Assembly (NCBI RefSeq): GCF_007746795.1
Contig: NZ_CP036343.1
Location: 7,859,310 to 7,923,309, forward strand
From: Gimesia algae
Lineage (GTDB): Bacteria; Planctomycetota; Planctomycetia; Planctomycetales; Planctomycetaceae
Length of the DNA: 64,000 nt
Direction: 5' to 3'
The translations under genes and the position numbers were made by a program. The notes under the pieces were generated by a model. The model did no database searches, was not told the origin of the DNA, and worked only from the letters and a program-made list of their open reading frames with translations. Of the stretch, positions 1 through 64,000 are shown piece after piece (the first letter of the stretch is position 1; every line of letters begins with the position of its first letter).

Positions 1-516
1 GTCGGCATAACTCATGCCTTCAAATTTATGTAACAATACCGCCATTTGCTGTCGTTCGTTGAGGGTTTCCAAAGCCTGACGCACCACAGCCTGAGTCTCT
101 CTCAATCCTACCTGACGCGTCGGCATCATTCCCGATTTTTCCATCAGTAACTGCTCTTCGGGACGGATTCCCAAGGGGCCGGAATCATGAGGGCTGAGAG
201 TGACTTCTTTGCGGCGGCCTTTGTTGCGCCTCGAATTGCTGGCCAGATTATTGGCAATCCGAAACAACCATGTGGAAAACTTCGCCTTGGGTTCATACTT
301 GGCACGTGACCGATAGATCCGCAAAAAGACTTCCTGGGCCAGATCTTCCGCTGCTTCCTGATTTCCCAGCAGATGACAGAAAATACCGACAATCCGGTCC
401 TGGTAATTGGCTACCAACTCGGTGAACGCACCTTCATCGCCGTCCCGGGCGCGCAGCATCAACTGCACGTCAGGATCACGTAAGTAGGGTGAGTTCACGA
501 TTTCCGTTGTAACCAC
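1..516 (-). CDS. ECF-type RNA polymerase sigma factor (C-terminus outside the window)
   Basis: Directs RNA polymerase to a specific promoter set. The reading frame is open from about position 516 to the window edge (172 codons). It shows sigma region 2 with the core-binding stretch DLAQEVFLRIYR and the -10 recognition stretch KFSTWLFRIANNLASN, then a linker and the start of region 4 (LNERQQMAVLL). The gene is cut inside region 4, so the last helix-turn-helix is missing. The start is uncertain: in-frame GTG codons lie at 516 and 498, with a GGGAG about 13 bases before 516. No anti-sigma gene is visible on this side; it may lie beyond the window edge. The family assignment is firm; the regulon is unknown. 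Confidence 0.9.
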   Translation of the reverse strand, partial: MVTTEIVNSPYLRDPDVQLMLRARDGDEGAFTELVANYQDRIVGIFCHLLGNQEAAEDLAQEVFLRIYRSRAKYEPKAKFSTWLFRIANNLASNSRRNKGRRKEVTLSPHDSGPLGIRPEEQLLMEKSGMMPTRQVGLRETQAVVRQALETLNERQQMAVLLHKFEGMSYAD

Positions 517-847
517 GACTGACTGCTGACTCCCATCTTTCGGGGTAATTGACCCACATGTACTAAACACGCGGCATCACAAAAAGTTTCTCACAGAGTT
601 TGAGAGAAACCCGCTTTTTGTCTGTTTCCAAGCAGGATTGTAACCGTTATCGTCGCTAAACTTACAGGTTAACACAAGTAGCCGCCGATAGAAAATCCAT
701 TCCTGAACCGCATTCGCTCCTGTTAATTTCGTTAAACAGGTAGTCCGCAGATTTGTCACGGGTATGATAGAAGCAGTTTTCTTTATTTACTGCACATGAT
801 CCATTTTTCTGCTTCCTGCTGACAAAAGGGCCCTCTGAGGAAGTTTT
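517..847. other. Divergent intergenic region between the sigma factor and eboE
   Basis: No convincing gene. A short hairpin (7-bp arms at 586-592 and 604-610) is followed on the minus strand directly by TTTTT, about 70 bases before the sigma factor start, so it could be a weak attenuator. A 60-codon minus-strand frame at 577-759 resembles no family and overlaps this hairpin. The region presumably holds both divergent promoters. Confidence 0.4.
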
Positions 848-2014
848 ATGACTCTAAATACACTGCCTTTGAGTTATTGCACCAACGTGCATCCCGGGTT
901 AACCGTCGCAGAAATCCTACAGAAACTCGACGAGTTCACGCTGCCGATTCAACAGCAGTTAGGTACCCCGCTGGCTGCCGGTCTGTGGCTGGCCGAACCA
1001 GTGATCGAAGAAATTCTCTCGACTGCTGACGGAATCGCATGCTTTGCTCAGGAAATACAGAACCGAGACCTGACCTGCTACACCCTGAATGCGTTCCCCT
1101 ATGGAAACTTCCATAGTGAGCGCGTCAAAGAAAATGTTTACCTGCCCGACTGGTCACAGCCGGAACGTCTGGAATATACCAAAGGCTGTGCCCGGGTCCT
1201 CGCAGCGCTACTGCCTGAGGACGTGGAAGGCAGCATCTCTACAGTGCCCCTCGGGTTTAAAAAGTTCGAGCACGCGCCCGATTTCAGCAAAGTCTGTATT
1301 GAACAACTGATCGAACTGGCAACCTTTCTCAAACAACTGAAAGAAGAAACCGGACGTACCATTCGCCTGGCGATTGAGCCCGAACCCTTCTGTGTGATCG
1401 AATTCACGCATGAACTGATTGTGTTCTTTGAGCGATTGTATGAACGTGCCGCGGAAAAGCAGTTGCTGGGAACCGTCCGAGAATATCTGGGAGCCTGCTA
1501 CGATGTCTGTCATCAGGCGGTGGAATTTGAAGACATCCCCGGTTCCATCCGACAGATCACCCATGCGGAAATCCGCATCAACAAAATTCACATTTCCAAC
1601 GCGATCGAACTGGATCGTCCCGGCGAGAATGAAGCCGGCCGGGAATTACTGGCGCAGTATGCAGAGCCCCGTTATCTGCATCAGACAATCGGCAGCCTGC
1701 AGAACGGCGACCTGTATCGCATCGTGGATCTCACTCGCGACTTCCTGCTCGATCCGGATCCCCGTCTGAAAGAGACCGAAAAGCTGCGGGTGCATTTTCA
1801 CGTTCCCGTGGATGCCCAGTCACTCGGCCCACTGGGGACCACGTACCGCGAGTTGCGCCAGGCGCTGGCAACCGTCAAAGAACTGGATTATGCACCGCAT
1901 CTGGAAGTAGAAACCTATACCTGGGAAGTCTTGCCCGGAGATCAGAAACCGACCCTGGTCGAAGGATTGACGCGCGAACTGCAGGCGGCCCACAATCTTT
2001 TGAATACGCTTTAA
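848..2014 (+). CDS. eboE: EboE-like metabolite traffic protein (sugar phosphate isomerase/epimerase-type TIM barrel)
   Basis: A 388-residue protein of the EboE family, one component of the eboABCDEF clusters of bacteria and algae that are linked to export or trafficking of a prenylated or other secondary metabolite. The fold is the xylose-isomerase-like TIM barrel. Candidate metal or substrate residues are the IEPEP strand (E177, E179) and CYDVCHQ (D219, H222). It has no signal peptide, so it should be cytoplasmic. The start follows GAGGAAG at a good distance. The other ebo genes are absent from the window, and the partner 16 bases downstream is an XdhC-type protein. The family call is by recognition of the overall sequence; the substrate is unknown. 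Confidence 0.8.
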   Translation: MTLNTLPLSYCTNVHPGLTVAEILQKLDEFTLPIQQQLGTPLAAGLWLAEPVIEEILSTADGIACFAQEIQNRDLTCYTLNAFPYGNFHSERVKENVYLPDWSQPERLEYTKGCARVLAALLPEDVEGSISTVPLGFKKFEHAPDFSKVCIEQLIELATFLKQLKEETGRTIRLAIEPEPFCVIEFTHELIVFFERLYERAAEKQLLGTVREYLGACYDVCHQAVEFEDIPGSIRQITHAEIRINKIHISNAIELDRPGENEAGRELLAQYAEPRYLHQTIGSLQNGDLYRIVDLTRDFLLDPDPRLKETEKLRVHFHVPVDAQSLGPLGTTYRELRQALATVKELDYAPHLEVETYTWEVLPGDQKPTLVEGLTRELQAAHNLLNTL

Positions 2015-2030
2015 GAGATGTGATTCAACC

Positions 2031-3131
2031 ATGCGTGAACTATTACTCGAACTGGAAAAGGCGGTCCAACAGCAGCGTCCCGTCTGCTATACCTGTCTGG
2101 TCGAAACCCGTGGTTCAACCCCGCAGAAACCAGGCGCTGCCATGCTCATCTTCAGTGATGGTTCGCAGGTGGGTACCCTGGGAGGTGGCTGTGTGGAAGC
2201 GGAAGTCAAACGTCGCGCGCTGAGACTGATTGACGCGGAATCCCCGGAGATCATGACGTTTCAACTCGACAACGACTACGGCTGGGATGACGGCCTGATC
2301 TGTGGCGGCCGTATGAAGGTTCTCGTGGATCCGGTTAAAACGGAACAGGATCTGCAATACTACCACAGCATGCTGCAACTGCTGGAAAGTGATCGGGGTT
2401 GCACGGAAGCGATTATCATCCCGCCCGAGTCGGCTGAAGACGACAATAAACCTGATCGATTTCTGATTGACGCCGAATCAAAGCTTGTCGCAACTCGCGG
2501 TAAACAGGAAACCCCGTCTCGACTGTTTGACCACTTGAAACCAATTAAAAATCGCCCCCGACCTTACGTCAGTCAGGGCATTGCTTATCTGACCTTTCAT
2601 CAAACCTGCCAGCTGGTGATTGTCGGCTGCGGGCATATCGGTCAGAAGGTCGCTGAACTGGCCAGTGATGTCGACTTCGATATCATCGCCGTCGATGATC
2701 GCCAGGAATACTGTAATGCCAAGCGCTTCCCGGCGGCAAAGCAGCTGATTGTCGGATCGTTTGATACGGCTCTCAGCAAGCTGACTGTCACTCCGGATAC
2801 GTTTGTCATCATCGTCACCCGCGGGCACAATCATGACGAAGAAGCCCTCGGCCATCTGGCAACCACGGACGCGCGTTACATCGGAATGATCGGCAGCAAA
2901 CGAAAAGTGAAGCTCATTTTCGAAGACCTGCTGCGGCTGGGAACGCCACGCGAAGCACTCGCGCGGGTGCACGCTCCACTGGGATTTGATATCGGTTCAC
3001 AGACGGTTCCGGAGATCGCGCTGAGTATCGTCGCCGAACTGATCGCCTATCGTAACCTGGATGCGCTTCCGGAAGGTTACCAGAGAGCAAGCCTGGTGGA
3101 CGACATCAAAACGCCAAACACGGCCGATTAA
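2031..3131 (+). CDS. XdhC/CoxI family protein (molybdenum cofactor insertion factor)
   Basis: Family members bind molybdenum cofactor and help sulfurate and insert it into xanthine dehydrogenase or CO dehydrogenase-type enzymes. The N-terminal XdhC/CoxI domain carries ETRGSTPQKPGA (residues 25-36) and GGGCVE (51-56), with a likely cofactor-binding cysteine. The C-terminal Rossmann domain has a nucleotide-binding loop, GCGHIG (198-203), and ends with the conserved GSKRK and GLDIGSQTPEEIA-like blocks (here GFDIGSQTVPEIA). It lies 16 bases after eboE and is probably co-transcribed. No molybdoenzyme gene is in the window, so the client is unknown. At 366 residues it has the usual full two-domain length. 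Confidence 0.85.
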   Translation: MRELLLELEKAVQQQRPVCYTCLVETRGSTPQKPGAAMLIFSDGSQVGTLGGGCVEAEVKRRALRLIDAESPEIMTFQLDNDYGWDDGLICGGRMKVLVDPVKTEQDLQYYHSMLQLLESDRGCTEAIIIPPESAEDDNKPDRFLIDAESKLVATRGKQETPSRLFDHLKPIKNRPRPYVSQGIAYLTFHQTCQLVIVGCGHIGQKVAELASDVDFDIIAVDDRQEYCNAKRFPAAKQLIVGSFDTALSKLTVTPDTFVIIVTRGHNHDEEALGHLATTDARYIGMIGSKRKVKLIFEDLLRLGTPREALARVHAPLGFDIGSQTVPEIALSIVAELIAYRNLDALPEGYQRASLVDDIKTPNTAD

Positions 3132-3157
3132 CATCGGCAGACAGGAGCAGGGGAAGC

Positions 3158-3517
3158 TTACTCTTCCCAGTCCTCGGGATCTTCGTATTCCCGTTCTTCT
3201 GCTGAGCGGACTTCATTGGTCTTGGCATCGCCTCGACGGAACACGGCGACCACATCTTCAATGGGGACCACAAACAGCACATTGTCCGGTTCGAAATCCA
3301 CGGGAATCGCATCGCTGGGGTTGAACAGCACTTTGTCGTATTTCTTGACCGGAAAATCGTCGTCCCGTTCAATCTGCACACTGATTTCCACGACGCGCCC
3401 GGTGATGTTCGGAATCTCGGCCTTATCGGGAAGTACAATCCCCCCCTTGGTCGTCTGGCGACTTTCGTCTTTACGAATGAGAATTCGCATACCCAGAGGT
3501 TCAACCCAGTCTGACAC
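3158..3517 (-). CDS. GroES-like co-chaperonin (Cpn10), orphan copy
   Basis: A 119-residue Cpn10 protein, expected to form the heptameric lid on GroEL. The mobile-loop region KGGIVLPDKAEIPN and the roof/base strands through VLFVVPIEDVVAVF match the family. The start is GTG, supported by GGGGAG seven bases upstream. A highly acidic tail after residue 100 (ending EDPEDWEE) is longer than in standard GroES, and the turn around residues 50-56 (ERDDDFP) is also divergent. No groEL is adjacent, so this is an additional or specialised copy. It is convergent with the XdhC-type gene 26 bases away. Confidence 0.85.
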   Translation of the reverse strand: MSDWVEPLGMRILIRKDESRQTTKGGIVLPDKAEIPNITGRVVEISVQIERDDDFPVKKYDKVLFNPSDAIPVDFEPDNVLFVVPIEDVVAVFRRGDAKTNEVRSAEEREYEDPEDWEE

Positions 3518-3621
3518 TAAAAATCTCCCCGTTTCTTTTCAATTTCATTCGGATCAACCAACGATCCCGGACAATTTGACGGAGCGTATTCGATTCCGTC
3601 TCTAGTCAGGCCAGAGCACAA

Positions 3622-3707
3622 CACATTTTAGCATAGCATCTCTGGTATGATTAAAGTCGGTCCAAACTCCCCTGGAGACGCTACGGAAAACCGGACACAC
3701 TCTAAAA
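3622..3707. repeat. Copy 1 of an ~86-bp imperfect intergenic repeat
   Basis: This stretch aligns in the same orientation with 36239-36325. Both contain GTCCAAA, then after a variable gap GGAGACGCTAC, then AAAAC and a GGA(C/G)ACA(C/G) block ending in TCTAA. The left arms also match more weakly (CACA...TAA/TAG...CATAG). There is no coding potential. Whether it is a dispersed element or a shared regulatory module cannot be decided here. Confidence 0.5.
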
Positions 3708-3947
3708 CAACCTCGCCAAAATAACCTTATAAAGGCCTGAAACACAATCATAGTCCATGCGCCCCCTGAAAAGAACCCCGAAAATGGCGACTGATGTTCC
3801 GTTTACGTACAATTTGACGGGTATCAAAGCCTCAAAACCTGCTCATTCCCTCATCAGAAATCGAATTGGCGAGTGCACTACTTTGATTTTTTTGACTTTC
3901 TAAAACTTTAATCAGTGAATTTTCAACGACTTCGCGTTCTTCTATAG

Positions 3948-3975
3948 TTGATTAAATAACTTGTACATCTATAAA
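3948..3975 (+). promoter_or_regulatory. Possible sigma-70-type promoter for the ferritin-like gene
   Basis: TTGATT at 3948-3953 and TATAAA at 3970-3975, separated by 16 bases and about 77 bases before the ATG. It is only a consensus-like match in AT-rich sequence, so chance is possible. Confidence 0.3.
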
Positions 3976-4052
3976 GAGACTACAGAGGACCAGAAATTTT
4001 ACCCCTCAGAGGATCTACTTTGATTCCGGTTTTATAACATCAGGAGACAGAA

Positions 4053-4478
4053 ATGGACAAAGAGAAAATGATTGCCAACCTCAATGAGGACCTGGCAAGT
4101 GAGCTGGCTGCCATCATTCAATATACCACGTACGCTGCCAAAGCGACCGGTCCCTATCGACCGCAGTTGACGCAGTTCTTTCTGGCGGAAGTGCCTGATG
4201 AACTGGGGCATGCACAATTTCTGGCGAATAAGATCGTCGCTCTCGGCGGAGAACCTGTCACTGTTGCCGGTAAAGTTACCGCAGCACACAGCAATCATGA
4301 GATGCTGGAAGCAATCCTGGTTGCTGAAAAAGAAGCGACCGCCGGGTATACCAAACGCGCCAAAGAAGCCGAAGAATTTGGCGACAAAGGTTTGGCCGTT
4401 CAACTGGAAGATATGGTCCGCGACGAAAGCGGACATGCGGAAGAAGTCGAACGCATCCTGCGCGACTGGCCATTATAA
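4053..4478 (+). CDS. Ferritin-like di-iron protein (bacterioferritin/Dps-like)
   Basis: A 141-residue four-helix-bundle protein. Helix A carries DLASELAAIIQY, helix B DELGHAQFLANKI (an E..H pair), helix C EKEATAGYTKRAKEAEE, and helix D DESGHAEEVERIL (a second E..H pair). Together these give the usual carboxylate and histidine ligands of a ferritin-like di-iron site. A role in iron storage or peroxide detoxification is likely by family. The start has AGGAG eight bases upstream. The gene stands alone and is followed by a strong terminator. It is shorter than classical bacterioferritin (about 158 residues) and no haem-binding Met is obvious, so a rubrerythrin/Dps-like role is equally possible. 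Confidence 0.85.
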   Translation: MDKEKMIANLNEDLASELAAIIQYTTYAAKATGPYRPQLTQFFLAEVPDELGHAQFLANKIVALGGEPVTVAGKVTAAHSNHEMLEAILVAEKEATAGYTKRAKEAEEFGDKGLAVQLEDMVRDESGHAEEVERILRDWPL

Positions 4479-4507
4479 GCACAAACGGTTCAGCGGCTCT
4501 TAAGACA

Positions 4508-4544
4508 GGTCAGTCAGAATTAATTTCTGACTGACCTTTTTTTT
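4508..4544 (+). terminator. Intrinsic terminator after the ferritin-like gene
   Basis: A perfect 12-bp stem (4508-4519 with 4525-4536) and a five-base loop, followed by eight T residues on the plus strand. Confidence 0.9.
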
Positions 4545-4550
4545 CTGGTC

Positions 4551-5762
4551 TTAACTGGGTGTCCCAAAGAAAAATGGCATCAGCTGATGGCCTTTCGGCA
4601 GCAGTAGATTACTGGCGCCTGCCGTGATTTCATCATAACTGCTGGCCTGATCCGGACGGACATTTGTGCCACAAATTCCAAAAGGTACATAGCCATGACT
4701 ATGAGTTTTAGTGCGCAAAAATGTCGGGTGATCCGGGCAAACCAGGATCCGGTAGTTTCCTTGAGATTTCAGGTACTCGTGCACCGGGCCCACGATGTGC
4801 TGATCGATATTCTCCAGCGCCTTGATCTTTTCTTCCACTTCCCCTTCATGGGACGCTTCGTCGGTCGCCTCGACATGCACGACGACAAAGTCTGAGTTCT
4901 TCAGTGTCTCAATCGCAGCCCGCCCTTTGGCAGCATAATCGGTATCGATGTATCCAGTGGCTCCTTCAACTTCGATCACATCCCAGCCCAGCAGACGTCC
5001 CAGCCCCCGCAGCAGATCGACGGCGGTAATCACAGCCCCCGTTTTGTGAAACTGCTCCAGAAACGGTTTCAACGCCGGACGACTCCCCTGACCCCAGAGC
5101 CAGATCTGCGTTGCCGGCGGCTGCCCGTCAGTTCGCTTCTGGTTCTTTTCAGATTTCGTAAACAGTTTCTTACTTCGCTCCATCAGATCCAGCAGCAGTT
5201 CACTTCCTCTGCCCGACGGCAGATCATGTTCGATCGGCTGGTCGGTTAAATCATGGGGAGGCGTTGTCGAGGTGCCTGTGTCGAATGGCTGATCATCGGC
5301 ATCTTTCGCACGGTAAATAAGCAGATTCCGATAGCTGACCCCTTGATGAAATTCCCACTGGGATTCGTCTGCCGTCGCTTCCTGCAGGAGCGCCACCAGC
5401 TCTTCACCCACATCATTGGGGAGCTGCGACGCTGTGAAGCTGGCCATGTTCCCCTCAGAAATTGTCACAAAATTACAACGGATCGCCCAGTCGTGCGGTC
5501 CCAGTTCAATCCCCTGCGCAGCCGCTTCCAGAGGCGCACGCCCCGTGTGATACACCAGCGGATCGTAACCAAACAGGCTCATCGTCCCCACATCACTGCC
5601 GGAAGGCATGGAAGCAGGGACCGTATCAGTTCGTCCCAGAATGCCTGCTGCTACTACAGCGTCCATCTGAGGAACATTGGCAGCCTGCAGGGGAGTTTTT
5701 CCCCCCAATGTTTCCTGCGGTTCGTCCGCACAACCATCTGGAATCACGAGCACATATTTCAT
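4551..5762 (-). CDS. apgM: 2,3-bisphosphoglycerate-independent phosphoglycerate mutase, archaeal type
   Basis: Interconverts 3- and 2-phosphoglycerate in glycolysis and gluconeogenesis. A 403-residue member of the alkaline phosphatase superfamily. The N-terminus VIPDGCADEP supplies the first metal-binding Asp, the MPSGSDVGTMSLFGYDP block the nucleophilic Ser, and the C-terminal HVEATDEASHEG and CPDHPTF...HSHGYVPF blocks the remaining metal ligands. The length matches the archaeal/ApgM type (about 400) rather than the 510-residue GpmI type. The stop lies just after the ferritin gene's terminator. No clear Shine-Dalgarno precedes the ATG, which is common in this window. Confidence 0.9.
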   Translation of the reverse strand: MKYVLVIPDGCADEPQETLGGKTPLQAANVPQMDAVVAAGILGRTDTVPASMPSGSDVGTMSLFGYDPLVYHTGRAPLEAAAQGIELGPHDWAIRCNFVTISEGNMASFTASQLPNDVGEELVALLQEATADESQWEFHQGVSYRNLLIYRAKDADDQPFDTGTSTTPPHDLTDQPIEHDLPSGRGSELLLDLMERSKKLFTKSEKNQKRTDGQPPATQIWLWGQGSRPALKPFLEQFHKTGAVITAVDLLRGLGRLLGWDVIEVEGATGYIDTDYAAKGRAAIETLKNSDFVVVHVEATDEASHEGEVEEKIKALENIDQHIVGPVHEYLKSQGNYRILVCPDHPTFLRTKTHSHGYVPFGICGTNVRPDQASSYDEITAGASNLLLPKGHQLMPFFFGTPS

Positions 5763-5926
5763 TTCAGGATCTTACTGTCAGGCGGGATCAGGGGAATTGG
5801 ATAAGAGAACCGTTTGATCCTCAATATCCTGAATTTTCATCGTTCCTGCAAGTAATCTGAGTCAGGAAATGTCGAGACAACCCTCGATCAAGGCCCATGC
5901 AGCGAATCTCAGAACAGATCGACCCC

Positions 5927-7288
5927 TTATTGAGGAGCAGGATCCGCTGCGACAAAATCTTGCGGTGGCGTCATTTCAGCAGTAATGACTTTCCACGAAT
6001 CACCCATTTCGCGAAACTGATTGAAATCTTTCGGCTGATAGGAAAACTCGAGTTCGGGCGTTTTCATCAAGGCCTGTCCTTTCTCAAAATAATAGTGCAT
6101 GGCGGCATCCAGCGCGCCGGTCATCAGCAGGGTGCGTTCGCAGGGGTAGGGCTCTTCCTTGTGAACAAACAGATGCTGAATCGCATGCGAAAACGCCCGG
6201 AACAGATTGCGGTTCCCCCAGGGGCCCGGGAAGAACGTCGTCGCTTTCGGCTGCGCTTCTCCTTTTATCTGGCAGGCAAAGTTCCAGCGGACACCGTTCG
6301 AACCGATTTTCAACATCGTGGCTCGAAAACCATCCTTGTACTCCAGCAGAATCCCATGTGGCTCTGCTGCCCCTTCACTGCCGATCGGGTCGAACAGGCC
6401 CCGTTTTGTATCACCCAGTTCCGCCTGCATGGCTGCCTCTGCCAGCTTCATGGACCAGCGTCCCTGGCGGCCGGCTTTGATCAGATCATCGCCTTTCAAA
6501 AACTGAACCGTCGAAATCCCCGTTTCGCCTCCCTTGCGGAATTCGACCATCGACTGCAGAACCTCAAGTCCGTGGATATCGTATTTCTCAATCGGTCCCC
6601 CATGAATCGAGACGGCGTCTTCCAGTTCCGTACCATAAGGGATCTCCAGCGGAATCGTACGTTGAGCCAGCGGAACCGAACTCCCCACCATCATCGGGAA
6701 CTCGTACTTCCGCGAAGTATCGTACATCTCACGCGCCCAGTCCCAGCGATAAGAAAAATGTTTGTCACTGAAGACGGGGACAAAGCGTTTTGATTTCTCC
6801 ATGACAGCCACGATTTCATCAAAGAACCGTTTGCGGGGATACTTGGTCTGTCCGAATTTGGTATCGGGATAATCACCGTGCTCACCAATCGAAAGCACCG
6901 CGTCGACCGCCAGTTCGTCACCGCCCTGTGTGAGTGCTTCAGCAATCGTTTTATAAAACGGGATCTCATATTTTTTTGCAATCCCCCGGGAGAGATCGCG
7001 GTCCGTAAACTGATCGCCGTAGAAAGAGACGACATCACACTGCGGATGTTGCAGCTTACCGTTAAACAGGTAAGGCCCTAAAAAAGGATGCAGAATATGA
7101 AATGCATGTGACAGATAAAAACATTGAGTATAGACGGCAGCTACGGTCGGACGCTTCTTATCGGCTGCTTCTGATGCCTGTTGCTGCCAGTGCAAACCGG
7201 TGGTACCTGCAAACGCTGCAGCGCTCAGTTTTAACATTTCACGGCGGGAAAGGGATGACAACGGCGGTTGAGAAAAACGATCCAGCAT
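5927..7288 (-). CDS. Tat-exported protein of unknown function, possibly Gfo/Idh/MocA-related
   Basis: 453 residues. The N-terminus has a twin-arginine signal (LSRREMLKLSAAAFAGT) followed by a cleavage region near residues 37-43, so the protein should be folded in the cytoplasm and exported. The mature part alternates hydrophobic strands and helices, with IGEHGDYPDTKFGQ and VFSDKHFSYRWDWAREMYD. This is a remote resemblance to the Rossmann half of Gfo/Idh/MocA oxidoreductases, though the canonical glycine-rich loop is not evident. Proteins of this type are common in planctomycetes as uncharacterised exported proteins. It lies alone between apgM and the dehydrogenase gene. Function is not assigned. 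Confidence 0.7.
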   Translation of the reverse strand: MLDRFSQPPLSSLSRREMLKLSAAAFAGTTGLHWQQQASEAADKKRPTVAAVYTQCFYLSHAFHILHPFLGPYLFNGKLQHPQCDVVSFYGDQFTDRDLSRGIAKKYEIPFYKTIAEALTQGGDELAVDAVLSIGEHGDYPDTKFGQTKYPRKRFFDEIVAVMEKSKRFVPVFSDKHFSYRWDWAREMYDTSRKYEFPMMVGSSVPLAQRTIPLEIPYGTELEDAVSIHGGPIEKYDIHGLEVLQSMVEFRKGGETGISTVQFLKGDDLIKAGRQGRWSMKLAEAAMQAELGDTKRGLFDPIGSEGAAEPHGILLEYKDGFRATMLKIGSNGVRWNFACQIKGEAQPKATTFFPGPWGNRNLFRAFSHAIQHLFVHKEEPYPCERTLLMTGALDAAMHYYFEKGQALMKTPELEFSYQPKDFNQFREMGDSWKVITAEMTPPQDFVAADPAPQ

Positions 7289-7426
7289 GGGTTGACTCCT
7301 GGGGTGGGCAAAACGAGGCGAGAATCTACTCTTATCGTATCAAACCATATTGATCTCTTCACCAGTTTTTTGGGGGAGCATTACCATTTCTCATAGATTT
7401 TTTCAGGAACTCTGAGCGATCGGGAA

Positions 7427-7472
7427 TAAAAAAACTGCGATGCAAAGCACGTAAGTGGCCTTGCATCGCAGT
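7427..7472 (-). terminator. Intrinsic terminator of the isocitrate/isopropylmalate dehydrogenase gene
   Basis: A perfect 12-bp stem (7434-7445 with 7461-7472). Read on the minus strand it is followed by a run of seven T residues. It lies 28 bases after the stop of the minus-strand gene. Confidence 0.9.
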
Positions 7473-7499
7473 AAATTTTAAGCGCAGGTAACTCAGGAA

Positions 7500-8672
7500 T
7501 TATCGCATTTTCGCACAGATGGCTTCTGCCATCTCCTGAGTACCGACGGCGGTCGGATCGTTCCGATCATCTTTCAGATCGTACGTCACGTCTTTACCTT
7601 CTTCAATCACGTCAGCAACTGCCTTGTCCAGCTTCGCAGCCGCTTCGTGTTCGCCGAGGTAATCCAGCATCATTTTCCCGGACAGAATCAGTGCAACCGG
7701 ATTCACTTTATTCTGCCCTTTGTATTTAGGAGCAGAACCGTGGGTCGCTTCAAAGATCGCTGCTTCTGTTCCGATGTTCGAACCAGGGGCAACACCCAGA
7801 CCGCCCACCAGGCCGGCACACAGGTCACTCAAAATATCACCGTACAGGTTGGATGTGACGAGCACGTCATACAGTTCCGGTTTTTGAACCAGCTGCATGC
7901 ACATGTTATCAATCAGGCGCTCGTTGTATTCAATGCTGCCACCACAGTCGGTCGCAATCCCGGCCAGTTTCGCATCAGGTTCAACGCCTTCTGCCAGTTC
8001 TGCCCATTCAAACTTGGCACCGTAGGATTTCGCGACGGCGCGGGTTTCATCATACCACAGGCCATCTGTGAACTTCATGATGTTCGCTTTGCAGATCGAA
8101 GTCACCGACTTGCGTTTGTTATCGACGGCATATTTGAAAGCATAGTTGGCAATATCGCGGGTACCCTGGTACGACATTGGCTTAATGCTGATACCGGTCT
8201 CGTCGAGCGGAGTATTGATCTTTTTACCCGTCGCGAATTCATTGATCTTTTTGATCAATTCCGCTGTTTTTTCCTGGCCGGCCTGGAACTCAACGCCGGC
8301 ATACAGGTCTTCGGTATTTTCCCGAACAACGACCAGATCGACGTTGGAATCGGCAAAGTAGGTCCGCACACCTTTGTAAGTTTTACAGGGACGAATGCAG
8401 GCATACAGGCCCAGTTCCTGTCGCAGGAACACATTCACACTGCGGAAACCTTTTCCGATGGGTGTGGTGATCGGTGCTTTCAAGGCAATTTTGTTTGCCC
8501 GGACTGATTCCATCACACGATCTGGTACGCCACCTTCGGCTTCAATGACTTCGATTCCACATTCCTGAACATCCCAGTCGATTTTCACGCCAGTGGCATC
8601 AACACATTTTCTGGTTGCCTCGGCGATTTCCGGACCAACTCCATCGCCTGGAATTAATGTGACTTTATACAT
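7500..8672 (-). CDS. NAD-dependent isocitrate/isopropylmalate dehydrogenase family enzyme
   Basis: A 390-residue beta-decarboxylating dehydrogenase. The N-terminus [13 protein letters not shown], substrate-binding arginines in [26 protein letters not shown], the metal-binding [16 protein letters not shown] and the NAD-binding ATHGSAPKY are all present. The ENTEDLYAG pattern favours isocitrate (TCA cycle, NAD type) over 3-isopropylmalate, but this is inference. The start at 8672 is preferred over an upstream ATG at 8696 because GAGG lies six bases before it and [11 protein letters not shown] matches the family N-terminus. It is monocistronic, with its own terminator. Confidence 0.88.
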
Positions 8673-8891
8673 CGTTTCCTCTAATACTTTTGACAAAAAG
8701 GGAATGCGACCAGGTTCTCAAGTGTTACGAATACCACGCTACGAGCCTGCTGACTCTTGAAACCAAAGGCCATACTGGTTGATACTGAATACTTAGCTCA
8801 CAGACAAGCAGTGACCGTATCAAAACGGAAATCGCTTTTCAACTATACGCGATGGCCGACGCTTACATTTCACTCCAATCAGGGATTCTCC

Positions 8892-9209
8892 ATGATCCAG
8901 CGTTTTTACAGTAATTACCTGCTCCGACACCAGAACAGAGTCAATCAGATCCTGCACCTGGTGGGCGTACCCCTCACTTTTGGAGGGCTGATCGGATTCG
9001 GGATCGCTGGACACTGGATTTATGCGGGAATGGCCTTCTTCGCAGGCTACGCCTTACAGTTTCTGGGGCACGCCATTGAGCAGAATGACGCAGGCGAGCT
9101 CATTTTGATCAAGAAACTATGTGGTAAACCCTACACGGAATTCGGACCTCGGACTCAAATTCAACAGAATTTTGACCAATCGTCAAAAAAGTCAAGTTGT
9201 AACGATTAA
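8892..9209 (+). CDS. DUF962/Mpo1-like small membrane protein
   Basis: 105 residues. It matches the DUF962 family, whose yeast member Mpo1 is an Fe(II)-dependent alpha-dioxygenase acting on 2-hydroxy fatty acids. The conserved histidines fall in RHQNRVNQILHLVGVPL and LQFLGHAIEQNDAGE, flanking two hydrophobic segments (about residues 27-42 and 46-62) that give a membrane hairpin. The start at 8892 follows AGGGA; the longer frame from 8757 has no family support. The enzymatic role is by family only. Confidence 0.75.
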   Translation: MIQRFYSNYLLRHQNRVNQILHLVGVPLTFGGLIGFGIAGHWIYAGMAFFAGYALQFLGHAIEQNDAGELILIKKLCGKPYTEFGPRTQIQQNFDQSSKKSSCND

Positions 9210-9401
9210 ACAGCCGATACCGAATGTAGTGATTTTACCGAGAAGACTGCCTGCCCTGCGCTCTTGCGACCATTTCGCGTTCAGGTTGCCTCGCTCTTTT
9301 GGTAATTTCTCCTTGAAAGTACTATCGATTATGAACTTTAAGTGATTATGAATAAACACTTTGTGTCCATAATCCCCGTTCATGTCTTGAAGGATAACTA
9401 C

Positions 9402-11705
9402 ATGAACCTTCGCCAGAAGTTACACCAGTTTTTCTGTGGATGCCTGATTACCAGCCAACTTGTCGGCTGTCATGGTCTGGGTACCGATACCGATCTGCAT
9501 TATCTCGGAGATAAAGAGCTCCAGTATTATGAAGATGTCGCCACGAAAATTGAATACCCGGCGGTCTACGATCAGACTCCTGAAGAAATCACATTTTCAG
9601 GAAAACCACGGACTTTGACTGACCGTTCACAGGATGAAATCTGGGATTTGCCCCTGATGGACGCGATTCATCTGGGTCTGGCAAACAGTGAAGTCATCCG
9701 TGTCTCCGGAACTCTGGGAACGAATGGCAACGCGTTATTAAATAATCCGGATGGCACGCCTTCGATTTACGACCCTTCTATCCAGGAAACCAACGTCCTG
9801 TTAGGCGGATCTCGCGGTGTAGAAGCGGCGTTGTCTGCATTTGATACTACCTTTACTGCCAATATGCTCTGGGGACGCTCCGAACAGGTTCAGAACAGCC
9901 CGTTTTTTGGTGGAATCCCCGGCGGTACACTCACACAGGAAACCGGACAATTCCAGTCTGGACTCTCCAAAACATTCGCGAACGGCGGTCAGTTTGCCCT
10001 GTCGCATAACTGGAACTACACAGGCAGTAACGCCACCAGTCAGTTGTTTCCCTCTACCTATGCCGGAAACGCGGGACTGTCTTATCGCCAACCGTTCCTG
10101 GCAGGAGCCGGCGTTGACTACACCCGGATTGCGGGTCCGATCGGTTCCGGATTCACCGGGATTACCGGGGTCAGCCAGGGGGTCGTGATCGCCCGTATCA
10201 ACAACGACCTGGTACTGGCAGACTTCGAACGGAACGTACGAAACCTCATTTCTGATATCGAAGAAAGCTACTGGCAACTCTACCTGGCATATCGCCTGTA
10301 CGATACTCAGGTGGTGGCTCGTAACTCAGCACTTCGCAGCTGGCGGGAAGCCCATGCGAAACTGGAAGCCGGTGGTACCAGAAACTTCAAACCGGCTGAT
10401 GAAGCCCAGGCCAAAGACCGCCTGTTTGAAACACAGTCACTGGTCCAGTCAACACGCAGCGACATCTATACGGCGGAAAGCCGTTTTCGTCGGCTGGTGG
10501 GACTGCCTGTCAATGACGGAAAAATCATTCGACCGATTGATGACCCGATCGCAGCCGAATTCACTCCCGACTGGAGTATGTGTCTGACCGAAGCACTGGT
10601 GCATCGCGTCGAATTACGGAAACAAAAATGGAGCATTAAGAGTCTGGAATTTCAGAGAATGGCTGCCACCAGCCTGACAAAACCACGGTTGGACCTGGTT
10701 TCCAGCTATCAGGTGAATGGTTTCGGCGATCGTCTGCTGAGCCAGAAAAACACCGATGGCGTCACTTCACAAGGTCTGCATAGTGCTTATGGAACCCTGA
10801 TGGATAATGACCAGGACAGCTGGACCGTTGGCTGGGAATTTAGTATGCCCCTTGGTTTCCGTTCGGCACATGCTCAGGTGGAAAACCTCGAATTCCGCCT
10901 GTCAAAAGCACGAGCCGTTCTCAAAGCACAGGAAATGGATGTCAGTCAGGAACTGGCGATCACATTTCAGGACCTGACCAAAAACTATGCGACTGCACAG
11001 TCCAACTTCAACCGCTGGCGTGCAGCCCGCAGACGTGTGGAACTGTTTGACGCTGAAGTTCAGGCAGGAACCACAACACTCGATACCCTGTTGCGTGCTC
11101 AGTCGTCACTGGCTGCCGCCGAAACAGAATACTATCGCTCACTCGTTGCCTACAATGTCGCGATCAAGAACCTCCACAAATGGAAAGGTACATTGCTGCA
11201 ACATAACAATGTACATCTGATGGAAGGGGAATGGTCACCGGTTGCCTACCAGCAGGCCGTCCGACGTGCCTGGGCCAGAACGCACGGAGTCGATGCTCAC
11301 AAACTGCGAAGCAAACCGGAACCATTTGTTTCGGACGGGTATATCGGCGAAGTGGGTGTCATGCCTGCAGCCGGGGGTCAGTCGTTCTCTTCAGAACAGG
11401 ACGGAATGACACCTGAGATGCTGCCGGTTCCGGAACCGACAATGGCCCCGGAATATGCCCCACCAGCGCCTGCGACATCGGGCCAGCCGGAAGCACGTCT
11501 GCAACTCAACGATGGTCTTCAAACTCGAAACCCGTTTGTTCAGAACGATATTGAGAACGCAGTCAGAGTGGCCCTCGAATCAGGGCCACCCGAGCCTCAG
11601 ACCGGAATCAAACGGATTTCTGCAGTACATGAAGAGCTGCCGATTGCCAATACTGAGAAAAACATCGATGTCGAACTACTGCCTGCCACCCGTTATGTCG
11701 AGTGA
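9402..11705 (+). CDS. TolC-family outer membrane efflux protein with long C-terminal tail
   Basis: 767 residues. The N-terminal signal ends in a lipobox-like LVGC, so the protein is probably an outer membrane lipoprotein. The body contains two OEP repeats with the typical long helices (for example ARNSALRSWREAHAKLEAGG and LSKARAVLKAQEMDVSQEL) forming a trimeric periplasmic channel. A 100-residue N-terminal extension and a proline-rich, probably disordered tail after about residue 640 make it much larger than E. coli TolC (about 470 mature residues). The start at 9402 has AAGGA eight bases upstream. No membrane-fusion protein or RND/ABC pump is adjacent, so its partner is encoded elsewhere. 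Confidence 0.88.
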   Translation: MNLRQKLHQFFCGCLITSQLVGCHGLGTDTDLHYLGDKELQYYEDVATKIEYPAVYDQTPEEITFSGKPRTLTDRSQDEIWDLPLMDAIHLGLANSEVIRVSGTLGTNGNALLNNPDGTPSIYDPSIQETNVLLGGSRGVEAALSAFDTTFTANMLWGRSEQVQNSPFFGGIPGGTLTQETGQFQSGLSKTFANGGQFALSHNWNYTGSNATSQLFPSTYAGNAGLSYRQPFLAGAGVDYTRIAGPIGSGFTGITGVSQGVVIARINNDLVLADFERNVRNLISDIEESYWQLYLAYRLYDTQVVARNSALRSWREAHAKLEAGGTRNFKPADEAQAKDRLFETQSLVQSTRSDIYTAESRFRRLVGLPVNDGKIIRPIDDPIAAEFTPDWSMCLTEALVHRVELRKQKWSIKSLEFQRMAATSLTKPRLDLVSSYQVNGFGDRLLSQKNTDGVTSQGLHSAYGTLMDNDQDSWTVGWEFSMPLGFRSAHAQVENLEFRLSKARAVLKAQEMDVSQELAITFQDLTKNYATAQSNFNRWRAARRRVELFDAEVQAGTTTLDTLLRAQSSLAAAETEYYRSLVAYNVAIKNLHKWKGTLLQHNNVHLMEGEWSPVAYQQAVRRAWARTHGVDAHKLRSKPEPFVSDGYIGEVGVMPAAGGQSFSSEQDGMTPEMLPVPEPTMAPEYAPPAPATSGQPEARLQLNDGLQTRNPFVQNDIENAVRVALESGPPEPQTGIKRISAVHEELPIANTEKNIDVELLPATRYVE

Positions 11706-12051
11706 GCCCTCAACAACGAATGTTCGCATTATCGCGGTCATACAGCTTTCTCTGGCCGCAATTTGCACATTTGACTAATTGAAAAGACGTTTACGAATTT
11801 CAGTATGCATGGCCGTAAACACGTGCTAGTTATAAGACATAACTTTCGTTTGATTCATAGCTGACGCGTGTCTCATTCAGATATTCCAGTATCGATGTCC
11901 ATCTCCATCGATGGTTGTTTCCAGATATTGAGCTGCCTTGGCGCTTACGAAACCTCCTTTTCGTGAGAAATGCTCGGGCAATTCATACCGAGTTTCGGGA
12001 TTGAACACCCGCCACTGACCAGGCCTGTGGAAAGCATACAAAAGATAATCA
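11706..12051. other. Intergenic region between the TolC-like and WYL regulator genes
   Basis: No gene, terminator or repeat could be supported. A weak ACGAAA...TTTCGT-like inverted repeat lies near 11946-11963. The region presumably carries the regulator's promoter. Confidence 0.4.
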
Positions 12052-13041
12052 ATGGTGGCTGGACGAATTCATCGTCTTCTGAGACTGATTGCGCTATTAC
12101 AGTCGGGACGTATTTACAACTCTGCACAACTTGCCAGCGAATGTGAAGTCAGTCGCAGGACCGTCTTCCGAGACCTGAAAACACTTCAGGAATCGGGAAT
12201 CTACGTCCTGTACGATGATGAAAAACAGGGGTATTCGCTTCCCTGGAGAACCATCGTTCCGTTCAAAGACCTCACTTTCGAAGAAGTCCTTGCGCTGTTT
12301 GTGCTCAGCCAGGACCTCGACAAAACCATCGTGGGTTTGCCTCTGAATGGCAGCGCCCGCTCCGCTTCTGCCAAAATCCTGAGCAGTTTACCCGACGCAT
12401 TGCACGATAAAGTGATCGAGGCGGCCCAGTCCATCTCGATCTGGCTGACTCCCTGCAACCCGGCGATGCGGAACGAATTACATTATAAAACCCTGCTTAA
12501 AGCAGTCACATCAAAACAAAACGTGCGTTTACATTATGAATGCCCGAGAGAACAAAAGACGGTCTCCACCATGCTGAGCCCGTATCATATGTTGTATTCG
12601 AATCGCGAGTGGTTCGTAGTGGGACGCTCCTCTGTCGATCGAGGTATTAAAGTATTTCCGATTCTGAATATTTTAAAATCTGAACTGCTGGAAGAATCAT
12701 TCAAAAAACCATCCCGCTTTAAACTCGAACGTTATCTCGGCAATACCTGGGATCCCGTGAGGCAGTCACCCAGGACCATGCCTGTGAAAATTCGCTTTCA
12801 AAGCAGTGCCGCTCAAATTGTCTCCCATATCAGCTGGGATCCGTCACAGGAAATTCGAAAACTCAAGGGGGGGGCAATCGAATTCCGGGCAAGCGTGGAT
12901 GACCTGGAACAGATAACCGGCTGGCTGCTGAGCTTTGGAAGTCAGGCCGAAGTGATCTCACCCCCCTCACTGCGAAAACTGGTCAAAACCCGTATCTCGG
13001 AAATGACACAAATTTACAGTAAGAACTCAAGCCGAAACTGA
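12052..13041 (+). CDS. WYL-domain (YafY-type) helix-turn-helix transcriptional regulator
   Basis: 329 residues. The N-terminal winged helix-turn-helix reads RIHRLLRLIALLQSGR...LASECEVSRRTVFRDLKTL (about residues 5-48). The central domain LSPYHMLYSNREWFVVG occupies the position of the WYL ligand-binding motif (here W-F-V), and a WCX-like C-terminal extension follows. Such regulators respond to nucleotide or nucleic-acid-type ligands and often control stress, DNA-damage or defence genes. Neighbours give no clear target: TolC-like upstream, hisI downstream. The start lacks a strong Shine-Dalgarno sequence. Confidence 0.88.
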   Translation: MVAGRIHRLLRLIALLQSGRIYNSAQLASECEVSRRTVFRDLKTLQESGIYVLYDDEKQGYSLPWRTIVPFKDLTFEEVLALFVLSQDLDKTIVGLPLNGSARSASAKILSSLPDALHDKVIEAAQSISIWLTPCNPAMRNELHYKTLLKAVTSKQNVRLHYECPREQKTVSTMLSPYHMLYSNREWFVVGRSSVDRGIKVFPILNILKSELLEESFKKPSRFKLERYLGNTWDPVRQSPRTMPVKIRFQSSAAQIVSHISWDPSQEIRKLKGGAIEFRASVDDLEQITGWLLSFGSQAEVISPPSLRKLVKTRISEMTQIYSKNSSRN

Positions 13042-13543
13042 TTTCAAAAAACATGGCGAACTTCTTCCTCAATCAGCTGTCTAACCTCTTACATCACCCA
13101 TAAATGGCTCCCTCTGATTTTATAGAGATCGCGCATGTATACCAATGCTGGCTCCAGAGCCGATTATTCTGTGAAACCTCTCAAAATCCCACATCAAACT
13201 ACTGACCTGCCTCACCATTAGGTTTACTATTTCAAGGTAGGAAATCTGTACCTCAGAGCAGGAAATCTGCTAATTTCCGCTTGAACAGCGCCTGAGAACG
13301 TGTGTCTGACCGCAGCCATTGCGTATGATGTAACCAGCCACACTGTTTCATCCCCCCCAGGATTGAGATTCATCCCGTCCCGGGGAGATCCCGTTAACCA
13401 GACCAGAGCAACCACGGGTTTCAGAAGCAAACTCGAAGAGTGCTCTGCCAACAGTTATAAACCCATATTTCGGGTAGTAAGAAGTGGAGAATCTCTCCAC
13501 AGTCAGACAAAAAGATCGTATCGAAGTGAGGAAAGACAAAATC
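13042..13543. other. Intergenic region between the WYL regulator and hisI
   Basis: Five hundred bases without a supported gene. Short frames of 65-101 codons occur on both strands, but none has family resemblance or a ribosome-binding site. A short AGGAAATCTG sequence is repeated at about 13236 and 13261. The hisI promoter must lie here. Confidence 0.4.
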
Positions 13544-14029
13544 ATGTCAGAAGGTATTCAATTCGCTGCACGCACAACCGTCGAGCAGGTGGAAGAAGGA
13601 AATGAACTGGCCCCCAAATTTGATCAGGACGGTTTGATTCCTGTAGTAACGACCGACTATACGTCGGGCGAACTGCTCATGCATGCTTATATGAATGAGG
13701 AAGCGCTCAAGAAAACCATCGAACTGGGTGAAGCCGTTTACTGGAGCCGCAGCCGTCAGGTACTCTGGCACAAAGGTGCCACCAGTGGACTGGTTCAAAA
13801 AGTCAAAGCACTATTGATTGACGACGACCAGGATACCATCTGGTTACGCGTCGATGTCATGGGTGGCGGAGCCAGCTGTCACGTTGGATACCGTTCCTGT
13901 TTCTACCGCCGTGTGCCCGTTGGAGAAGAAACAAAAGAAAAGGGTCTGTCGCTCGAGTTCACTGAAACAGAAAAAGTATTCGACCCGAAAGATGTCTATG
14001 GAGACGCTCCGAATCCAACAAAACTGTAA
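13544..14029 (+). CDS. hisI: Phosphoribosyl-AMP cyclohydrolase
   Basis: Opens the adenine ring of phosphoribosyl-AMP in histidine biosynthesis (third step). 161 residues. The active-site blocks are present: [32 protein letters not shown], and the zinc-binding C-H-x-G-Y-R-S-C-F segment near residue 110. The family's DxDxD metal motif is altered or weaker here (DDDQD, then [12 protein letters not shown]). HisE is not fused, so this is the monofunctional type. The ATG at 13544 follows GAGGAAAG, which rules out a longer frame from 13484. The gene stands alone rather than in a his operon. Confidence 0.9.
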
Positions 14030-14054
14030 CTCGTGTAACGAACACAGGTGACCT

Positions 14055-15458
14055 ATGAGCCAATTCAGTCGACGTGATTTTCTCGCTGCCTCCCTGGCAG
14101 CGACTGGTACTGCGTTTTCCCTTGATGAGTGGGCCTTCGCGAATCAAGCTGATACAACCCGCAATCCGAATCTGCATATCGCAGCCTTCCGGTTTGACGT
14201 TTCTCCTCCCAAAGGACATTCCCTCTGCGGAGGCTGGATCAAACCGGTCGTCGGATATGACGATTCCCTGGAAGCCATCGGCTACGTCCTGCTGGGTGCC
14301 GGCAAACCGATTGTCGTCTGCGCCGTCGACTGGACAGGGCTGTTAAACGATGCACATATCGCCTGGCGCACTGCGCTGGCCGAAGCTGCGGGCACAACCA
14401 TTGATCGGGTCGCCGTCCAGTGCGTGCATCAGCATAACGCTCCGTTCGCCTGCCTGAACGCCGAGCAGATTATCCTTGAACAGGGTGACCTGCCGCATAT
14501 TGTCGAACTGGATTTCTTCAATGAATGTCTCGACAAAGCCCGCAAGTCAGTCACCACGGCGCTCCCTAAAGCGGAGCCTGTGACGCATGTTGCACACAGC
14601 CAGGGGAAAGTCGACAAGGTCGCCTCCAACCGCCGGATTGACCGCGACAAGGCTGGCAAAATTGTCCGCATGCGAGGCAGCAGCTGTAAAGATGAGCGTC
14701 TAAGGAGCATGACCGAAGGGACCATTGATCCGTTCCTGAAAACGCTCGCCTTTTACAACAAAGACAAAAAGCTGGTCTCCTGCCATTACTATTCGACACA
14801 TCCCATGAGCTATTACGGCGATGGACGCGTCAGTAGCGACTTTACCGGCATCGCCCGCAAGCAGCGCCAGCAGGAAGAACCGGGCTGCACGCACATCTAT
14901 TTCACAGGCTGTGCCGGCAATATCTCTGCCGGTAAATACAATGATGGTACCAAGCCCATGCGGGGGATCCTGGCGAAACGAATTTATGAAGGCATCATTG
15001 CCTCCGAAAAAGGGCTCAAACCGGAACCCGTCGGTCAGCTGACCTGGAAAACTCATGACATTTTGCCTCCCGTTCGCAGCACTTTGAACGTAGAAGAATT
15101 GACGAAGACGATTTCCAACAAAGACAACAGTGTCGTCAACCGAAATCGGCCCTCCTACATGCTGGCCTGGTTACAGCGGGTCGAGAAAAAAATTCCGATC
15201 ACGCTCAGTTCGCTGCAGATGAACGACATCAAAACACTGCACCTGCCGGCGGAGAGCTTTATTGAGTACCAGTTGCGTGCCCAAAGCATTCAACCAGATC
15301 AGTTCATCGCGACAGCCGCCTATGGAGATGGCGGCCCCTGGTATATTCCAGTAGCCGAAGAATATCCCGCAGGTGGTTACGAAGTCAGTGTTGCCTTCTG
15401 TGATCCCGGTATCGATACCGTGATGACACAGGGTATGAAATCACTGCTGGACAGTTAA
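14055..15458 (+). CDS. Tat-exported neutral/alkaline ceramidase-like enzyme
   Basis: 467 residues beginning with a twin-arginine signal (QFSRRDFLAASLAATG). The mature part resembles the N-terminal catalytic domain of neutral/alkaline ceramidases: FDVSPPKGH, VDWTGLL, VAVQCVHQHNAP (zinc-binding His region), YYSTHPMSYYGDGRVSSDF and GCAGNIS. The C-terminal immunoglobulin-like domain of true ceramidases is largely absent; the protein ends soon after IATAAYGDGGPWYIP. Family members hydrolyse the amide of ceramides, but many planctomycete copies are uncharacterised and the substrate could be another N-acyl compound. It lies 25 bases after hisI, possibly co-transcribed without a functional link. Confidence 0.78.
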   Translation: MSQFSRRDFLAASLAATGTAFSLDEWAFANQADTTRNPNLHIAAFRFDVSPPKGHSLCGGWIKPVVGYDDSLEAIGYVLLGAGKPIVVCAVDWTGLLNDAHIAWRTALAEAAGTTIDRVAVQCVHQHNAPFACLNAEQIILEQGDLPHIVELDFFNECLDKARKSVTTALPKAEPVTHVAHSQGKVDKVASNRRIDRDKAGKIVRMRGSSCKDERLRSMTEGTIDPFLKTLAFYNKDKKLVSCHYYSTHPMSYYGDGRVSSDFTGIARKQRQQEEPGCTHIYFTGCAGNISAGKYNDGTKPMRGILAKRIYEGIIASEKGLKPEPVGQLTWKTHDILPPVRSTLNVEELTKTISNKDNSVVNRNRPSYMLAWLQRVEKKIPITLSSLQMNDIKTLHLPAESFIEYQLRAQSIQPDQFIATAAYGDGGPWYIPVAEEYPAGGYEVSVAFCDPGIDTVMTQGMKSLLDS

Positions 15459-15513
15459 AATTATTTACGAAAATCATAACGAATCACGTTTATAACGAGG
15501 TCGAAATAATATC

Positions 15514-16014
15514 ATGGGTATGACAATCATGCGGCGGATCAAGTTTAATGCGGGTCACCGCTTATTCCGCCATGAAGGGAAATGCCAGTTTTTTCATGGT
15601 CACAACTATGTTGCCGACTTTTATGTCACCGGTCCCGATACGGACGCGGTCGGACGCATCATCGACTTTGCGCACCTCAAAAGCCTGCTCAAAGGCTGGA
15701 TCGATGAGAACTGGGATCACGGCTTCCTGCTCAACATCGAAGACGAGAACGGCTTAAACGCCATCCGGATGGTCGAGCCCACCAAGTACTTCGTACTGCC
15801 ATACAATCCCACTGCGGAAAACATGGCCCGCTATTTACTGGATGAAGTCTGTCCGAGCCTGCTCAACGATCTGGGAGTCCAGGCGGTCAAAGTCGTCATC
15901 TGGGAAACGGAAGAATCGTGTGCCGAAGCAACCGTCGATCAGAAAGACAAATCTGAACACAGCCTGCTCGATGCGTTTCAGACCGATTCGTTTCCGACCG
16001 GCCTGCACTGGTAA
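15514..16014 (+). CDS. 6-pyruvoyl-tetrahydropterin synthase / QueD family enzyme
   Basis: 166 residues. The zinc ligands H15, H28 and H30 and the catalytic Cys24 are seen in FNAGHR and CQFFHGHNY. The catalytic Asp/Glu region includes IDFAHLKSLL and the C-terminal WETEESCAEA. Members convert dihydroneopterin triphosphate to 6-carboxytetrahydropterin (QueD, for queuosine) or 6-pyruvoyl-tetrahydropterin. The sequence alone does not decide between them, and no other queuosine genes are nearby. Three ATGs lie close together (15514, 15523, 15532); the first is used because of GAGG upstream. Confidence 0.85.
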   Translation: MGMTIMRRIKFNAGHRLFRHEGKCQFFHGHNYVADFYVTGPDTDAVGRIIDFAHLKSLLKGWIDENWDHGFLLNIEDENGLNAIRMVEPTKYFVLPYNPTAENMARYLLDEVCPSLLNDLGVQAVKVVIWETEESCAEATVDQKDKSEHSLLDAFQTDSFPTGLHW

Positions 16015-16049
16015 GCTCTGCCGATTGAATTCAAAGGTTTCAAGCAAAC

Positions 16050-16088
16050 AAAAAAAGCTCTGGACTGATCGGGTCCAGAGCTTTTTTT
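16050..16088. terminator. Bidirectional intrinsic terminator between the QueD-type gene and rpsR
   Basis: The stem AGCTCTGGA/TCCAGAGCT is flanked by an A-run before it and a T-run after it, so it can act for the plus-strand QueD-type gene and the minus-strand rpsR. Confidence 0.9.
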
Positions 16089-16112
16089 GTTTATCGTTTC
16101 TCGCTTTACAGC

Positions 16113-16394
16113 TTAGTCTTCTGCAACGTAAGGCAGCAGACCGATGAAGCGGGCTCGCAGCACAGCTTTACGCACAGCACGCTGATACAGGGCTGAGGTG
16201 CCAGTGCGACGACGAGGCAGAATACGTCCTTCACGATCCAGGAGAGAACGCAGGGTTCTCAGATCCTTGTAATCGACATAGACGGGACGTGGGATGTTAC
16301 CATCCGGGCAGAACCGACATTTGAGCTTCTTTTTCAGACGAGCTCGTTTTTTCCGCCGTTTGACAATCTCTTTACGTGATAAACCGACTGACAT
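16113..16394 (-). CDS. rpsR: 30S ribosomal protein S18
   Basis: 93 residues. It ends with the conserved block [31 protein letters not shown] that identifies S18, preceded by KCRFCPDG carrying a CxxC pair. The start at 16394 (MSVGLSRKE) is chosen because AAGGA lies seven bases upstream; the longer frame to 16460 adds a non-homologous arginine-rich stretch. It lies 119 bases downstream of rpsN on the same strand, so the two are probably co-transcribed. Confidence 0.93.
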
Positions 16395-16513
16395 TCTGTT
16401 TTCCTTTTTCATGCGCCGTAAACGAGGGACACCCGAAAGCCGGGGCGACGCTGATTTCATGTTGCTGGCTGGAATCGAAGATCACACTCTTCGATCTCGT
16501 GGGAACGATCAGC

Positions 16514-16783
16514 TTACCAGCTTGATTTCTTCATGCCGGGGATCAGGCCATCTAAAGCCATATCCCGCAAAGCGATACGCGAAATCTGGAACTTGCGATA
16601 GTTGCCACGGGGACGTCCGGTCAGCTGACACAGACGACGGAGACGGGTTTTGCTGGAACTACGAGGCAGTTTAGCAAGCCCTTCGTAATCACCTTTGGCA
16701 ACCAGTTCAGCCCGTACAGCGGCGTACTTTTCAACCAGTTTTGCGTTTCGTTTCTGTTTTTCAATCTTCGATTTGGAAGCCAT
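16514..16783 (-). CDS. rpsN: 30S ribosomal protein S14 (zinc-free, short form)
   Basis: 89 residues. The C-terminal block [25 protein letters not shown] and the terminal GMKKSSW identify S14. There are no CxxC zinc pairs, so this is the C-minus form. The start has AGAAGG seven bases upstream. It is followed on the same strand by rpsR, away from the S10/spc ribosomal operon where S14 usually sits. Confidence 0.93.
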
Positions 16784-16947
16784 TTATATACCTTCTGCGA
16801 CAAATTCCAAAATAGGGAACGACAGTTATATCGCCTGCCACGCCAGATCGTCAACTTGGCGGGCTGTTTTCAATGCAGAATCAACTAAAAAAACGCAAAC
16901 TTCAACGTGAACCCAGGCATCCGGGCACGAAAAAGTGTACATGCGCG

Positions 16948-17799
16948 CTATTTTTTCTCTTTGGGGGGCTGTGGACGAAAATACTTCATCGATTCCACCA
17001 CCACCGTCCGCCGAGTTGCAATGCGGACGAGAAGCGACAGAATATAGTTTCCCCAGCCGGATACCGAATACTGGCGTTTCTTCTCCAGCGCCTTGATTCC
17101 GGTTTTGACCACCTGATCGACGGTCTGATAGCGATGCTTCTTCAACCAGCCTTCGACGCCCGCGACATCAAAAAATTCCGTCTGTGTTGTACCCGGGCAC
17201 AATGCAGTCACCGTCACACCCTGATCTCGGGCCTCCGCCCACAAGCCTTCGCTGAAATGCAGCACATAGCTTTTACTGGCCGCATAGGCCGACATGTAGG
17301 CGACAGGCTGAAACGCAGCAACAGAGGCAATATTGATGATTCCCCCGTGCCCCCGTTTCATCATCTCGGGTAGATAACAGTAGGTCAGCTCTGTCAGGGC
17401 ACCGATATTAAGCCTGACCATCTGCATCACCCGTTCCTGATTGGTTGACGCGATATCGGAAACCACACTGAAGCCCGCATTGTTGATCAGCAACTCAACC
17501 TGCACTCCCCGTGTTTTGACTTCTTCATACAGCCGGGCAGGGGCATCCTGTTCTGACAGGTCCAGTACAACCACTTCTGTTTTCGTGCCATGACGGGTTA
17601 ACAGCTCAGCAGCCAGTTCTTCCAGCTTCTCTTTTCGGCGGGCTGTCAGCACCAGATGCATTCCACGAGCAGCCAGCCTGTGCGCAAACTCAAGGCCGAT
17701 TCCGGATGAAGCACCCGTAATCAGAGCCCATCGATCAGAATATTCATCTATCACTGCTGACTCTCCAGAAGTATCCTGTTTGGAGACTGTGGTTTCCAT
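16948..17799 (-). CDS. Short-chain dehydrogenase/reductase
   Basis: 283 residues of the classical SDR family. The cofactor loop TGASSGIG is at residues 28-35, followed by NNAG, the catalytic Ser in NIASVAA, and YAASK (Y-x3-K). The arginine motif ARRKEK after the second strand favours NADPH. The C-terminal 60 residues are hydrophobic then basic, as in SDRs that associate with membranes. The substrate is not predictable. It diverges from nnrE. Confidence 0.88.
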
Positions 17800-17963
17800 T
17801 TTGAAAAGAGGTCGGGAAGAAGTGCTGCCCGCGTCCTCGGAGATCGTAATTCAATTTCCCTCTGTTGAAAACCCCGTAACCACTGATAATAAACTTACTT
17901 TGATCGATTTTTCACCCTTTACTAATTGCACAATCGCTTCAGAAACAGAAAACGAGGAGAAAA

Positions 17964-18662
17964 ATGCCCCCTGTCAGCAGACTCAGCCGGGACGAAGTAC
18001 GTAGTGTTGACCAGCGCACCATTGAGGAATTCGGGTTGCCCGGCATTGCACTCATGGAGAACGCGGGCCGCGGTGTGTTTGAACTGCTCGTCTCACTGAA
18101 AGCAACAGGCCCCGTAAAGATTTGTGTGGGTAAAGGCAATAATGGCGGCGACGGTTTTGTCATCGCCCGCCATCTCGATAACGCCGGGATCCCTGTCGAA
18201 ATCTACCTGCTGGCTGATCCCACAGAACTTAAAGGGGACGCCGCCATCAATTTTCACGTGGCGCAATGCATGGAGATCGACATGCAGTTCGATCCCGTCC
18301 TGAACCAACCGGAGGCGTTTCGTGATTTCCTCAATTCAGCAGACTGGATCGTTGACGCTCTGCTGGGAACGGGCGTGCAAGGTACTATTCGCGAACCCTA
18401 CTCAACCGCCATTTCGATCATGAATCAGGCCCCCGGCTTTAAGCTGGCGGTAGATCTGCCCTCAGGCCTTGATTGCGACACCGGTCTGCCACGGGGTGAA
18501 TGTGTTTTCGCCCATCAGACTGCAACATTCGTCGCCGAAAAAAAAGGTTTCGCCAATCCTGATTCCCGTCAGTACACGGGAACCATTCATGTTCTGCAGA
18601 TCGGTGCACCACGCAAAATAGTGCAGGATCTCCTGCAAAAACAGGATTCCGGCGGGAATTGA
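17964..18662 (+). CDS. nnrE: NAD(P)H-hydrate epimerase (YjeF N-terminal domain)
   Basis: Epimerises damaged NAD(P)H hydrates so that the dehydratase can repair them. 232 residues. GIALMENAGRG, the nucleotide loop GKGNNGGDG (residues 56-64), WIVDALLGTG and LPSGLDCDTG are all present. The C-terminal dehydratase domain (NnrD) found in many bacterial fusions is absent, so the partner enzyme is encoded elsewhere. A strong GAGGAG lies five bases before the ATG. Confidence 0.9.
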   Translation: MPPVSRLSRDEVRSVDQRTIEEFGLPGIALMENAGRGVFELLVSLKATGPVKICVGKGNNGGDGFVIARHLDNAGIPVEIYLLADPTELKGDAAINFHVAQCMEIDMQFDPVLNQPEAFRDFLNSADWIVDALLGTGVQGTIREPYSTAISIMNQAPGFKLAVDLPSGLDCDTGLPRGECVFAHQTATFVAEKKGFANPDSRQYTGTIHVLQIGAPRKIVQDLLQKQDSGGN

Positions 18663-18856
18663 TCCGTTTTCCGCTCTCTGCTCAATTCAACGCAAACTCA
18701 AAAAATAGCCCGTTTCAGTAAAACGGGGGTTCTCAAGACCGCTTCTCACGCTGTATATTAGGTAGCAGACGGTGCACGGGATTTCCGGAATCTACAACCA
18801 CTGTTGGCTTTATCATGTCATTCCCTGTGAACGGAAACAGGGCAAGGTTCGTCTCC

Positions 18857-19612
18857 ATGGACAAAAATTTCTGGTATCTGAAGAACTGCGATCTCTTTGA
18901 ACGCTTGAGTCAGGATCAGATTGCGCATGTCGAACGTAATTCCTCGGTTCGGAATTTCGCACGTGGAAATATGGTTTACCTCCCTACAGAAAGCAGTGAT
19001 TCGGTTTACCTGCTCCTGTCCGGAAGAATCAAACTCTATCATCTGACCGGCGAAGGAAAACAAGCCCTGCTGGCATTAATCGAACCGGGTGAACTCTTCG
19101 GGGAACTGGCCATTCTGGGTGGAGGCGAACGTGAAGAATATGCGGAAGCCATGCTGAAAGCCTCGATTCTCCGCATTCCCGGCCAGATTATTCAGGATCT
19201 TATGGAACATCATGCGACCGTCTCGCTGGGCGTGACCAAGCTGATGGGCTTACGACGACAACGGATCGAGCAGCGGCTCAAATCACTGCTGTTTCGCTCT
19301 AACCGCGATCGTCTGACTCATTTACTGCTCGAACTGGCAGAAAAATATGGCCGTTTCACGAATGAAGGGATTCTGATCAACATCAAACTCTCACATCAGG
19401 AACTGGCGAGCATTATCGGCAGCACACGGGAAACCGTGACCGTTCTATTGGGTGAACTTCAGGATGAACGCAGCATTGATATCCAGAAGCGACACATTAT
19501 CTTACGGAAAGCCCGGTATCTTGCACATTCAATTGATTTTAAACTCACACCCGCCTTCCAGTCTAAACCAGATCAGTCGGGTGAATTCGTCCTGAGAGGA
19601 GCGGAAGCCTGA
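18857..19612 (+). CDS. Crp/Fnr family transcriptional regulator
   Basis: 251 residues. The N-terminal cyclic-nucleotide-binding fold includes LLSGRIKLYHLTGEGKQ and EPGELFGELAILGG. The C-terminal winged helix has SHQELASIIGSTRETVTVLLGEL as the recognition helix region. The phosphate-binding cassette is only partly cAMP-like (GELFGELAILGG without the usual R-S), and there is no N-terminal Cys cluster for an Fe-S sensor, so the ligand is unknown. ATGs occur at 18815 and 18857; the second fits the family N-terminus better and has AAGG upstream. The next gene, 158 bases downstream, is a membrane zinc-finger protein. Confidence 0.88.
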   Translation: MDKNFWYLKNCDLFERLSQDQIAHVERNSSVRNFARGNMVYLPTESSDSVYLLLSGRIKLYHLTGEGKQALLALIEPGELFGELAILGGGEREEYAEAMLKASILRIPGQIIQDLMEHHATVSLGVTKLMGLRRQRIEQRLKSLLFRSNRDRLTHLLLELAEKYGRFTNEGILINIKLSHQELASIIGSTRETVTVLLGELQDERSIDIQKRHIILRKARYLAHSIDFKLTPAFQSKPDQSGEFVLRGAEA

Positions 19613-19770
19613 GATAAATCCCGCCATTCCCCCCACAGTGAGCTGAAATGTAGGGAAACTGTATGCTATCTCACAGATCACACAAGCACTGACTACGATA
19701 ATAAGAGTGAGGGGAAAAGTCCCAAAAGAAAGAAGGCAGAATTCCTGCTGATGTAGCAGGAGGTTTTAAC

Positions 19771-20244
19771 ATGAACAAAAACAACCCAACACAATCCTCA
19801 GCTCATACCGATACAGAATGGCGAGACTGCGCACCTGGTGACTTGTGTCAGTTTGTGTCAGTGATGAAGAAACGTAAACAGATCAGTCACCTGATCACCG
19901 GTGCCGAGATCCTGACGGTCTGTCTGGTCGTAGGGCTGATCGGCTTTGTCGGCATGAACCAGATGTCGGGCTCTGCCGGTACTTCTGGCGATCAGATTGC
20001 CGGGAAAAAAATGCCCGGAGGTATTAACTGCCAGCAGGCACTCGACTATGCGAATGACTTTATCGCACATCGGCTCGATACACATACCCAGCAGCAGATG
20101 CAGGTCCATCTCGCCCATTGTCCCAAGTGCCAGAAAAAGGTTGATGAAATCGAAGCAAATATGCACAATAAGCCGGCCCAGCTGAAAGCCGCCAGGCAGA
20201 AACAGGCTGACTGGGAAGCGTATGTGCTGGCTTTGAATCACTGA
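19771..20244 (+). CDS. Single-pass membrane protein with C-terminal zf-HC2-like zinc finger
   Basis: 157 residues. A hydrophilic N-terminus with Cys20 and Cys26 and a basic KKRK patch (33-36) is followed by one membrane segment (about 43-62) and then a zf-HC2-type motif: C87, then H113-x3-C117-x2-C120. zf-HC2 domains are typical of anti-sigma factors, where the finger is N-terminal and cytoplasmic. Here it follows the membrane segment, and the positive patch predicts it lies outside the cytoplasm. No sigma factor is adjacent; neighbours are a Crp/Fnr regulator and scpB. The start is preceded by AGGAGG at normal spacing. Confidence 0.7.
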   Translation: MNKNNPTQSSAHTDTEWRDCAPGDLCQFVSVMKKRKQISHLITGAEILTVCLVVGLIGFVGMNQMSGSAGTSGDQIAGKKMPGGINCQQALDYANDFIAHRLDTHTQQQMQVHLAHCPKCQKKVDEIEANMHNKPAQLKAARQKQADWEAYVLALNH

Positions 20245-20320
20245 ACCTCTGCGAAGACTCACTGATCGCCCGGTTGGCACTCTGAACTTTGATGTCTGAT
20301 TCCCTGAAAGGATTGAGGGA

Positions 20321-21076
20321 ATGTCTGTGGAAGAAGAACAACCAGCCAACGACGACTCCAGCTCCAATGAAGACGACTTTCTGGCCGCCTTCGCTGCGAG
20401 CAGTCAGGTCGATGAAGATCTCGACGCCGATTATGAACGGACGCTGGAAGCCATCGAAGCCGTTGAACGGGATCTGGAACTGCCCGACGAACCTGCCGTC
20501 GAAGAAGCTGTTGAGCAACCGAAAAGCAGCAGCACCTCCGTGAAACGGGAAGCCCGCATTCCCCCGCGTCAAATTATCGAAGCGGCCCTGTTTGTCGGGG
20601 GTAACCCGCTGACGACCAAGAAGCTCTGCTCGCTGCTCAACGATGAATACTCCTCGTCCTACGTCGACGATTTGCTCGATGATATTAATCGCCAGTATAA
20701 CGAAGAAGCACGCCCGTACGAGATCCGCATGGAAGAAGGGGGCTACCGCCTGATTCTCCGGCACGATTTCGAACGCATTCGCAACCGCGTGTATGGCTTC
20801 GGCCCCAAAGAAGTCAAACTCTCGCAGGATGCCCTCGAGGTCCTGGCGCTGGTCGCCTATCAGCAGCCGATCACTAAAGATCAGATCATCGAAGCCGGCA
20901 AAGACAAAGCCAACGGCATCCTCCGCCAGTTGCTCCGCCGCGAACTGATTGCCATCGAACGCACAGATGAGAAAAAAGCGGAAGTCAAATACATCACCAC
21001 CGCCCGCTTCCTGCAGGTCTTCGGCTTAGGCAACATCGAAGAACTGCCCTACAGCGAATCGTTGAGTCATAAGTAA
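20321..21076 (+). CDS. scpB: Segregation and condensation protein B (ScpB)
   Basis: The kleisin-interacting subunit of the SMC-ScpAB condensin. 251 residues: an acidic, probably disordered N-terminus (1-70), then two winged-helix domains starting at IIEAALFVGGNPLT and continuing through LSQDALEVLALVAYQQPITKDQI and LLRRELIAIERTDEK. ITTARFLQVFGL is the conserved C-terminal block. ScpA is not adjacent, which is unusual because scpA and scpB are often neighbours. The long acidic extension is typical of planctomycete ScpB. Confidence 0.9.
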   Translation: MSVEEEQPANDDSSSNEDDFLAAFAASSQVDEDLDADYERTLEAIEAVERDLELPDEPAVEEAVEQPKSSSTSVKREARIPPRQIIEAALFVGGNPLTTKKLCSLLNDEYSSSYVDDLLDDINRQYNEEARPYEIRMEEGGYRLILRHDFERIRNRVYGFGPKEVKLSQDALEVLALVAYQQPITKDQIIEAGKDKANGILRQLLRRELIAIERTDEKKAEVKYITTARFLQVFGLGNIEELPYSESLSHK

Positions 21077-21080
21077 ATCA

Positions 21081-21575
21081 TCAGACTCGATACTGACCCA
21101 TGATCACAATATCCTGATAGGCGCCATCGATGTATCTCGCGAACCGCTTCACACCTTCCACCTGATAACCGTGTTTGCGATACAGGTTCAGCGCGACTTC
21201 GTTATCTGCAAACACTTCCAGCTCCAGCCGCTTCAACCCCTGTTCCCAGGCATGCGCCATCGCGCGTTCCAGTAAACGGTTGCCGATTCCCTGGCCGCGG
21301 TGTTCAGCCAGGACACCCATGCCCAGCCGCGCAACGTGACTGACGGATTCGCGCACGTGGGGAATGAGATCGGCCCAGCCCACGATCTGCTCCTCAATCA
21401 CTGCCACATATTGCGCATGATTCTGTTCGATGTTGTGTCTGACGTACGCCTCCATGTTCTCCAGTGAAGGGGGTTCCACGGTCAGCAGGTATTTCCTCTC
21501 AGCCGCCACGCGAGTTAATGCTTCACGGAATCCGGCAATGTCTTCCAGTTCGATTTGTCTGACTCTGAAGCCCAT
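21081..21575 (-). CDS. GNAT family N-acetyltransferase
   Basis: 164 residues. The acetyl-CoA-binding motif A is seen as VARLGMGVLAEHRGQGIGNRL (R/Q-x2-G-x-G/A at RGQGIG), followed by LELEVFADNEVALNLYRKHGY. It most resembles RimI-like or phosphinothricin-type acetyltransferases; the substrate is unknown. A start at 21575 (MGFRVRQIEL) fits the family; a longer frame to 21638 adds 21 unrelated residues. It is convergent with scpB, four bases apart, and last in a run of ten minus-strand genes. Confidence 0.85.
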   Translation of the reverse strand: MGFRVRQIELEDIAGFREALTRVAAERKYLLTVEPPSLENMEAYVRHNIEQNHAQYVAVIEEQIVGWADLIPHVRESVSHVARLGMGVLAEHRGQGIGNRLLERAMAHAWEQGLKRLELEVFADNEVALNLYRKHGYQVEGVKRFARYIDGAYQDIVIMGQYRV

Positions 21576-21712
21576 GATTCGGGACTCGTCAAATGTAGTA
21601 ACACGATTGAAGCACGGTCTGGTCTGATACAATCCCATGTAATGAGGGTTACAAACACGTAATTCAATGACACGCTCCCGAGGGAACTTGTTCGGTTCAA
21701 CCTGTCAGAAGC

Positions 21713-22534
21713 TCAGGCAGATTTACTGCCTCGACTCTTAAACACGGAGATCAGCAAAAACACGACGCCGGCGATAATCCACTTCACTATACCCCGATAT
21801 TTGCGAATTCCGCCTCCTTCGACGGAACCTGCCGGGGGCTTAGGGTTACTGGCCATCACCGATTCAGACCAGTCTCTGCCAGCGCTTTGGGTCCAGCTGA
21901 GTTCATCCTGAGGCGCATAGCAGTAGAGAAACAGTACTTTGCCGTCTGTATCCAGAAAGGTCGTCGTACAGCAGACCACATCATCCAAGTTCTCCCCCGC
22001 CGCGGAGACATTGTAGGTCACGAACATGGAGAACGCCATCGCATTCGGAACATCGTAATGCGGGTCGAGAGGCACCACCTGCGAGACCTTCATCGCAAAA
22101 TCCATATCGAACTCTTTACTGATTCCCTGATTCAAATTATCAAACAGATCAGGTAACTGCTTCTTCAACGTCTGTGTGATTTTCTTGTTTTCCTCGATCG
22201 CTGCTGCTTTCAGTTTTACGAAATCTCCGGTACCCAGCTCCGCGGTTTTCAATTTTTTATTCACCTTCAGCATGAAGGTCCTGTCGAGGGGCGGCATCTG
22301 TCCCGCTTTCGCTGCGGCGACATCCGATTCAGGAATATAATAGGCCAGCAGATCGTTGGCAGGATCAGCCAGATTGCGCGCCAGTCGATAAACGTCGCCC
22401 ATGTCAGGAGTCACCCGCGCATAACCTGCCGGAGCCGGGACTTCAATTTTTTTATCACCGATTGTGAAACTGTCTGCAGAAACGGTGGAATGAAAACAAC
22501 ACAGCAGCATGATACCTGTCAGCAGAAATTTCAT
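21713..22534 (-). CDS. Exported protein of unknown function with C-terminal membrane anchor
   Basis: 273 residues. There is an N-terminal signal peptide (hydrophobic core to about residue 19) and a C-terminal hydrophobic segment (about 249-264) ending in a basic SRGSKSA tail, so the body is probably outside the cytoplasm and anchored by its tail. The body starts FTIGDKKIEVPAPAGYARV, a pattern seen in small uncharacterised periplasmic proteins. No catalytic motif is recognised. It lies in the minus-strand accessory run. Confidence 0.65.
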   Translation of the reverse strand: MKFLLTGIMLLCCFHSTVSADSFTIGDKKIEVPAPAGYARVTPDMGDVYRLARNLADPANDLLAYYIPESDVAAAKAGQMPPLDRTFMLKVNKKLKTAELGTGDFVKLKAAAIEENKKITQTLKKQLPDLFDNLNQGISKEFDMDFAMKVSQVVPLDPHYDVPNAMAFSMFVTYNVSAAGENLDDVVCCTTTFLDTDGKVLFLYCYAPQDELSWTQSAGRDWSESVMASNPKPPAGSVEGGGIRKYRGIVKWIIAGVVFLLISVFKSRGSKSA

Positions 22535-22696
22535 CGGTGTCCTTTTTCTGTTCCTGAACTTTCATCGAATAGAGACATCCGAATATCATGCCATAATGTT
22601 CCTGATCCCTCCAATGAAAAATGTGTAAATTCAGTCAGACCAACAAATCGAGGGAACAGATCATTCGTGATCTGAAGGTCTGGAGACCAGTCTCAG

Positions 22697-22951
22697 TCAA
22701 TCAGAGTTCGCGTTCTCTTCCGAAGCCACGCCAGACCAGAGACGATACCCGGCCCAGACGGCAATCCCCAGCCAGGCAAGCGACCACAGTCCCAGCGAAC
22801 GGTACATCGCCATTCTGCCTTCCATCCCGCCAACATTGCGCGGCAGAAAGATTTCACCCACAATCAGGCTCGCAAAGCCAAGCAGGGCACATAGAGAGAA
22901 CACGATCAGAAAAATCCAATACTGTTTTCGGGTAATGGGAAACGCTTTCAT
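22697..22951 (-). CDS. Small two-helix membrane protein
   Basis: 84 residues with two hydrophobic helices (about 10-33 and 50-70) separated by an FLPRNVGGMEGR loop. There is no recognisable family. It lies 39 bases downstream of the preceding minus-strand gene, consistent with an operon. Confidence 0.6.
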   Translation of the reverse strand: MKAFPITRKQYWIFLIVFSLCALLGFASLIVGEIFLPRNVGGMEGRMAMYRSLGLWSLAWLGIAVWAGYRLWSGVASEENANSD

Positions 22952-22990
22952 GCTGGCACCTTAATACAATGACTCCTGTTAAACACAACA

Positions 22991-23458
22991 TCACTCCAGA
23001 CGTAATTCCACTGCCTGAAGACCGCCGCAGCTGAGTCGTTTTGTTTTTCCTTTCTCCAGAAATGTCCGGATTTCGACCGCCTCGGTTTTGGTGAGCTGGG
23101 TGCCTGCCTCTGGTGTTCCTTTCAGCTGAGCGACGTGTTCGGTCCAGCGCAGTTTGAGCAGCGCCCGGTATTTTCCATTCTCCGCCGGTTTGATTGTCCC
23201 CTTGACCCAGACGCCAAACTTCAGGTCCTGTTCCCCTTGAAATCCGGGCTCCAGGCCGCCGGAAAAAGAACGGATCTTTCCCTGGGGGTTCACTTGCAGG
23301 TCACAGTCCACCAGCTGTTTCACCTTGCCGGACTCAGTCTGCTCCAGCAGTTTGATTGTAAAGAACTGTTTTTCTTTTGATTCATCTGCAGCCGGTGTAT
23401 TTACAACGGTGAAACCGGTGATCAGCAGACACATCAGAAACGTTACTTTTTTCAACAT
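22991..23458 (-). CDS. Small exported protein of unknown function
   Basis: 155 residues with a signal peptide (MLKKVTFLMCLLITGFTVV) cleaved near Ala25-Asp26. The mature part is beta-rich (FTIKLLEQTESGKVKQLV...). Mature domains of this pattern resemble pilus-assembly or copper-tolerance accessory beta-sandwiches, but no family can be named. The start at 23458 has a strong AAGGAG seven bases upstream; a longer frame to 23482 does not. Confidence 0.65.
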   Translation of the reverse strand: MLKKVTFLMCLLITGFTVVNTPAADESKEKQFFTIKLLEQTESGKVKQLVDCDLQVNPQGKIRSFSGGLEPGFQGEQDLKFGVWVKGTIKPAENGKYRALLKLRWTEHVAQLKGTPEAGTQLTKTEAVEIRTFLEKGKTKRLSCGGLQAVELRLE

Positions 23459-23534
23459 CAGCGACTCCTTTCTGATTTTCATCGAGGCGTAAAAAGCGGT
23501 TGGAAAATTCTGGGGTTTTCCCGTTTACAAAAGC

Positions 23535-23816
23535 TCAGACACGTTCTGGCTGATTTTTTGTGTAGGTTTCTTCATTAATCCCCCGCACCTGATCGCGCCA
23601 GGGGATCCAGTGATAGGCCTTGTCTTTGGTAAAATACGAGCGGATCATCTCGGGGGTCACGCCATCATTCAGTGCGTTCGTCATTCTCCCCACACGAATC
23701 AGTTCGTAACCAATCACCAGCAGAACGATCAGGCCGCCGCCACTGAATCCGACCAGACAGCCCATGATCAGAAACGGCCAGTTGATTAACGCAGGATACA
23801 GATCGATTTTTTTCAT
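23535..23816 (-). CDS. Small membrane protein of unknown function
   Basis: 93 residues with one long hydrophobic stretch, about 13-40 (WPFLIMGCLVGFSGGGLIVL, continuing), that may form a helical hairpin. A charged C-terminal half contains WIPWRDQVRGINEE. No family is recognised. It lies 63 bases from the Nudix gene on the same strand. Confidence 0.6.
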   Translation of the reverse strand: MKKIDLYPALINWPFLIMGCLVGFSGGGLIVLLVIGYELIRVGRMTNALNDGVTPEMIRSYFTKDKAYHWIPWRDQVRGINEETYTKNQPERV

Positions 23817-23879
23817 TCTGCTTCACTCAAATTAAAAGTGCTTTTTCGAAGGGAGCGACCGAGAGCTGCTTCGATCCCC

Positions 23880-24320
23880 TCAATCATCCTGTAACAGAAT
23901 CTGACACAAATCATCGTAAATCGTCGGCGGTACCAGTCCCTTCCGTATCGAAGACAACTCTTCACCCGCAAACCAGGTTATCTTAAAGGTCGCGCCATCC
24001 GACTCAATCCCTTCGGCCGGCAAGGCAGCTTTCACAGAATCAGAGATGCGGCACTGATAATGATACATGATTTCATGTTCGGGAACCCCATTAAACTCGA
24101 AAATCGACTCATGAAAATTGAGGAACTCAAGCGTCTGATCTTTCAGCCCCAGCTCTTCAAACAGCTCCCGCGCAGCGGCATTCTGCAGCCTTTCCCTGAA
24201 TTCAACGCCTCCGCCGACGGGAATATAAAACTGGAATTTCCTGATGGGATCAAACCCCTCAGAGAGCAGCACCTGACCCCCGTGGATCAGCGATATAATG
24301 ACCTTCGTGCGAATCTGCAT
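23880..24320 (-). CDS. Nudix hydrolase
   Basis: 146 residues. The Nudix box is complete: G-x5-E-x7-RELFEELGL (starting at GGVEFRERLQ). Family members hydrolyse nucleoside diphosphates linked to another moiety, such as ADP-ribose, NADH or oxidised nucleotides; the substrate cannot be read from the sequence. It lies in the same minus-strand run as an ADP-ribosylglycohydrolase, which makes ADP-ribose or a derivative an attractive but unproven substrate. Confidence 0.88.
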   Translation of the reverse strand: MQIRTKVIISLIHGGQVLLSEGFDPIRKFQFYIPVGGGVEFRERLQNAAARELFEELGLKDQTLEFLNFHESIFEFNGVPEHEIMYHYQCRISDSVKAALPAEGIESDGATFKITWFAGEELSSIRKGLVPPTIYDDLCQILLQDD

Positions 24321-24362
24321 GACAAATCGGTTCTTTCAATGGGTCAAGGTCCCTGTTTCTTG

Positions 24363-24806
24363 TCAGGAAAAAACGATCAGCCTTCCGTGATCTCCATGAA
24401 CGGAAATGGGATGTTGGCTGGACGTAGTATTTGGCGCGGGACACCGAAAGTGCCACGCTTCATAACCGGTTGTCGATTTTATTTCCAGACGCTCCCCGGT
24501 TGCAAACTCTATACTCAGACAACCATCTTGGCGGGCAACTGCGGCTGTCAGCCGACAACCGAGCAGGTAATTCAGGCGTTCCAGATCCGCGCGCCAGAAA
24601 CCGGTTCCTGGCTTTGTACCTGGCAGCGTGCGTGAACCATCTGCATCGGTGATTTGCAGTTCGTCCTCCAACTGGATCAGTGATCGTACGGATTCTTCGT
24701 CTTCAAAGACCAGGCCCGTGAGTCCGGTTTCCTGAAAAGCGATCAGTGTAGCACCCGCGATAGGCAGCAGTAGATCGCGTCCGCTATAGCTGAGCTTTTT
24801 TTTCAT
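24363..24806 (-). CDS. DUF6188-like small protein
   Basis: 147 residues, soluble. The C-terminal pattern of a strand, GERLEIKSTTGYEAWHF, then a short strand and GDHGRLIVF resembles the uncharacterised DUF6188 family, in which a 'yEaW' block recurs. Such proteins are often found among immunity or orphan small genes, but no function is established. It lies 42 bases upstream of the Nudix gene. Confidence 0.5.
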   Translation of the reverse strand: MKKKLSYSGRDLLLPIAGATLIAFQETGLTGLVFEDEESVRSLIQLEDELQITDADGSRTLPGTKPGTGFWRADLERLNYLLGCRLTAAVARQDGCLSIEFATGERLEIKSTTGYEAWHFRCPAPNTTSSQHPISVHGDHGRLIVFS

Positions 24807-24871
24807 TTTCCCACCTGATACGCTTCCCCGCTTTCAGGGAACTTTGGTTCATAAGGTATTTTGGCTTTATG

Positions 24872-25261
24872 CTATGCTGTCATCGAACGAAAAGCCACTT
24901 CGCCCCACTGCGTTTGAACCGTCTCCGATGCTTCTTTCGGGATTTTACGCCATTCATTCGCCAGGAAACGGATCTGATCTGGTTCCAGCCAGACTGCAAG
25001 CAGACCTTTTTCCTGTTCCAGCTCCGCGCTTGTGCCCTTGCCGTCATCCCGCAGCCGATCACGGGCTGCTGCCAGCAGTGTTTCATAGTTTTGCAGGAAC
25101 GGCTCAGTCAGGGCCTGTTCCAGAACTGCCTGAAGATTCCACAACGCACGCATCTCTGCCTGATCCTCAATTCCTAATATCGAATCTTCCGAGAATCTTG
25201 AAAGCAATTCGAACAGTACCAGTGCCTCATCTTCAGTGAGATTCAGTTGCATCGTTTTCAT
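24872..25261 (-). CDS. Small cytoplasmic protein of unknown function
   Basis: 129 residues, largely helical. LTEDEALVLFELLSRF near the N-terminus is a pattern seen in several uncharacterised small bacterial proteins. The C-terminal half has AVWLEPDQIRFLANEW. The start lies inside the end of the ADP-ribosylglycohydrolase gene (29-base overlap), suggesting translational coupling. No function assigned. Confidence 0.55.
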   Translation of the reverse strand: MKTMQLNLTEDEALVLFELLSRFSEDSILGIEDQAEMRALWNLQAVLEQALTEPFLQNYETLLAAARDRLRDDGKGTSAELEQEKGLLAVWLEPDQIRFLANEWRKIPKEASETVQTQWGEVAFRSMTA

Positions 25262-26054
25262 TTCTATCTGACTTCAGGGGACTGTCGGTAATAAAACGGT
25301 CATGAAACGTTTGCAACATATTCCGAATCCGGTCATCCAACAGGGGTAAGACCTGTTGTGATATTTCTTCAGGCACGCCCCCATAAAAGGGTTCGGCGAT
25401 CGCACCGGCGATACAAGCCATCGTGTCGGCATCGCCGCCCAGTGAAATTGCATTGCGGATGGCAGATTCGAAATCGGTTGACTCCAGAAAGGCGATGATC
25501 GATTCCGGCACAGAACCCTGACAGGAAACATCAAACACATAATGCGGGCGAATCTCTTCCAGTGTTCGCTGCAGATCGTAATGGAATTTATCCTCGACAT
25601 AATCCCGAATCTCTGCTTTAGTTTTTCCTGTGCGTGCCAGAAAAACGCAGGCTGCCGTTGCCTGGGCGCCGTAAATCCCCTGTTGATGGTTGTGGGTTAC
25701 CTCAGCTGACTGTTTTGCCAGATACAAACAGCTTTCTATCGTTTCAGCAGCATACGCAACCGGGCTGACACGCATGGCAGATCCATTTCCCCAACTCTGA
25801 TAGGATTCACGTCGGCGCAACTGTGCCCAGGAAAGAAATGTATGCCCGTAACCGGCGTCCGGATAGTGTCGCACATAGCGATGAAATGTTTTGACGAGAT
25901 CCGTATCGTTCAATAACCAGTCCGCGACCGCCGTGGTCAGTACGGTATCATCAGTAAATACAGACTCCTCCCGGAAGAGATAAAATTGCGTCGACTTGGT
26001 CGGGAAGTGCTCGTAATACGATCCGATCACATCTCCTGCGATTGCACCCCACAT
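25233..26054 (-). CDS. ADP-ribosylglycohydrolase family protein
   Basis: Hydrolyses ADP-ribose from proteins or other acceptors (DraG/ARH3 fold). 273 residues. The two magnesium sites are seen in FTDDTVLT (residues 33-40) and the late GGDADTMACIAGAIAEPFYG block; GNGSAMRVSP also matches the family. Its start is separated by 94 bases from the SMI1/KNR4 gene and its end overlaps the 129-residue unknown. Targets are not indicated; no ADP-ribosyltransferase is in the window. Confidence 0.88.
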   Translation of the reverse strand: MWGAIAGDVIGSYYEHFPTKSTQFYLFREESVFTDDTVLTTAVADWLLNDTDLVKTFHRYVRHYPDAGYGHTFLSWAQLRRRESYQSWGNGSAMRVSPVAYAAETIESCLYLAKQSAEVTHNHQQGIYGAQATAACVFLARTGKTKAEIRDYVEDKFHYDLQRTLEEIRPHYVFDVSCQGSVPESIIAFLESTDFESAIRNAISLGGDADTMACIAGAIAEPFYGGVPEEISQQVLPLLDDRIRNMLQTFHDRFITDSPLKSDRNENDATESH

Positions 26055-26148
26055 TAATTATAACTCACTGATTCTGGTCGATAAAAAATGGTTTTACCTT
26101 GAAAGTGGAGCATGAAATTCCTCATTAGAAATAAGAGTGATGCAGCAT

Positions 26149-26586
26149 TCATAACAACAGCTCTCCAGTGAGCCAGCGTTCCAGATACGCCGACAGCGAC
26201 GGGGCACAGCAGGTTCGACTGTCTTCTTCGTGGTTCCAGACAAACACATCGAGTCTGCGGATTTCTCCTGCCTGGATCGGATAGGCGAACTGATCCCCAT
26301 TGCCGGCATCCGCAAAGAAGAGCAGATGATCGAAAGGCATATACAATTCCGGAAAATCCGGGTACTCGCGAAACTCTTTATTTTCCCGGACAATACGCTC
26401 CAGCGGCCAGATCAGCCCCAGCCCGTATTCGCCTTCGACCCCATTGGATTCCTGCAACAGACTCGCCAGGTCCTCTGGTAGAACGACTCCCAGTTCGGCT
26501 TCCGCCTGCTTAATTTCATGCGGCTTTGCACCGGGAAAGAATTCGGCTTCGCTGCAAAACTTCAGAATCTGATCTTTCCAGGACAT
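26149..26586 (-). CDS. SMI1/KNR4 (SUKH superfamily) protein
   Basis: 145 residues. The SUKH pattern is seen: EIKQAEAELGVVLPEDLASLLQESNG, then IWPLERIVREN and the acidic FADAGNGDQFAYPI block. Many bacterial members are immunity proteins against contact-dependent or polymorphic toxins. It leads the ten-gene minus-strand run 21.0-26.6 kb. No toxin gene is present, so it is either an orphan immunity gene or a housekeeping regulator. Confidence 0.82.
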   Translation of the reverse strand: MSWKDQILKFCSEAEFFPGAKPHEIKQAEAELGVVLPEDLASLLQESNGVEGEYGLGLIWPLERIVRENKEFREYPDFPELYMPFDHLLFFADAGNGDQFAYPIQAGEIRRLDVFVWNHEEDSRTCCAPSLSAYLERWLTGELLL

Positions 26587-26919
26587 GATTGTGTTTCCAA
26601 AAATAACGATATGAAATCAGCTGATCATCATTTCAGAATACCAACTCTGAAAATGGGGCTCAAGAAATTTCTCAATACAACCAATCTCATGGGTGACACC
26701 GAATGAAATTCGGTGTTGTCGGAGACAACAGGCGGTTGTAGTGTGAACATTGTCTGTTGATCAGTTTAGCCTTACTCTGTCTGGAGTGGGTAGGAAACAC
26801 GGCTCTGTTTTGAGCGCGTGAGCTGTAACCTCCTGCTCGCTGCGCTCGGCCCGAATTTTATTCGGGCCCACCCAAGGTTATTGGAAACCTGTTCCCGTGA
26901 TAACGCTTGTGAGTTTGAG
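26587..26919. other. Intergenic region with a GC-rich hairpin
   Basis: No supported gene. It holds a perfect 9-bp hairpin at 26848-26868 inside a stretch that looks like a dispersed intergenic element (listed separately). Confidence 0.4.
26848..26868. repeat. GC-rich hairpin in a possible dispersed intergenic element
   Basis: The arms GGCCCGAAT and ATTCGGGCC are separated by TTT. The flanks (CTCGCTGCGCTC before, CACCCAAGG after) have a repetitive look. It lies 52 bases beyond the aroE stop. A terminator role is unlikely because no T-run follows. Only one copy is seen in this window. Confidence 0.35.
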
Positions 26920-27777
26920 TCAGACGCCGAAAACTTCTTCGAGCGCAGCCCGCATGACTTTGGGATCGGGGTCCACGCCGGTCCAGAGTTGAAAACCGAT
27001 CACGCCCTGGTTGACCAGCATGCCCAGGCCGTCGAGCGTCGGACAGCCGATTTTGGCTGCTTCACGGAGCAGATGGGTTTCGGGAGGATTGGGGATCACG
27101 TCCGAGATAATCATGTTCGGTTTGAGTGAACTGAAATCGAGGGGGAAGACCGCGTCCACATCAGGATACAGGCCAATTGAGGTGGCGTTGATGACGACAT
27201 CGACATCATCAGCCAAAGTAAAATCGCCGTCCCATAATTCGAAGCGGGTGCGCACTTCGGTTTTTTCATTCAGCAGCTTCACCAGCGCTGCGCCGCGCTC
27301 GGCACTGCGATTCACGATGGTGATTTCCGCTGCTCCCGCGAGTGCCGTCTCCACGCCAATCGCCCGGGCTGCTCCGCCGGCACCGAACATCACAATCTTC
27401 TTCCCCTGCGGATCGGTCACTTCTTTTAATGACTGTACGAAACCTTTGCCATCCGTATTATCACCCAGCAGGTGATCGCCCTGGCGGACAATACAGTTGA
27501 CGGCTCCCATCATCGCCGCCGCATCGCTGATGCCGTCCAGGTATTGAATGACTTCGACTTTATGGGGAATCGTCAGATTGGCCCCGCGAAAGCCCATCGC
27601 CCGCAAACCTTCAACCGCCTGTTCCAGATTTTCAGGCGCGACCTCAATCGTCAGATACCGCCATTCCAGACCACAAGCTTGGTAAGCCGCCTCAATCATA
27701 CACTGGGTCGGGTTCTCTGCCACTGGCTGCCCGAAAACGCACGTCAGTTCCTGCTTGAAATTCAACGGCTTCGTCAT
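26920..27777 (-). CDS. aroE: Shikimate dehydrogenase (divergent substrate motif)
   Basis: Reduces 3-dehydroshikimate to shikimate with NADPH. 285 residues. The catalytic Lys73 in NLTIPHK, Asp109 in NTDGKGF and the NADP loop GAGGAARA (132-139) are present, as is GLGMLVNQG near the end. The N-terminal substrate motif is changed: where typical AroE has P-[IV]-x-H-S-x-S-P, this protein has P18-V-A-E-N-P-T24-Q, losing one of two shikimate-binding serines and replacing the other by Thr. Start at 27777 is preferred over a longer frame to 27810. Convergent with nothing; alone on its strand. Confidence 0.88.
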   Translation of the reverse strand: MTKPLNFKQELTCVFGQPVAENPTQCMIEAAYQACGLEWRYLTIEVAPENLEQAVEGLRAMGFRGANLTIPHKVEVIQYLDGISDAAAMMGAVNCIVRQGDHLLGDNTDGKGFVQSLKEVTDPQGKKIVMFGAGGAARAIGVETALAGAAEITIVNRSAERGAALVKLLNEKTEVRTRFELWDGDFTLADDVDVVINATSIGLYPDVDAVFPLDFSSLKPNMIISDVIPNPPETHLLREAAKIGCPTLDGLGMLVNQGVIGFQLWTGVDPDPKVMRAALEEVFGV

Positions 27778-27923
27778 GATGTCACAAGTTCCTGAATTCG
27801 AGTTGAGCAAAAAGCGAGGGAGTGGAATGGATCTGAGCTGCCTTCAGAAAGTCCGAATAAGAGAGTCCATCATACGCAGGTCCGTTTCAAGTCACAACTT
27901 TACCCGATCCTCCGCTTCCCTGA

Positions 27924-29213
27924 TTGCAGCCGGTCCACTTCCCGCGTAAACTGAAAGCTTTAATAGCGACTCTCTCAGTCACATTTGGAAATTTGTCCGA
28001 AAGAACTCCACGTTTGAAAAAACGAGTATTTATCACCCTGGCAGTACTTTTGATTCTGTTGCCTGTCTGCATTTATTTTTTTGTGGGCTGGAACGTGAGA
28101 TCCAATGCGCATGTCACCCTGAGTCGCGCACAGCGGTTTCTGGCAGAAGGCAAGCCGGACGTTGCCCTGGAAGAAATAGACTGGCTCCGCTGGTTCGAAC
28201 CCGATCAACGCCGCGCGCAACTTCTGGCGGGTGAATGTTTTTTTGTGAAAAAGGATTATCCGGCGGCGATCAAGGCGCTCGCTCAAATAAGCGAAACCTC
28301 TCCTGATTACCGTCGCGCCTCGTTTGCGCTGGCACGCAGCTACGAAAGTATCGCAAAGCTGGCCGAGGCAGAACGGATTTTAAAAGCGCATCTGACTGCC
28401 TTTCCCGATTCGCAGGAAGCGGTCACACAGTTGCAGTGGATCTATTTCAATCAGATTCGTCTGCGCGAGTTGGAAAACCTGCTGGAGCGCAGCCTGGAGA
28501 CCTGCCCGAACCAGTTCCTCCAGTTGTATCATCTGCTGAATACCGAACATAAAAATCCGATCGCGCAGGAATCGATCAAACTGTTGAACCGCATCAATGA
28601 GAAAGAACCGGGGCAGCCCTCCATTATGCGGGCCCTTGGTTATTGTCACTGGAAGCTGGGAGAGATCGAGCAGGCAAAATCCTATCTGGAAGCGGCTCGA
28701 AAGGCGGAACCAGAAAACACGGAAACAATGCTGGTCCTCTTCGAATTTTATCTCGAACTGGGAGAACTGGAAACAGTCCAGCGGTTGTTGACGGAATTAG
28801 AACAGCAGTCAGAAGATTTTCAGAGGCAGCTCCAGCAGGATGATCGCTGGCTGTGGCTGCAGAGTCGGCTGGAACAGCAGCAGGGGAAAAACTCTGCTGC
28901 GCTGGAATCCATTCAGACAGCTTCGCGTCTGCATCCGGAAGAGATCAAATATCTGCAGCAGGAAGCCATGCTGCTGCAGGCGCTGGGCAAAAAAGCAGAG
29001 GCGGCAGAGAAATTTCAACGCGTCAAGCAGCTGGCCGCCAGTCATCGGGAGCTGTATAAAATCGTCTCCAGCGGTGCGCTGGAATCACCGGACGTGCAGC
29101 TGGCCCAGGAAATCGCAGGTCACCTGAAAATACTGGGCCAGCAGAAGCAGGCAGCTGCCTGGCAAAATCTGGTACAACAATTCCAAAGTCGGCAGCCCAC
29201 GCCGACTCGCTGA
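27924..29213 (+). CDS. Membrane-anchored TPR protein
   Basis: About 429 residues. A basic N-terminus is followed by one membrane segment (about 34-55), then five to eight TPR-like helical pairs through the rest of the protein, so the repeats probably lie outside the cytoplasm. It resembles planctomycete periplasmic scaffold proteins of unknown partner. The start is uncertain: TTG at 27924 opens the frame, but TTG at 27993 after TTTGGAAA is equally likely and would still keep the membrane segment. It is convergent with metF, 22 bases apart. Confidence 0.75.
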   Translation: MQPVHFPRKLKALIATLSVTFGNLSERTPRLKKRVFITLAVLLILLPVCIYFFVGWNVRSNAHVTLSRAQRFLAEGKPDVALEEIDWLRWFEPDQRRAQLLAGECFFVKKDYPAAIKALAQISETSPDYRRASFALARSYESIAKLAEAERILKAHLTAFPDSQEAVTQLQWIYFNQIRLRELENLLERSLETCPNQFLQLYHLLNTEHKNPIAQESIKLLNRINEKEPGQPSIMRALGYCHWKLGEIEQAKSYLEAARKAEPENTETMLVLFEFYLELGELETVQRLLTELEQQSEDFQRQLQQDDRWLWLQSRLEQQQGKNSAALESIQTASRLHPEEIKYLQQEAMLLQALGKKAEAAEKFQRVKQLAASHRELYKIVSSGALESPDVQLAQEIAGHLKILGQQKQAAAWQNLVQQFQSRQPTPTR

Positions 29214-29235
29214 TTCACGCTGGCAGCGTCCCTGA

Positions 29236-30129
29236 CTACGTTGCAATATTCTCCTGGGTCTCCGGAAAACCGAGGGCATCGAATATCCGTTTGCAGGCCT
29301 GTGAACGATTCAAGACATAAAAGTGGATCCCGGGCACACCCTCTTTGATCAACTGCTCGCACTGGCGGATCGCATATTCCACCCCAATCTCAAACTGGGC
29401 CTCCAGATCATCTTGCGCCGCTTCCAGTTGGCCTACCAGATCGGCGGGGAACTCGGAGCTGCACATCGACATGATACGCTGAATCCGTCGATACTCGGTG
29501 ATCGGCATGATTCCAGGAATGATCGGTCGGTCGATTCCCGCTTGCGAACATCGTTCGCGAAATTGATAAAAGTGTTCGTTGTTGAAAAACAGTTGCGTGT
29601 AAATCGCATCAGCGCCGGCATCTACTTTCCGTTTCAGGTTTGTCAGGTCAACGTTCGCGTCCGACGCTTCCGGGTGACACTCCGGATAGCCGGCAACGCC
29701 AATTCCCATCTTGGGAAAATGTTCTCGAATCAGTGTGACCAGCTCATTGGCATACTTCAGCCCCCCATCCGCGGGAACAAACGTTTCCTGCCCGGCAGGA
29801 GGGTCACCCCTCAAGGCCATGATATTAGTGATGCCTGCATCGAAGGCGTTCTGCAGCCACTCGACCAGTTCCTCACGGGTCGAATTTACACAGGTGAAAT
29901 GCGCCGTTGCTGTATTATGCAACTGATTCTGGATCAGCGCACACAATTCGATGGTCCGTTTACTGGTAGACCCCCCGGCTCCATAAGTACAGGAAACAAA
30001 AGCGGGTTGATAACGGATCAGCTCCTCCAGCGTTTTAAACAGCTCTGCATCACCACTTTCATTGCGTGGAGGAAAGATTTCCACAGAGAGGCCAAAAGTC
30101 CCATCCCGGTATAATTCACTGATTTGCAT
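29236..30129 (-). CDS. metF: 5,10-methylenetetrahydrofolate reductase
   Basis: Reduces methylene-THF to methyl-THF for methionine synthesis, using FAD. 297 residues. SVEIFPPR carries the catalytic Glu17; TYGAGGSTSKRT, ALRGDPPAG, GVAGYPECHPEA and TQLFFNNEHFYQF are all conserved FAD/substrate blocks. Length and motifs fit bacterial MetF. Divergently transcribed from ahcY across a 474-bp region, joining two methionine-cycle steps. Confidence 0.95.
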   Translation of the reverse strand: MQISELYRDGTFGLSVEIFPPRNESGDAELFKTLEELIRYQPAFVSCTYGAGGSTSKRTIELCALIQNQLHNTATAHFTCVNSTREELVEWLQNAFDAGITNIMALRGDPPAGQETFVPADGGLKYANELVTLIREHFPKMGIGVAGYPECHPEASDANVDLTNLKRKVDAGADAIYTQLFFNNEHFYQFRERCSQAGIDRPIIPGIMPITEYRRIQRIMSMCSSEFPADLVGQLEAAQDDLEAQFEIGVEYAIRQCEQLIKEGVPGIHFYVLNRSQACKRIFDALGFPETQENIAT

Positions 30130-30603
30130 TGTGTTTTCTTGTCTTTAGAGGGTTTAAATTCGTCTGCTTTGATCTAAAATCTGACAGGCTGACTGTGGCG
30201 TAGTGTATAAATTATGTGCTTTGCAGGTCAATAAACCATTAATTTCTATTGCCAGTCTGCTTCGTATTACCTATCTTGCTGTGAGCATAGGTGAATATTT
30301 CACGTTTTTCAGTTGACTTATCCAGCTCCGGCAGTCTGTTGTCTTTACAAACAGGAGCATGAGCAATCATCTATCAAGGCCGTCTAAATCCTTCAGAAAT
30401 GGAGACATCCATCTGAAGAAACAAGCCAGATGGAATCGATTTCAGAGCAGTGTGACTCTGTTACCTTTAATCATAGCCGAATCTACTGATCCTGATCAGT
30501 GGAATTCATTCTGTTAGTATAAAAATGCCATGGTTCAAGTCGGTTTCTACTTGAATCGAAGTCATATACTCCCCTTTTCCAATTGAATCAACAAGGATTG
30601 AGA
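30130..30603. other. Divergent metF/ahcY regulatory region
   Basis: No gene is supported. It contains a perfect 16-base palindrome (30486-30501) and a 7-bp hairpin (30409-30433). I looked for the S-adenosylhomocysteine riboswitch pattern that often precedes ahcY and did not find it. Confidence 0.5.
30486..30501. promoter_or_regulatory. 16-bp palindrome upstream of ahcY (possible operator)
   Basis: ACTGATC-CT-GATCAGT is a perfect inverted repeat with a two-base centre, 103 bases before the ahcY start. An AT-rich TATAAA-like stretch follows about 20 bases downstream. It fits a dimeric repressor site for methionine/SAM or SAH control, but the regulator is unknown and chance remains possible. 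Confidence 0.4.
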
Positions 30604-31935
<1,332 letters not shown>

Positions 31936-31967
31936 AAGCGATCGTACTCTGAAAACTGCATTCTGCA

Positions 31968-32014
31968 AAACCCTCCGGATTAACGTTCATCGTGATCCGG
32001 AGGGTTTGTTTTTT
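31968..32014 (+). terminator. Intrinsic terminator after ahcY
   Basis: The 13-bp stem AAACCCTCCGGAT/ATCCGGAGGGTTT (31968-31980 with 31995-32007) is followed by GTTTTTT. Confidence 0.92.
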
Positions 32015-32130
32015 ACCTAGAGAAAACTTTGATTGTCTCTTTGTGAATGAGTTTTTATAATCTCAGAAGCTTACTGGAGTTAAGCCAGATCCTGCAACAG
32101 ATTTCTTTTCGAACAGAGAAAGACCGCTTC

Positions 32131-33150
32131 ATGACACACATCACTTCACGCCGTGACTTTCTGAAACATACATCCGCATTCACTGCCGGGCTCGCATTTT
32201 CCAGCTGGGCCAGTTCCGCTCAGGCAACAACTGCGCTCAACCAGCCGCTGTTTGACATTTCACTGGCCGAATGGTCTCTACATCGCGCATTGCGTGGGGG
32301 GAAGCTCGATAACCTTGACTTTGCGAAGGTCACCAAAGAAGAGTTTGGCATCAATGCGGTCGAATATGTAAACCAGTTCTTCAAAGATAAAGCCAACGAT
32401 GAAAAATATCTGGCTGAGATGAACAAGCGGGCCGCTGATGTCGGCGTGAAAAATGTGTTGATCATGATTGATGGAGAAGGGGCGCTCGGCGATCCCGATG
32501 CAAAGAAACGGGCCCAGGCGATTAAAAATCATCACAAGTGGGTGACTGCTGCCAAAACACTCGGCTGTCATTCCATTCGTGTGAACGCCCGCAGCAATGG
32601 CAGTTACGAAGAACAGCAAAAACTGGCCGCCGATGGCCTGCGTCGCCTGACCAAGTATGCAATGAAATACGGCATCAATGTGCTGGTGGAGAATCATGGC
32701 GGCCTCTCTTCCAATGGAGCCTGGCTGGCTGGCGTGATGAAAATGGTCAACCTGCCCGAATGTGGAACACTGCCGGACTTCGGTAATTTCGTACTCGATC
32801 GTAAAACAGGCGAACAATATGATCGCTATAAAGGGGTTAAAGAACTGATGCCTTACGCCAAGGCCGTCAGTGCCAAAACTCACGATTTCAACAAAGACGG
32901 AGATGAAATCAATACGGACTACATGAAGATGATGCAGATCGTCCTCGACGCCGGTTACCATGGATATGTGGGGATTGAATACGAGGGCAAGGTACTCGAC
33001 GAATACGCCGGTATCAAAGCCAGCAAAAAGCTGCTGCTCAAAGTCCGGGAAGAACTGACTCCGGAAGAGACTGCCGATCCCTGCTGCCCTCAGGAAAGTT
33101 ACTACGCTCCCCGACGTGGTCTGTTCCGTCGCCGTCTGTTTCGCAGATAA
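32131..33150 (+). CDS. Tat-exported sugar phosphate isomerase/epimerase-like protein
   Basis: 339 residues. The twin-arginine signal is [16 protein letters not shown]. The mature part is a xylose-isomerase-like TIM barrel with [40 protein letters not shown] and GIEYEGK as strand-end residues; the E/H/D positions match metal sites of this superfamily. A C-terminal tail after [12 protein letters not shown] ends in [13 protein letters not shown], an arginine-rich ending seen in many planctomycete exported proteins. The substrate is unknown; a role in sugar or inositol turnover outside the cytoplasm is inference. The start at 32131 fits the Tat signal; a longer frame from 32047 does not. Confidence 0.8.
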
Positions 33151-33175
33151 GTCGCGGCGACATACTGCCTGATCC

Positions 33176-33217
33176 AAAAAAAACGCCCCAGTGTCGAAGT
33201 GACAACTGGGGCGTTTT
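33176..33217. terminator. Bidirectional terminator between the isomerase-like and desaturase genes
   Basis: The stem AAACGCCCCAGT/ACTGGGGCGTTT (33181-33192 with 33205-33216) has an A-run on the left and T-run on the right, so it can serve both convergent genes. Confidence 0.9.
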
Positions 33218-33233
33218 GTGTATCTCGATTTTG

Positions 33234-34280
33234 TTACGAGGCCCGATGGACCTTAGAGACATCACGATCAGAGAGAATCTCGCGTGCGACATCCGTCACA
33301 AAGTTATCTGCACCCAGCCATTTTTCTTTTTTCGGAGCAGGGGCCCCGACGTTCATTCCGACACCCGGATTCCATAAAGCGGGCAGGGTATGTTTAATGG
33401 CTGACATATAAGTTGTGAACACAGGATACTTCGTGTCAGGATTATCCTGCTGGTAATTATCCATCTTTTCCACAAGCTTGTTATGAGCAATTTTGGGATG
33501 TCGATGGTGAGGGCCATGCACGAAAATATCAAAGTTAATATAAGTACAGACGCGGGTAATCAGGTTGGAACCAATCACAGTGCGTGTACCCAGCAGGGGA
33601 TCGTAACTCTGCATTCCCAGATGTTCTGTATATTTGCGAAAGGTCTGAATCACGCTGGCAATCCAGTGGGGAATTACCCAGGCCATCAGGAAGGGAACCC
33701 AGACGGAAAACCAGGTAACGGCACCCAGAATGGCTGCCCAGACGACCGCCATAACCGCGTATTCAATCCGCATGGTTTTGATCACCTTGGGATTTTTGAC
33801 TGGTGTGTTTTTACTGAAGCAAAGGCGGCTGTAAACAAATGGGGAAGTCACGAATCCCAATGGCAGTTCCAGCCAGCAGAAAATGCGACGAAACGTCAGG
33901 GATGTTGTCGGATCCGAATAAGGCCACAATTCCCAGTCACCTGGTTTATTCAAGTATGCATGATGGCGAATATGGGCTTCCCGGTAGGCAGTGTAAGACA
34001 CAAACAGCATTGTGCCAATGGCACGGCCCAGCATGATACTTACCCAGGGCTTGCCACATATGCTCTGATGGGATGTTTCATGGAAACAACTCGACCAGCA
34101 GAACATGCTGTAGGCAGCAACCAGTGTACAACCTACCACAAACGGCCAGGCTGTTGTCGGCCACTGCAGAGCCAGAGCCGTAATGGCTGCTGAACCAAAC
34201 AGAGAATGTAAAAAACGGGGAGTTGTCGACTTAGTCTCGAGATCAGTAATCTCTTTGGCGGTAAAATGTGTAACCGACAT
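33234..34280 (-). CDS. Fatty acid desaturase family membrane enzyme
   Basis: 348 residues. The three histidine boxes of the di-iron desaturase superfamily are present: HETSHQ (67-72), HIRHH (103-107) and HGPHHRHP (255-262). Several hydrophobic segments surround them. The likely reaction is oxygen-dependent double-bond insertion into an acyl chain or a related lipid/carotenoid. A near-perfect AGGAGGT lies seven bases before the ATG, so strong translation is expected. It is followed by the shared terminator. Confidence 0.87.
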   Translation of the reverse strand: MSVTHFTAKEITDLETKSTTPRFLHSLFGSAAITALALQWPTTAWPFVVGCTLVAAYSMFCWSSCFHETSHQSICGKPWVSIMLGRAIGTMLFVSYTAYREAHIRHHAYLNKPGDWELWPYSDPTTSLTFRRIFCWLELPLGFVTSPFVYSRLCFSKNTPVKNPKVIKTMRIEYAVMAVVWAAILGAVTWFSVWVPFLMAWVIPHWIASVIQTFRKYTEHLGMQSYDPLLGTRTVIGSNLITRVCTYINFDIFVHGPHHRHPKIAHNKLVEKMDNYQQDNPDTKYPVFTTYMSAIKHTLPALWNPGVGMNVGAPAPKKEKWLGADNFVTDVAREILSDRDVSKVHRAS

Positions 34281-34603
34281 GGCACGTACCTCCTGGTTGT
34301 GCTCAAACTTTCAAAACGGCTCGTTAAAATACGTATCGGAAAGTTGAGTCCAAAGACCATCAAGTGAAATGCAACATTTAGCCCACTTCACATTGAGACT
34401 CAGTAGTTTCTGCCTAAGCTACCCATTCTCTCCGACACAATAACAATAAGTCGAAAAAACGGATGATGCATAATTGAAACACGTAACAAAACAGGTATTT
34501 TACACATTAAAGGACATCTACACAGAATACAACGATTTTATTGGTTGTGCAGAAGAAATGTGAGCAGATTGTGTTCCAGTGGACAAAGTGAACTACCGAA
34601 AGA
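34281..34603. other. Intergenic region upstream of the desaturase
   Basis: AT-rich, no gene supported. It should carry the desaturase promoter. No repeat or terminator is clear. Confidence 0.4.
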
Positions 34604-36085
34604 TTATTGCTTTGGGGGAGGGAGATAGAGGTAAGAATCGGGAAACAGCTGTTTTGTCATCAAAATCGTCTTGGATTTGCCGCCATTCCAGATATCCCAT
34701 TGTGGATCGGCATATTTGGAAAAAAACTGATCCAGTCGTTGTTTGAGTTCCTTCCTGGTCTTTTGGGAAGCAGGCTGGTCAATCAGGTTGCTATGTTCCT
34801 GTGGATCAGCGACCAGATGATACAGCTCGTTGGGTGATTCATGGAAGCGCTCGATATACTTCCAGTCCCTTGTACGAATGGAGCGGACATTTTCGAATTC
34901 GTAATATACGACCTCTGACCAGGGAATCTGTTCTCCTTTGAGGACCGGTGCGAAATTACGCCCTGGTATTGCTGGCTTCGCGGGAATTTTATCTTCTAAT
35001 CCCAGATAATTCAGTAACGTAGGATATACATCGTAATTAGCGACCATCATATCCTGGCTTGCTCCAGAGATAATTTTTCCCGGCTGAGAAAAGATGAGCG
35101 GGATGGTCATGGTCCAGTCGAACGCGGTCAACGGTCGCGTGTGATCGCCCATGCCCCAGTAACCACTGTGGCCTCCTGACAATCCCTGGTCTGCTGTGAA
35201 AATCACCAGCGTTTTTTCTCGTAATCCCAGATCTTTGAGCGTCTGCATAATCCGGCCGACCCCATCATCCACGCCAGAAACTTCGGCTGCGTATTTACGA
35301 ATAATCCCCAAGTCACCAATCCAGTCTCCGTAATTAAAATTCCAGGGCTGTGCTTTCTCTCGGGGAAACGAAGGAAAGGTCATCTTTTCATAGTCTGCTT
35401 TGAACCGGTTGCGAATCGGTTCTTTCATCGCCGAACCTAAACCGTAAGGACCGTTGTAAGCCAGGAACAGAAAAAACGGCTTTTCCTGATTCTGCTTGAT
35501 GAAATCAACTCCATGCTGAGTCCAGAGGTCGGTGAGGTAGGTCGGTTCCTTGCGGATTTTTTCATCTTCAATCACTTCCTGATCATAAAAACCAGCGCTG
35601 GATCCATGTGGTTTGGTTATCCAGTAAGAGAACCCTTCCTGTGGAGACAGGTTATCTCCCAGATGCCATTTTCCCGAGAGACCACAGACATAGCCTGCGT
35701 CATGCAGTATCTGCGGAATCGACTGGAACTCCTCCAGGGTATTATATGAATCGGGGCCAGTTTGAATTCGAGGCCTGAGATAACAGTGCACCCCATGCTG
35801 GCAGGGCATCAGACCAGTCAGAAAAGTGGCGCGGGTCGGAGAACAGACAGCGTTATTTGCAAACGCGCGGGTAAACAGGGTTCCCTCTTTCGCCAGCTGG
35901 TCGATGTGCGGCGTTTTGATATCCTTGTTTCCGTAGCAGCCCAGAGTCCACTCACCATGGTTGTCTGTCATGATGATGACGACGTTGGGACGCTTCTGTT
36001 CCGCCGCCGCAAGCAGCTCCATAGAACTGAAATTCAACAGTAGCAGCAGACAGAAATACCGGGCAGCAGAATATAACTGGTACAT
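34604..36085 (-). CDS. Secreted sulfatase
   Basis: 493 residues. A signal peptide is followed by the sulfatase fold: VVIIMTDNHG with metal-binding Asp residues, the modification motif CSPTR at 81-85 (Cys81 is converted to formylglycine), and FTADQGLSGGHSGYWG for the second metal site. Planctomycetes carry many such enzymes for desulfation of marine algal polysaccharides. The start at 36085 has GGAG nine bases upstream; a longer frame to 36130 has no better support. Its maturation enzyme is not in this window. Confidence 0.92.
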   Translation of the reverse strand: MYQLYSAARYFCLLLLLNFSSMELLAAAEQKRPNVVIIMTDNHGEWTLGCYGNKDIKTPHIDQLAKEGTLFTRAFANNAVCSPTRATFLTGLMPCQHGVHCYLRPRIQTGPDSYNTLEEFQSIPQILHDAGYVCGLSGKWHLGDNLSPQEGFSYWITKPHGSSAGFYDQEVIEDEKIRKEPTYLTDLWTQHGVDFIKQNQEKPFFLFLAYNGPYGLGSAMKEPIRNRFKADYEKMTFPSFPREKAQPWNFNYGDWIGDLGIIRKYAAEVSGVDDGVGRIMQTLKDLGLREKTLVIFTADQGLSGGHSGYWGMGDHTRPLTAFDWTMTIPLIFSQPGKIISGASQDMMVANYDVYPTLLNYLGLEDKIPAKPAIPGRNFAPVLKGEQIPWSEVVYYEFENVRSIRTRDWKYIERFHESPNELYHLVADPQEHSNLIDQPASQKTRKELKQRLDQFFSKYADPQWDIWNGGKSKTILMTKQLFPDSYLYLPPPKQ

Positions 36086-36238
36086 GATGGCAGTTCTCCA
36101 GGATATCAAATGTAACAACGTTGATATCAAGCATGTCTCATCACCACCCGCTTTTCAAGCTGTACTCTTATCACAGCAGTGTTTTTAGCGAAAAACGGGA
36201 ACGCCAGAGATGCGATCTGAACACAGGCTAGAGCGCAT

Positions 36239-36325
36239 CACACTTAACCATAGTGTCTGTCACTCTAATATACTCAGTCCAAATGGATCCGGAGACGCTA
36301 CAGTAAAACGGGAGACAGTCTAATA
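36239..36325. repeat. Copy 2 of the ~86-bp imperfect intergenic repeat
   Basis: Same-orientation partner of 3622-3707 (GTCCAAA...GGAGACGCTAC...AAAAC...TCTAA). Its right end covers the slyX stop codon at 36320-36322, so the copy is not free of a coding context. No function is known. Confidence 0.5.
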
Positions 36326-36553
36326 ATGCGGCGGCTTGTCCTGCACTGGATCAGGCCCCTCGTCTTCCACTTCCAGAGCTCCCATACGCAAATCCAGGAG
36401 TTTCAAAGACTTGCTCAATGTATCCACGATGGTATTCTGCTGCAGCAATGCTTCATTTAACTGTTCGACATCGTGCTGCAGATGCATCAACACAGATTCG
36501 ACCTGAGTCAAACGTGAGATCAGTTCTTCCAGACGGGAAGTATTCTCAGCCAT
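36320..36553 (-). CDS. slyX: SlyX family protein
   Basis: 77 residues, almost entirely a heptad-repeat coiled coil (EELISRLTQVESVLMHLQHDVEQLNEALL), ending in the family's signature PPHY. SlyX is widespread but its function is unknown; in E. coli it lies near the FKBP gene slyD. The only FKBP gene in this window is about 4.5 kb away. Confidence 0.85.
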   Translation of the reverse strand: MAENTSRLEELISRLTQVESVLMHLQHDVEQLNEALLQQNTIVDTLSKSLKLLDLRMGALEVEDEGPDPVQDKPPHY

Positions 36554-36670
36554 GGTGAAAATCGCCTTTCAGGGAAGCTGCTTTTCTTATACAGTTTGTG
36601 GGTTAAGATACGACTTGGATTTTATTGACTCGCGTTCGACTTTGAAACAACCTGAAAGGTCCGATTCACC

Positions 36671-38194
36671 ATGAATCCACGATTTCGGTGTTCTCTGCTG
36701 ATACTGGTGTGTGCCTCAGTGATCTTCTGTGGGCATTCTACAAATTCTGAAGCAGCCGAAAATATTTTCCAGGCTCGTTTCCTGAAATCTGTCCATCCGG
36801 AAGCTTTCACAGGTCGCGTATATCTGATTTTTACCAAATCCGGACGCGAACCACGGCTCGGGCCTTCCTGGTTTCAACCGGAATCTTTCCTTGCCCGGGA
36901 TGTCACCAACTGGCAACCCGGCGAACTCCTTGAGTTTGGACCTGAAACCAAAGGACTGCTCTCTTATCCGAAGCCATTGGCGGAAATGAACCTGGCCGGT
37001 TATCGAGTGCAGGCGGTCGCGCGCTTTAACAACTCAGATCCCAAAATCGGTTTGGCTCCCGGAAACGGATTCAGCCAGGTCGTTCAACTGACCGGCACTT
37101 CAGCCACGCTCAGTCCCACGTTGACCATTGATCAACTGGTACCGGAAAAACCTTTCACCGAGACTCAGTGGATCAAACATTTCCAGATACATTCGCCACT
37201 GTTATCCCAGTTTCACGGTCAGGATACCGGCTTTGAAGCCAGTGTGATCCTTCCGCAAAGTTATTATCAACAGCCTCAACGAAAATATCCGGTCATCTAT
37301 TCCATTCCCGGCTTTGGCGGCGATCATCAACGCAGTCTGCCACAAGCGCCGATTGCAGAACGCAATGCCGGCGGCGTCGAATTTATCCGCGTGCTCCTCA
37401 ACCCGCAATGTCGCTGGGGACACCATGTCTTCGCTGATTCCGCTACCAATGGACCTGTCGGAAAAGCGTTTACCACGGAATTTTTACCAGAGCTGGAAAA
37501 AGCATTCCGCGCCATCCCGCATTCCCGCGCCCGGTTTTTAACAGGACATTCTTCCGGGGGATGGTCGTCCCTCTGGCTGCAGGTCACCTATCCAACCGTC
37601 TTTGGCGGCACCTGGAGTACCGCCCCCGACCCGGTTGATTTTCGCGACTTCCAGCAGATCAACATTTACGAACCGGGAAGTAACGTCTATCGTGACGCGA
37701 ACAACCAGCCCCGGCCGATTGCCCGCAGAGGAAATCAGCCGATTCTCTGGTTCGAACCCTTCGCGAAAATGGAACAGGTGCTCGGGCATGGCGGACAGCT
37801 CCGCAGTTTCGAAGCCGTTTTCAGTCCCCGCGGTGCGGACGGCGAACCGCTGAAGCTCTATGACTGGGAGACCGGCACGATCGATGCGGAAGTGGCGGAT
37901 GCCTGGAAAGCATACGATATTCGGCTGATTCTGGAATCAAACTGGAAACAGCTGGCACCAGAACTCGTGGGAAAAATTCATGTCTTTATGGGAGACCAGG
38001 ACACCTTCTACCTGAATGGTGCCACCCAACTGCTCAAACAGACGCTGGAGCAACTGGACGCCGACGCCGTGGTGGAGATTCACCAGGGCAAAAACCATTC
38101 GAATCTGTTGACTCGAGAGTTGATGATGCGAATCCGTGCGGAAATGGTTCAGGATTTTCTCAAGTATCAAGCTGAAATCCAGCCCGCAGAATAG
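36671..38194 (+). CDS. Exported esterase-like alpha/beta hydrolase
   Basis: 507 residues with an N-terminal signal peptide. The catalytic nucleophile is in GHSSGG (292-297, Ser294) following an esterase-D-type layout; Asp in GDQDTFYL and a late His in QGKNHSNLL are candidate triad partners. An N-terminal beta domain of about 160 residues precedes the hydrolase. The substrate is unknown, but a role in breaking ester bonds outside the cytoplasm fits. It is convergent with the ThiF-type gene, six bases apart. Confidence 0.8.
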   Translation: MNPRFRCSLLILVCASVIFCGHSTNSEAAENIFQARFLKSVHPEAFTGRVYLIFTKSGREPRLGPSWFQPESFLARDVTNWQPGELLEFGPETKGLLSYPKPLAEMNLAGYRVQAVARFNNSDPKIGLAPGNGFSQVVQLTGTSATLSPTLTIDQLVPEKPFTETQWIKHFQIHSPLLSQFHGQDTGFEASVILPQSYYQQPQRKYPVIYSIPGFGGDHQRSLPQAPIAERNAGGVEFIRVLLNPQCRWGHHVFADSATNGPVGKAFTTEFLPELEKAFRAIPHSRARFLTGHSSGGWSSLWLQVTYPTVFGGTWSTAPDPVDFRDFQQINIYEPGSNVYRDANNQPRPIARRGNQPILWFEPFAKMEQVLGHGGQLRSFEAVFSPRGADGEPLKLYDWETGTIDAEVADAWKAYDIRLILESNWKQLAPELVGKIHVFMGDQDTFYLNGATQLLKQTLEQLDADAVVEIHQGKNHSNLLTRELMMRIRAEMVQDFLKYQAEIQPAE

Positions 38195-38200
38195 CATGTT

Positions 38201-39241
38201 TCAACTGCCTATGTAGCGGGCATAGATCGTCTTGGCGACCGAGGGATCATCGGTTCCTTTAATGATCGCCCTGCCGTCACGAAACAGGCTGATTTCATAA
38301 TCGGGGTTCTTCAGATTCAGCCGCAACAGGTAAGGGTTCACGTCAACGCTGCCCGAGTTCTGTAATTTGACTGCCAGATCCTCAAATGCAATTTTACCTT
38401 TGTCGGCGGGAGAAACCTGAACCGCGTTGCGCCCACAGAGACGGGTCGTGCGCGAACCCTGTTCTCCGTTCAGCCAGATTCGTTCCCCCTGGTGGCAGGC
38501 TTTGCAACCCCCTTTCTCCCTCAGATCGGCAACGCTCATCTGCCGAAACGACCCCTCCCAGACATCGACCACAGTCAGGACTGGTTTGATCTGTTCGATC
38601 TGACCGGAGAGCAGCTTGATGGCATCCACGGCTTCCAGTGAAGCAATCACATTGACTGTCGGACCCAGAATGCCCGCGGTATCACAGGTTTCTGTACTGC
38701 CTGGTTCGGGCGCGGAATCAATCAGGCATCGCAAACACGCCGACTTGCCTGGCAGAATGGTCATCGTCTGCCCGGTACTGCCGATACAACCACAGTAAAT
38801 CCAGGGAATCCCCAGTTCCAGCGAGACGTCATTAATCAGATAACGAACTTCAAAATTATCCGTCCCATCCAAAATCAGATCGACGTTTTCAGCCAGCGCC
38901 ACGATGTTGGTGTGATCAATGTCTTCTACCACAGCTTCGATCTGTACTTCGCTGTTGATTTTTTTCAGCTTTTCAACAGCCGCGATTGCTTTGGGAAGTT
39001 TCGCGGCGACATCGGATTCATCAAACAGAACCTGCCGTTGCAGGTTACTGAGTTCCACGAAATCCCGGTCCACGATTTTGATATGACCGACGCCCGCTCT
39101 GACCAGTGTTTCTGCCAGCACGGTCCCCAGGGCACCGCAGCCACATAACAACACACTACTCTGCATTAATCGCGTCTGACCTGCTTCGCCCAGTTCTGAA
39201 AAAAGCACCTGTCGACTGTAACGTTCTAATTCCGGTTTCAT
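38201..39241 (-). CDS. HesA/MoeB/ThiF family adenylyltransferase (E1-like)
   Basis: 346 residues. The ATP-binding loop GCGALGTVLAE, the SNLQRQVLF region, DGTDNFEVRYLIND and zinc-binding cysteine pairs (ACLRC and CKAC) match MoeB/ThiF. Members adenylate the C-terminal Gly of ThiS or MoaD so that sulfur can be transferred. The last 100 residues, ending AIIKGTDDPSVAKTIYARYIG, match the C-terminal domain of MoeB-type proteins lacking rhodanese. Which carrier it serves is not decided, and no thi or moa gene is adjacent. Start at 39241 is inferred from family fit. Confidence 0.86.
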   Translation of the reverse strand: MKPELERYSRQVLFSELGEAGQTRLMQSSVLLCGCGALGTVLAETLVRAGVGHIKIVDRDFVELSNLQRQVLFDESDVAAKLPKAIAAVEKLKKINSEVQIEAVVEDIDHTNIVALAENVDLILDGTDNFEVRYLINDVSLELGIPWIYCGCIGSTGQTMTILPGKSACLRCLIDSAPEPGSTETCDTAGILGPTVNVIASLEAVDAIKLLSGQIEQIKPVLTVVDVWEGSFRQMSVADLREKGGCKACHQGERIWLNGEQGSRTTRLCGRNAVQVSPADKGKIAFEDLAVKLQNSGSVDVNPYLLRLNLKNPDYEISLFRDGRAIIKGTDDPSVAKTIYARYIGS

Positions 39242-39353
39242 TGCCTGTCTGCCCGTCTGGTTCCTGTGAGTCATGTCCCCCAGTATTTTAGCAGGCCGAC
39301 AGCCGGATAACAGCTATCCTGACTCAGAACAGAAAAGAACACGTGTCGCACAT

Positions 39354-39390
39354 AAAAAAAGGCCTCGCCGATCCATTCAGCGAGACCTTT
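39354..39390 (-). terminator. Terminator after the zinc-ribbon/OB-like membrane protein gene
   Basis: On the minus strand, AAAGGTCTCGC pairs with GCGAGGCCTTT (one G-U pair) and is followed by seven T residues. Confidence 0.85.
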
Positions 39391-39416
39391 CTCTGTTTTA
39401 TTTTTGGGGGTCCGAA

Positions 39417-40577
39417 TCAGTCCAGACTGATTTCCTGCAGGACAGAGACAAACTGTGGTTTAATCAGCCGATGTGTCGTATCCGTCCAACCTTCAGAACT
39501 CACTTTCAAAGTGATCTTGGGCTTAATCCAGGTGGCAACCTGACTGGTTTTAACAAATGGCTCTTTCTGTTTCAGTTTGGGGAGACGTTTCTGCCATTCC
39601 TGTCGGATGTCATCAGGAAGCTCGCTGCCTCGGATATAACCTGCATACACCAGATGTTTGTTATAGGAAGATGCCAGCAGCACTGCATCAATGGTTCCAT
39701 TTGGCAGAGCAGAATAGCCTACCAGTAGACAATCAAATTCCTGGAGTGGAGCCGTCTCAGGTTCAACTACCGGTTCCGGCTCTGGTTTGGGTTCTTCTTC
39801 TGGGGCAGGTAATGCAGCCTGCGCTGCGGCGGCGGCTTTTGCTTTTGCTGATGATGCGGAACCTTCTTCTTCGGTACCACCGGCGAAGTCATTTAACGCA
39901 TCTTCCATATTGTCAGCGCCTCCTTCACCATCTGCAGACTTAGCCTGATCAACGACTGAAGCCAGCAGATTCACATTGGCAGTTTTTTTAACACCCCAGT
40001 CTTTGAACAGGGAATTGAATTCGAAGCCTCCCACGATCGCGAACGCACACACAACCAGGGTCAACCCCCAGACAGCCAGATCCAGTTTCCAGGCGCCTTC
40101 CGGAAAACGACGTATCGCGGGTCGCCAGATTTTGAATGGTGTAACGATGATACTCAGAATACTGAAATCCGCCGAACGGGAAACTGCGTTCAAATAAGCG
40201 ATAAAGTGACCGACTAAAAACATCATCAGGCCTACGGTCGCCTGGGTGATCGTCCACAGACAGAGTTGTCCAGGGTCTTCGCTGTAGAAGCGTCCCCATA
40301 CACTAACACCAATCGAGGCCAGCGTCCCGACACCGAGCACCCATCCCCAGGCCGGGATCAATTCCCAGATTGTCTGAGGTTGTGGTTGTTCCAGCGATTG
40401 ACCATTCTGGTCGGAATGGCCGACACATTTCCCCAGTTTGGGATAGAAACCACATTCGGGGCACCACGAAGAGAGTCCCCAAGGCTCATGCGTGCCACAC
40501 TCGGCGCAGGTTGGCTTCGCCTGTGAATATTGGAGCTGTTGCAGGAGGTGGTCTGTATCTTGTTTGGTATCTGGCAT
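39417..40577 (-). CDS. Zinc-ribbon membrane protein with a C-terminal domain resembling the DNA-ligase OB fold
   Basis: 386 residues. Two CxxC pairs at 24-27 and 39-42 form a zinc ribbon. Three hydrophobic segments follow (about 75-95, 106-130 and 166-186), then an Ala/Glu/Pro-rich linker (about 215-280). The C-terminal hundred residues begin CLLVGYSALPNGTIDAVLLA and continue YAGYIRGSELP, PFV..., ATWIKPKITLKV...GWT and KPQFVSV. This ordering closely follows the C-terminal OB domain of LigD-type ATP-dependent DNA ligases (Lys-containing G-x-V, PF, W-x-KP, E/W-T and P-x-F blocks). No ligase catalytic domain is present. The resemblance is by eye and needs a profile search. Function unknown. Confidence 0.6.
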   Translation of the reverse strand: MPDTKQDTDHLLQQLQYSQAKPTCAECGTHEPWGLSSWCPECGFYPKLGKCVGHSDQNGQSLEQPQPQTIWELIPAWGWVLGVGTLASIGVSVWGRFYSEDPGQLCLWTITQATVGLMMFLVGHFIAYLNAVSRSADFSILSIIVTPFKIWRPAIRRFPEGAWKLDLAVWGLTLVVCAFAIVGGFEFNSLFKDWGVKKTANVNLLASVVDQAKSADGEGGADNMEDALNDFAGGTEEEGSASSAKAKAAAAAQAALPAPEEEPKPEPEPVVEPETAPLQEFDCLLVGYSALPNGTIDAVLLASSYNKHLVYAGYIRGSELPDDIRQEWQKRLPKLKQKEPFVKTSQVATWIKPKITLKVSSEGWTDTTHRLIKPQFVSVLQEISLD

Positions 40578-40773
40578 GGCTCAGTGACTTTTTGAAGTTG
40601 GCGGAGTATGTAGATCAACACAATTTTTTTGCGAGACTCCGTGAATCTTAGCTTACAAAACGCCACATCAACGAACTTTGACTTCGATAAAATACAATAC
40701 CTCAATGAAAAACCGCATATCGCATTCAGCATAACCCCTGCAGTCCGTACAGCCGATCTGCTTAAACCAGGGT

Positions 40774-40810
40774 AAAAAAAGAAGCCGACGTATCCTGAGA
40801 TACGTCGGCT
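40774..40810 (-). terminator. Intrinsic terminator of the FKBP gene
   Basis: The 12-bp stem AGCCGACGTATC/GATACGTCGGCT is followed on the minus strand by CTTTTTTT. Confidence 0.92.
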
Positions 40811-40853
40811 GTATAGTAGATGTTGTCCGAGTCGAGCAATCGACCGAATTGTA

Positions 40854-41570
40854 TCAGTTGACCTTGAGAAGTTCGATATCGAAGATCAATACTGAGTTGG
40901 GACCGATATCAGATCCTTGACCACGCTCGCCGTAGGCCAGATCACTGGGAATAAACAACTGCCATTTATCCCCTTCTTTCATCAGCTGCAGTGCTTCTGT
41001 CCAGCCGCTGATCACTCCACTGACAGGAAATGTAGCCGGCTCGTTGCGTTTGTAAGAGCTGTCGAACTCAGTGCCGTCAATCAGAGTACCACGATAATGG
41101 GTGGTGACACTGTCTTTGGGACCGGGAGTTTTTCCCTTACCCGATTTGATGACTTTGTACTGCAGTCCGCTTTTGGTGGTTTTCACACCTTCTTTTTTTG
41201 CATTGGCTTCCAGAAATTTTTTGCCTTTCGTCACATTTTCAGCCTGGGCCTTTTTCATCTTGGCCTCCTGCTGCTTGCGAAGTTCCTGCTGAAAGGCAAT
41301 CAGCGTAGCGCGAATTTCGTCCTCTGTCATTTGCGGCTTCTGTTTGGTCATCGCATCCACAATGCCTTTCGCCAGAATTTGCGGATCCAGATCCAGCTGA
41401 TCCCGCATGAGGTTCTGACCCAGATTAAAGCCAATTCCGTAACTGACTTTCTGCTTCTGACCGTCAAGCCCTGATTTACCGGAAGCTGCTTTTTCGTTTT
41501 GTGCATGCGCCGTGGCGGAAAAACCGAAGAATGCGATACTTAAACAGGCAGCGAGATGCCATTTCGACAT
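40854..41570 (-). CDS. Exported FKBP-type peptidyl-prolyl isomerase (FkpA/Mip-like)
   Basis: 238 residues. A signal peptide (hydrophobic core to about residue 20, AHA cleavage) is followed by the N-terminal FKBP dimerisation domain (KVSYGIGFNLGQNL...) and the FKBP domain with VTTHYRGTLIDGTEFDSS, FPVSGVISGWTEALQLM and LAYGERG. It probably helps fold proteins outside the cytoplasm. Start at 41570 has GAAAGG eight bases upstream; the longer frame to 41720 is not supported. Confidence 0.92.
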   Translation of the reverse strand: MSKWHLAACLSIAFFGFSATAHAQNEKAASGKSGLDGQKQKVSYGIGFNLGQNLMRDQLDLDPQILAKGIVDAMTKQKPQMTEDEIRATLIAFQQELRKQQEAKMKKAQAENVTKGKKFLEANAKKEGVKTTKSGLQYKVIKSGKGKTPGPKDSVTTHYRGTLIDGTEFDSSYKRNEPATFPVSGVISGWTEALQLMKEGDKWQLFIPSDLAYGERGQGSDIGPNSVLIFDIELLKVN

Positions 41571-41829
41571 AAGAAAAACCTTTCGGGGAACAATGAAAAC
41601 GAGTTTAAACGGGAGAGACCATACGAGTCGGCGAGATTCGGCTGGCTGTTTTGGCCCCCGAATTAGCGGGTGATGTATTGCATGGCGTCCTCTTGCGCAG
41701 AGGATCTTTGACAAAATCAAAGCGTCGATTATATGAGACTATCAAGGGAAGTGTCTACAATAAAGCACACTTCTCCTTGAAAACAGGGCTTTCTCCTGCT
41801 GCTTATCCCCGGAAATCTCACCAGAAGGT

Positions 41830-43062
41830 TTAACTGACCACGTTCTGAAAACGGGTGACCGCCTCGTTGATATTATTTCTGGTGTTGAAAGCACTTAACC
41901 GGAAATATCCTTCCCCGGAAGCGCCAAAACCACTGCCGGGAGTCCCGACCAGATGTGCTTTCTGCAGTAGTTCATCAAAAAATTCCCAGCTGGTTGATTC
42001 GCCGGGGGTTTTCAGCCAGACATAGGGGGCATTCACTCCGCCATAGACAGAGATACCCACGGATTCCAGCCCTTCACGTAACAAACGTGCATTCTCCAGG
42101 TAGAAAGCAATCAGGCTCTGAATCTGCTCTTGACCCTGTTCAGAATAAACGGCTTCTGCCCCTTTCTGGATGATGTAAGAAACCCCATTGAACTTGGTGC
42201 AATGACGGCGGTTCCAGAGTGGGTGGATCTCTGCCGGTTCTCCACTGGCAGTCGTCCCCTTCAGTTGTTTGGGAACAACGGTGAAAGCACAGCGGGTTCC
42301 GGTGAAACCGGCATTTTTGCTGAAGCTGCGAAATTCAATTGCCACATCTTTAGCACCTTCGATTTCATAGATGGAATGAGGAATCTCCGGATCGGTAATA
42401 AATGCTTCATAGGCAGCATCAAACAGAATGATCGAACCATTGGCGCGGGCATAATCGACCCACTGCTTCAACGTTTCTTTGGTCGCCACGGTTCCCGTGG
42501 GATTATTGGGATAGCAGAGGTAAATCAGATCGACGGGTGATTCGGGCAGGGGAGCCACAAAATTGTTTTCGGCCGTGACCGGGAGATAGGTCAGCCCCGC
42601 GTAGCGACCATTTTCGTCCGCAGCGCCGGTGCGACCAGTCATCACATTCGTATCCACATAGACGGGATAAACCGGATCCGTCACGGCGACTTTGTTATTG
42701 GCACCGAAGATGTCCAGAATATTTCCCGTATCACACTTGGAACCATCTGAGACGAAGATTTCATCCGCTGAGATATCGACGCCTCGCGATTGAAAATCAT
42801 TCTTTGCAATCGCTTCCCGCAGAAATCCATAACCCTGCTCAGGGCCATAGCCACGAAAGCTGCCTGCTTCTCCCATCTCATCGATGGCAGCATGCATGGC
42901 TTCACGAATCGCAGTCGGCAGTGGCTCGGTGACATCGCCGATTCCCAGCTTGATGACGGCCGCATTCGGGTTTTCTTCACAGAATTTATTGACGCGACGC
43001 CCGATTTCAGGAAACAGGTAACCCGCTTTGAGCTTGAGATAGTGATCGTTAATAAAAGCCAT
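41830..43062 (-). CDS. dapL: LL-diaminopimelate aminotransferase
   Basis: Converts tetrahydrodipicolinate directly to LL-diaminopimelate with glutamate, bypassing the acylated DAP routes; used for lysine and peptidoglycan. 410 residues, the DapL length. PLP aminotransferase features are [15 protein letters not shown] start (here [16 protein letters not shown]), YPNNPTGT, and the PLP lysine in [12 protein letters not shown]. The pathway variant fits PVC-group bacteria. No other lys/dap gene is adjacent. Confidence 0.95.
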
Positions 43063-43217
43063 TTCACGCCTCGAATCTTGATAAATGCTGAACTATAGTC
43101 GGTGGATGAGTACCTGGAATTCATTCCTGTTTCAGAAAAACGTTTGTATTTTGAAACTCCGCGAATTGCAACCGACGCACACAGGAGAGACCGCTTTTCA
43201 TAAAAAAGGTTCTCTGG

Positions 43218-44555
43218 CTACTCGATCTGGAACGGCCGGGGAGCTGCATTCAGCAGAAACTCGCCGGTCAAAGGCTCAATCTGGGATAAGCCATTATATT
43301 CTCTGATTTTACGCTTTCCCGACCAGCGATCAGCAGCACTTTCATACAGTAGTCTGATGCGTGGTTGAGACTCATTCTGAGCTTGATTCTGTTCGACTGC
43401 CTTGCCGACAGCGAGCGCAACTCCCAATTGAAACCGGGCCTGTGGATACAGGGGTGCCCCCAGGTCTGCCAGGGACCAGCGTTCCACACGCATGCGACAC
43501 CAGCGACTTAAGGGTTGGGGAGAATCGATAAATGGTTGCAGGTCAGGGGGAAGCTCCCATTTTGCTTCTTCATCAATCAACAGAACCACGCGGTCATGAT
43601 GACTTGCATACAAACCCCAACTGGGCCAGTGATCGAAATAGCCGGTGGGCTCAAGCAGAGGCGCCAACAGCGCAAACCAGATCAGAATCTGAACGCCTCG
43701 TGCCAAGCCTGTCACAGCAGATTGCGACACACGCTCTTCTACCTGACTCTCCGCAGGCTCAACAGGCTTCTGATTCTGGAAGCGTGCATGAAACAGAATC
43801 AGATCCTGAAGAATGAAGTACACATTCCAGATGAGCACACCCTGGTAATGGTTCAATCCGAGTGGCCCGATCGCGAGTATCAGCGTCAGGTGCATTCCGA
43901 CTGCCACCCACAGAGCGACTTGTCTTGTGCGGCGGAAGAACAATCCGAATGCAATCAGGAATTCTCCAACAGGAAAAGAAGTCGCGATCCAGCTCAAAGT
44001 CTGTTTTGACCAGTAGGCAGTCGAAATCCCCACTGCGGAAAACAGCCCCTCTGCCAACTGACGCCCCAGAGTCTGAACAAAACTGGCATCACATTTGGAG
44101 AGCGCAGAATAAAAATAAATGCTGATCACCAGCAATCGAAACAAGGCAATCGCGCGCGGTGGTTTGAGCACCGTCAAGATCAGCAATCCCAACGCAAACT
44201 GATAAGCCCACGGCTGCAGACGATGTTGATCAAAGACGACTGCCAACACAAATGCCAACAGAAACAGACAGCCGCAAAGCCTCTGAAATTGAGGATCATC
44301 GTCCCCCTCTGATCTCTTCATAAGAAAGGGCACTACCGATAACACCAGCAGACAAATCAGGCTCAGTCCCATAATGGTAAACGACAGCCAGTCTACAGTT
44401 GCTGGTATCTCAGACACCCAGGCAAATAATGGAACCTGTGGAAAGAGAGTTTGCGGCGTCCAGAGCCTCCAGGTTTGAATCAACAACACCAGAGCGAACA
44501 GCGTCACAATCATCTTGAGAAATCGCAGTTGTAATTTCAGCGGCTCGTGGAACAT
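43218..44555 (-). CDS. Multi-pass membrane protein, HTTM/DoxX-like
   Basis: About 445 residues with around eight hydrophobic helices in the first 300 residues, then a soluble C-terminal domain of about 130 residues. The FRLLVISIYFYSALSKCDASFV and VGEFLIAFGLFFRRTRQVALW segments resemble HTTM/MauE/DoxX-type helical bundles, some of which carry vitamin-K-dependent carboxylase-like or quinone-linked functions. No catalytic motif is certain. An ATG at 44555 is preferred over GTG at 44567. Confidence 0.65.
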   Translation of the reverse strand: MFHEPLKLQLRFLKMIVTLFALVLLIQTWRLWTPQTLFPQVPLFAWVSEIPATVDWLSFTIMGLSLICLLVLSVVPFLMKRSEGDDDPQFQRLCGCLFLLAFVLAVVFDQHRLQPWAYQFALGLLILTVLKPPRAIALFRLLVISIYFYSALSKCDASFVQTLGRQLAEGLFSAVGISTAYWSKQTLSWIATSFPVGEFLIAFGLFFRRTRQVALWVAVGMHLTLILAIGPLGLNHYQGVLIWNVYFILQDLILFHARFQNQKPVEPAESQVEERVSQSAVTGLARGVQILIWFALLAPLLEPTGYFDHWPSWGLYASHHDRVVLLIDEEAKWELPPDLQPFIDSPQPLSRWCRMRVERWSLADLGAPLYPQARFQLGVALAVGKAVEQNQAQNESQPRIRLLYESAADRWSGKRKIREYNGLSQIEPLTGEFLLNAAPRPFQIE

Positions 44556-44653
44556 GAATTGAATCACCGTTTTTGATTCAGATTATACCGCACGTCCAGA
44601 GGTTTCACTGCGTTCTGATCACTCAACTGTCAAGAATTTACGAATCCGTCAGA

Positions 44654-45730
44654 TCAATCTAGTTCGGTGAACACGGTTCCCGTCGCTTTTTGATCGTCTG
44701 CCACCACTTCTACCGTCGTACCAGGCGCATAGGCATTTTTGCGAAGCACACCCATTGCCACGACAGAATATTTTCCAAAAGAGCGGGCAGAGGAAGTTAT
44801 CGTGCCCGCTTCCTCAGGCCCAGACTCTCCAGCGACCATGACTTTTGAACCTGCAGGTGGAACCCAGGATTCCTCCAGTCCGATGGATCGAATTTCTTTA
44901 TTGACGTGCCCTAAAGAGTCAATCCGGGCAATGGGTTCCTGACCCAGATAACAGCCCTTTTTAAATGAAATAGATTGAGCAGTACGACTGGCTTCCTGAG
45001 CCAGATTCGCATCAGTCAGATCGACACCATAAACGGGAAACAATGACTCAATTCTGATCGCGTCGAAGGTCTCCTGACCAGCGGGTACAGCGCCTGCCTC
45101 GAGCAGACTGTTCCAGAAATCTGCGATTTTGACATACTGCAGACAGCAGAGATATCCCGGCTGACCAAACCAGTCGACACGACGCACAGTCAGTCTGGCA
45201 TCGCTGTTTGTCAATCTCAGTTGCTGGAACACTTCAAGCGCATCGACGTCGATATCGAGCTGCTTGAGAATCTCTGACGCGCGTGGTCCTGAAAGGTACA
45301 GGCTGCCAAACTCCTGAGTCCGGACAAGCAGACGGACATCTTCCAGGATAATATAACGGTCCAGATGCTGAGTGATATTCTCGCTCTGTCCCGGTGCTGT
45401 ATCAATCCAGATCGATTCCTCGTGAGAAAACGCATTAATCTGCCCCAGAATGCGGCTCTGAACATTTGTCACAAAGGCTTCGCAACCCTGATCAGGCTGC
45501 AAACCTTTGATATCATTCGTACAAAAATTGTGCAGGAATTTGAGCCGGTCTGTGCCAGATAACTCGATCTGATCCCGGTTGCTCAGGTCAAAGACCGCCG
45601 CCGATTCCCGGGCAGCCTGATATTCTTTTTCTGGTGAGCCAAAATGAGATGCAAGGGGATAGTTTTCCTCCGGGTGCTCAAAAACTGCTCCCGAAGACTG
45701 TTGTTGAACTTGAAACTGGCGTAATGACAT
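44654..45730 (-). CDS. ygfZ: Folate-binding YgfZ family protein
   Basis: 358 residues of the aminomethyltransferase (GcvT) fold. The signature K-G-C-Y-x-G-Q-E is present as KKGCYLGQEPIAR near residue 240. YgfZ assists repair or synthesis of certain iron-sulfur enzymes in a folate-dependent way. No Fe-S cluster genes are nearby. The start follows GGAAAAC. Confidence 0.9.
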   Translation of the reverse strand: MSLRQFQVQQQSSGAVFEHPEENYPLASHFGSPEKEYQAARESAAVFDLSNRDQIELSGTDRLKFLHNFCTNDIKGLQPDQGCEAFVTNVQSRILGQINAFSHEESIWIDTAPGQSENITQHLDRYIILEDVRLLVRTQEFGSLYLSGPRASEILKQLDIDVDALEVFQQLRLTNSDARLTVRRVDWFGQPGYLCCLQYVKIADFWNSLLEAGAVPAGQETFDAIRIESLFPVYGVDLTDANLAQEASRTAQSISFKKGCYLGQEPIARIDSLGHVNKEIRSIGLEESWVPPAGSKVMVAGESGPEEAGTITSSARSFGKYSVVAMGVLRKNAYAPGTTVEVVADDQKATGTVFTELD

Positions 45731-46030
45731 TTGTTTTCCAGATGGGTCGCGTAAAGGTGGGATTTTGATCTCTGTCGAAGGCGGGATAGTTCACATCCGC
45801 ATCAGGCACACTCCAAAAGTGAGTTCCCTGCGAAAGCAATCGCCCCCCTTCGTAATGCAGCTCAGTCTCTGTCAGCAACTTCTTTGATGCAGGAAAGAGC
45901 ATACTAATGCATTCAAACACGTGAGAGAGTTGAATGATAAAATTATTCTAGGCGATCTGCCACATTTTCCAAGGTCTGAAGGTGTACTTTCAGCAGGAAT
46001 CGCAGACTCATTGGTTCCTGTCCGTAAAAC
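45731..46030. other. Intergenic region between ygfZ and the exported methyltransferase
   Basis: No feature supported. A minus-strand frame of 80 codons (45678-45920) overlaps the ygfZ start out of frame and has no family resemblance. Confidence 0.4.
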
Positions 46031-47254
46031 TCAGTTGACCTTCTCAATCTTCAGATCATCCACGCTGAGAATGCCTGTTCCGCCATTCAAACCCAGTTGA
46101 ATGACTGCTTCGCGTGTCTGCGGAGGAATGGTAATGACCTTCTTTTCCAGATGCCAGCCACGACTTCCGATCCACGGGCCGAGATAAGCCTGGCCGATAT
46201 TGCGGCGCACCGAATCATAAAAATGGATGATAAAACCCGGTTTCTGAAAGGACTGCTTTCCCTGAGCTGTGTTCAAATAACTCAACTGCAAGCTGATTTC
46301 CAGTGAATCAACATGAGATCCATCGATGGCCATGCCCTGCAGGATCTGTGAAAGCCGTTCGGGGGTATCATTTTCGAATTTCAGATAGGCGGCTCCGTCC
46401 GGTGCCTGGGAGGTCATCCGGCTCACCCGTCGCTGATAATGCCAGTTATCTGCTTTCTGGTCATTGTTGGCATCCACTTCAAAACTACCGTTGATGATTT
46501 CCGGTTTGAGCGGATCCGGTTTGACTTCCCGTTTCTCTTCCGAACGTCCCGTCATGGGGACAAAGAGTGTGGGAATCAGTCGTTTGTGTTTGAGCTCTCC
46601 CTTTTCTTTTTGAAACAAATGGAAAACCTGCTGATAGCGTTCTCCCAGGGGGATCAGCAGCATTCCGCCCTCTTTTAGTTGATCGATTAAAGGCTGAGGA
46701 ACTTTTTCCGGCGAGCAGGTCACGATGATTTTGTCAAAGGGCGCTTCTTCCGGCCAACCCAGATACCCATCGCCAATTCGTGTATGGACATTATCATAAT
46801 CCAGTTTTTTCAGTCGAACAGCCGCCTTCTTGCCCAGTCCTTCCACAATCTCGATGGTATAAACGTCTTTAACCAGCGCAGAGAGTACGGCTGCCTGAAA
46901 TCCACTGCCGGTACCAATCTCGAGCACTTTGTCATCCGGCTGCGGATCAATCGTTTCCGTCATATAGGCAACGACATAAGGGGGAGAAATGGTCTGCTTA
47001 TAGCCAATGGGTAAAGCCAGATCCTGATATGCCAGATGTTTCAGATTCGAACTGACAAATTCATGCCGGGGTACCTGCCGCATTGATGAGAGCACGCGCG
47101 GGTTTTTGATCCCCTCTCCTTCGATATAGCGGGTCACCATATCATTGCGCTGATTTCGAAAATAGGCACTGCTTTGTGAATAAACCGGTGAGGGACTCTC
47201 GAGGAATGAGAAACCGGCTACCACACATACGGTCAAGAATAACACCTGCCTCAT
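46031..47254 (-). CDS. Signal-peptide-bearing protein-L-isoaspartate O-methyltransferase with extra C-terminal domain
   Basis: 407 residues. An N-terminal signal peptide (to about residue 26) is followed by the PIMT domain: RNDMVTRYIEGEGIKNPRVLSSM, SQPYIVA-like ISPPYVVAYMTE and the SAM loop LEIGTGSGF (111-119), with GDGYLGWPEEAPFD downstream. After about residue 250 a beta-rich domain (IINGSFEVDANNDQKADNW...) resembles carbohydrate-binding-type jelly rolls. PIMT repairs isoaspartyl residues using SAM; a secreted version needs an explanation because SAM is cytoplasmic. Perhaps it works in the planctomycete periplasmic space or is retained by the signal as an anchor. Confidence 0.82.
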   Translation of the reverse strand: MRQVLFLTVCVVAGFSFLESPSPVYSQSSAYFRNQRNDMVTRYIEGEGIKNPRVLSSMRQVPRHEFVSSNLKHLAYQDLALPIGYKQTISPPYVVAYMTETIDPQPDDKVLEIGTGSGFQAAVLSALVKDVYTIEIVEGLGKKAAVRLKKLDYDNVHTRIGDGYLGWPEEAPFDKIIVTCSPEKVPQPLIDQLKEGGMLLIPLGERYQQVFHLFQKEKGELKHKRLIPTLFVPMTGRSEEKREVKPDPLKPEIINGSFEVDANNDQKADNWHYQRRVSRMTSQAPDGAAYLKFENDTPERLSQILQGMAIDGSHVDSLEISLQLSYLNTAQGKQSFQKPGFIIHFYDSVRRNIGQAYLGPWIGSRGWHLEKKVITIPPQTREAVIQLGLNGGTGILSVDDLKIEKVN

Positions 47255-47471
47255 GAGAAACCTCGATTGCAGTCTGGGGTTTGAAATAGATTGATTTGTA
47301 TAGGAATCTGCAGAAATTATAACACTTGGGGGGGACTTAAGTTAATGGCGATTTCCCGTTATCAGCCCTGTTTCAGCAGATTGAAACAGGAATATTTAAT
47401 TTCTATCCACACAGATCGAGGAATTCGCTATGATGCGAATGTATTAGGATTTAAGACGAATTTTTCAGTGG

Positions 47472-48290
47472 ATGGATTCCTGTCAGATGCAAGTATTTCG
47501 AGTTGTGTTCTCTGTGAGCCTGGTTTTGTGCACCTTCTCTCTGAAAGGCTGTGGTGGCTCTGCCAGTACTGACAGCTCACAACCGGCGTCTGCTGAAAGT
47601 AAACAGCCCTCTCCGGTTGCAACGGCACCAGAGCAGACTGTAGAGACGATTGCGGTTACCGCTGAACCCGTCGATCCCCAGGCAGAAGTCAAAGCCGTTT
47701 TTGAAACGCTGTTGTCAATTCGCACCGAACCTGATCCCGATGAATGGATACAGGCTGATAAAAAACTGAGTTCATTTGGCAAGACTGCAGTCCCTACTTT
47801 AAAGGATGCCATGTCACATTCTGATCCCGGTGCCAGAGAACTTGCCAGCATGTATCTGGCCAGTCTGGGTCCGGACGCGAAAGAGGCAGCGCCGGTTCTG
47901 GAGACAGCGCTGCAGGATGCATCTCCGTTTACACAGGTCAATGCGGCCTCAACACTCACGCATTTTCCTGAATATCGAGAGAAAGCCATCCCTGTATTAA
48001 TCAGTCTGACAGAACACCCCGACCCCAATACGCGACTCACATCCATCTACGCCCTGGGAAATCTGGAATCGCAGTCAGCAGATCAATTATCCGCCATCAA
48101 AGCCGCGCTCAACGACTCAGACCCGGATGTTCAATTAGCGGCCATTAAAGTACTCGGCCAGATGGGGAACCCAGCTAAAACAACTCTGACAGAATTGCAG
48201 ACGCTCATCGACAACACTGATACCAGTGAAGTCTTGCGCGAGGCGGCACTCTCTACTAAATCTCAGATCGAGCAGAGTCAGAAAAAATAA
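47472..48290 (+). CDS. HEAT-repeat lipoprotein
   Basis: About 272 residues. A lipobox (LKGC) follows a hydrophobic signal, then a Ser/Pro-rich linker (to about residue 70), then HEAT-like helical repeats such as ASMYLASLGPDAKEAAPVL, AASTLTHFP and IYALGNLESQSADQLSAIKAAL. The protein should be membrane-anchored and act as a scaffold. A second ATG at 47487 is possible. The next gene, after a 444-base leader, starts the pilus operon, but no link is known. Confidence 0.78.
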   Translation: MDSCQMQVFRVVFSVSLVLCTFSLKGCGGSASTDSSQPASAESKQPSPVATAPEQTVETIAVTAEPVDPQAEVKAVFETLLSIRTEPDPDEWIQADKKLSSFGKTAVPTLKDAMSHSDPGARELASMYLASLGPDAKEAAPVLETALQDASPFTQVNAASTLTHFPEYREKAIPVLISLTEHPDPNTRLTSIYALGNLESQSADQLSAIKAALNDSDPDVQLAAIKVLGQMGNPAKTTLTELQTLIDNTDTSEVLREAALSTKSQIEQSQKK

Positions 48291-48734
48291 TTCGATCACG
48301 CCAGCAGCATGCGACTGCTCTGCCAGCAGGCAGGTAACCTATGCCTCAATTCGGCCTGTAGCGATTCTACCGGTTGGAAGACTCTCCTGACTCCCTGCGC
48401 CTTCCGAAATTTATCGGAGAGCCGCCTTTTCCAAAGTTCTTGCGCAATTCTGTTTGACTAACAAATTGCGTGAACTACTTTTACTGGCAGAGAGGGGCAA
48501 CTAACCCGCTCAACGAACACAAACAACAATTTCCTCCGCTTCTTATCGAGGCGAGGATCTACAGCGCGGCAAGGAAAGCTGGGAGCTTTGAGGGGACCTT
48601 GCCGCGCTCTTTTTTTGTCTTGGAACCATCTGGCTTGATGGTGCTGGATACTCAGATCATGTGTGATGTTTCTGGACCGTTGAAAGCATGACAACAGATC
48701 AGCACCCTCAAGCGGTATTATATTGGAAGAGCTC
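48291..48734 (+). other. Leader region of the pilus-like operon with hairpins and a terminator
   Basis: No gene supported. A hairpin CCTCCGC/GCGAGG (around 48532-48556, one bulge) and the terminator hairpin at 48563-48616 lie 118-200 bases before the first pilin start. This arrangement fits an attenuator or a riboswitch-like leader. It could alternatively be the end of a small RNA or of a long HEAT-gene 3' tail. I could not match it to a known riboswitch class. Confidence 0.4.
48563..48616 (+). terminator. Strong intrinsic terminator in the pilus operon leader
   Basis: The 12-bp outer stem AGCGCGGCAAGG/CCTTGCCGCGCT (48563-48574 with 48597-48608) encloses a second hairpin AAAGCT-GGG-AGCTTT. 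It is followed by CTTTTTTT. It lies 273 bases after the nearest upstream stop, so it may end a leader transcript rather than the HEAT gene. Confidence 0.85.
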
Positions 48735-49337
48735 ATGGCAACCAGAAAACTGTGGTTGCAGCGATCCTGCCGCACCGGATTTACTCTGATTGAATCTCTC
48801 GTCTCTGTGACAATCACAGCGATTGCCGGAGCCGCTCTATTCTCTGCGATTGGCGCTTCCCTCGGTACCTGTTACTCCGCATTGAATCACAACATCGGAT
48901 CAGGTCTCGCCGACCAGATGCTGGAAGAACTCTCAGCAGTCCGTTTTCCGGTCACCAGTGATACCAGGCCCGGGTTTCAAAGTTCCCGCGAATATTTTGA
49001 TGATCTGGATGACTACGATAGCTGGTCCTCAACACCGCCAGAAAGCAAACAGGGTTATTCGCTGGGCAGAGAACCCGTCACGATTCTGGAAAGATATCCG
49101 ATTTCCCGTCCCAGTCTGCTGACCCCGGATACCGGTTTTTTAAACAGATTGACGCGAGAAGTTTCGGTTGAACGTATTCAGCCCAACAGCGATGGCACGG
49201 GGTGGGTCGTGACTCAAGCTCAGACCAGTTATCGCAGGGTGACTGTCACCATCAAACTGGCCATGAATGCAGACTCACAAAGTCATGTGATTACGGAGGC
49301 AACGAGAATATTCAGTTATGTTCCACTTTCACCCTGA
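48735..49337 (+). CDS. Pseudopilin (GspI/PilV-like)
   Basis: 200 residues. The prepilin peptidase site is RTG|FTLIESLVSV (Gly15, Phe16, Glu20), followed by the hydrophobic helix of a type IV pilin. The C-terminal globular domain resembles minor pseudopilins. It belongs to the pilus or type II secretion machine of this locus. The start at 48735 follows GGAAG; a longer frame from 48723 is not needed. Its 3' end overlaps the next gene by 20 bases. Confidence 0.85.
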   Translation: MATRKLWLQRSCRTGFTLIESLVSVTITAIAGAALFSAIGASLGTCYSALNHNIGSGLADQMLEELSAVRFPVTSDTRPGFQSSREYFDDLDDYDSWSSTPPESKQGYSLGREPVTILERYPISRPSLLTPDTGFLNRLTREVSVERIQPNSDGTGWVVTQAQTSYRRVTVTIKLAMNADSQSHVITEATRIFSYVPLSP

Positions 49338-50247
49338 TAACCTGAAGGCTGTTTTGCCTGTGTTTTCAGAGAGTCCGTTCCACTCAGAACGGACTTGCGT
49401 GCGTTGCTGCGCAGTACGAAAAGAGAACTCCCGTCTAGGTTTCACACTCGTTGAACTGTTGATGTCTATGGCCATCTCTTCCATTCTGATTGTCGCGCTG
49501 GCCGGCATTGTCACTGCCACACAATCCGCCTGGCAGCATACGCGTGGAATAGAAGATTCCCAGGCGCAGATTAATGCAGCCTTCGATCGAATCAAACTGA
49601 TGATCTCGCAGGCAGGCGTTTATCATGTCAGTGGGCAATCTCCGCGGGTCGGAATTGCGGTCGTCACAAATTCCTGGAACAGCATTGATATTCCGAACAC
49701 ACTGGTGGTCTGGTCCGGCGGACGTAACGGAGGCCTCAGCGAACAGGGAACGATCACACGTCTGCCTCAGCTGAGTGAAATCCTGATCTATACCGTCGAT
49801 CCTGCTGATGGACACAACCTGATTGAAATCGCGTTTCCAGATACCAATAGCACAATCGACTTTAACAGTTCCTCTTTCAACAGCACGATCCGCTCTGCCA
49901 TTCAATCGAGCCAGGCAGAATCTACGCTGCTGAGCAATCGGATCAAATGCAGTCAGTATGTCCTCTCCGGAAATCCCTGGGGACCAGCAGCCGGAAATGT
50001 TTTTTTCAGTCTGGTCAAAACTCCCAGCGATTCCAGCCTGAGCAGTGTTTCACCTGGAACGGCTGACTGGATGAATCTTTCCTGGCCTCAGGGAACCGCC
50101 AGTGCCAGCAGTGGACTGCGTCTGGTGACCGTAAACTGCGAAGCACAGTTCGAAACAGCAGAACAGACAGCTTTGAATGAAGTTAATTCCGCATCTGCCT
50201 TACCATTTTTTGCATCCGGTTCGAGGTACTATGCATACGCACCATAA
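49318..50247 (+). CDS. Pseudopilin (GspJ/PilW-like)
   Basis: 309 residues. The prepilin motif is SRLG|FTLVELLMSMAIS (Gly41, Phe42, Glu46), with an unusually long leader of 41 residues if the ATG at 49318 is right. An internal GTG near 49399 would give a 14-residue leader. The globular part is large for a pseudopilin, fitting PilW/GspJ. It overlaps both neighbours, so translation is coupled. Confidence 0.83.
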   Translation: MFHFHPDNLKAVLPVFSESPFHSERTCVRCCAVRKENSRLGFTLVELLMSMAISSILIVALAGIVTATQSAWQHTRGIEDSQAQINAAFDRIKLMISQAGVYHVSGQSPRVGIAVVTNSWNSIDIPNTLVVWSGGRNGGLSEQGTITRLPQLSEILIYTVDPADGHNLIEIAFPDTNSTIDFNSSSFNSTIRSAIQSSQAESTLLSNRIKCSQYVLSGNPWGPAAGNVFFSLVKTPSDSSLSSVSPGTADWMNLSWPQGTASASSGLRLVTVNCEAQFETAEQTALNEVNSASALPFFASGSRYYAYAP

Positions 50248-52198
50248 AGCAGCGCATCTTCGCAGTCTGAAAGCCGACGACAAAAGTCGATCTCTGCTGT
50301 GGAGGAATCTGCGCACTTCGCGCGCGGGGATCTCGATGATCCTGGTGATGTTTGCATTAAGTATGTCGCTGGTGTTGACCTACTCCTTTATCCAGACCCA
50401 GAGCGTACTCACTCAGGTTACCGAAAATGGTTCGAGGCGTGATCTGGCAATGAATGCCGCCCGGGCAGGAATGACGGACGCATTGAATCGATTGAATTCA
50501 CTGGAATGGACCGGAGTAAATGACCAGTATCAGCGCGAGTTTTTCTCAGACTCGGATGGAGACAGTACCTACGCGATCTCCTTTGAAACTACAGGGGATT
50601 CCATCGGTTCCGTTCTGGAATTGAATGCCCACTCGCTGGGCGCCTGGACTTCAGCCACCAACAGCAATATGCGATCTGAGTATCTGATTACGGCAAAAAT
50701 GAGACTGGTGCCTCGATTGACAGGCCGCTCGATATTACCGGGAGACTCCGCTGCCGCGACTGATCAAGTCACGAACTCGGGAGATTTCGATCAGTTCCGG
50801 CAATACGCGCTGTTTGCCGAAACAGGTTCCAGTTCACTCATTCTGGATCCCTGCGACCGCATCGATGGTAATATATGGCTCTATGATAATCTGGTACTGT
50901 ACGAGGACCCTGCCTGGAGTTCTTCGGTTCGGGATGAGTTCCTGGAAGACCTGGGGAAACGGTTTGTTACTTTCCCGGCAGGTTCAACCAGTCTTTCAGA
51001 GGCCACTATTTCTTATCCCCATCCGATCGCGGGGTCGGTGACCTATTATGATTACCCTTCTTCTTCGAGCCGAAGAGATTTGGCAGATCTCAAACTGAAC
51101 TGGTCTACTACCAGTAACCGCCTGCGGATTCCCAGCTCAAATTATTCTGCTTTTTCCAGTTATCGACTATATGAAGGAGGTCCGGTCTATCAGGCGGTTT
51201 CGCTGAACTCCTCATTATATAATGTGACACTGAAGCCGTCTCCAGGAAACCCTCTGGGGATCTTCTATCGCAGTGGCAGTCTGAATGTTTATGACAACGT
51301 TGTGCTACAGGGAACACTGGTCGCTACGTCAAAAATAACGTTCCATGGCAAAGGCATCCATCTCACCTCGTTCAACTGGAAAGGCTCTGACGGCGGATCA
51401 CTGGTGCTCAACGCAGAGCGCTGGCCGCGACTGCCGACAGTCGTAGCAGACGATATTGAATTTGTCCGTGAAACACAAACAACACTCGAAGGAGCCGTCG
51501 TGTGTCATGGTGACGTCAACGGAGCCGGCGGCTCTGTCGATTATGCGAATGTCTCCAACATACAATATTCGGGCACTGCAACAGCGGTTTCGATCGAACA
51601 GCCTTTTAGCACAGTGACGCTCCAGGAATACAAGCTTCTCGACTTGATCTCAAGCAACGGGAAATACGCGATCTGGCTGGAAACGACGGGAACCGGTCAA
51701 ACGGGAACGACGGGATCCTGGTATCCCATCACCGGGGTGGACAGCGCACATCAACAGCTGACCGTCCGGGGGGAGATTGATCATCCTTCGCCCACCGGCT
51801 ATTTAATCAAACGTCACAAGCAGGAACTGACGCAGATTCGCGGTCCCATTTGTGCTGAAACATATAATTTTAATCGTCTCGATGAATGGGTGCTTTCCAG
51901 TTCGTACTGGAATGACCGTAAACATAAGTGGGACTATGAAAACGACGTGCGACGATATTTTGGCTACTCTGAAATCCCATTCAGTGAGTGGCTGGAGAAC
52001 CCTTACAATTTTACTGGCTGGAGTTCGTATTACCAGTCTTACGGACTCAGCCTGGAACCCACACTGCATATTCAGCATTTGAAAGATCAGGCATATCGTT
52101 GGGAACCGCCGTTATTTCAGCCTTTCGATGGAGGAGAGACGACTCCGGAACTCTCCGGGTATCGCTGGTCGCTGATTGACTGGAAAGAGACTCAATAA
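50231..52198 (+). CDS. Large PilX-like minor pilin
   Basis: 655 residues, much larger than ordinary minor pilins. The N-terminal helix GISMILVMFALSMSLVLTYSF has no prepilin FTLIE motif and resembles PilX N-termini. The rest is beta-rich and repetitive: GSSSLILDPCDRIDGNIWLYD, LNVYDNVVLQGTLVATSK, and GAVVCHGDVNGAGGSVDYAN suggest a beta-helix or bactofilin-like stack. It may form an adhesive or tip structure. Start at 50231 has GAGG upstream; the 17-base overlap with the previous gene supports it. Function is inferred from position. Confidence 0.72.
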   Translation: MHTHHKAAHLRSLKADDKSRSLLWRNLRTSRAGISMILVMFALSMSLVLTYSFIQTQSVLTQVTENGSRRDLAMNAARAGMTDALNRLNSLEWTGVNDQYQREFFSDSDGDSTYAISFETTGDSIGSVLELNAHSLGAWTSATNSNMRSEYLITAKMRLVPRLTGRSILPGDSAAATDQVTNSGDFDQFRQYALFAETGSSSLILDPCDRIDGNIWLYDNLVLYEDPAWSSSVRDEFLEDLGKRFVTFPAGSTSLSEATISYPHPIAGSVTYYDYPSSSSRRDLADLKLNWSTTSNRLRIPSSNYSAFSSYRLYEGGPVYQAVSLNSSLYNVTLKPSPGNPLGIFYRSGSLNVYDNVVLQGTLVATSKITFHGKGIHLTSFNWKGSDGGSLVLNAERWPRLPTVVADDIEFVRETQTTLEGAVVCHGDVNGAGGSVDYANVSNIQYSGTATAVSIEQPFSTVTLQEYKLLDLISSNGKYAIWLETTGTGQTGTTGSWYPITGVDSAHQQLTVRGEIDHPSPTGYLIKRHKQELTQIRGPICAETYNFNRLDEWVLSSSYWNDRKHKWDYENDVRRYFGYSEIPFSEWLENPYNFTGWSSYYQSYGLSLEPTLHIQHLKDQAYRWEPPLFQPFDGGETTPELSGYRWSLIDWKETQ

Positions 52199-52216
52199 TT
52201 TTGTTAGTGAGATCAG

Positions 52217-52843
52217 ATGCAACATATTGATCGTAATCATCGGCTAAGTGGCTGGCATCCTTTTCAACGAAGGAGGCCCACGGAAAACCTGCGCGCCGAC
52301 AGAAACGGTTTCACACTGGTCGAACTGATGATTGTGGTGCTGTTGCTCTCGATTCTGGCAACCGTGTCCCTGATTTCAACCGACAGCAGTGGTTCGCTGG
52401 CTTTGGATGCCACCGCACGCATGCTGGTGGCTGACTTACATCTGGCACGCAACCACGCCATCAAATTCAATTCAGAATACAAGGTCGATTTTGACCTCAA
52501 TGCACAAACCTATGAAATATTGCATACCGGCTCTGGTGATTTACCGGTTCCCAAAAACAACCTTGCGGGATCAGCCGCGGATTCAGATCGCTACCTCAAA
52601 CAGATACAGATTGATTCTCTGAATCTGCCCGGGCAGGCGGTACTCAGACAAATCAAATTGAAAACATCCGATTCAGCTGTCAGCGAACTCACATTCGGCC
52701 CAACGGGTGGCACGGGCCCTGTGCGCAACGAAGACACAATCCTGATGTTAACAACTCAAAAATATGGAAATACGTTTTACATCCTCATCACCGTTTCCTG
52801 GGTTACAGGCCAGGCATGGGTTGGTGAGATTCAAACATTATAA
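52217..52843 (+). CDS. Pseudopilin (GspH/FimT-like)
   Basis: 208 residues. A 31-residue leader ends at Gly31 before FTLVELMIVVLLLSILATVS (Glu36), the typical cleavage site and helix. DLHLARNHAIKFNSEYKV fits the GspH/FimT family. Third of three prepilin-motif proteins in the locus. Confidence 0.86.
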   Translation: MQHIDRNHRLSGWHPFQRRRPTENLRADRNGFTLVELMIVVLLLSILATVSLISTDSSGSLALDATARMLVADLHLARNHAIKFNSEYKVDFDLNAQTYEILHTGSGDLPVPKNNLAGSAADSDRYLKQIQIDSLNLPGQAVLRQIKLKTSDSAVSELTFGPTGGTGPVRNEDTILMLTTQKYGNTFYILITVSWVTGQAWVGEIQTL

Positions 52844-52881
52844 CACCCGGCGACTCATTCACTGAAAACGAAACTGAAAAC

Positions 52882-53952
52882 ATGATTTCAATCAAACGAT
52901 CACAATATAGTCCCATCGGTTTACAGCTGGGCCCGAATTCCGTGACCCTCGTTCAGTTAACCGGTCCACGCAATAATCGCATTGTCCATGCGATAGCACA
53001 GGAACAGTTTGACTTTGACGAGAAACTGACGCTCGACGAACGTGATGCAAAAATCGCAGCGGAAATCCGTCGCATCCTTTCCGATCATCATTTCAAAGGT
53101 CGCCGAGTGACCAGTTGCCTGGGATCACAGGAACTGTTCATCCAGAATATTCGACTACCACAACTGCCGGCAGAAGAACTCACCAAAGTGGTTGCCTGGG
53201 AAGCAGAAGAAAGACTGCCCTATCCGGTGGCAGACGCAGAAATTCGTCATCTACCCGCTGGTCAGGTGCGGCAGGAAGCCAATACCAAACAGGAAGTCAT
53301 TCTGCTGGCCTGCCATAATGGAATTCTGGAACGCCATCTGAATCTCCTGGATCTGGCCGGGTTAAATGCGGTCGCCATTGACGTGGAACCTTCGGCAACT
53401 CTGCGGTGTTTTCATGACGGCGCACGGGGGGCACATTCGAATTCTGCCAATTGTTATCTGAATTTTGGGGAAGCGGCTACGACAGTCATTTTTGCTGATC
53501 AGCAAAATGTGCTCTTTCTGAAATATATCATGCAAGGCAGTAACCAACTTGATCGTGCTGTCGCAGAAAACCTGGATTTGCCGCTCTCTGAAGCGATTCG
53601 CATGCGAAATATTGTCACCAACTCCACTTCACTGGATGCCAGTGATGAACTGCATCGTTCCGTCATCGATTCGATTCGCTCTCTGCTGGAATCGATCAGC
53701 ACAGAAATTGAAAACTGTCTGCGCTATTACAAAGTGACCTTCCGCGGGAAAAAACTGAATCAGCTGATCGTCACAGGTAATGAATGCAGCCCCTGGCTGA
53801 TTGACTTTCTTTCAGAACGATTAAATACCGATTGCGAAATGGGCAATCCCTTTGAAAGCCTGGAACGCTGGCCGACTTCCACATCCATTCTGGAACGCCC
53901 CGGCAGATGGACCACAGCGTTGGGCCTGGCTATGAAAGAGAAAACTATTTAG
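52882..53952 (+). CDS. pilM: PilM-like actin-fold cytoplasmic protein
   Basis: 356 residues. PilM forms the cytoplasmic part of the pilus alignment complex and binds the N-terminus of PilN. GLQLGPNSVTLVQL, the ATPase-like RLPQLPAEELTKVVAWEAEERL and the SEAIRMRN region match FtsA/PilM. It is followed by pilN after 99 bases. Confidence 0.88.
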   Translation: MISIKRSQYSPIGLQLGPNSVTLVQLTGPRNNRIVHAIAQEQFDFDEKLTLDERDAKIAAEIRRILSDHHFKGRRVTSCLGSQELFIQNIRLPQLPAEELTKVVAWEAEERLPYPVADAEIRHLPAGQVRQEANTKQEVILLACHNGILERHLNLLDLAGLNAVAIDVEPSATLRCFHDGARGAHSNSANCYLNFGEAATTVIFADQQNVLFLKYIMQGSNQLDRAVAENLDLPLSEAIRMRNIVTNSTSLDASDELHRSVIDSIRSLLESISTEIENCLRYYKVTFRGKKLNQLIVTGNECSPWLIDFLSERLNTDCEMGNPFESLERWPTSTSILERPGRWTTALGLAMKEKTI

Positions 53953-54051
53953 AGCCTGAAGCAGTTCGGCATAAAAATTATAGATACCCTGATTCAGTAA
54001 CACGGATGTGAAATATAAGCCATCCGAAAAGACCCCGCTAAGGGCGAGAAT

Positions 54052-54792
54052 ATGATACCTGAAATCGATTTTTTACCAGCCAGTTATCGCGAAGTCAGGA
54101 GGCGGCATCGAAACCGCATCTGGCGAAGAACGATCGTATTGATTTTTCTGACACTGGTCACCTTGAGTACGGTGCGCCAGCGGGAAATTCAACATCAGCT
54201 TCAAACGAAAAAAGAAGCGCTGGAAAAACGTGCGCAGCTGATGAACGATCAACTGGAAGACCCGACCCAACTGACTCTACAAATTCAACAAACGGACATT
54301 CGCGCAGATCTGCTGGCAGGCCTGCAACTGGACGAATCACCGGCTCAGTTACTGAATATGATCAGCCACGCCTTGCCGGAATACGTTTCCCTGAATGAAT
54401 TTCAGTTCACATTTGAAAAAGTCTTTGTCAAAGAAGATGCACAAACTAAAAAAAGTCCCTCCAAAAAGACAGAAGACGAATTGCCGGAACTGGTAGATTT
54501 GAAACAGCTGCAAGGCTTGCACGCCAGGGAAAACCTGGTCATCAATCTGCAGGGAATCTCACCAGACCACCTTTCCATCTCGCGCTACATGTCCAATCTG
54601 GATCAAATGGGCGTCTTCAGAGAAATCGACCTGATTCAATCGAATGAAACCATGTTTGAAGGTCAACCACTGCGTGTGTTTCGACTCAGAATGGTTGTGA
54701 ATTCACCAGGCATGTATGTTCCTAAAATTAATGCGCATTATACCGCCGGTCTGGATCCCTGGATCACGGCAGGAGGCTTGTTCTATGAATGA
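54052..54792 (+). CDS. pilN: PilN-like inner membrane protein
   Basis: 246 residues. The conserved N-terminal EIDFLPASYRE matches the PilM-binding segment, followed by a membrane segment (about 25-42) and a coiled-coil/periplasmic domain. The gene ends in ATGAATGA with pilO, an overlap that couples the two. Confidence 0.85.
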   Translation: MIPEIDFLPASYREVRRRHRNRIWRRTIVLIFLTLVTLSTVRQREIQHQLQTKKEALEKRAQLMNDQLEDPTQLTLQIQQTDIRADLLAGLQLDESPAQLLNMISHALPEYVSLNEFQFTFEKVFVKEDAQTKKSPSKKTEDELPELVDLKQLQGLHARENLVINLQGISPDHLSISRYMSNLDQMGVFREIDLIQSNETMFEGQPLRVFRLRMVVNSPGMYVPKINAHYTAGLDPWITAGGLFYE

Positions 54793-55393
54793 TAAATTAC
54801 GTAGAGACAGTTTGATTACCATCATTGGTCTGTCCATTGTTGTGGCTCTGTTTACCTTTGTCGTGTATTTACCCGGTCTGAAAAGCAAACAGCAGCTGAA
54901 TCAGGAAATCGATGAATTTCATGAGAAAATTTCTGCCATTCCAACCAAAGTGAAACAACTGGAGGAACTGCATCAACAGCTGAATCAGCGTATCGCGTTT
55001 ATCGATCGGCTCAGCCGGAGAATTCCTGTCAGCAAAGATTCACATCAGGTACTGCAACGTGTCGCTTTACTGGCAAAAACAGCCTCGCTCACCGTTTCCG
55101 AATTGAATCCAGGTGAGACGGAAGAACATGCCACCTATACCAGACAGCCCTTTAAATTGAGTATCACCGGTCAGTATGCAGGGCTCCTGCAGTTTCTGAA
55201 TGACTTGGATAAAGAGGAACGCCTGTTTACTGTTAACCAGGTTTCGGTCATCAAACAAGATGGAGATTCTACGGGACTTATCAAGGGAAGCGTCGATCTG
55301 TCGGTTTACGCATTACGCGAGAATCAGAGGGGTTATTCTGATTTTTCCGAAAATAGGGTTAGCAAGACGTTTATTTCAACCGATAAGAGATAA
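54785..55393 (+). CDS. pilO: PilO-like inner membrane protein
   Basis: 202 residues. A membrane segment (about 11-29) is followed by a coiled coil and a periplasmic ferredoxin-like domain with PFKLSITGQYAGLLQFLNDLDKEERLF, the PilO family pattern. The start ATG overlaps the pilN stop. PilN and PilO form a heterodimer bridging PilM to PilP. Confidence 0.85.
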   Translation: MNDKLRRDSLITIIGLSIVVALFTFVVYLPGLKSKQQLNQEIDEFHEKISAIPTKVKQLEELHQQLNQRIAFIDRLSRRIPVSKDSHQVLQRVALLAKTASLTVSELNPGETEEHATYTRQPFKLSITGQYAGLLQFLNDLDKEERLFTVNQVSVIKQDGDSTGLIKGSVDLSVYALRENQRGYSDFSENRVSKTFISTDKR

Positions 55394-55501
55394 GGGTGCA
55401 CTCTGATTCAAGTTGCTCTCAGGCTGTTCCTCGTGAAAAAACAGTTTAGACCAGTTGATGTAACTTCCGGTCTCTCATGGATTTAAAGTGGTGATTCACG
55501 C

Positions 55502-56158
55502 GTGAAAACTTTCAGTGAACAACTTATACACGACTTAAAAGTGAGCTGGCAGAAGACGCTTATATTGAGTCTGTTGCTGCTGGTAGGGATCTATTTCTGG
55601 ATCCCTCCGCTCTATCGAGCCATTCGAGGAAGCGCGAGTACGACAGTCGTCCCAGCTAAGGCAGCCGTAAAAGAAATCCCGCAACGTCCTCCTGTAAAAA
55701 CGGAAATGAGCTTTTCCCAGAGTGAACCGACGGATGAGCCACGTCATTCCTGGGAGAAATTTGATTCGTTAATGCAGACCGATCCACTCGTGCAGTCAGT
55801 GCAGATGGGCGCGATGCAGAAGAATCCGTTTGAAGTCAACCGCGATCAATTTTCGCCCCCTATTCTGTTCGCGGAAGAGCCTGCGGAACCAGTTCAGGAT
55901 CCAGACAAAAACAAACCCAGTCCAGCGCCTGTACTCCCCGAAGATCTGGTTTTGAAAACCACGATCATCGGAAAGACTCGTAAAGCGGCAATTATCAATA
56001 ATAAATTGTACTACGAAGGCAAATCGTTTGAGCACAACGATTCGATTTACGTTCTGGAGCAGGTCGCTGCACGGAATGTGATCTTGAGCCAGGGCGCTCA
56101 CAAGTTTGAATTAAAAATTCAAAATGACCCTTCCGCCTTTATTAAATTTGAACAATAA
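55502..56158 (+). CDS. PilP/GspC-like protein
   Basis: 218 residues with an N-terminal membrane segment (about 19-35), a Pro-rich linker and a C-terminal beta domain: LKTTIIGKTRKAAIINNKLY and GKSFEHNDSIYVLEQV, like the homology region that contacts the secretin. Unlike canonical PilP there is no lipobox, which suggests a GspC-like anchor. The start is GTG. It follows pilO by 108 bases. Confidence 0.78.
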   Translation: MKTFSEQLIHDLKVSWQKTLILSLLLLVGIYFWIPPLYRAIRGSASTTVVPAKAAVKEIPQRPPVKTEMSFSQSEPTDEPRHSWEKFDSLMQTDPLVQSVQMGAMQKNPFEVNRDQFSPPILFAEEPAEPVQDPDKNKPSPAPVLPEDLVLKTTIIGKTRKAAIINNKLYYEGKSFEHNDSIYVLEQVAARNVILSQGAHKFELKIQNDPSAFIKFEQ

Positions 56159-56199
56159 CAGTTCGCATCATTGGCTGATTTAGACTGATTCGAACGATC

Positions 56200-58578
56200 A
56201 TGGATGATGGTCGAAACATGAACAGACAATTTTTTTTACCGGCTTTCTGGGCAACTCTCACGGGACTGTCACTGCTGCTGATTGCTGCCATGACAGACAT
56301 CAAAACGCCACAGTCTCTGTTTATTCCCCCTCAACACTCGATGAACTCATCGCAGAATGTCCCTGAAAACCGAGTTGCAGAAACTTTACCGAGGGCTGTT
56401 CACGTCCAGACCGAATCAACCAAAACGGTGAGCCCGCAATCTCCGTCTGCACCAGTACCAGATGTCACTCAAGCCTCTCAAACACAACTACAGGTCGAAC
56501 CTGCTGTCCTGCCGGCGAACACAGAAACCCGAACCGTTTCTGTCAGAAAACAACCCGTGCGGTCGCGACTGCTCGTGGAACCCGGTATCGAAATTTCTAC
56601 AATTCAGGACAGCAGCCCCCAGACACGGTCTATCAAATTCAACGTCGCCAGTGACGACGACCTGATTGCTCCGCAACGGGAGTCGTCAAAAATGGAACTC
56701 CGTCTGGCCAGTCTGACACAGCAGGTCGATCGGTTAACCAGTCTGCAGTTGCAGGCACAACAGCACTCCAACCTGGAACTGGCTCAAAATACCAACCGCC
56801 TGGAAGAAGCTACGAAACTACTGCAACAGATGCAGCAGATGAATCAGCTTCGTGATCTGGAACGTAAACTGGACGGCATGCAGGCCAAAGACCCGGCTGC
56901 TCCCACACAAAAGAATCCGGAACCACCTGTCACAGCAGCACCCGTGACAGAGGAACCAGAAACCACAAAGAAAAAACCGGTATTGAAAATCAGCCCGAAC
57001 AATGATTCCAGCGAAACATTTTCGCTCCAGATTCAGGATGCCGAAATCATGCATGTCCTGGACATGCTCGGCGAACTATCTGGTTTGAATATCCTGACAG
57101 GGCAGGGCGTTACAGGTACGATTTCGGCAAATTTGAAAAATGTCACACCCGAACAGGCACTGGATGCCATCCTGCGTTCTCGAGATCTGACCTCTGAAAA
57201 AGAAGGGGAGTTCATCTATGTGATGACACAGGCACAACTTGAACAGAAAAAGAAATCCAGCCGTAAAGTCATCACCAAGTTATATAGCCCGTTTTATATC
57301 AGTGCCAAAGAGTTACAGAACCTGATCACCCCCATTCTGACTGAGAACATCGGCATCGTTTCACTGACCACCCCCAGTGAGGTCGGCATCGCACCCGATC
57401 CCACCAGTGCAGGTGGCGACTCCTTTGCGCAGACAGATTCGATCCTCGTACGCGATTATCCCGAAATTCTGGAAGAAGTGGATCGTCTGCTGGAAAAGAT
57501 GGATATCCCACCCATGCAGGTTGTGATCGAAGCGATGATTCTCAGCATCTCCCTGAACGACGATATGAAATTCGGCGTGAATTTTGCCATGTTGAGTGGG
57601 AATAACAAAAACCTGCTCGTTGATGGAAATGGAAATACTCTGAATAATTCCAGCGGGTTCCCGGGTTCGGGTTCGAGTTCCATTGTGCCGCCCACAGGAC
57701 AGTTTGTAGCAGATCTGGCAGGACTGAAATATGGTTTCCTGCATGGAGATATCAGTGGTTTTATTGAAGCACTGGAAGATGTGGCAGAGACCAATCTGAT
57801 CGCTTCACCGCAATTACGTGCGTTAAACAAACAGAAAGCTGAGTTGATCATTGGTGACCGTACCAGTTATTCCACAGTCACCCAAAATGGAAACACTTCG
57901 ATTCAGAACGTAAACTTTCTGGACTCAGGGATTGTATTGAACCTGCGGCCATTTATTACACCCGATGGACAAATCCGCATGGAAGTGCACCCCGAACGCA
58001 GCTCTGCCTCCATCAACCCGAGTACCAATCTCCCCGACCTGAAAACTACCGAGGTGACCACTAACGTCATGGTCCGAGATGGTCATACCGTCGTCATCGG
58101 TGGTTTAATAGAAGAACGTACTTCTGATACCCGGAATCAGGTTCCCTTCCTGGGAGCGATTCCTGTGATTGGCAATGCGTTTCGTCAGCAGCGTGAAATC
58201 ACGAACCGTACGGAATTAATCGTATTGATCACTCCACGAATCGTGCGTCCAGAAGCCGCACAGGCCGAAGGTGAGATGCTGAAATACGAAGGGGCTGAAC
58301 GTCTCGCTAACTTCAAGAAGAGCTTTCTGCCCATTAACCAGGTGCGCATCGTGCAGTCACACATTGAAAGAGCAAAGAAACACCTGCGAACGGGGAATCT
58401 GCCTAAAGCGAAAGAACAGATCAAAATTGCAGTTCGTCTGGACAAAAACAATATCGAAGCGATTCAGCTGAAAAACTATATCGAACAGGCGTTGATCAAC
58501 CGAAATCGGGAGATGATCGGGTTACCGCCTGTGCCTGGTCCGGCAGTTCAGGTTCCGACTCTGGAAGGAGCACCCTGA
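56200..58578 (+). CDS. Secretin (PilQ/GspD family) with extended N- and C-termini
   Basis: 792 residues. A signal-anchor-like hydrophobic N-terminus is followed by a Gln-rich region, then the STN/N-domain FSLQIQDAEIMHVLDMLGELSGLNI and the secretin gate domain: QLRALNKQKAELIIGDRTSY, VIGGLIEERTSD and VPFLGAIPVIGNAF. After the secretin core a TPR-like end (AKKHLRTGNLPKAKEQIKIA) is unusual. It forms the outer-membrane pore. Two ATGs at 56200 and 56218 are possible starts. Confidence 0.9.
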   Translation: MDDGRNMNRQFFLPAFWATLTGLSLLLIAAMTDIKTPQSLFIPPQHSMNSSQNVPENRVAETLPRAVHVQTESTKTVSPQSPSAPVPDVTQASQTQLQVEPAVLPANTETRTVSVRKQPVRSRLLVEPGIEISTIQDSSPQTRSIKFNVASDDDLIAPQRESSKMELRLASLTQQVDRLTSLQLQAQQHSNLELAQNTNRLEEATKLLQQMQQMNQLRDLERKLDGMQAKDPAAPTQKNPEPPVTAAPVTEEPETTKKKPVLKISPNNDSSETFSLQIQDAEIMHVLDMLGELSGLNILTGQGVTGTISANLKNVTPEQALDAILRSRDLTSEKEGEFIYVMTQAQLEQKKKSSRKVITKLYSPFYISAKELQNLITPILTENIGIVSLTTPSEVGIAPDPTSAGGDSFAQTDSILVRDYPEILEEVDRLLEKMDIPPMQVVIEAMILSISLNDDMKFGVNFAMLSGNNKNLLVDGNGNTLNNSSGFPGSGSSSIVPPTGQFVADLAGLKYGFLHGDISGFIEALEDVAETNLIASPQLRALNKQKAELIIGDRTSYSTVTQNGNTSIQNVNFLDSGIVLNLRPFITPDGQIRMEVHPERSSASINPSTNLPDLKTTEVTTNVMVRDGHTVVIGGLIEERTSDTRNQVPFLGAIPVIGNAFRQQREITNRTELIVLITPRIVRPEAAQAEGEMLKYEGAERLANFKKSFLPINQVRIVQSHIERAKKHLRTGNLPKAKEQIKIAVRLDKNNIEAIQLKNYIEQALINRNREMIGLPPVPGPAVQVPTLEGAP

Positions 58579-58580
58579 GC

Positions 58581-59660
58581 ATGAAGCGACTGCACGGCCG
58601 GCCTGCTCGATACCTCAGAATGATGTTCTGTGCAGCTGGTCTCGTCTGTTGTGGTTGTCAGACGGTGCCCGTAACCAGTCTGGCCTTTCTACCTGAGGTT
58701 GGTTCGATACAGAAAACCACAGAACCTCATTACGAGGAACCTGCGGATAGCCTGCCTGCTTCACCTTACAATCAGCAGGCAAACAAACTTGTTCAGCAGG
58801 CGCTCGAACATTATTCGAATGGAGAATTAAAGCGCGCCAAAGTGCTGCTGGCCTCCGCCCGGGATATTGATCCAGGTCATAGTGGCACTTTTGAAATCGA
58901 GGCACAGCTTTCGTATGACATGGGAGACCGCAATCAGTTTTTGCAGTCACTGCGAGCCATCCGGGCAGCCAGTCCTCATGATTCTGACAAGCAGAGTGCC
59001 ATCGGAACGCTGTTCTTTCAGGCAGGCCAGACCCAGGAAGGAATCGCCTGCCTGAAGCGCGCCATCGAGTTAAAACCGTATGATGAAAACTATGCCCTCA
59101 AGCTGGCCGCCTTTTATGAACAGGCGGGCAGGACGGATGAAGCACAGCAGGTCCTGCTCAAAGCGCTGCACACGACTCCCGGGAGTCGACGATTACCGAT
59201 TGCCCTGGGCCGGATCTGTGAAGCCAGCCAGCAGTGGAGTCAAGCCAGCGTCTATTACGCAATGGTCGTCAATCATTTTCCCGAAAACCATGTGTGGCGA
59301 AAACAACGGGCACGTTGCCTGTATTATTCAGGCAATTTCACTGCTGCATTCGAAGAGTTCTCCACCTGTCAGAAAAACGATCCAGAATCGTTGTCATTGG
59401 CGGAAATGATTGCCTTTGGAGACGCCGCATTACAGATTGGGAACCTTGAACAGGCACAATTGCTGTTTGACGATATTTCTGTGAAGCATCAGCGAGAGTT
59501 ACTCCATGTAGAAATATTACGCGGATTGTGCGCAATAAACCGGGGCCAGAGTACCAGTGCAAAAAACATTATCGCTACAGCCCGCAAAAAATGGCCGACC
59601 GATGAGACCCTGCTGGAAGTGGCCGCCTTAATTCCACCAGAACAGTTCACTGTTCGGTAA
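58581..59660 (+). CDS. TPR lipoprotein of the pilus/secretion locus
   Basis: 359 residues. A signal with lipobox VCCGC (Cys26) is followed by about seven TPR units (ALEHYSNGELKRAKVLLASA, IEAQLSYDMGDRN..., AIELKPYDENYALKLAAFYEQAGR). TPR lipoproteins of the PilF/PilW type help assemble secretins in the outer membrane; position two bases after the secretin gene supports this. Confidence 0.83.
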   Translation: MKRLHGRPARYLRMMFCAAGLVCCGCQTVPVTSLAFLPEVGSIQKTTEPHYEEPADSLPASPYNQQANKLVQQALEHYSNGELKRAKVLLASARDIDPGHSGTFEIEAQLSYDMGDRNQFLQSLRAIRAASPHDSDKQSAIGTLFFQAGQTQEGIACLKRAIELKPYDENYALKLAAFYEQAGRTDEAQQVLLKALHTTPGSRRLPIALGRICEASQQWSQASVYYAMVVNHFPENHVWRKQRARCLYYSGNFTAAFEEFSTCQKNDPESLSLAEMIAFGDAALQIGNLEQAQLLFDDISVKHQRELLHVEILRGLCAINRGQSTSAKNIIATARKKWPTDETLLEVAALIPPEQFTVR

Positions 59661-59821
59661 CCTCTCTATGTGGCCGCATTTACATATATTCATACGCCAA
59701 CCACATTCTCTATTCCGAAATTGGACAATCGGCAGATTGTAACCTAGATTTTAAATGTGAGTTATCTCCCTGACGGCCCTGTTGCAGTCGGTAGAGTTCA
59801 ACTCGTCTCGGAACTTTTAAT

Positions 59822-61336
59822 GTGAACAATGTTTTTCAGCAGATTTATTCGGCTGAGAAAGAACTGGCTATGAATCTTTCTGCCAAATACTGGTTTCTGA
59901 TTCTGCTCCTGCTGACAGTGAGTTGTGTAGACAATCTGCTGGTCATCAGCCAGATAGTAAGTCCAGGCTACGCTCTGGTGATCGCTTTAATCTCTTCACT
60001 GGCAGGCTGGGCCTGGTTAATGAAAAGCATCAAAAACGATCAGCAGCAGATCACGGCTTGCCTGAGAAACCCTGAATTAGCGCGTCCCGGACTCCAGCGC
60101 AAGAACTTTTACGGAAATATTTTCGCAGAGGCAATCCACAAAATTGAAGAATCCGACTCGGATTTGACCACGACCAATCAGGTCAAAACCATGCTCAAAG
60201 CCAAGGTGAATTCCCTGTTGAAAAAAGAGGCACTGGTCGAATCTGTCCTCGATAACCTGGAGACGGGAATCCTGGTCTTTGATGCCAAACAGGAACTGGA
60301 TTTTTCTAACCAGGCTGCGAATTCGTTTCTGCTCACAGGAACGGATCAGAATCAAACGACCAGCGAATCCGGTCTCTCGCTGGGAAAACCTGTTGTAGAG
60401 CAAACGGTCATTCCGGAACTGGCAAAACTACTGGCAAAAACCATAGAGCGGAAAGAAGCGACTTTTCGCAGACGTACCGAATTCGAATTTACCAGCAACG
60501 GTGTGAAAACCCAATATCGTGCTATTGCCACGAATCTCAGTGATGAGAATCAGGTCGCCTTGGGAACGGTGGTCGTAGTAGAAAATATCGGCGAAGAAGC
60601 CGACGAGAAAACTCAACACGCTGAATTCGTCTCCTCGGTCGCACATGAACTGAAAACTCCCATGTCAGGCATTAAAGCCTACATTGAAATGCTGCTTGAC
60701 GGTGATTGTGAACCCGATGAAGCAGCCGAGCTATATGGATTCATCAATGACCAGATTGATCGATTGACCCGCCTGGTCAACAGCATGCTGAACCTGGCAC
60801 GCATTGAGAGTGGCGTCGTCGAAATTAAAAGACACGATCATGAACTGAATGACATTCTGAAAACAGCATCCGATGTCATTTCGCCTACCGCCACCGAAAA
60901 AGATATCACATTTACAGCAGAATTGAGTGACATGTACCTGCCCGTGTTTGTGGATAAAGACATGCTGGGGCAGGCGATCATCAACCTGTTGTCGAATGCG
61001 GTTAAGTATACACCAAACGGGAGAGAAGTCCGGCTCCGCAGCCGAATGGAAGATACGTCTGCCGTCATTGAAGTCCGCGATACCGGAATGGGAATCCCGG
61101 AAAATTCGTTGCCTCACATTTTTGATCGTTTCTATCGTGTTCCGGAAAATAATCGCTCCGCTGCGGGTACCGGCCTGGGGCTGGCTCTGGTCCATTTTAT
61201 CGTCACCAACGTGCACAACGGTTCGATTTCAGTTCAATCCCAAGTCGACAAAGGCACCTGTTTTACGGTCACGATTCCACTGGGACATAAAGAACAGAAA
61301 CGAAAAAAACACCTGGCCCCGCCAGCAAACGCCTGA
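59822..61336 (+). CDS. Sensor histidine kinase with PAS domain
   Basis: 504 residues. Two hydrophobic segments (about 23-45 and 50-68) give a membrane hairpin, then a PAS-type domain (about 138-255), HisKA with phosphorylated His275 in FVSSVAHELKTP, and an HATPase with N388, DTGMG (420-424) and GTGLGLA (449-455). PAS-domain sensing with only a short loop outside suggests an internal signal. The start is uncertain (GTG 59822 or ATG 59870). Lies between the secretin/TPR genes and a lone receiver gene, which is probably its partner. Confidence 0.88.
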   Translation: MNNVFQQIYSAEKELAMNLSAKYWFLILLLLTVSCVDNLLVISQIVSPGYALVIALISSLAGWAWLMKSIKNDQQQITACLRNPELARPGLQRKNFYGNIFAEAIHKIEESDSDLTTTNQVKTMLKAKVNSLLKKEALVESVLDNLETGILVFDAKQELDFSNQAANSFLLTGTDQNQTTSESGLSLGKPVVEQTVIPELAKLLAKTIERKEATFRRRTEFEFTSNGVKTQYRAIATNLSDENQVALGTVVVVENIGEEADEKTQHAEFVSSVAHELKTPMSGIKAYIEMLLDGDCEPDEAAELYGFINDQIDRLTRLVNSMLNLARIESGVVEIKRHDHELNDILKTASDVISPTATEKDITFTAELSDMYLPVFVDKDMLGQAIINLLSNAVKYTPNGREVRLRSRMEDTSAVIEVRDTGMGIPENSLPHIFDRFYRVPENNRSAAGTGLGLALVHFIVTNVHNGSISVQSQVDKGTCFTVTIPLGHKEQKRKKHLAPPANA

Positions 61337-61396
61337 GTAGAGAACACAGTTCGCTGCCCCCCCTATGAAAGAAACTGTAAGAAAAGGAGTGAGAAA

Positions 61397-61786
61397 ATGA
61401 ATCACCTGATTTATATTTGTGATGATGATTCGCATATTGTTCGTGCCATCGGCATGAAGCTGAGAAAAGCAGGTTTTGAGGTAGAATGTTTTCCCGATGG
61501 TTTTACATGCTGGGAAAAATCTCAGCAACAGGCACCAGATATGATTATCACAGACCTGCAGATGCCCCGCATGAACGGTCTGGAACTTTGTGAGAAAATT
61601 CGAGCATTAGAAACAACCAGTTTGATCCCGATTACGTTATTAACCGGGAAGGGTTTTGAATTCGATCATGATGAATATATTCAGACTTTGAAAATTACCA
61701 GCGTGATGGTGAAACCATTCAGCCCCAGAAAATTGCTGAATCATGTGCAGGAATCACTGAATCTGACCAATGATGTCATTGCTTAA
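61397..61786 (+). CDS. Single-domain response regulator (CheY-like receiver)
   Basis: 129 residues, receiver only. Acidic pocket D9/D10, phosphoacceptor Asp53 in IITDLQMPRMNG, Thr83 and Lys106 in MVKPFSP. No output domain, so it would act by protein contact, for example with the pilus ATPase or cyclase. Sixty bases after the kinase gene. Confidence 0.88.
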   Translation: MNHLIYICDDDSHIVRAIGMKLRKAGFEVECFPDGFTCWEKSQQQAPDMIITDLQMPRMNGLELCEKIRALETTSLIPITLLTGKGFEFDHDEYIQTLKITSVMVKPFSPRKLLNHVQESLNLTNDVIA

Positions 61787-61824
61787 GTCGCTCAACGAAA
61801 TCAATCATTCTGAAACTATTATCC

Positions 61825-63336
61825 ATGCGAAACTATTATACAGCCATCCAGTTCTGGTCTTATGCTCTGCTGGTAGTCTGTCTTTGTCCGCTCGCCGTAT
61901 TTCTGGGTTCGTACATGGGCTGGCCACGGGGAGCGGCGCCATTGCTGCTGCTCGCACCGCCTACGGTCCTCGCTGCGGTCTCATCTCCACGGATCTGTTA
62001 CTGGACCATCACAGCTCTCTCCGTCGGCTCCTGTTTTGCGGAAACTTACTTCCGCACAGATATCGTTAAGGGCGATAATAACTACGCCCTGAGTATTCTG
62101 AGCGCTGCTGTTCTGATTGGCCTCGTGTTATTGATCGACGTTTATATTGGCAAACTAAAAAGAACACTCTATCAGATTCAGCAACAGAACGATGAACTGG
62201 TTCGCCAATTATACGAATCTCAGAAAGAATCATTTGCAAATCTGCAGAATACTGGCGACGCTGACGAAACAAAACCCAGACAACCTGCTGAATCCAGAGA
62301 TACTCCTGCTGGAGAAGTCGGAGTCAACTATCCGCTGCTCCTGCTGACACTTCAGGACATCGGCCGACGTATCTCTACAAATCAGTCGAACGAGTCTCTG
62401 ATTCCCACGGTCATCAGTACCGCGAAAGCGTCGCTGCAGTGTGAATACTGTCAGGTTTATCTGTGGGACAGTAAATCACGATCTCTGAAAAATGCTCTGC
62501 CAGTCCGTGCCCGGGATCAGTTGAATTATCGACCGGTTCCTGAGAGTGGCGTCGCTGCCTGGGTGATTGAACATCGTCAGATTGTCATGCGAAACGATGC
62601 TGAGCAGGACTATCGACTCAAACGGATCCTGGACGATGATCCACACATGCCTGATGCGATCTCTCCCTTAACCGTCGGTTCTGATCTGATCGGTCTGCTG
62701 GTGATTGATAAAGTGGATGTCGAATCACCTACCATTGGTCGGCTCCTGTATATTCTTTCCAATATCTATGCTCTGGGTATCAAGAATTCCCAGTTGTTTA
62801 AGCGGATTGAAGAAATGGCGAGCCGCGATGGTCTGACTGGTTTGTTCAACCATGCCACCTTCCAGGAAAAACTTCACGAGCTGGTCACACAGGCGGATGC
62901 CCAGTCAAGTCAACTCAGTATCATCATGAGCGACATTGACCACTTCAAATCATTCAACGACACCTACGGCCATCAGGCTGGTGATTTTGTGTTGAAGGAA
63001 GTGGCACGGATCTGGAAAACCGTCATGCCGGAAAAAGCAATTATTGCCCGCTACGGTGGAGAAGAATTCATCGGAGTTCTGCTGGATCATGAATATTCAC
63101 AAGCCATGCAGATTGCCGAAGATCTGCGCGAAACGATGGAAAACTGTCCGATCCTGTTTGAAGGTCAACAGCTGCAGGTCACTGCCAGTTTCGGCGTCAC
63201 CGAATTCAAACATCCGGCGACCACCACAAACGAACTGGTTCGTATCGCCGATGAAAATTTATACAAAGCCAAAGAGGGGGGACGAAATCAAGTCATTGGA
63301 CTCGATCCGAATTCCGCCAGAAAACCCCGTATCTAG
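61825..63336 (+). CDS. Membrane-bound GAF-GGDEF diguanylate cyclase
   Basis: 503 residues. Four hydrophobic segments in the first 110 residues, a coiled-coil region, a GAF domain (about 185-325), and a GGDEF domain with active-site GGEEF (411-415) and metal-binding Asp370 in IMSDIDHFKSFND. The inhibitory RxxD site is absent at residues 402-405 (PEKA), so product feedback by that site is unlikely. Synthesises c-di-GMP. Ten bases before the STAS gene. Confidence 0.9.
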   Translation: MRNYYTAIQFWSYALLVVCLCPLAVFLGSYMGWPRGAAPLLLLAPPTVLAAVSSPRICYWTITALSVGSCFAETYFRTDIVKGDNNYALSILSAAVLIGLVLLIDVYIGKLKRTLYQIQQQNDELVRQLYESQKESFANLQNTGDADETKPRQPAESRDTPAGEVGVNYPLLLLTLQDIGRRISTNQSNESLIPTVISTAKASLQCEYCQVYLWDSKSRSLKNALPVRARDQLNYRPVPESGVAAWVIEHRQIVMRNDAEQDYRLKRILDDDPHMPDAISPLTVGSDLIGLLVIDKVDVESPTIGRLLYILSNIYALGIKNSQLFKRIEEMASRDGLTGLFNHATFQEKLHELVTQADAQSSQLSIIMSDIDHFKSFNDTYGHQAGDFVLKEVARIWKTVMPEKAIIARYGGEEFIGVLLDHEYSQAMQIAEDLRETMENCPILFEGQQLQVTASFGVTEFKHPATTTNELVRIADENLYKAKEGGRNQVIGLDPNSARKPRI

Positions 63337-63346
63337 ATATTAACTC

Positions 63347-63682
63347 ATGCAGATCACAACGGAAATCTTCGGAAATGTCATGGTAGCTCATACACCTGAC
63401 GAATTGACGGATGACACATCCACCGAATTCGTCAATGCGCTGTCTGCTGCCATTAACGATCAACATTATCAGGTTGTGCTGCAGATGGATCGCAGTGAAG
63501 TCCTGGATAGTGCAGGGCTGGAAGCCTTGCTGGATATTCAGGATCTGACCCGCGAACAGGGTGGAAATCTAAAAATCAGTGGCCTGGAAGATCCGGGCAA
63601 GAAAATACTGGAAATCACGCGTCTTGATCAGAGAATCGACCTGTTTGACTCGGTGATCGACGCCGTCTCCAGTTTTCAATAG
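63347..63682 (+). CDS. STAS-domain protein (anti-sigma factor antagonist-like)
   Basis: 111 residues. The STAS core has the phosphorylatable serine in VLDSAGLEALL (Ser55). Such proteins are partners of a serine kinase/phosphatase or act as scaffolds; neither a kinase nor a phosphatase gene of that type is in the window. The gene sits between the cyclase and the ATPase, which is unusual for pilus loci. Confidence 0.85.
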   Translation: MQITTEIFGNVMVAHTPDELTDDTSTEFVNALSAAINDQHYQVVLQMDRSEVLDSAGLEALLDIQDLTREQGGNLKISGLEDPGKKILEITRLDQRIDLFDSVIDAVSSFQ

Positions 63683-63700
63683 AAATTTCAATCGTTAAAC

Positions 63701-64000
63701 ATGAATACCAACTCTCTCCTGCAACCGAAAATGCGACTCGGTGATCTGCTCATCTACAAAGAGTATATCACTCTGGAACAGTTGGAGTCCGCGCTGGCAG
63801 AGCAGTCGCAGGGGGATGGTAGTCAGCTGCTGGGCGAACTGCTGGTCAATCAGGAATATTGTACCGAAGATCAGGTTCTGGAATGCCTGGCGCTGGAATA
63901 TCGGATTCCCTATGTGCAGCTCGACAGCCGCATGTTCGATTCGAAAGTCTTCGATGTCCTGCCCCGCGATTTTGTCGAGAAACATACCGTCCTGCCGTTG
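63701..64000 (+). CDS. PilB/GspE-type ATPase, N-terminal part only (runs past the window)
   Basis: The first 100 residues are seen. Two tandem MshEN-like repeats begin [17 protein letters not shown] and [17 protein letters not shown]. In canonical MshEN c-di-GMP-binding repeats a Gly follows the RLGxxLxxx block; here it is Glu in both repeats, so nucleotide binding is plausible but not assured. The ATPase domain lies outside the window. It is the assembly motor for the pilus or pseudopilus of this locus. Confidence 0.85.

Follow-up and report, generated by a model that had tools for sequence, protein, structure and literature searches.

Gimesia algae carries, on the plus strand, a run of genes for a pilus or secretion machine, within which signalling genes are set between the secretin and the motor ATPase. 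This locus raises the question of whether the signalling genes belong to the machine and, if so, how they might act on it. The original prediction, made from a stretch of 64,000 nucleotides (here called the window), was that the machine is switched by a local circuit of c-di-GMP and phosphorelay.

Gene content of the locus

Every gene that had been predicted is present, in the same order and on the same strand, most of them recognised in a Pfam scan of the window proteins. The plus-strand series begins with a PilV/GspI-like prepilin (48735..49337; N_methyl 26 bits, with PilV and GspI matched only weakly, under their cut-offs) and a second prepilin that is PilW/GspJ-like by position (49318..50247; N_methyl 28.2 bits). 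A third, GspH-like prepilin (52217..52843; N_methyl 32 bits, GspH 22.7 bits) follows the gene of a giant PilX-like protein of 673 aa (50177..52198), whose true start may lie later. The PilX-like protein gave no match in Pfam (searched to E 0.1) or in NCBIfam (to 0.01). Its predicted structure consists of a long N-terminal helix and a beta-rich body (mean pLDDT 77.9), and a known fold was rejected, as one structure library gave no PDB match at E <= 0.001.

The next genes encode PilM (52882..53952; PilM_2 4.7e-17), PilN (54052..54792; PilN 3.4e-9), PilO (54716..55393; PilO 2.3e-16), which as called overlaps PilN and possibly starts later, a PilP/GspC-like protein (55502..56158) recognised by position and a sub-threshold T2SSB match (0.0056), the PilQ-like secretin (56200..58578; Secretin 2.2e-44) and a TPR lipoprotein (58581..59660), pilotin-like by position, with matches to TPR families and a lipobox found by eye.

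Between secretin and ATPase, as described originally, lie the genes of a membrane histidine kinase (59870..61336, in an ORF from 59822; HisKA 5.9e-18, HATPase_c 2e-28), a lone receiver (61397..61786; Response_reg 1.4e-22), a diguanylate cyclase (61825..63336; GGDEF 2.9e-43, a weak GAF match and a membrane part seen by eye) and a STAS protein (63347..63682; STAS 4.9e-13). The catalytic motifs of these signalling proteins are kept. PilB starts at once thereafter (63701..64000), and the window stops within it, after the first 100 ATPase codons. Beyond the window, the same genome continues with the rest of PilB (582 aa in all), PilT (356 aa) and PilC (401 aa); the predicted block of 15 kb is real, but it is about 4 kb longer. 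The closest solved relative of PilB is M. xanthus PilB (6.8e-152).

A known Rfam RNA at the locus was rejected, since the sole match up to E 5 between 47000 and 64000 was a miRNA model on the minus strand (0.43), far below its cut-off. A putative hairpin RNA upstream of the locus (48521..48623) recurs across the family, with 141 of 170 genomes having it; since the majority of these are without PilX, it was rejected as a pilus-specific leader.

Relation to known pilus and secretion systems

The locus shares with type IVa pili PilMNO, a PilP-like protein, the secretin, PilB with an MshEN domain, PilT, PilC and minor prepilins. The type IVa platform (PilMNO, PilP, secretin, PilB and PilC) is complete, with PilP assigned by position and a weak match alone. 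PilT passes the T4aP model TIGR01420 (421.1 bits against a cut-off of 319.1) and is missing at the locus in genera g34, g35, g20, g36, g22 and g56. On model scores the machine is termed T4aP-like and not filed as T4aP, because PilB (615.5 against 675.65), PilM (115.4 against 133) and PilQ (236.8 against 284.35) fall below the curated NCBIfam cut-offs. Among the scanned locus proteins there are only three with N_methyl, and no major pilin was recognised at the locus.

PilS-PilR two-component genes are known in pil loci. The present locus differs in having a lone receiver, a cyclase and a STAS protein in place of a PilR-type DNA-binding regulator. With type II secretion it shares GspH/I/J-like minor pilins, the secretin and a GspF-like PilC (365.8 bits against a cut-off of 424), but here PilT and PilMNO are present, and the type II models GspE (599 against 630.25) and GspD (216.8 against 351.35) stay below cut-off.

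A second planctomycete locus type (genomes G008, G018, G040, G050 and G051) resembles this one in the series kinase-STAS-PilB-PilC, found in 5/5 loci with PilB at hand, with a lone receiver 5' of the kinase in four of the five. It differs in its other gene order and in that no cyclase was found between the kinase and PilC genes.

Conservation and co-occurrence of the signalling genes

The order from secretin to ATPase is identical in all 15 readable Gimesia genomes, and all 17 genes are collinear in the 13 for which the whole stretch was at hand. In G078, one of these 13, the receiver matched as two overlapping pieces, possibly a frameshift or sequence error. The signalling set was also read through between secretin and ATPase in genera g36 and g41. 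Cassette and assembly genes are megabases apart in G013 (genus g14) and G033 (g34), both single-contig, and in G107. A comparison across planctomycetes, as proposed originally, finds the signalling genes linked in close relatives and unlinked in several other genera, and the idea that they always stand between secretin and ATPase was rejected as false beyond Gimesia, g36 and g41. The STAS gene is the immediate 5' neighbour of PilB in 11 of 12 genera, a position that it keeps also when cassette and assembly genes are widely separated; the cassette of genus g56 does not adjoin PilB. The linkage counts leave out G085, G089, G012, G014, G019 and G054 (contig ends), locus L113 is without the PilB N-terminus, and duplicates were counted once (L099 with L015 in part, L034 with L062, L037 with L063, and L009 with the window).

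By genus, STAS and PilX occurred together in 12 cases, PilX alone in 2, STAS alone in none and neither in 44, so that STAS was found in 12/14 genera with PilX against 0/44 without. In the PilX survey no more than 7 candidates were scored for each genome (no more than 4 in the phylum draw), and misses are possible. Eight genomes had STAS but no PilX match in the survey: G087 has secretin to PilC on a single contig, in G108 the first two pilins lie next to the hairpin RNA where the contig ends, G144 and G149 have PilM, PilN and PilP with PilX absent from the stretch read, G151 has PilB, and G120, G125 and G056 are without both PilX and PilB. Genomes G016, G012 and G119 have PilX without STAS. 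The divergence of PilX is correlated with that of PilB (r = 0.68, 14 taxa, 0/2000 permutations); STAS and PilX agree more weakly (r = 0.46, 11/2000 permutations). In 3/3 genomes without PilX and PilB, drafts of one genus, the signalling set is eroded through different deletions. The predicted assignment of the signalling genes to this machine is borne out by the restriction to genera with PilX and by the erosion where PilX and PilB are lost.

The gap ahead of the kinase gene

From the kinase through PilB the intergenic gaps are 60, 38, 10 and 18 bp; about 209 bp separate the TPR gene from the kinase ATG. The kinase most likely starts at this ATG (59870) rather than at the first GTG of the ORF (59822), because the ATG is kept across 15 Gimesia genomes. 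A promoter-like element, TGGACA-N17-TAGATT (59722..59750, plus strand), precedes the kinase in 15/15 Gimesia whose TPR-kinase gap was readable and has no second occurrence in the genome when 3 mismatches are allowed. On the same strand a small hairpin of 9 pairs (59832..59860, ends approximate) spans the likely ribosome-binding site of the kinase, with one pair altered on both sides in 6/15. Promoters and terminators separating the two groups of genes had been named as evidence against a single unit; the gap holds the promoter-like element and no terminator-like site on the plus strand. A single transcript for assembly genes and cassette appears doubtful because of this conserved element, and Gimesia can probably transcribe the cassette and motor genes independently of the assembly genes.

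The cyclase and c-di-GMP

The GG(D/E)EF motif is intact in the window cyclase, and GGEEF occurs in 24 of 25 aligned cyclases, the window included, the exception being G021 with GRDAF. An RxxD site was not seen in the aligned cyclases at its usual place. Genera g34, g35 and g20 have no cyclase at the locus, where kinase, receiver, STAS and PilB are retained, and in 10/10 of their genomes searched an ortholog was missing from the rest of the genome as well (E <= 1e-30). A cyclase ortholog is present without PilX in G018.

PilB exceeds the NCBI cut-off for the c-di-GMP motif (49.7 against 38). In MshEN motif I six key residues are kept in 36/36 loci, whereas the Gln of motif II is replaced by Glu or Asp in 36/36. 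PilB therefore does not carry the two 24-residue motifs with both Gln; the NCBI domain model nevertheless passes. In the available parts of two reports on c-di-GMP control of MshE and PilB (PMC5013675, PMC11731258), the extension ATPases resemble this one in their MshEN domain with a complete motif I and differ from it at the motif II Gln. In the second planctomycete locus type, PilB has this Gln in 4/5. Cyclase loss accompanied by decay of the PilB motif was rejected, as scores are alike in three loci without the cyclase (50.9, 51.7 and 55.9 bits) and five with it (46.8, 49.5, 51.0, 51.1 and 55.0 bits). Joint loss of cyclase and PilT as a rule was also rejected: in genera counted by hand, both occurred in 6, the cyclase alone in 3, PilT alone in 0 and neither in 3 (p = 0.09, not significant). 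The genome also encodes, away from the locus, three PilZ proteins as alternative c-di-GMP receptors.

Control of PilB by c-di-GMP is unproven, because the cyclase is missing in three genera and the motif II Gln is lost in 36/36. On the same grounds c-di-GMP drops out as a constant part of the predicted circuit; its dedicated signalling set stands, and a local switch for the machine is plausible.

Possible modes of motor control

The best reading of these sequence comparisons is a cassette core of kinase, receiver and STAS protein, with the cyclase as an accessory. The membrane kinase would phosphorylate the lone receiver, and the output would most likely be protein contact at the motor, since no cassette gene carries a DNA-binding domain. 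The STAS protein may be a Ser-switchable adaptor that acts on PilB, and also on the cyclase in loci that have one. As an accessory arm, the membrane cyclase could make c-di-GMP near the PilB MshEN domain and tune extension versus retraction. A type IVa-like pilus machine with such a motor-control cassette, acting by protein contact and with an accessory cyclase, is given a probability of about one half. The constant order in Gimesia (15/15), the adjacency of STAS and PilB (11/12 genera), the co-occurrence of STAS and PilX by genus, the correlated divergence of PilX and PilB, the three erosions and the second locus type (5/5) support it. The lost motif II Gln, the like motif scores with and without the cyclase, the non-significant link of cyclase and PilT, the weaker agreement of STAS with PilX and the draft state and single genus of the eroded genomes speak against it. 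In the available part of PMC5085249, the STAS protein HsbA of P. aeruginosa binds the cyclase HsbD in a phosphorelay affecting type IV pili (HptB-HsbR-HsbA-HsbD), an arrangement like the one proposed here except that an Hpt protein and HsbR intervene there and linkage is to flagellar genes; deletion of HsbA left twitching unaffected, which counts against a motor-control cassette, as does the separation of cassette and PilB in g56. Further precedents, in partly available texts, are the receiver PixE, thought to bind PilB1 (PMC7690835), and the cyclase SadC, which interfaces with PilO (PMC11656802). A literature search, with thin coverage of subscription journals, found nothing on a STAS protein as pilus-motor partner. 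More tentatively, the kinase-receiver pair might toggle the stand-alone STAS protein as a clutch docked on the extension ATPase, the cyclase being an optional second input kept where the pilus can retract.

The STAS protein could instead be an anti-anti-sigma factor. Kinase and receiver would then act on an anti-sigma kinase and a phosphatase encoded at another locus, and the output would be a sigma factor for the pilus genes, which might use the conserved, genome-unique element before the kinase. Its closest solved relatives are the anti-sigma-factor antagonists TM_1081 and SpoIIAA, and Asp54-Ser55 is conserved in 16/16, Ser55 presumably being the SpoIIAA-type phosphosite. Such a partner switch is nonetheless rather unlikely: no RsbW-type anti-sigma kinase, PP2C phosphatase or sigma factor was found among the scanned locus proteins, and protein contact better explains why STAS remains beside the ATPase in loci that have split. 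That the cyclase is the main output, with the PilB MshEN domain as receptor and the remaining genes only regulating the cyclase, is less likely again. The conserved GGEEF without a visible RxxD site, the PilB score and complete motif I, and the fact that no genus has a locus PilT without the cyclase (0/6) agree with it, but it has to contend with the three genera that dispense with the cyclase and keep the other parts, with the lost Gln and with the PilZ proteins, which could be the receptors instead. Very improbable is a neighbourhood by descent only, the signalling genes being vertically inherited in place and serving something else; the unlinked cassettes, including that of g56, and the cyclase ortholog of G018 would fit it, yet STAS and PilX co-occur by genus, STAS adjoins PilB in 11/12 genera, and the set erodes where the machine is lost.

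Implications for planctomycetes

Planctomycete surface fibres are, in the available part of PMC8303584, of unclear make-up and proposed to catch carbohydrates. The present analysis names one machine that could make them, together with signalling genes that share its line of descent. Natural contrasts exist among the genera (cyclase present or absent, PilT present or absent, cassette linked or unlinked, set intact or eroded) by which the role of each part can be tested. If the STAS protein does act as a clutch, this would be a new way of controlling a pilus motor, and the kinase-receiver-STAS-ATPase logic, common to two types of planctomycete secretin machine, would be an old design of the group.

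Locus content and gene order

The window occupies positions 7859310-7923309 of a 7.93-Mb single-contig genome (G000). Its plus-strand run from 48735 encodes three prepilins, the 673-aa PilX-like protein (PilX), PilM, PilN, PilO, a PilP-like protein, a secretin and a TPR lipoprotein (the assembly genes), followed by a histidine kinase, a lone receiver, a GAF-GGDEF cyclase and a STAS protein (the cassette); PilB, PilT and PilC (the motor), also on the plus strand, complete the run beyond the window end. Among the locus proteins scanned, none was recognisable as a major pilin. PilX is predicted to combine a long N-terminal helix with a beta-rich body, and the model had no PDB match at E <= 0.001. 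Alignment of the cassette members showed conservation of the kinase His and ATP-site motifs, of the Asp and Lys of the receiver and of the Asp-Ser of STAS. The receiver of one Gimesia genome, G078 (L056:6463-6845), was matched as two overlapping pieces, a possible frameshift.

In most Gimesia genomes assembled as a single contig the locus sits no more than ~25 kb from the contig end (7.91 of 7.93 Mb on contig C1 of G000), probably near the replication origin; it is near the contig end in G038 and mid-contig in G078. Further pilus/secretion loci of G000 occur at C1:984481-985521, 7010000-7029999 and 6684000-6703999, and this genome has 15 T2SSE matches; its second PilM belongs to a type that nearly every genome of the family has.

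The original prediction placed the signalling genes between secretin and ATPase. Within Gimesia this arrangement is constant: the 17-gene order is identical in all 13 genomes with the complete stretch (the window, G038, G076-G084, G086 and G088), and the secretin-to-ATPase order in 15 of 15, G087 and G090 included. Elsewhere, all four signalling genes are linked to the assembly genes in G035 (genus g36) and G041 (g41), but the cassette is unlinked from them in G013 (g14; 1.35 versus 4.10 Mb) and in G033 and G107 (both g34), lies on a separate contig in G147 (g35) and G021 (g22), and is most likely unlinked in G049 (g49). In G016 (g17) the sequence ends within the kinase, past the TPR gene. STAS is followed by PilB in 11 of 12 genera (Gimesia, i.e. 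g1, and g36, g41, g49, g54, g14, g34, g35, g20, g22 and g15); the exception is g56, where kinase-receiver-cyclase-STAS stands alone and PilB-PilC is on other contigs. Kinase and STAS accompany the ATPase beyond the window-type locus as well: kinase-STAS-PilB-PilC recurs in all five loci of a second planctomycete type, four with a lone receiver ahead of the kinase; these were chosen by PilM alone (G008, G018, G040, G050 and G051), and domain content was confirmed in two.

A single transcript had also been proposed. The gap before the kinase has no plus-strand terminator-like site, as expected of one transcript, but it holds a promoter-like element, TGGACA-N17-TAGATT, which is kept with its surroundings in all 15 Gimesia genomes for which this gap was available and is the sole such site in the genome at <= 3 mismatches. 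A generic promoter scan gave 10 sites against 17.2 in shuffles, that is, fewer, so the weight of this element lies in its conservation. It suggests that the cassette and motor genes may be expressed separately from the assembly genes. The likely kinase ribosome-binding site is covered by a small hairpin of 9 pairs, one of which is altered in both partners in 6 of 15.

Association of the cassette with the machine

PilX (best seven candidates per genome scored) was found in at least 39 of 170 family genomes and at least 14 of 58 genera. STAS scores over the 170 were two-peaked, with 44 genomes at >= 90 bits and the next match at 44 bits. Both occurred in 36 genomes, PilX alone in 3, STAS alone in 8 and neither in 123; by genus the counts were 12, 2, 0 and 44. 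Fisher tests gave 1.4e-25 by genome and 1.0e-10 by genus, values that ignore kinship and so cannot be read as real probabilities. PilX and PilB distances agreed (r = 0.83, 18 taxa; r = 0.68, 14 taxa, 0/2000 permutations as high; r = 0.57, 13 taxa, 26/2000, after removal of the near-duplicate G107), and agreement of PilX with STAS was weaker (r = 0.46; 11/2000). The pairs G013+G021 and G041+G049 are common to the PilX and PilB trees and absent from the STAS tree; other groups disagree between the first two. A phylum draw (best four candidates) yielded PilX in at least 11 of 294 genomes, seven of the window's family and four weak outside matches.

Five of the eight STAS-only genomes retain part of the machine. 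The remaining three, all g56, have no PilX and no PilB match at E <= 1e-150: the kinase is missing its middle part in G125 (L101), most of the kinase and the receiver are gone from G120 (L102), and what remains in G056 (L100) is a short piece of the kinase and a STAS gene with a frameshift. The complete four-gene cassette is found in L083-L086 and L091, five relatives from g56 in which PilX and PilB are present. Of all the evidence that the cassette acts for the machine, this three-way erosion is the strongest, although the three assemblies are drafts from a single genus.

Upstream hairpin RNA

Just upstream of the pilins, a hairpin RNA with a U-tract (48521-48623, plus strand) is marked by covariation. 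Across 12 different sequences, both partners were altered in 7 of the 18 pairs, all of them within the 12-pair outer stem; 98.6% of cells pair, and the covariation score was reached by 0/500 shuffles, one of five measures (number of pair types) not exceeding them. It matched no Rfam family above its cut-off. The RNA occurs in 141/170 family genomes and 48/58 genera, including genomes without PilX, and lies <= 3 kb upstream of PilX on the same contig in 34 of 39 PilX genomes; it is on another contig in two and was not seen in three. No gene family was common to more than 6 of 24 neighbourhoods compared, and in many genera a TTTGAC...CTATGTTT sequence resembling a promoter was noted by eye ahead of the RNA. 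In G018, which lacks PilX, the RNA is followed directly by an ortholog of the cassette cyclase of the window (37%; L142:4201-5933, C1:5090200-5091932). This side finding is worth separate study.

The cyclase and the output of the cassette

The evidence on a local c-di-GMP switch, as originally envisaged, is divided. In its favour, GGEEF is kept in 24 of 25 aligned cyclases, the window counted (G021 has GRDAF), and PilB has an MshEN domain and passes the NCBI c-di-GMP-motif cut-off. Against it, the cyclase is missing from the cassettes of g34, g35 and g20, with no ortholog (E <= 1e-30) in the ten genomes searched (G019, G033, G107, G108, G109, G144, G147, G149, G151 and G155), and the motif II Gln of PilB is replaced by Glu or Asp in 36/36 loci, all of which keep the six key residues of motif I, as the motif is given in PMC5013675 and PMC11731258. 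The motif I turn glycine is altered in 13/15 Gimesia, and the second locus type retains the motif II Gln in 4/5. PilB motif scores showed no dependence on the presence of the cyclase. An RxxD inhibitory site, sought at its usual place, was seen in none of the 25 cyclases. PilT, too, is missing from the locus in g34, g35 and g20; cyclase and PilT occur together in 6 genera, cyclase alone in 3, PilT alone in 0 and neither in 3 (p = 0.09), only a hint of association.

The main rival to a direct action on the motor is a partner switch built on STAS, given the likeness of this protein to anti-sigma antagonists. Contact at the motor is favoured by two observations: no DNA-binding domain was found among Pfam matches of the cassette proteins, and STAS keeps company with the ATPase where the locus breaks up. 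Precedents were found for each kind of contact proposed, one of them not clean because HsbA deletion was without effect on twitching (PMC5085249). We favour for the Gimesia system a cassette whose output would be protein contact at the pilus motor, to which the cyclase would be accessory.
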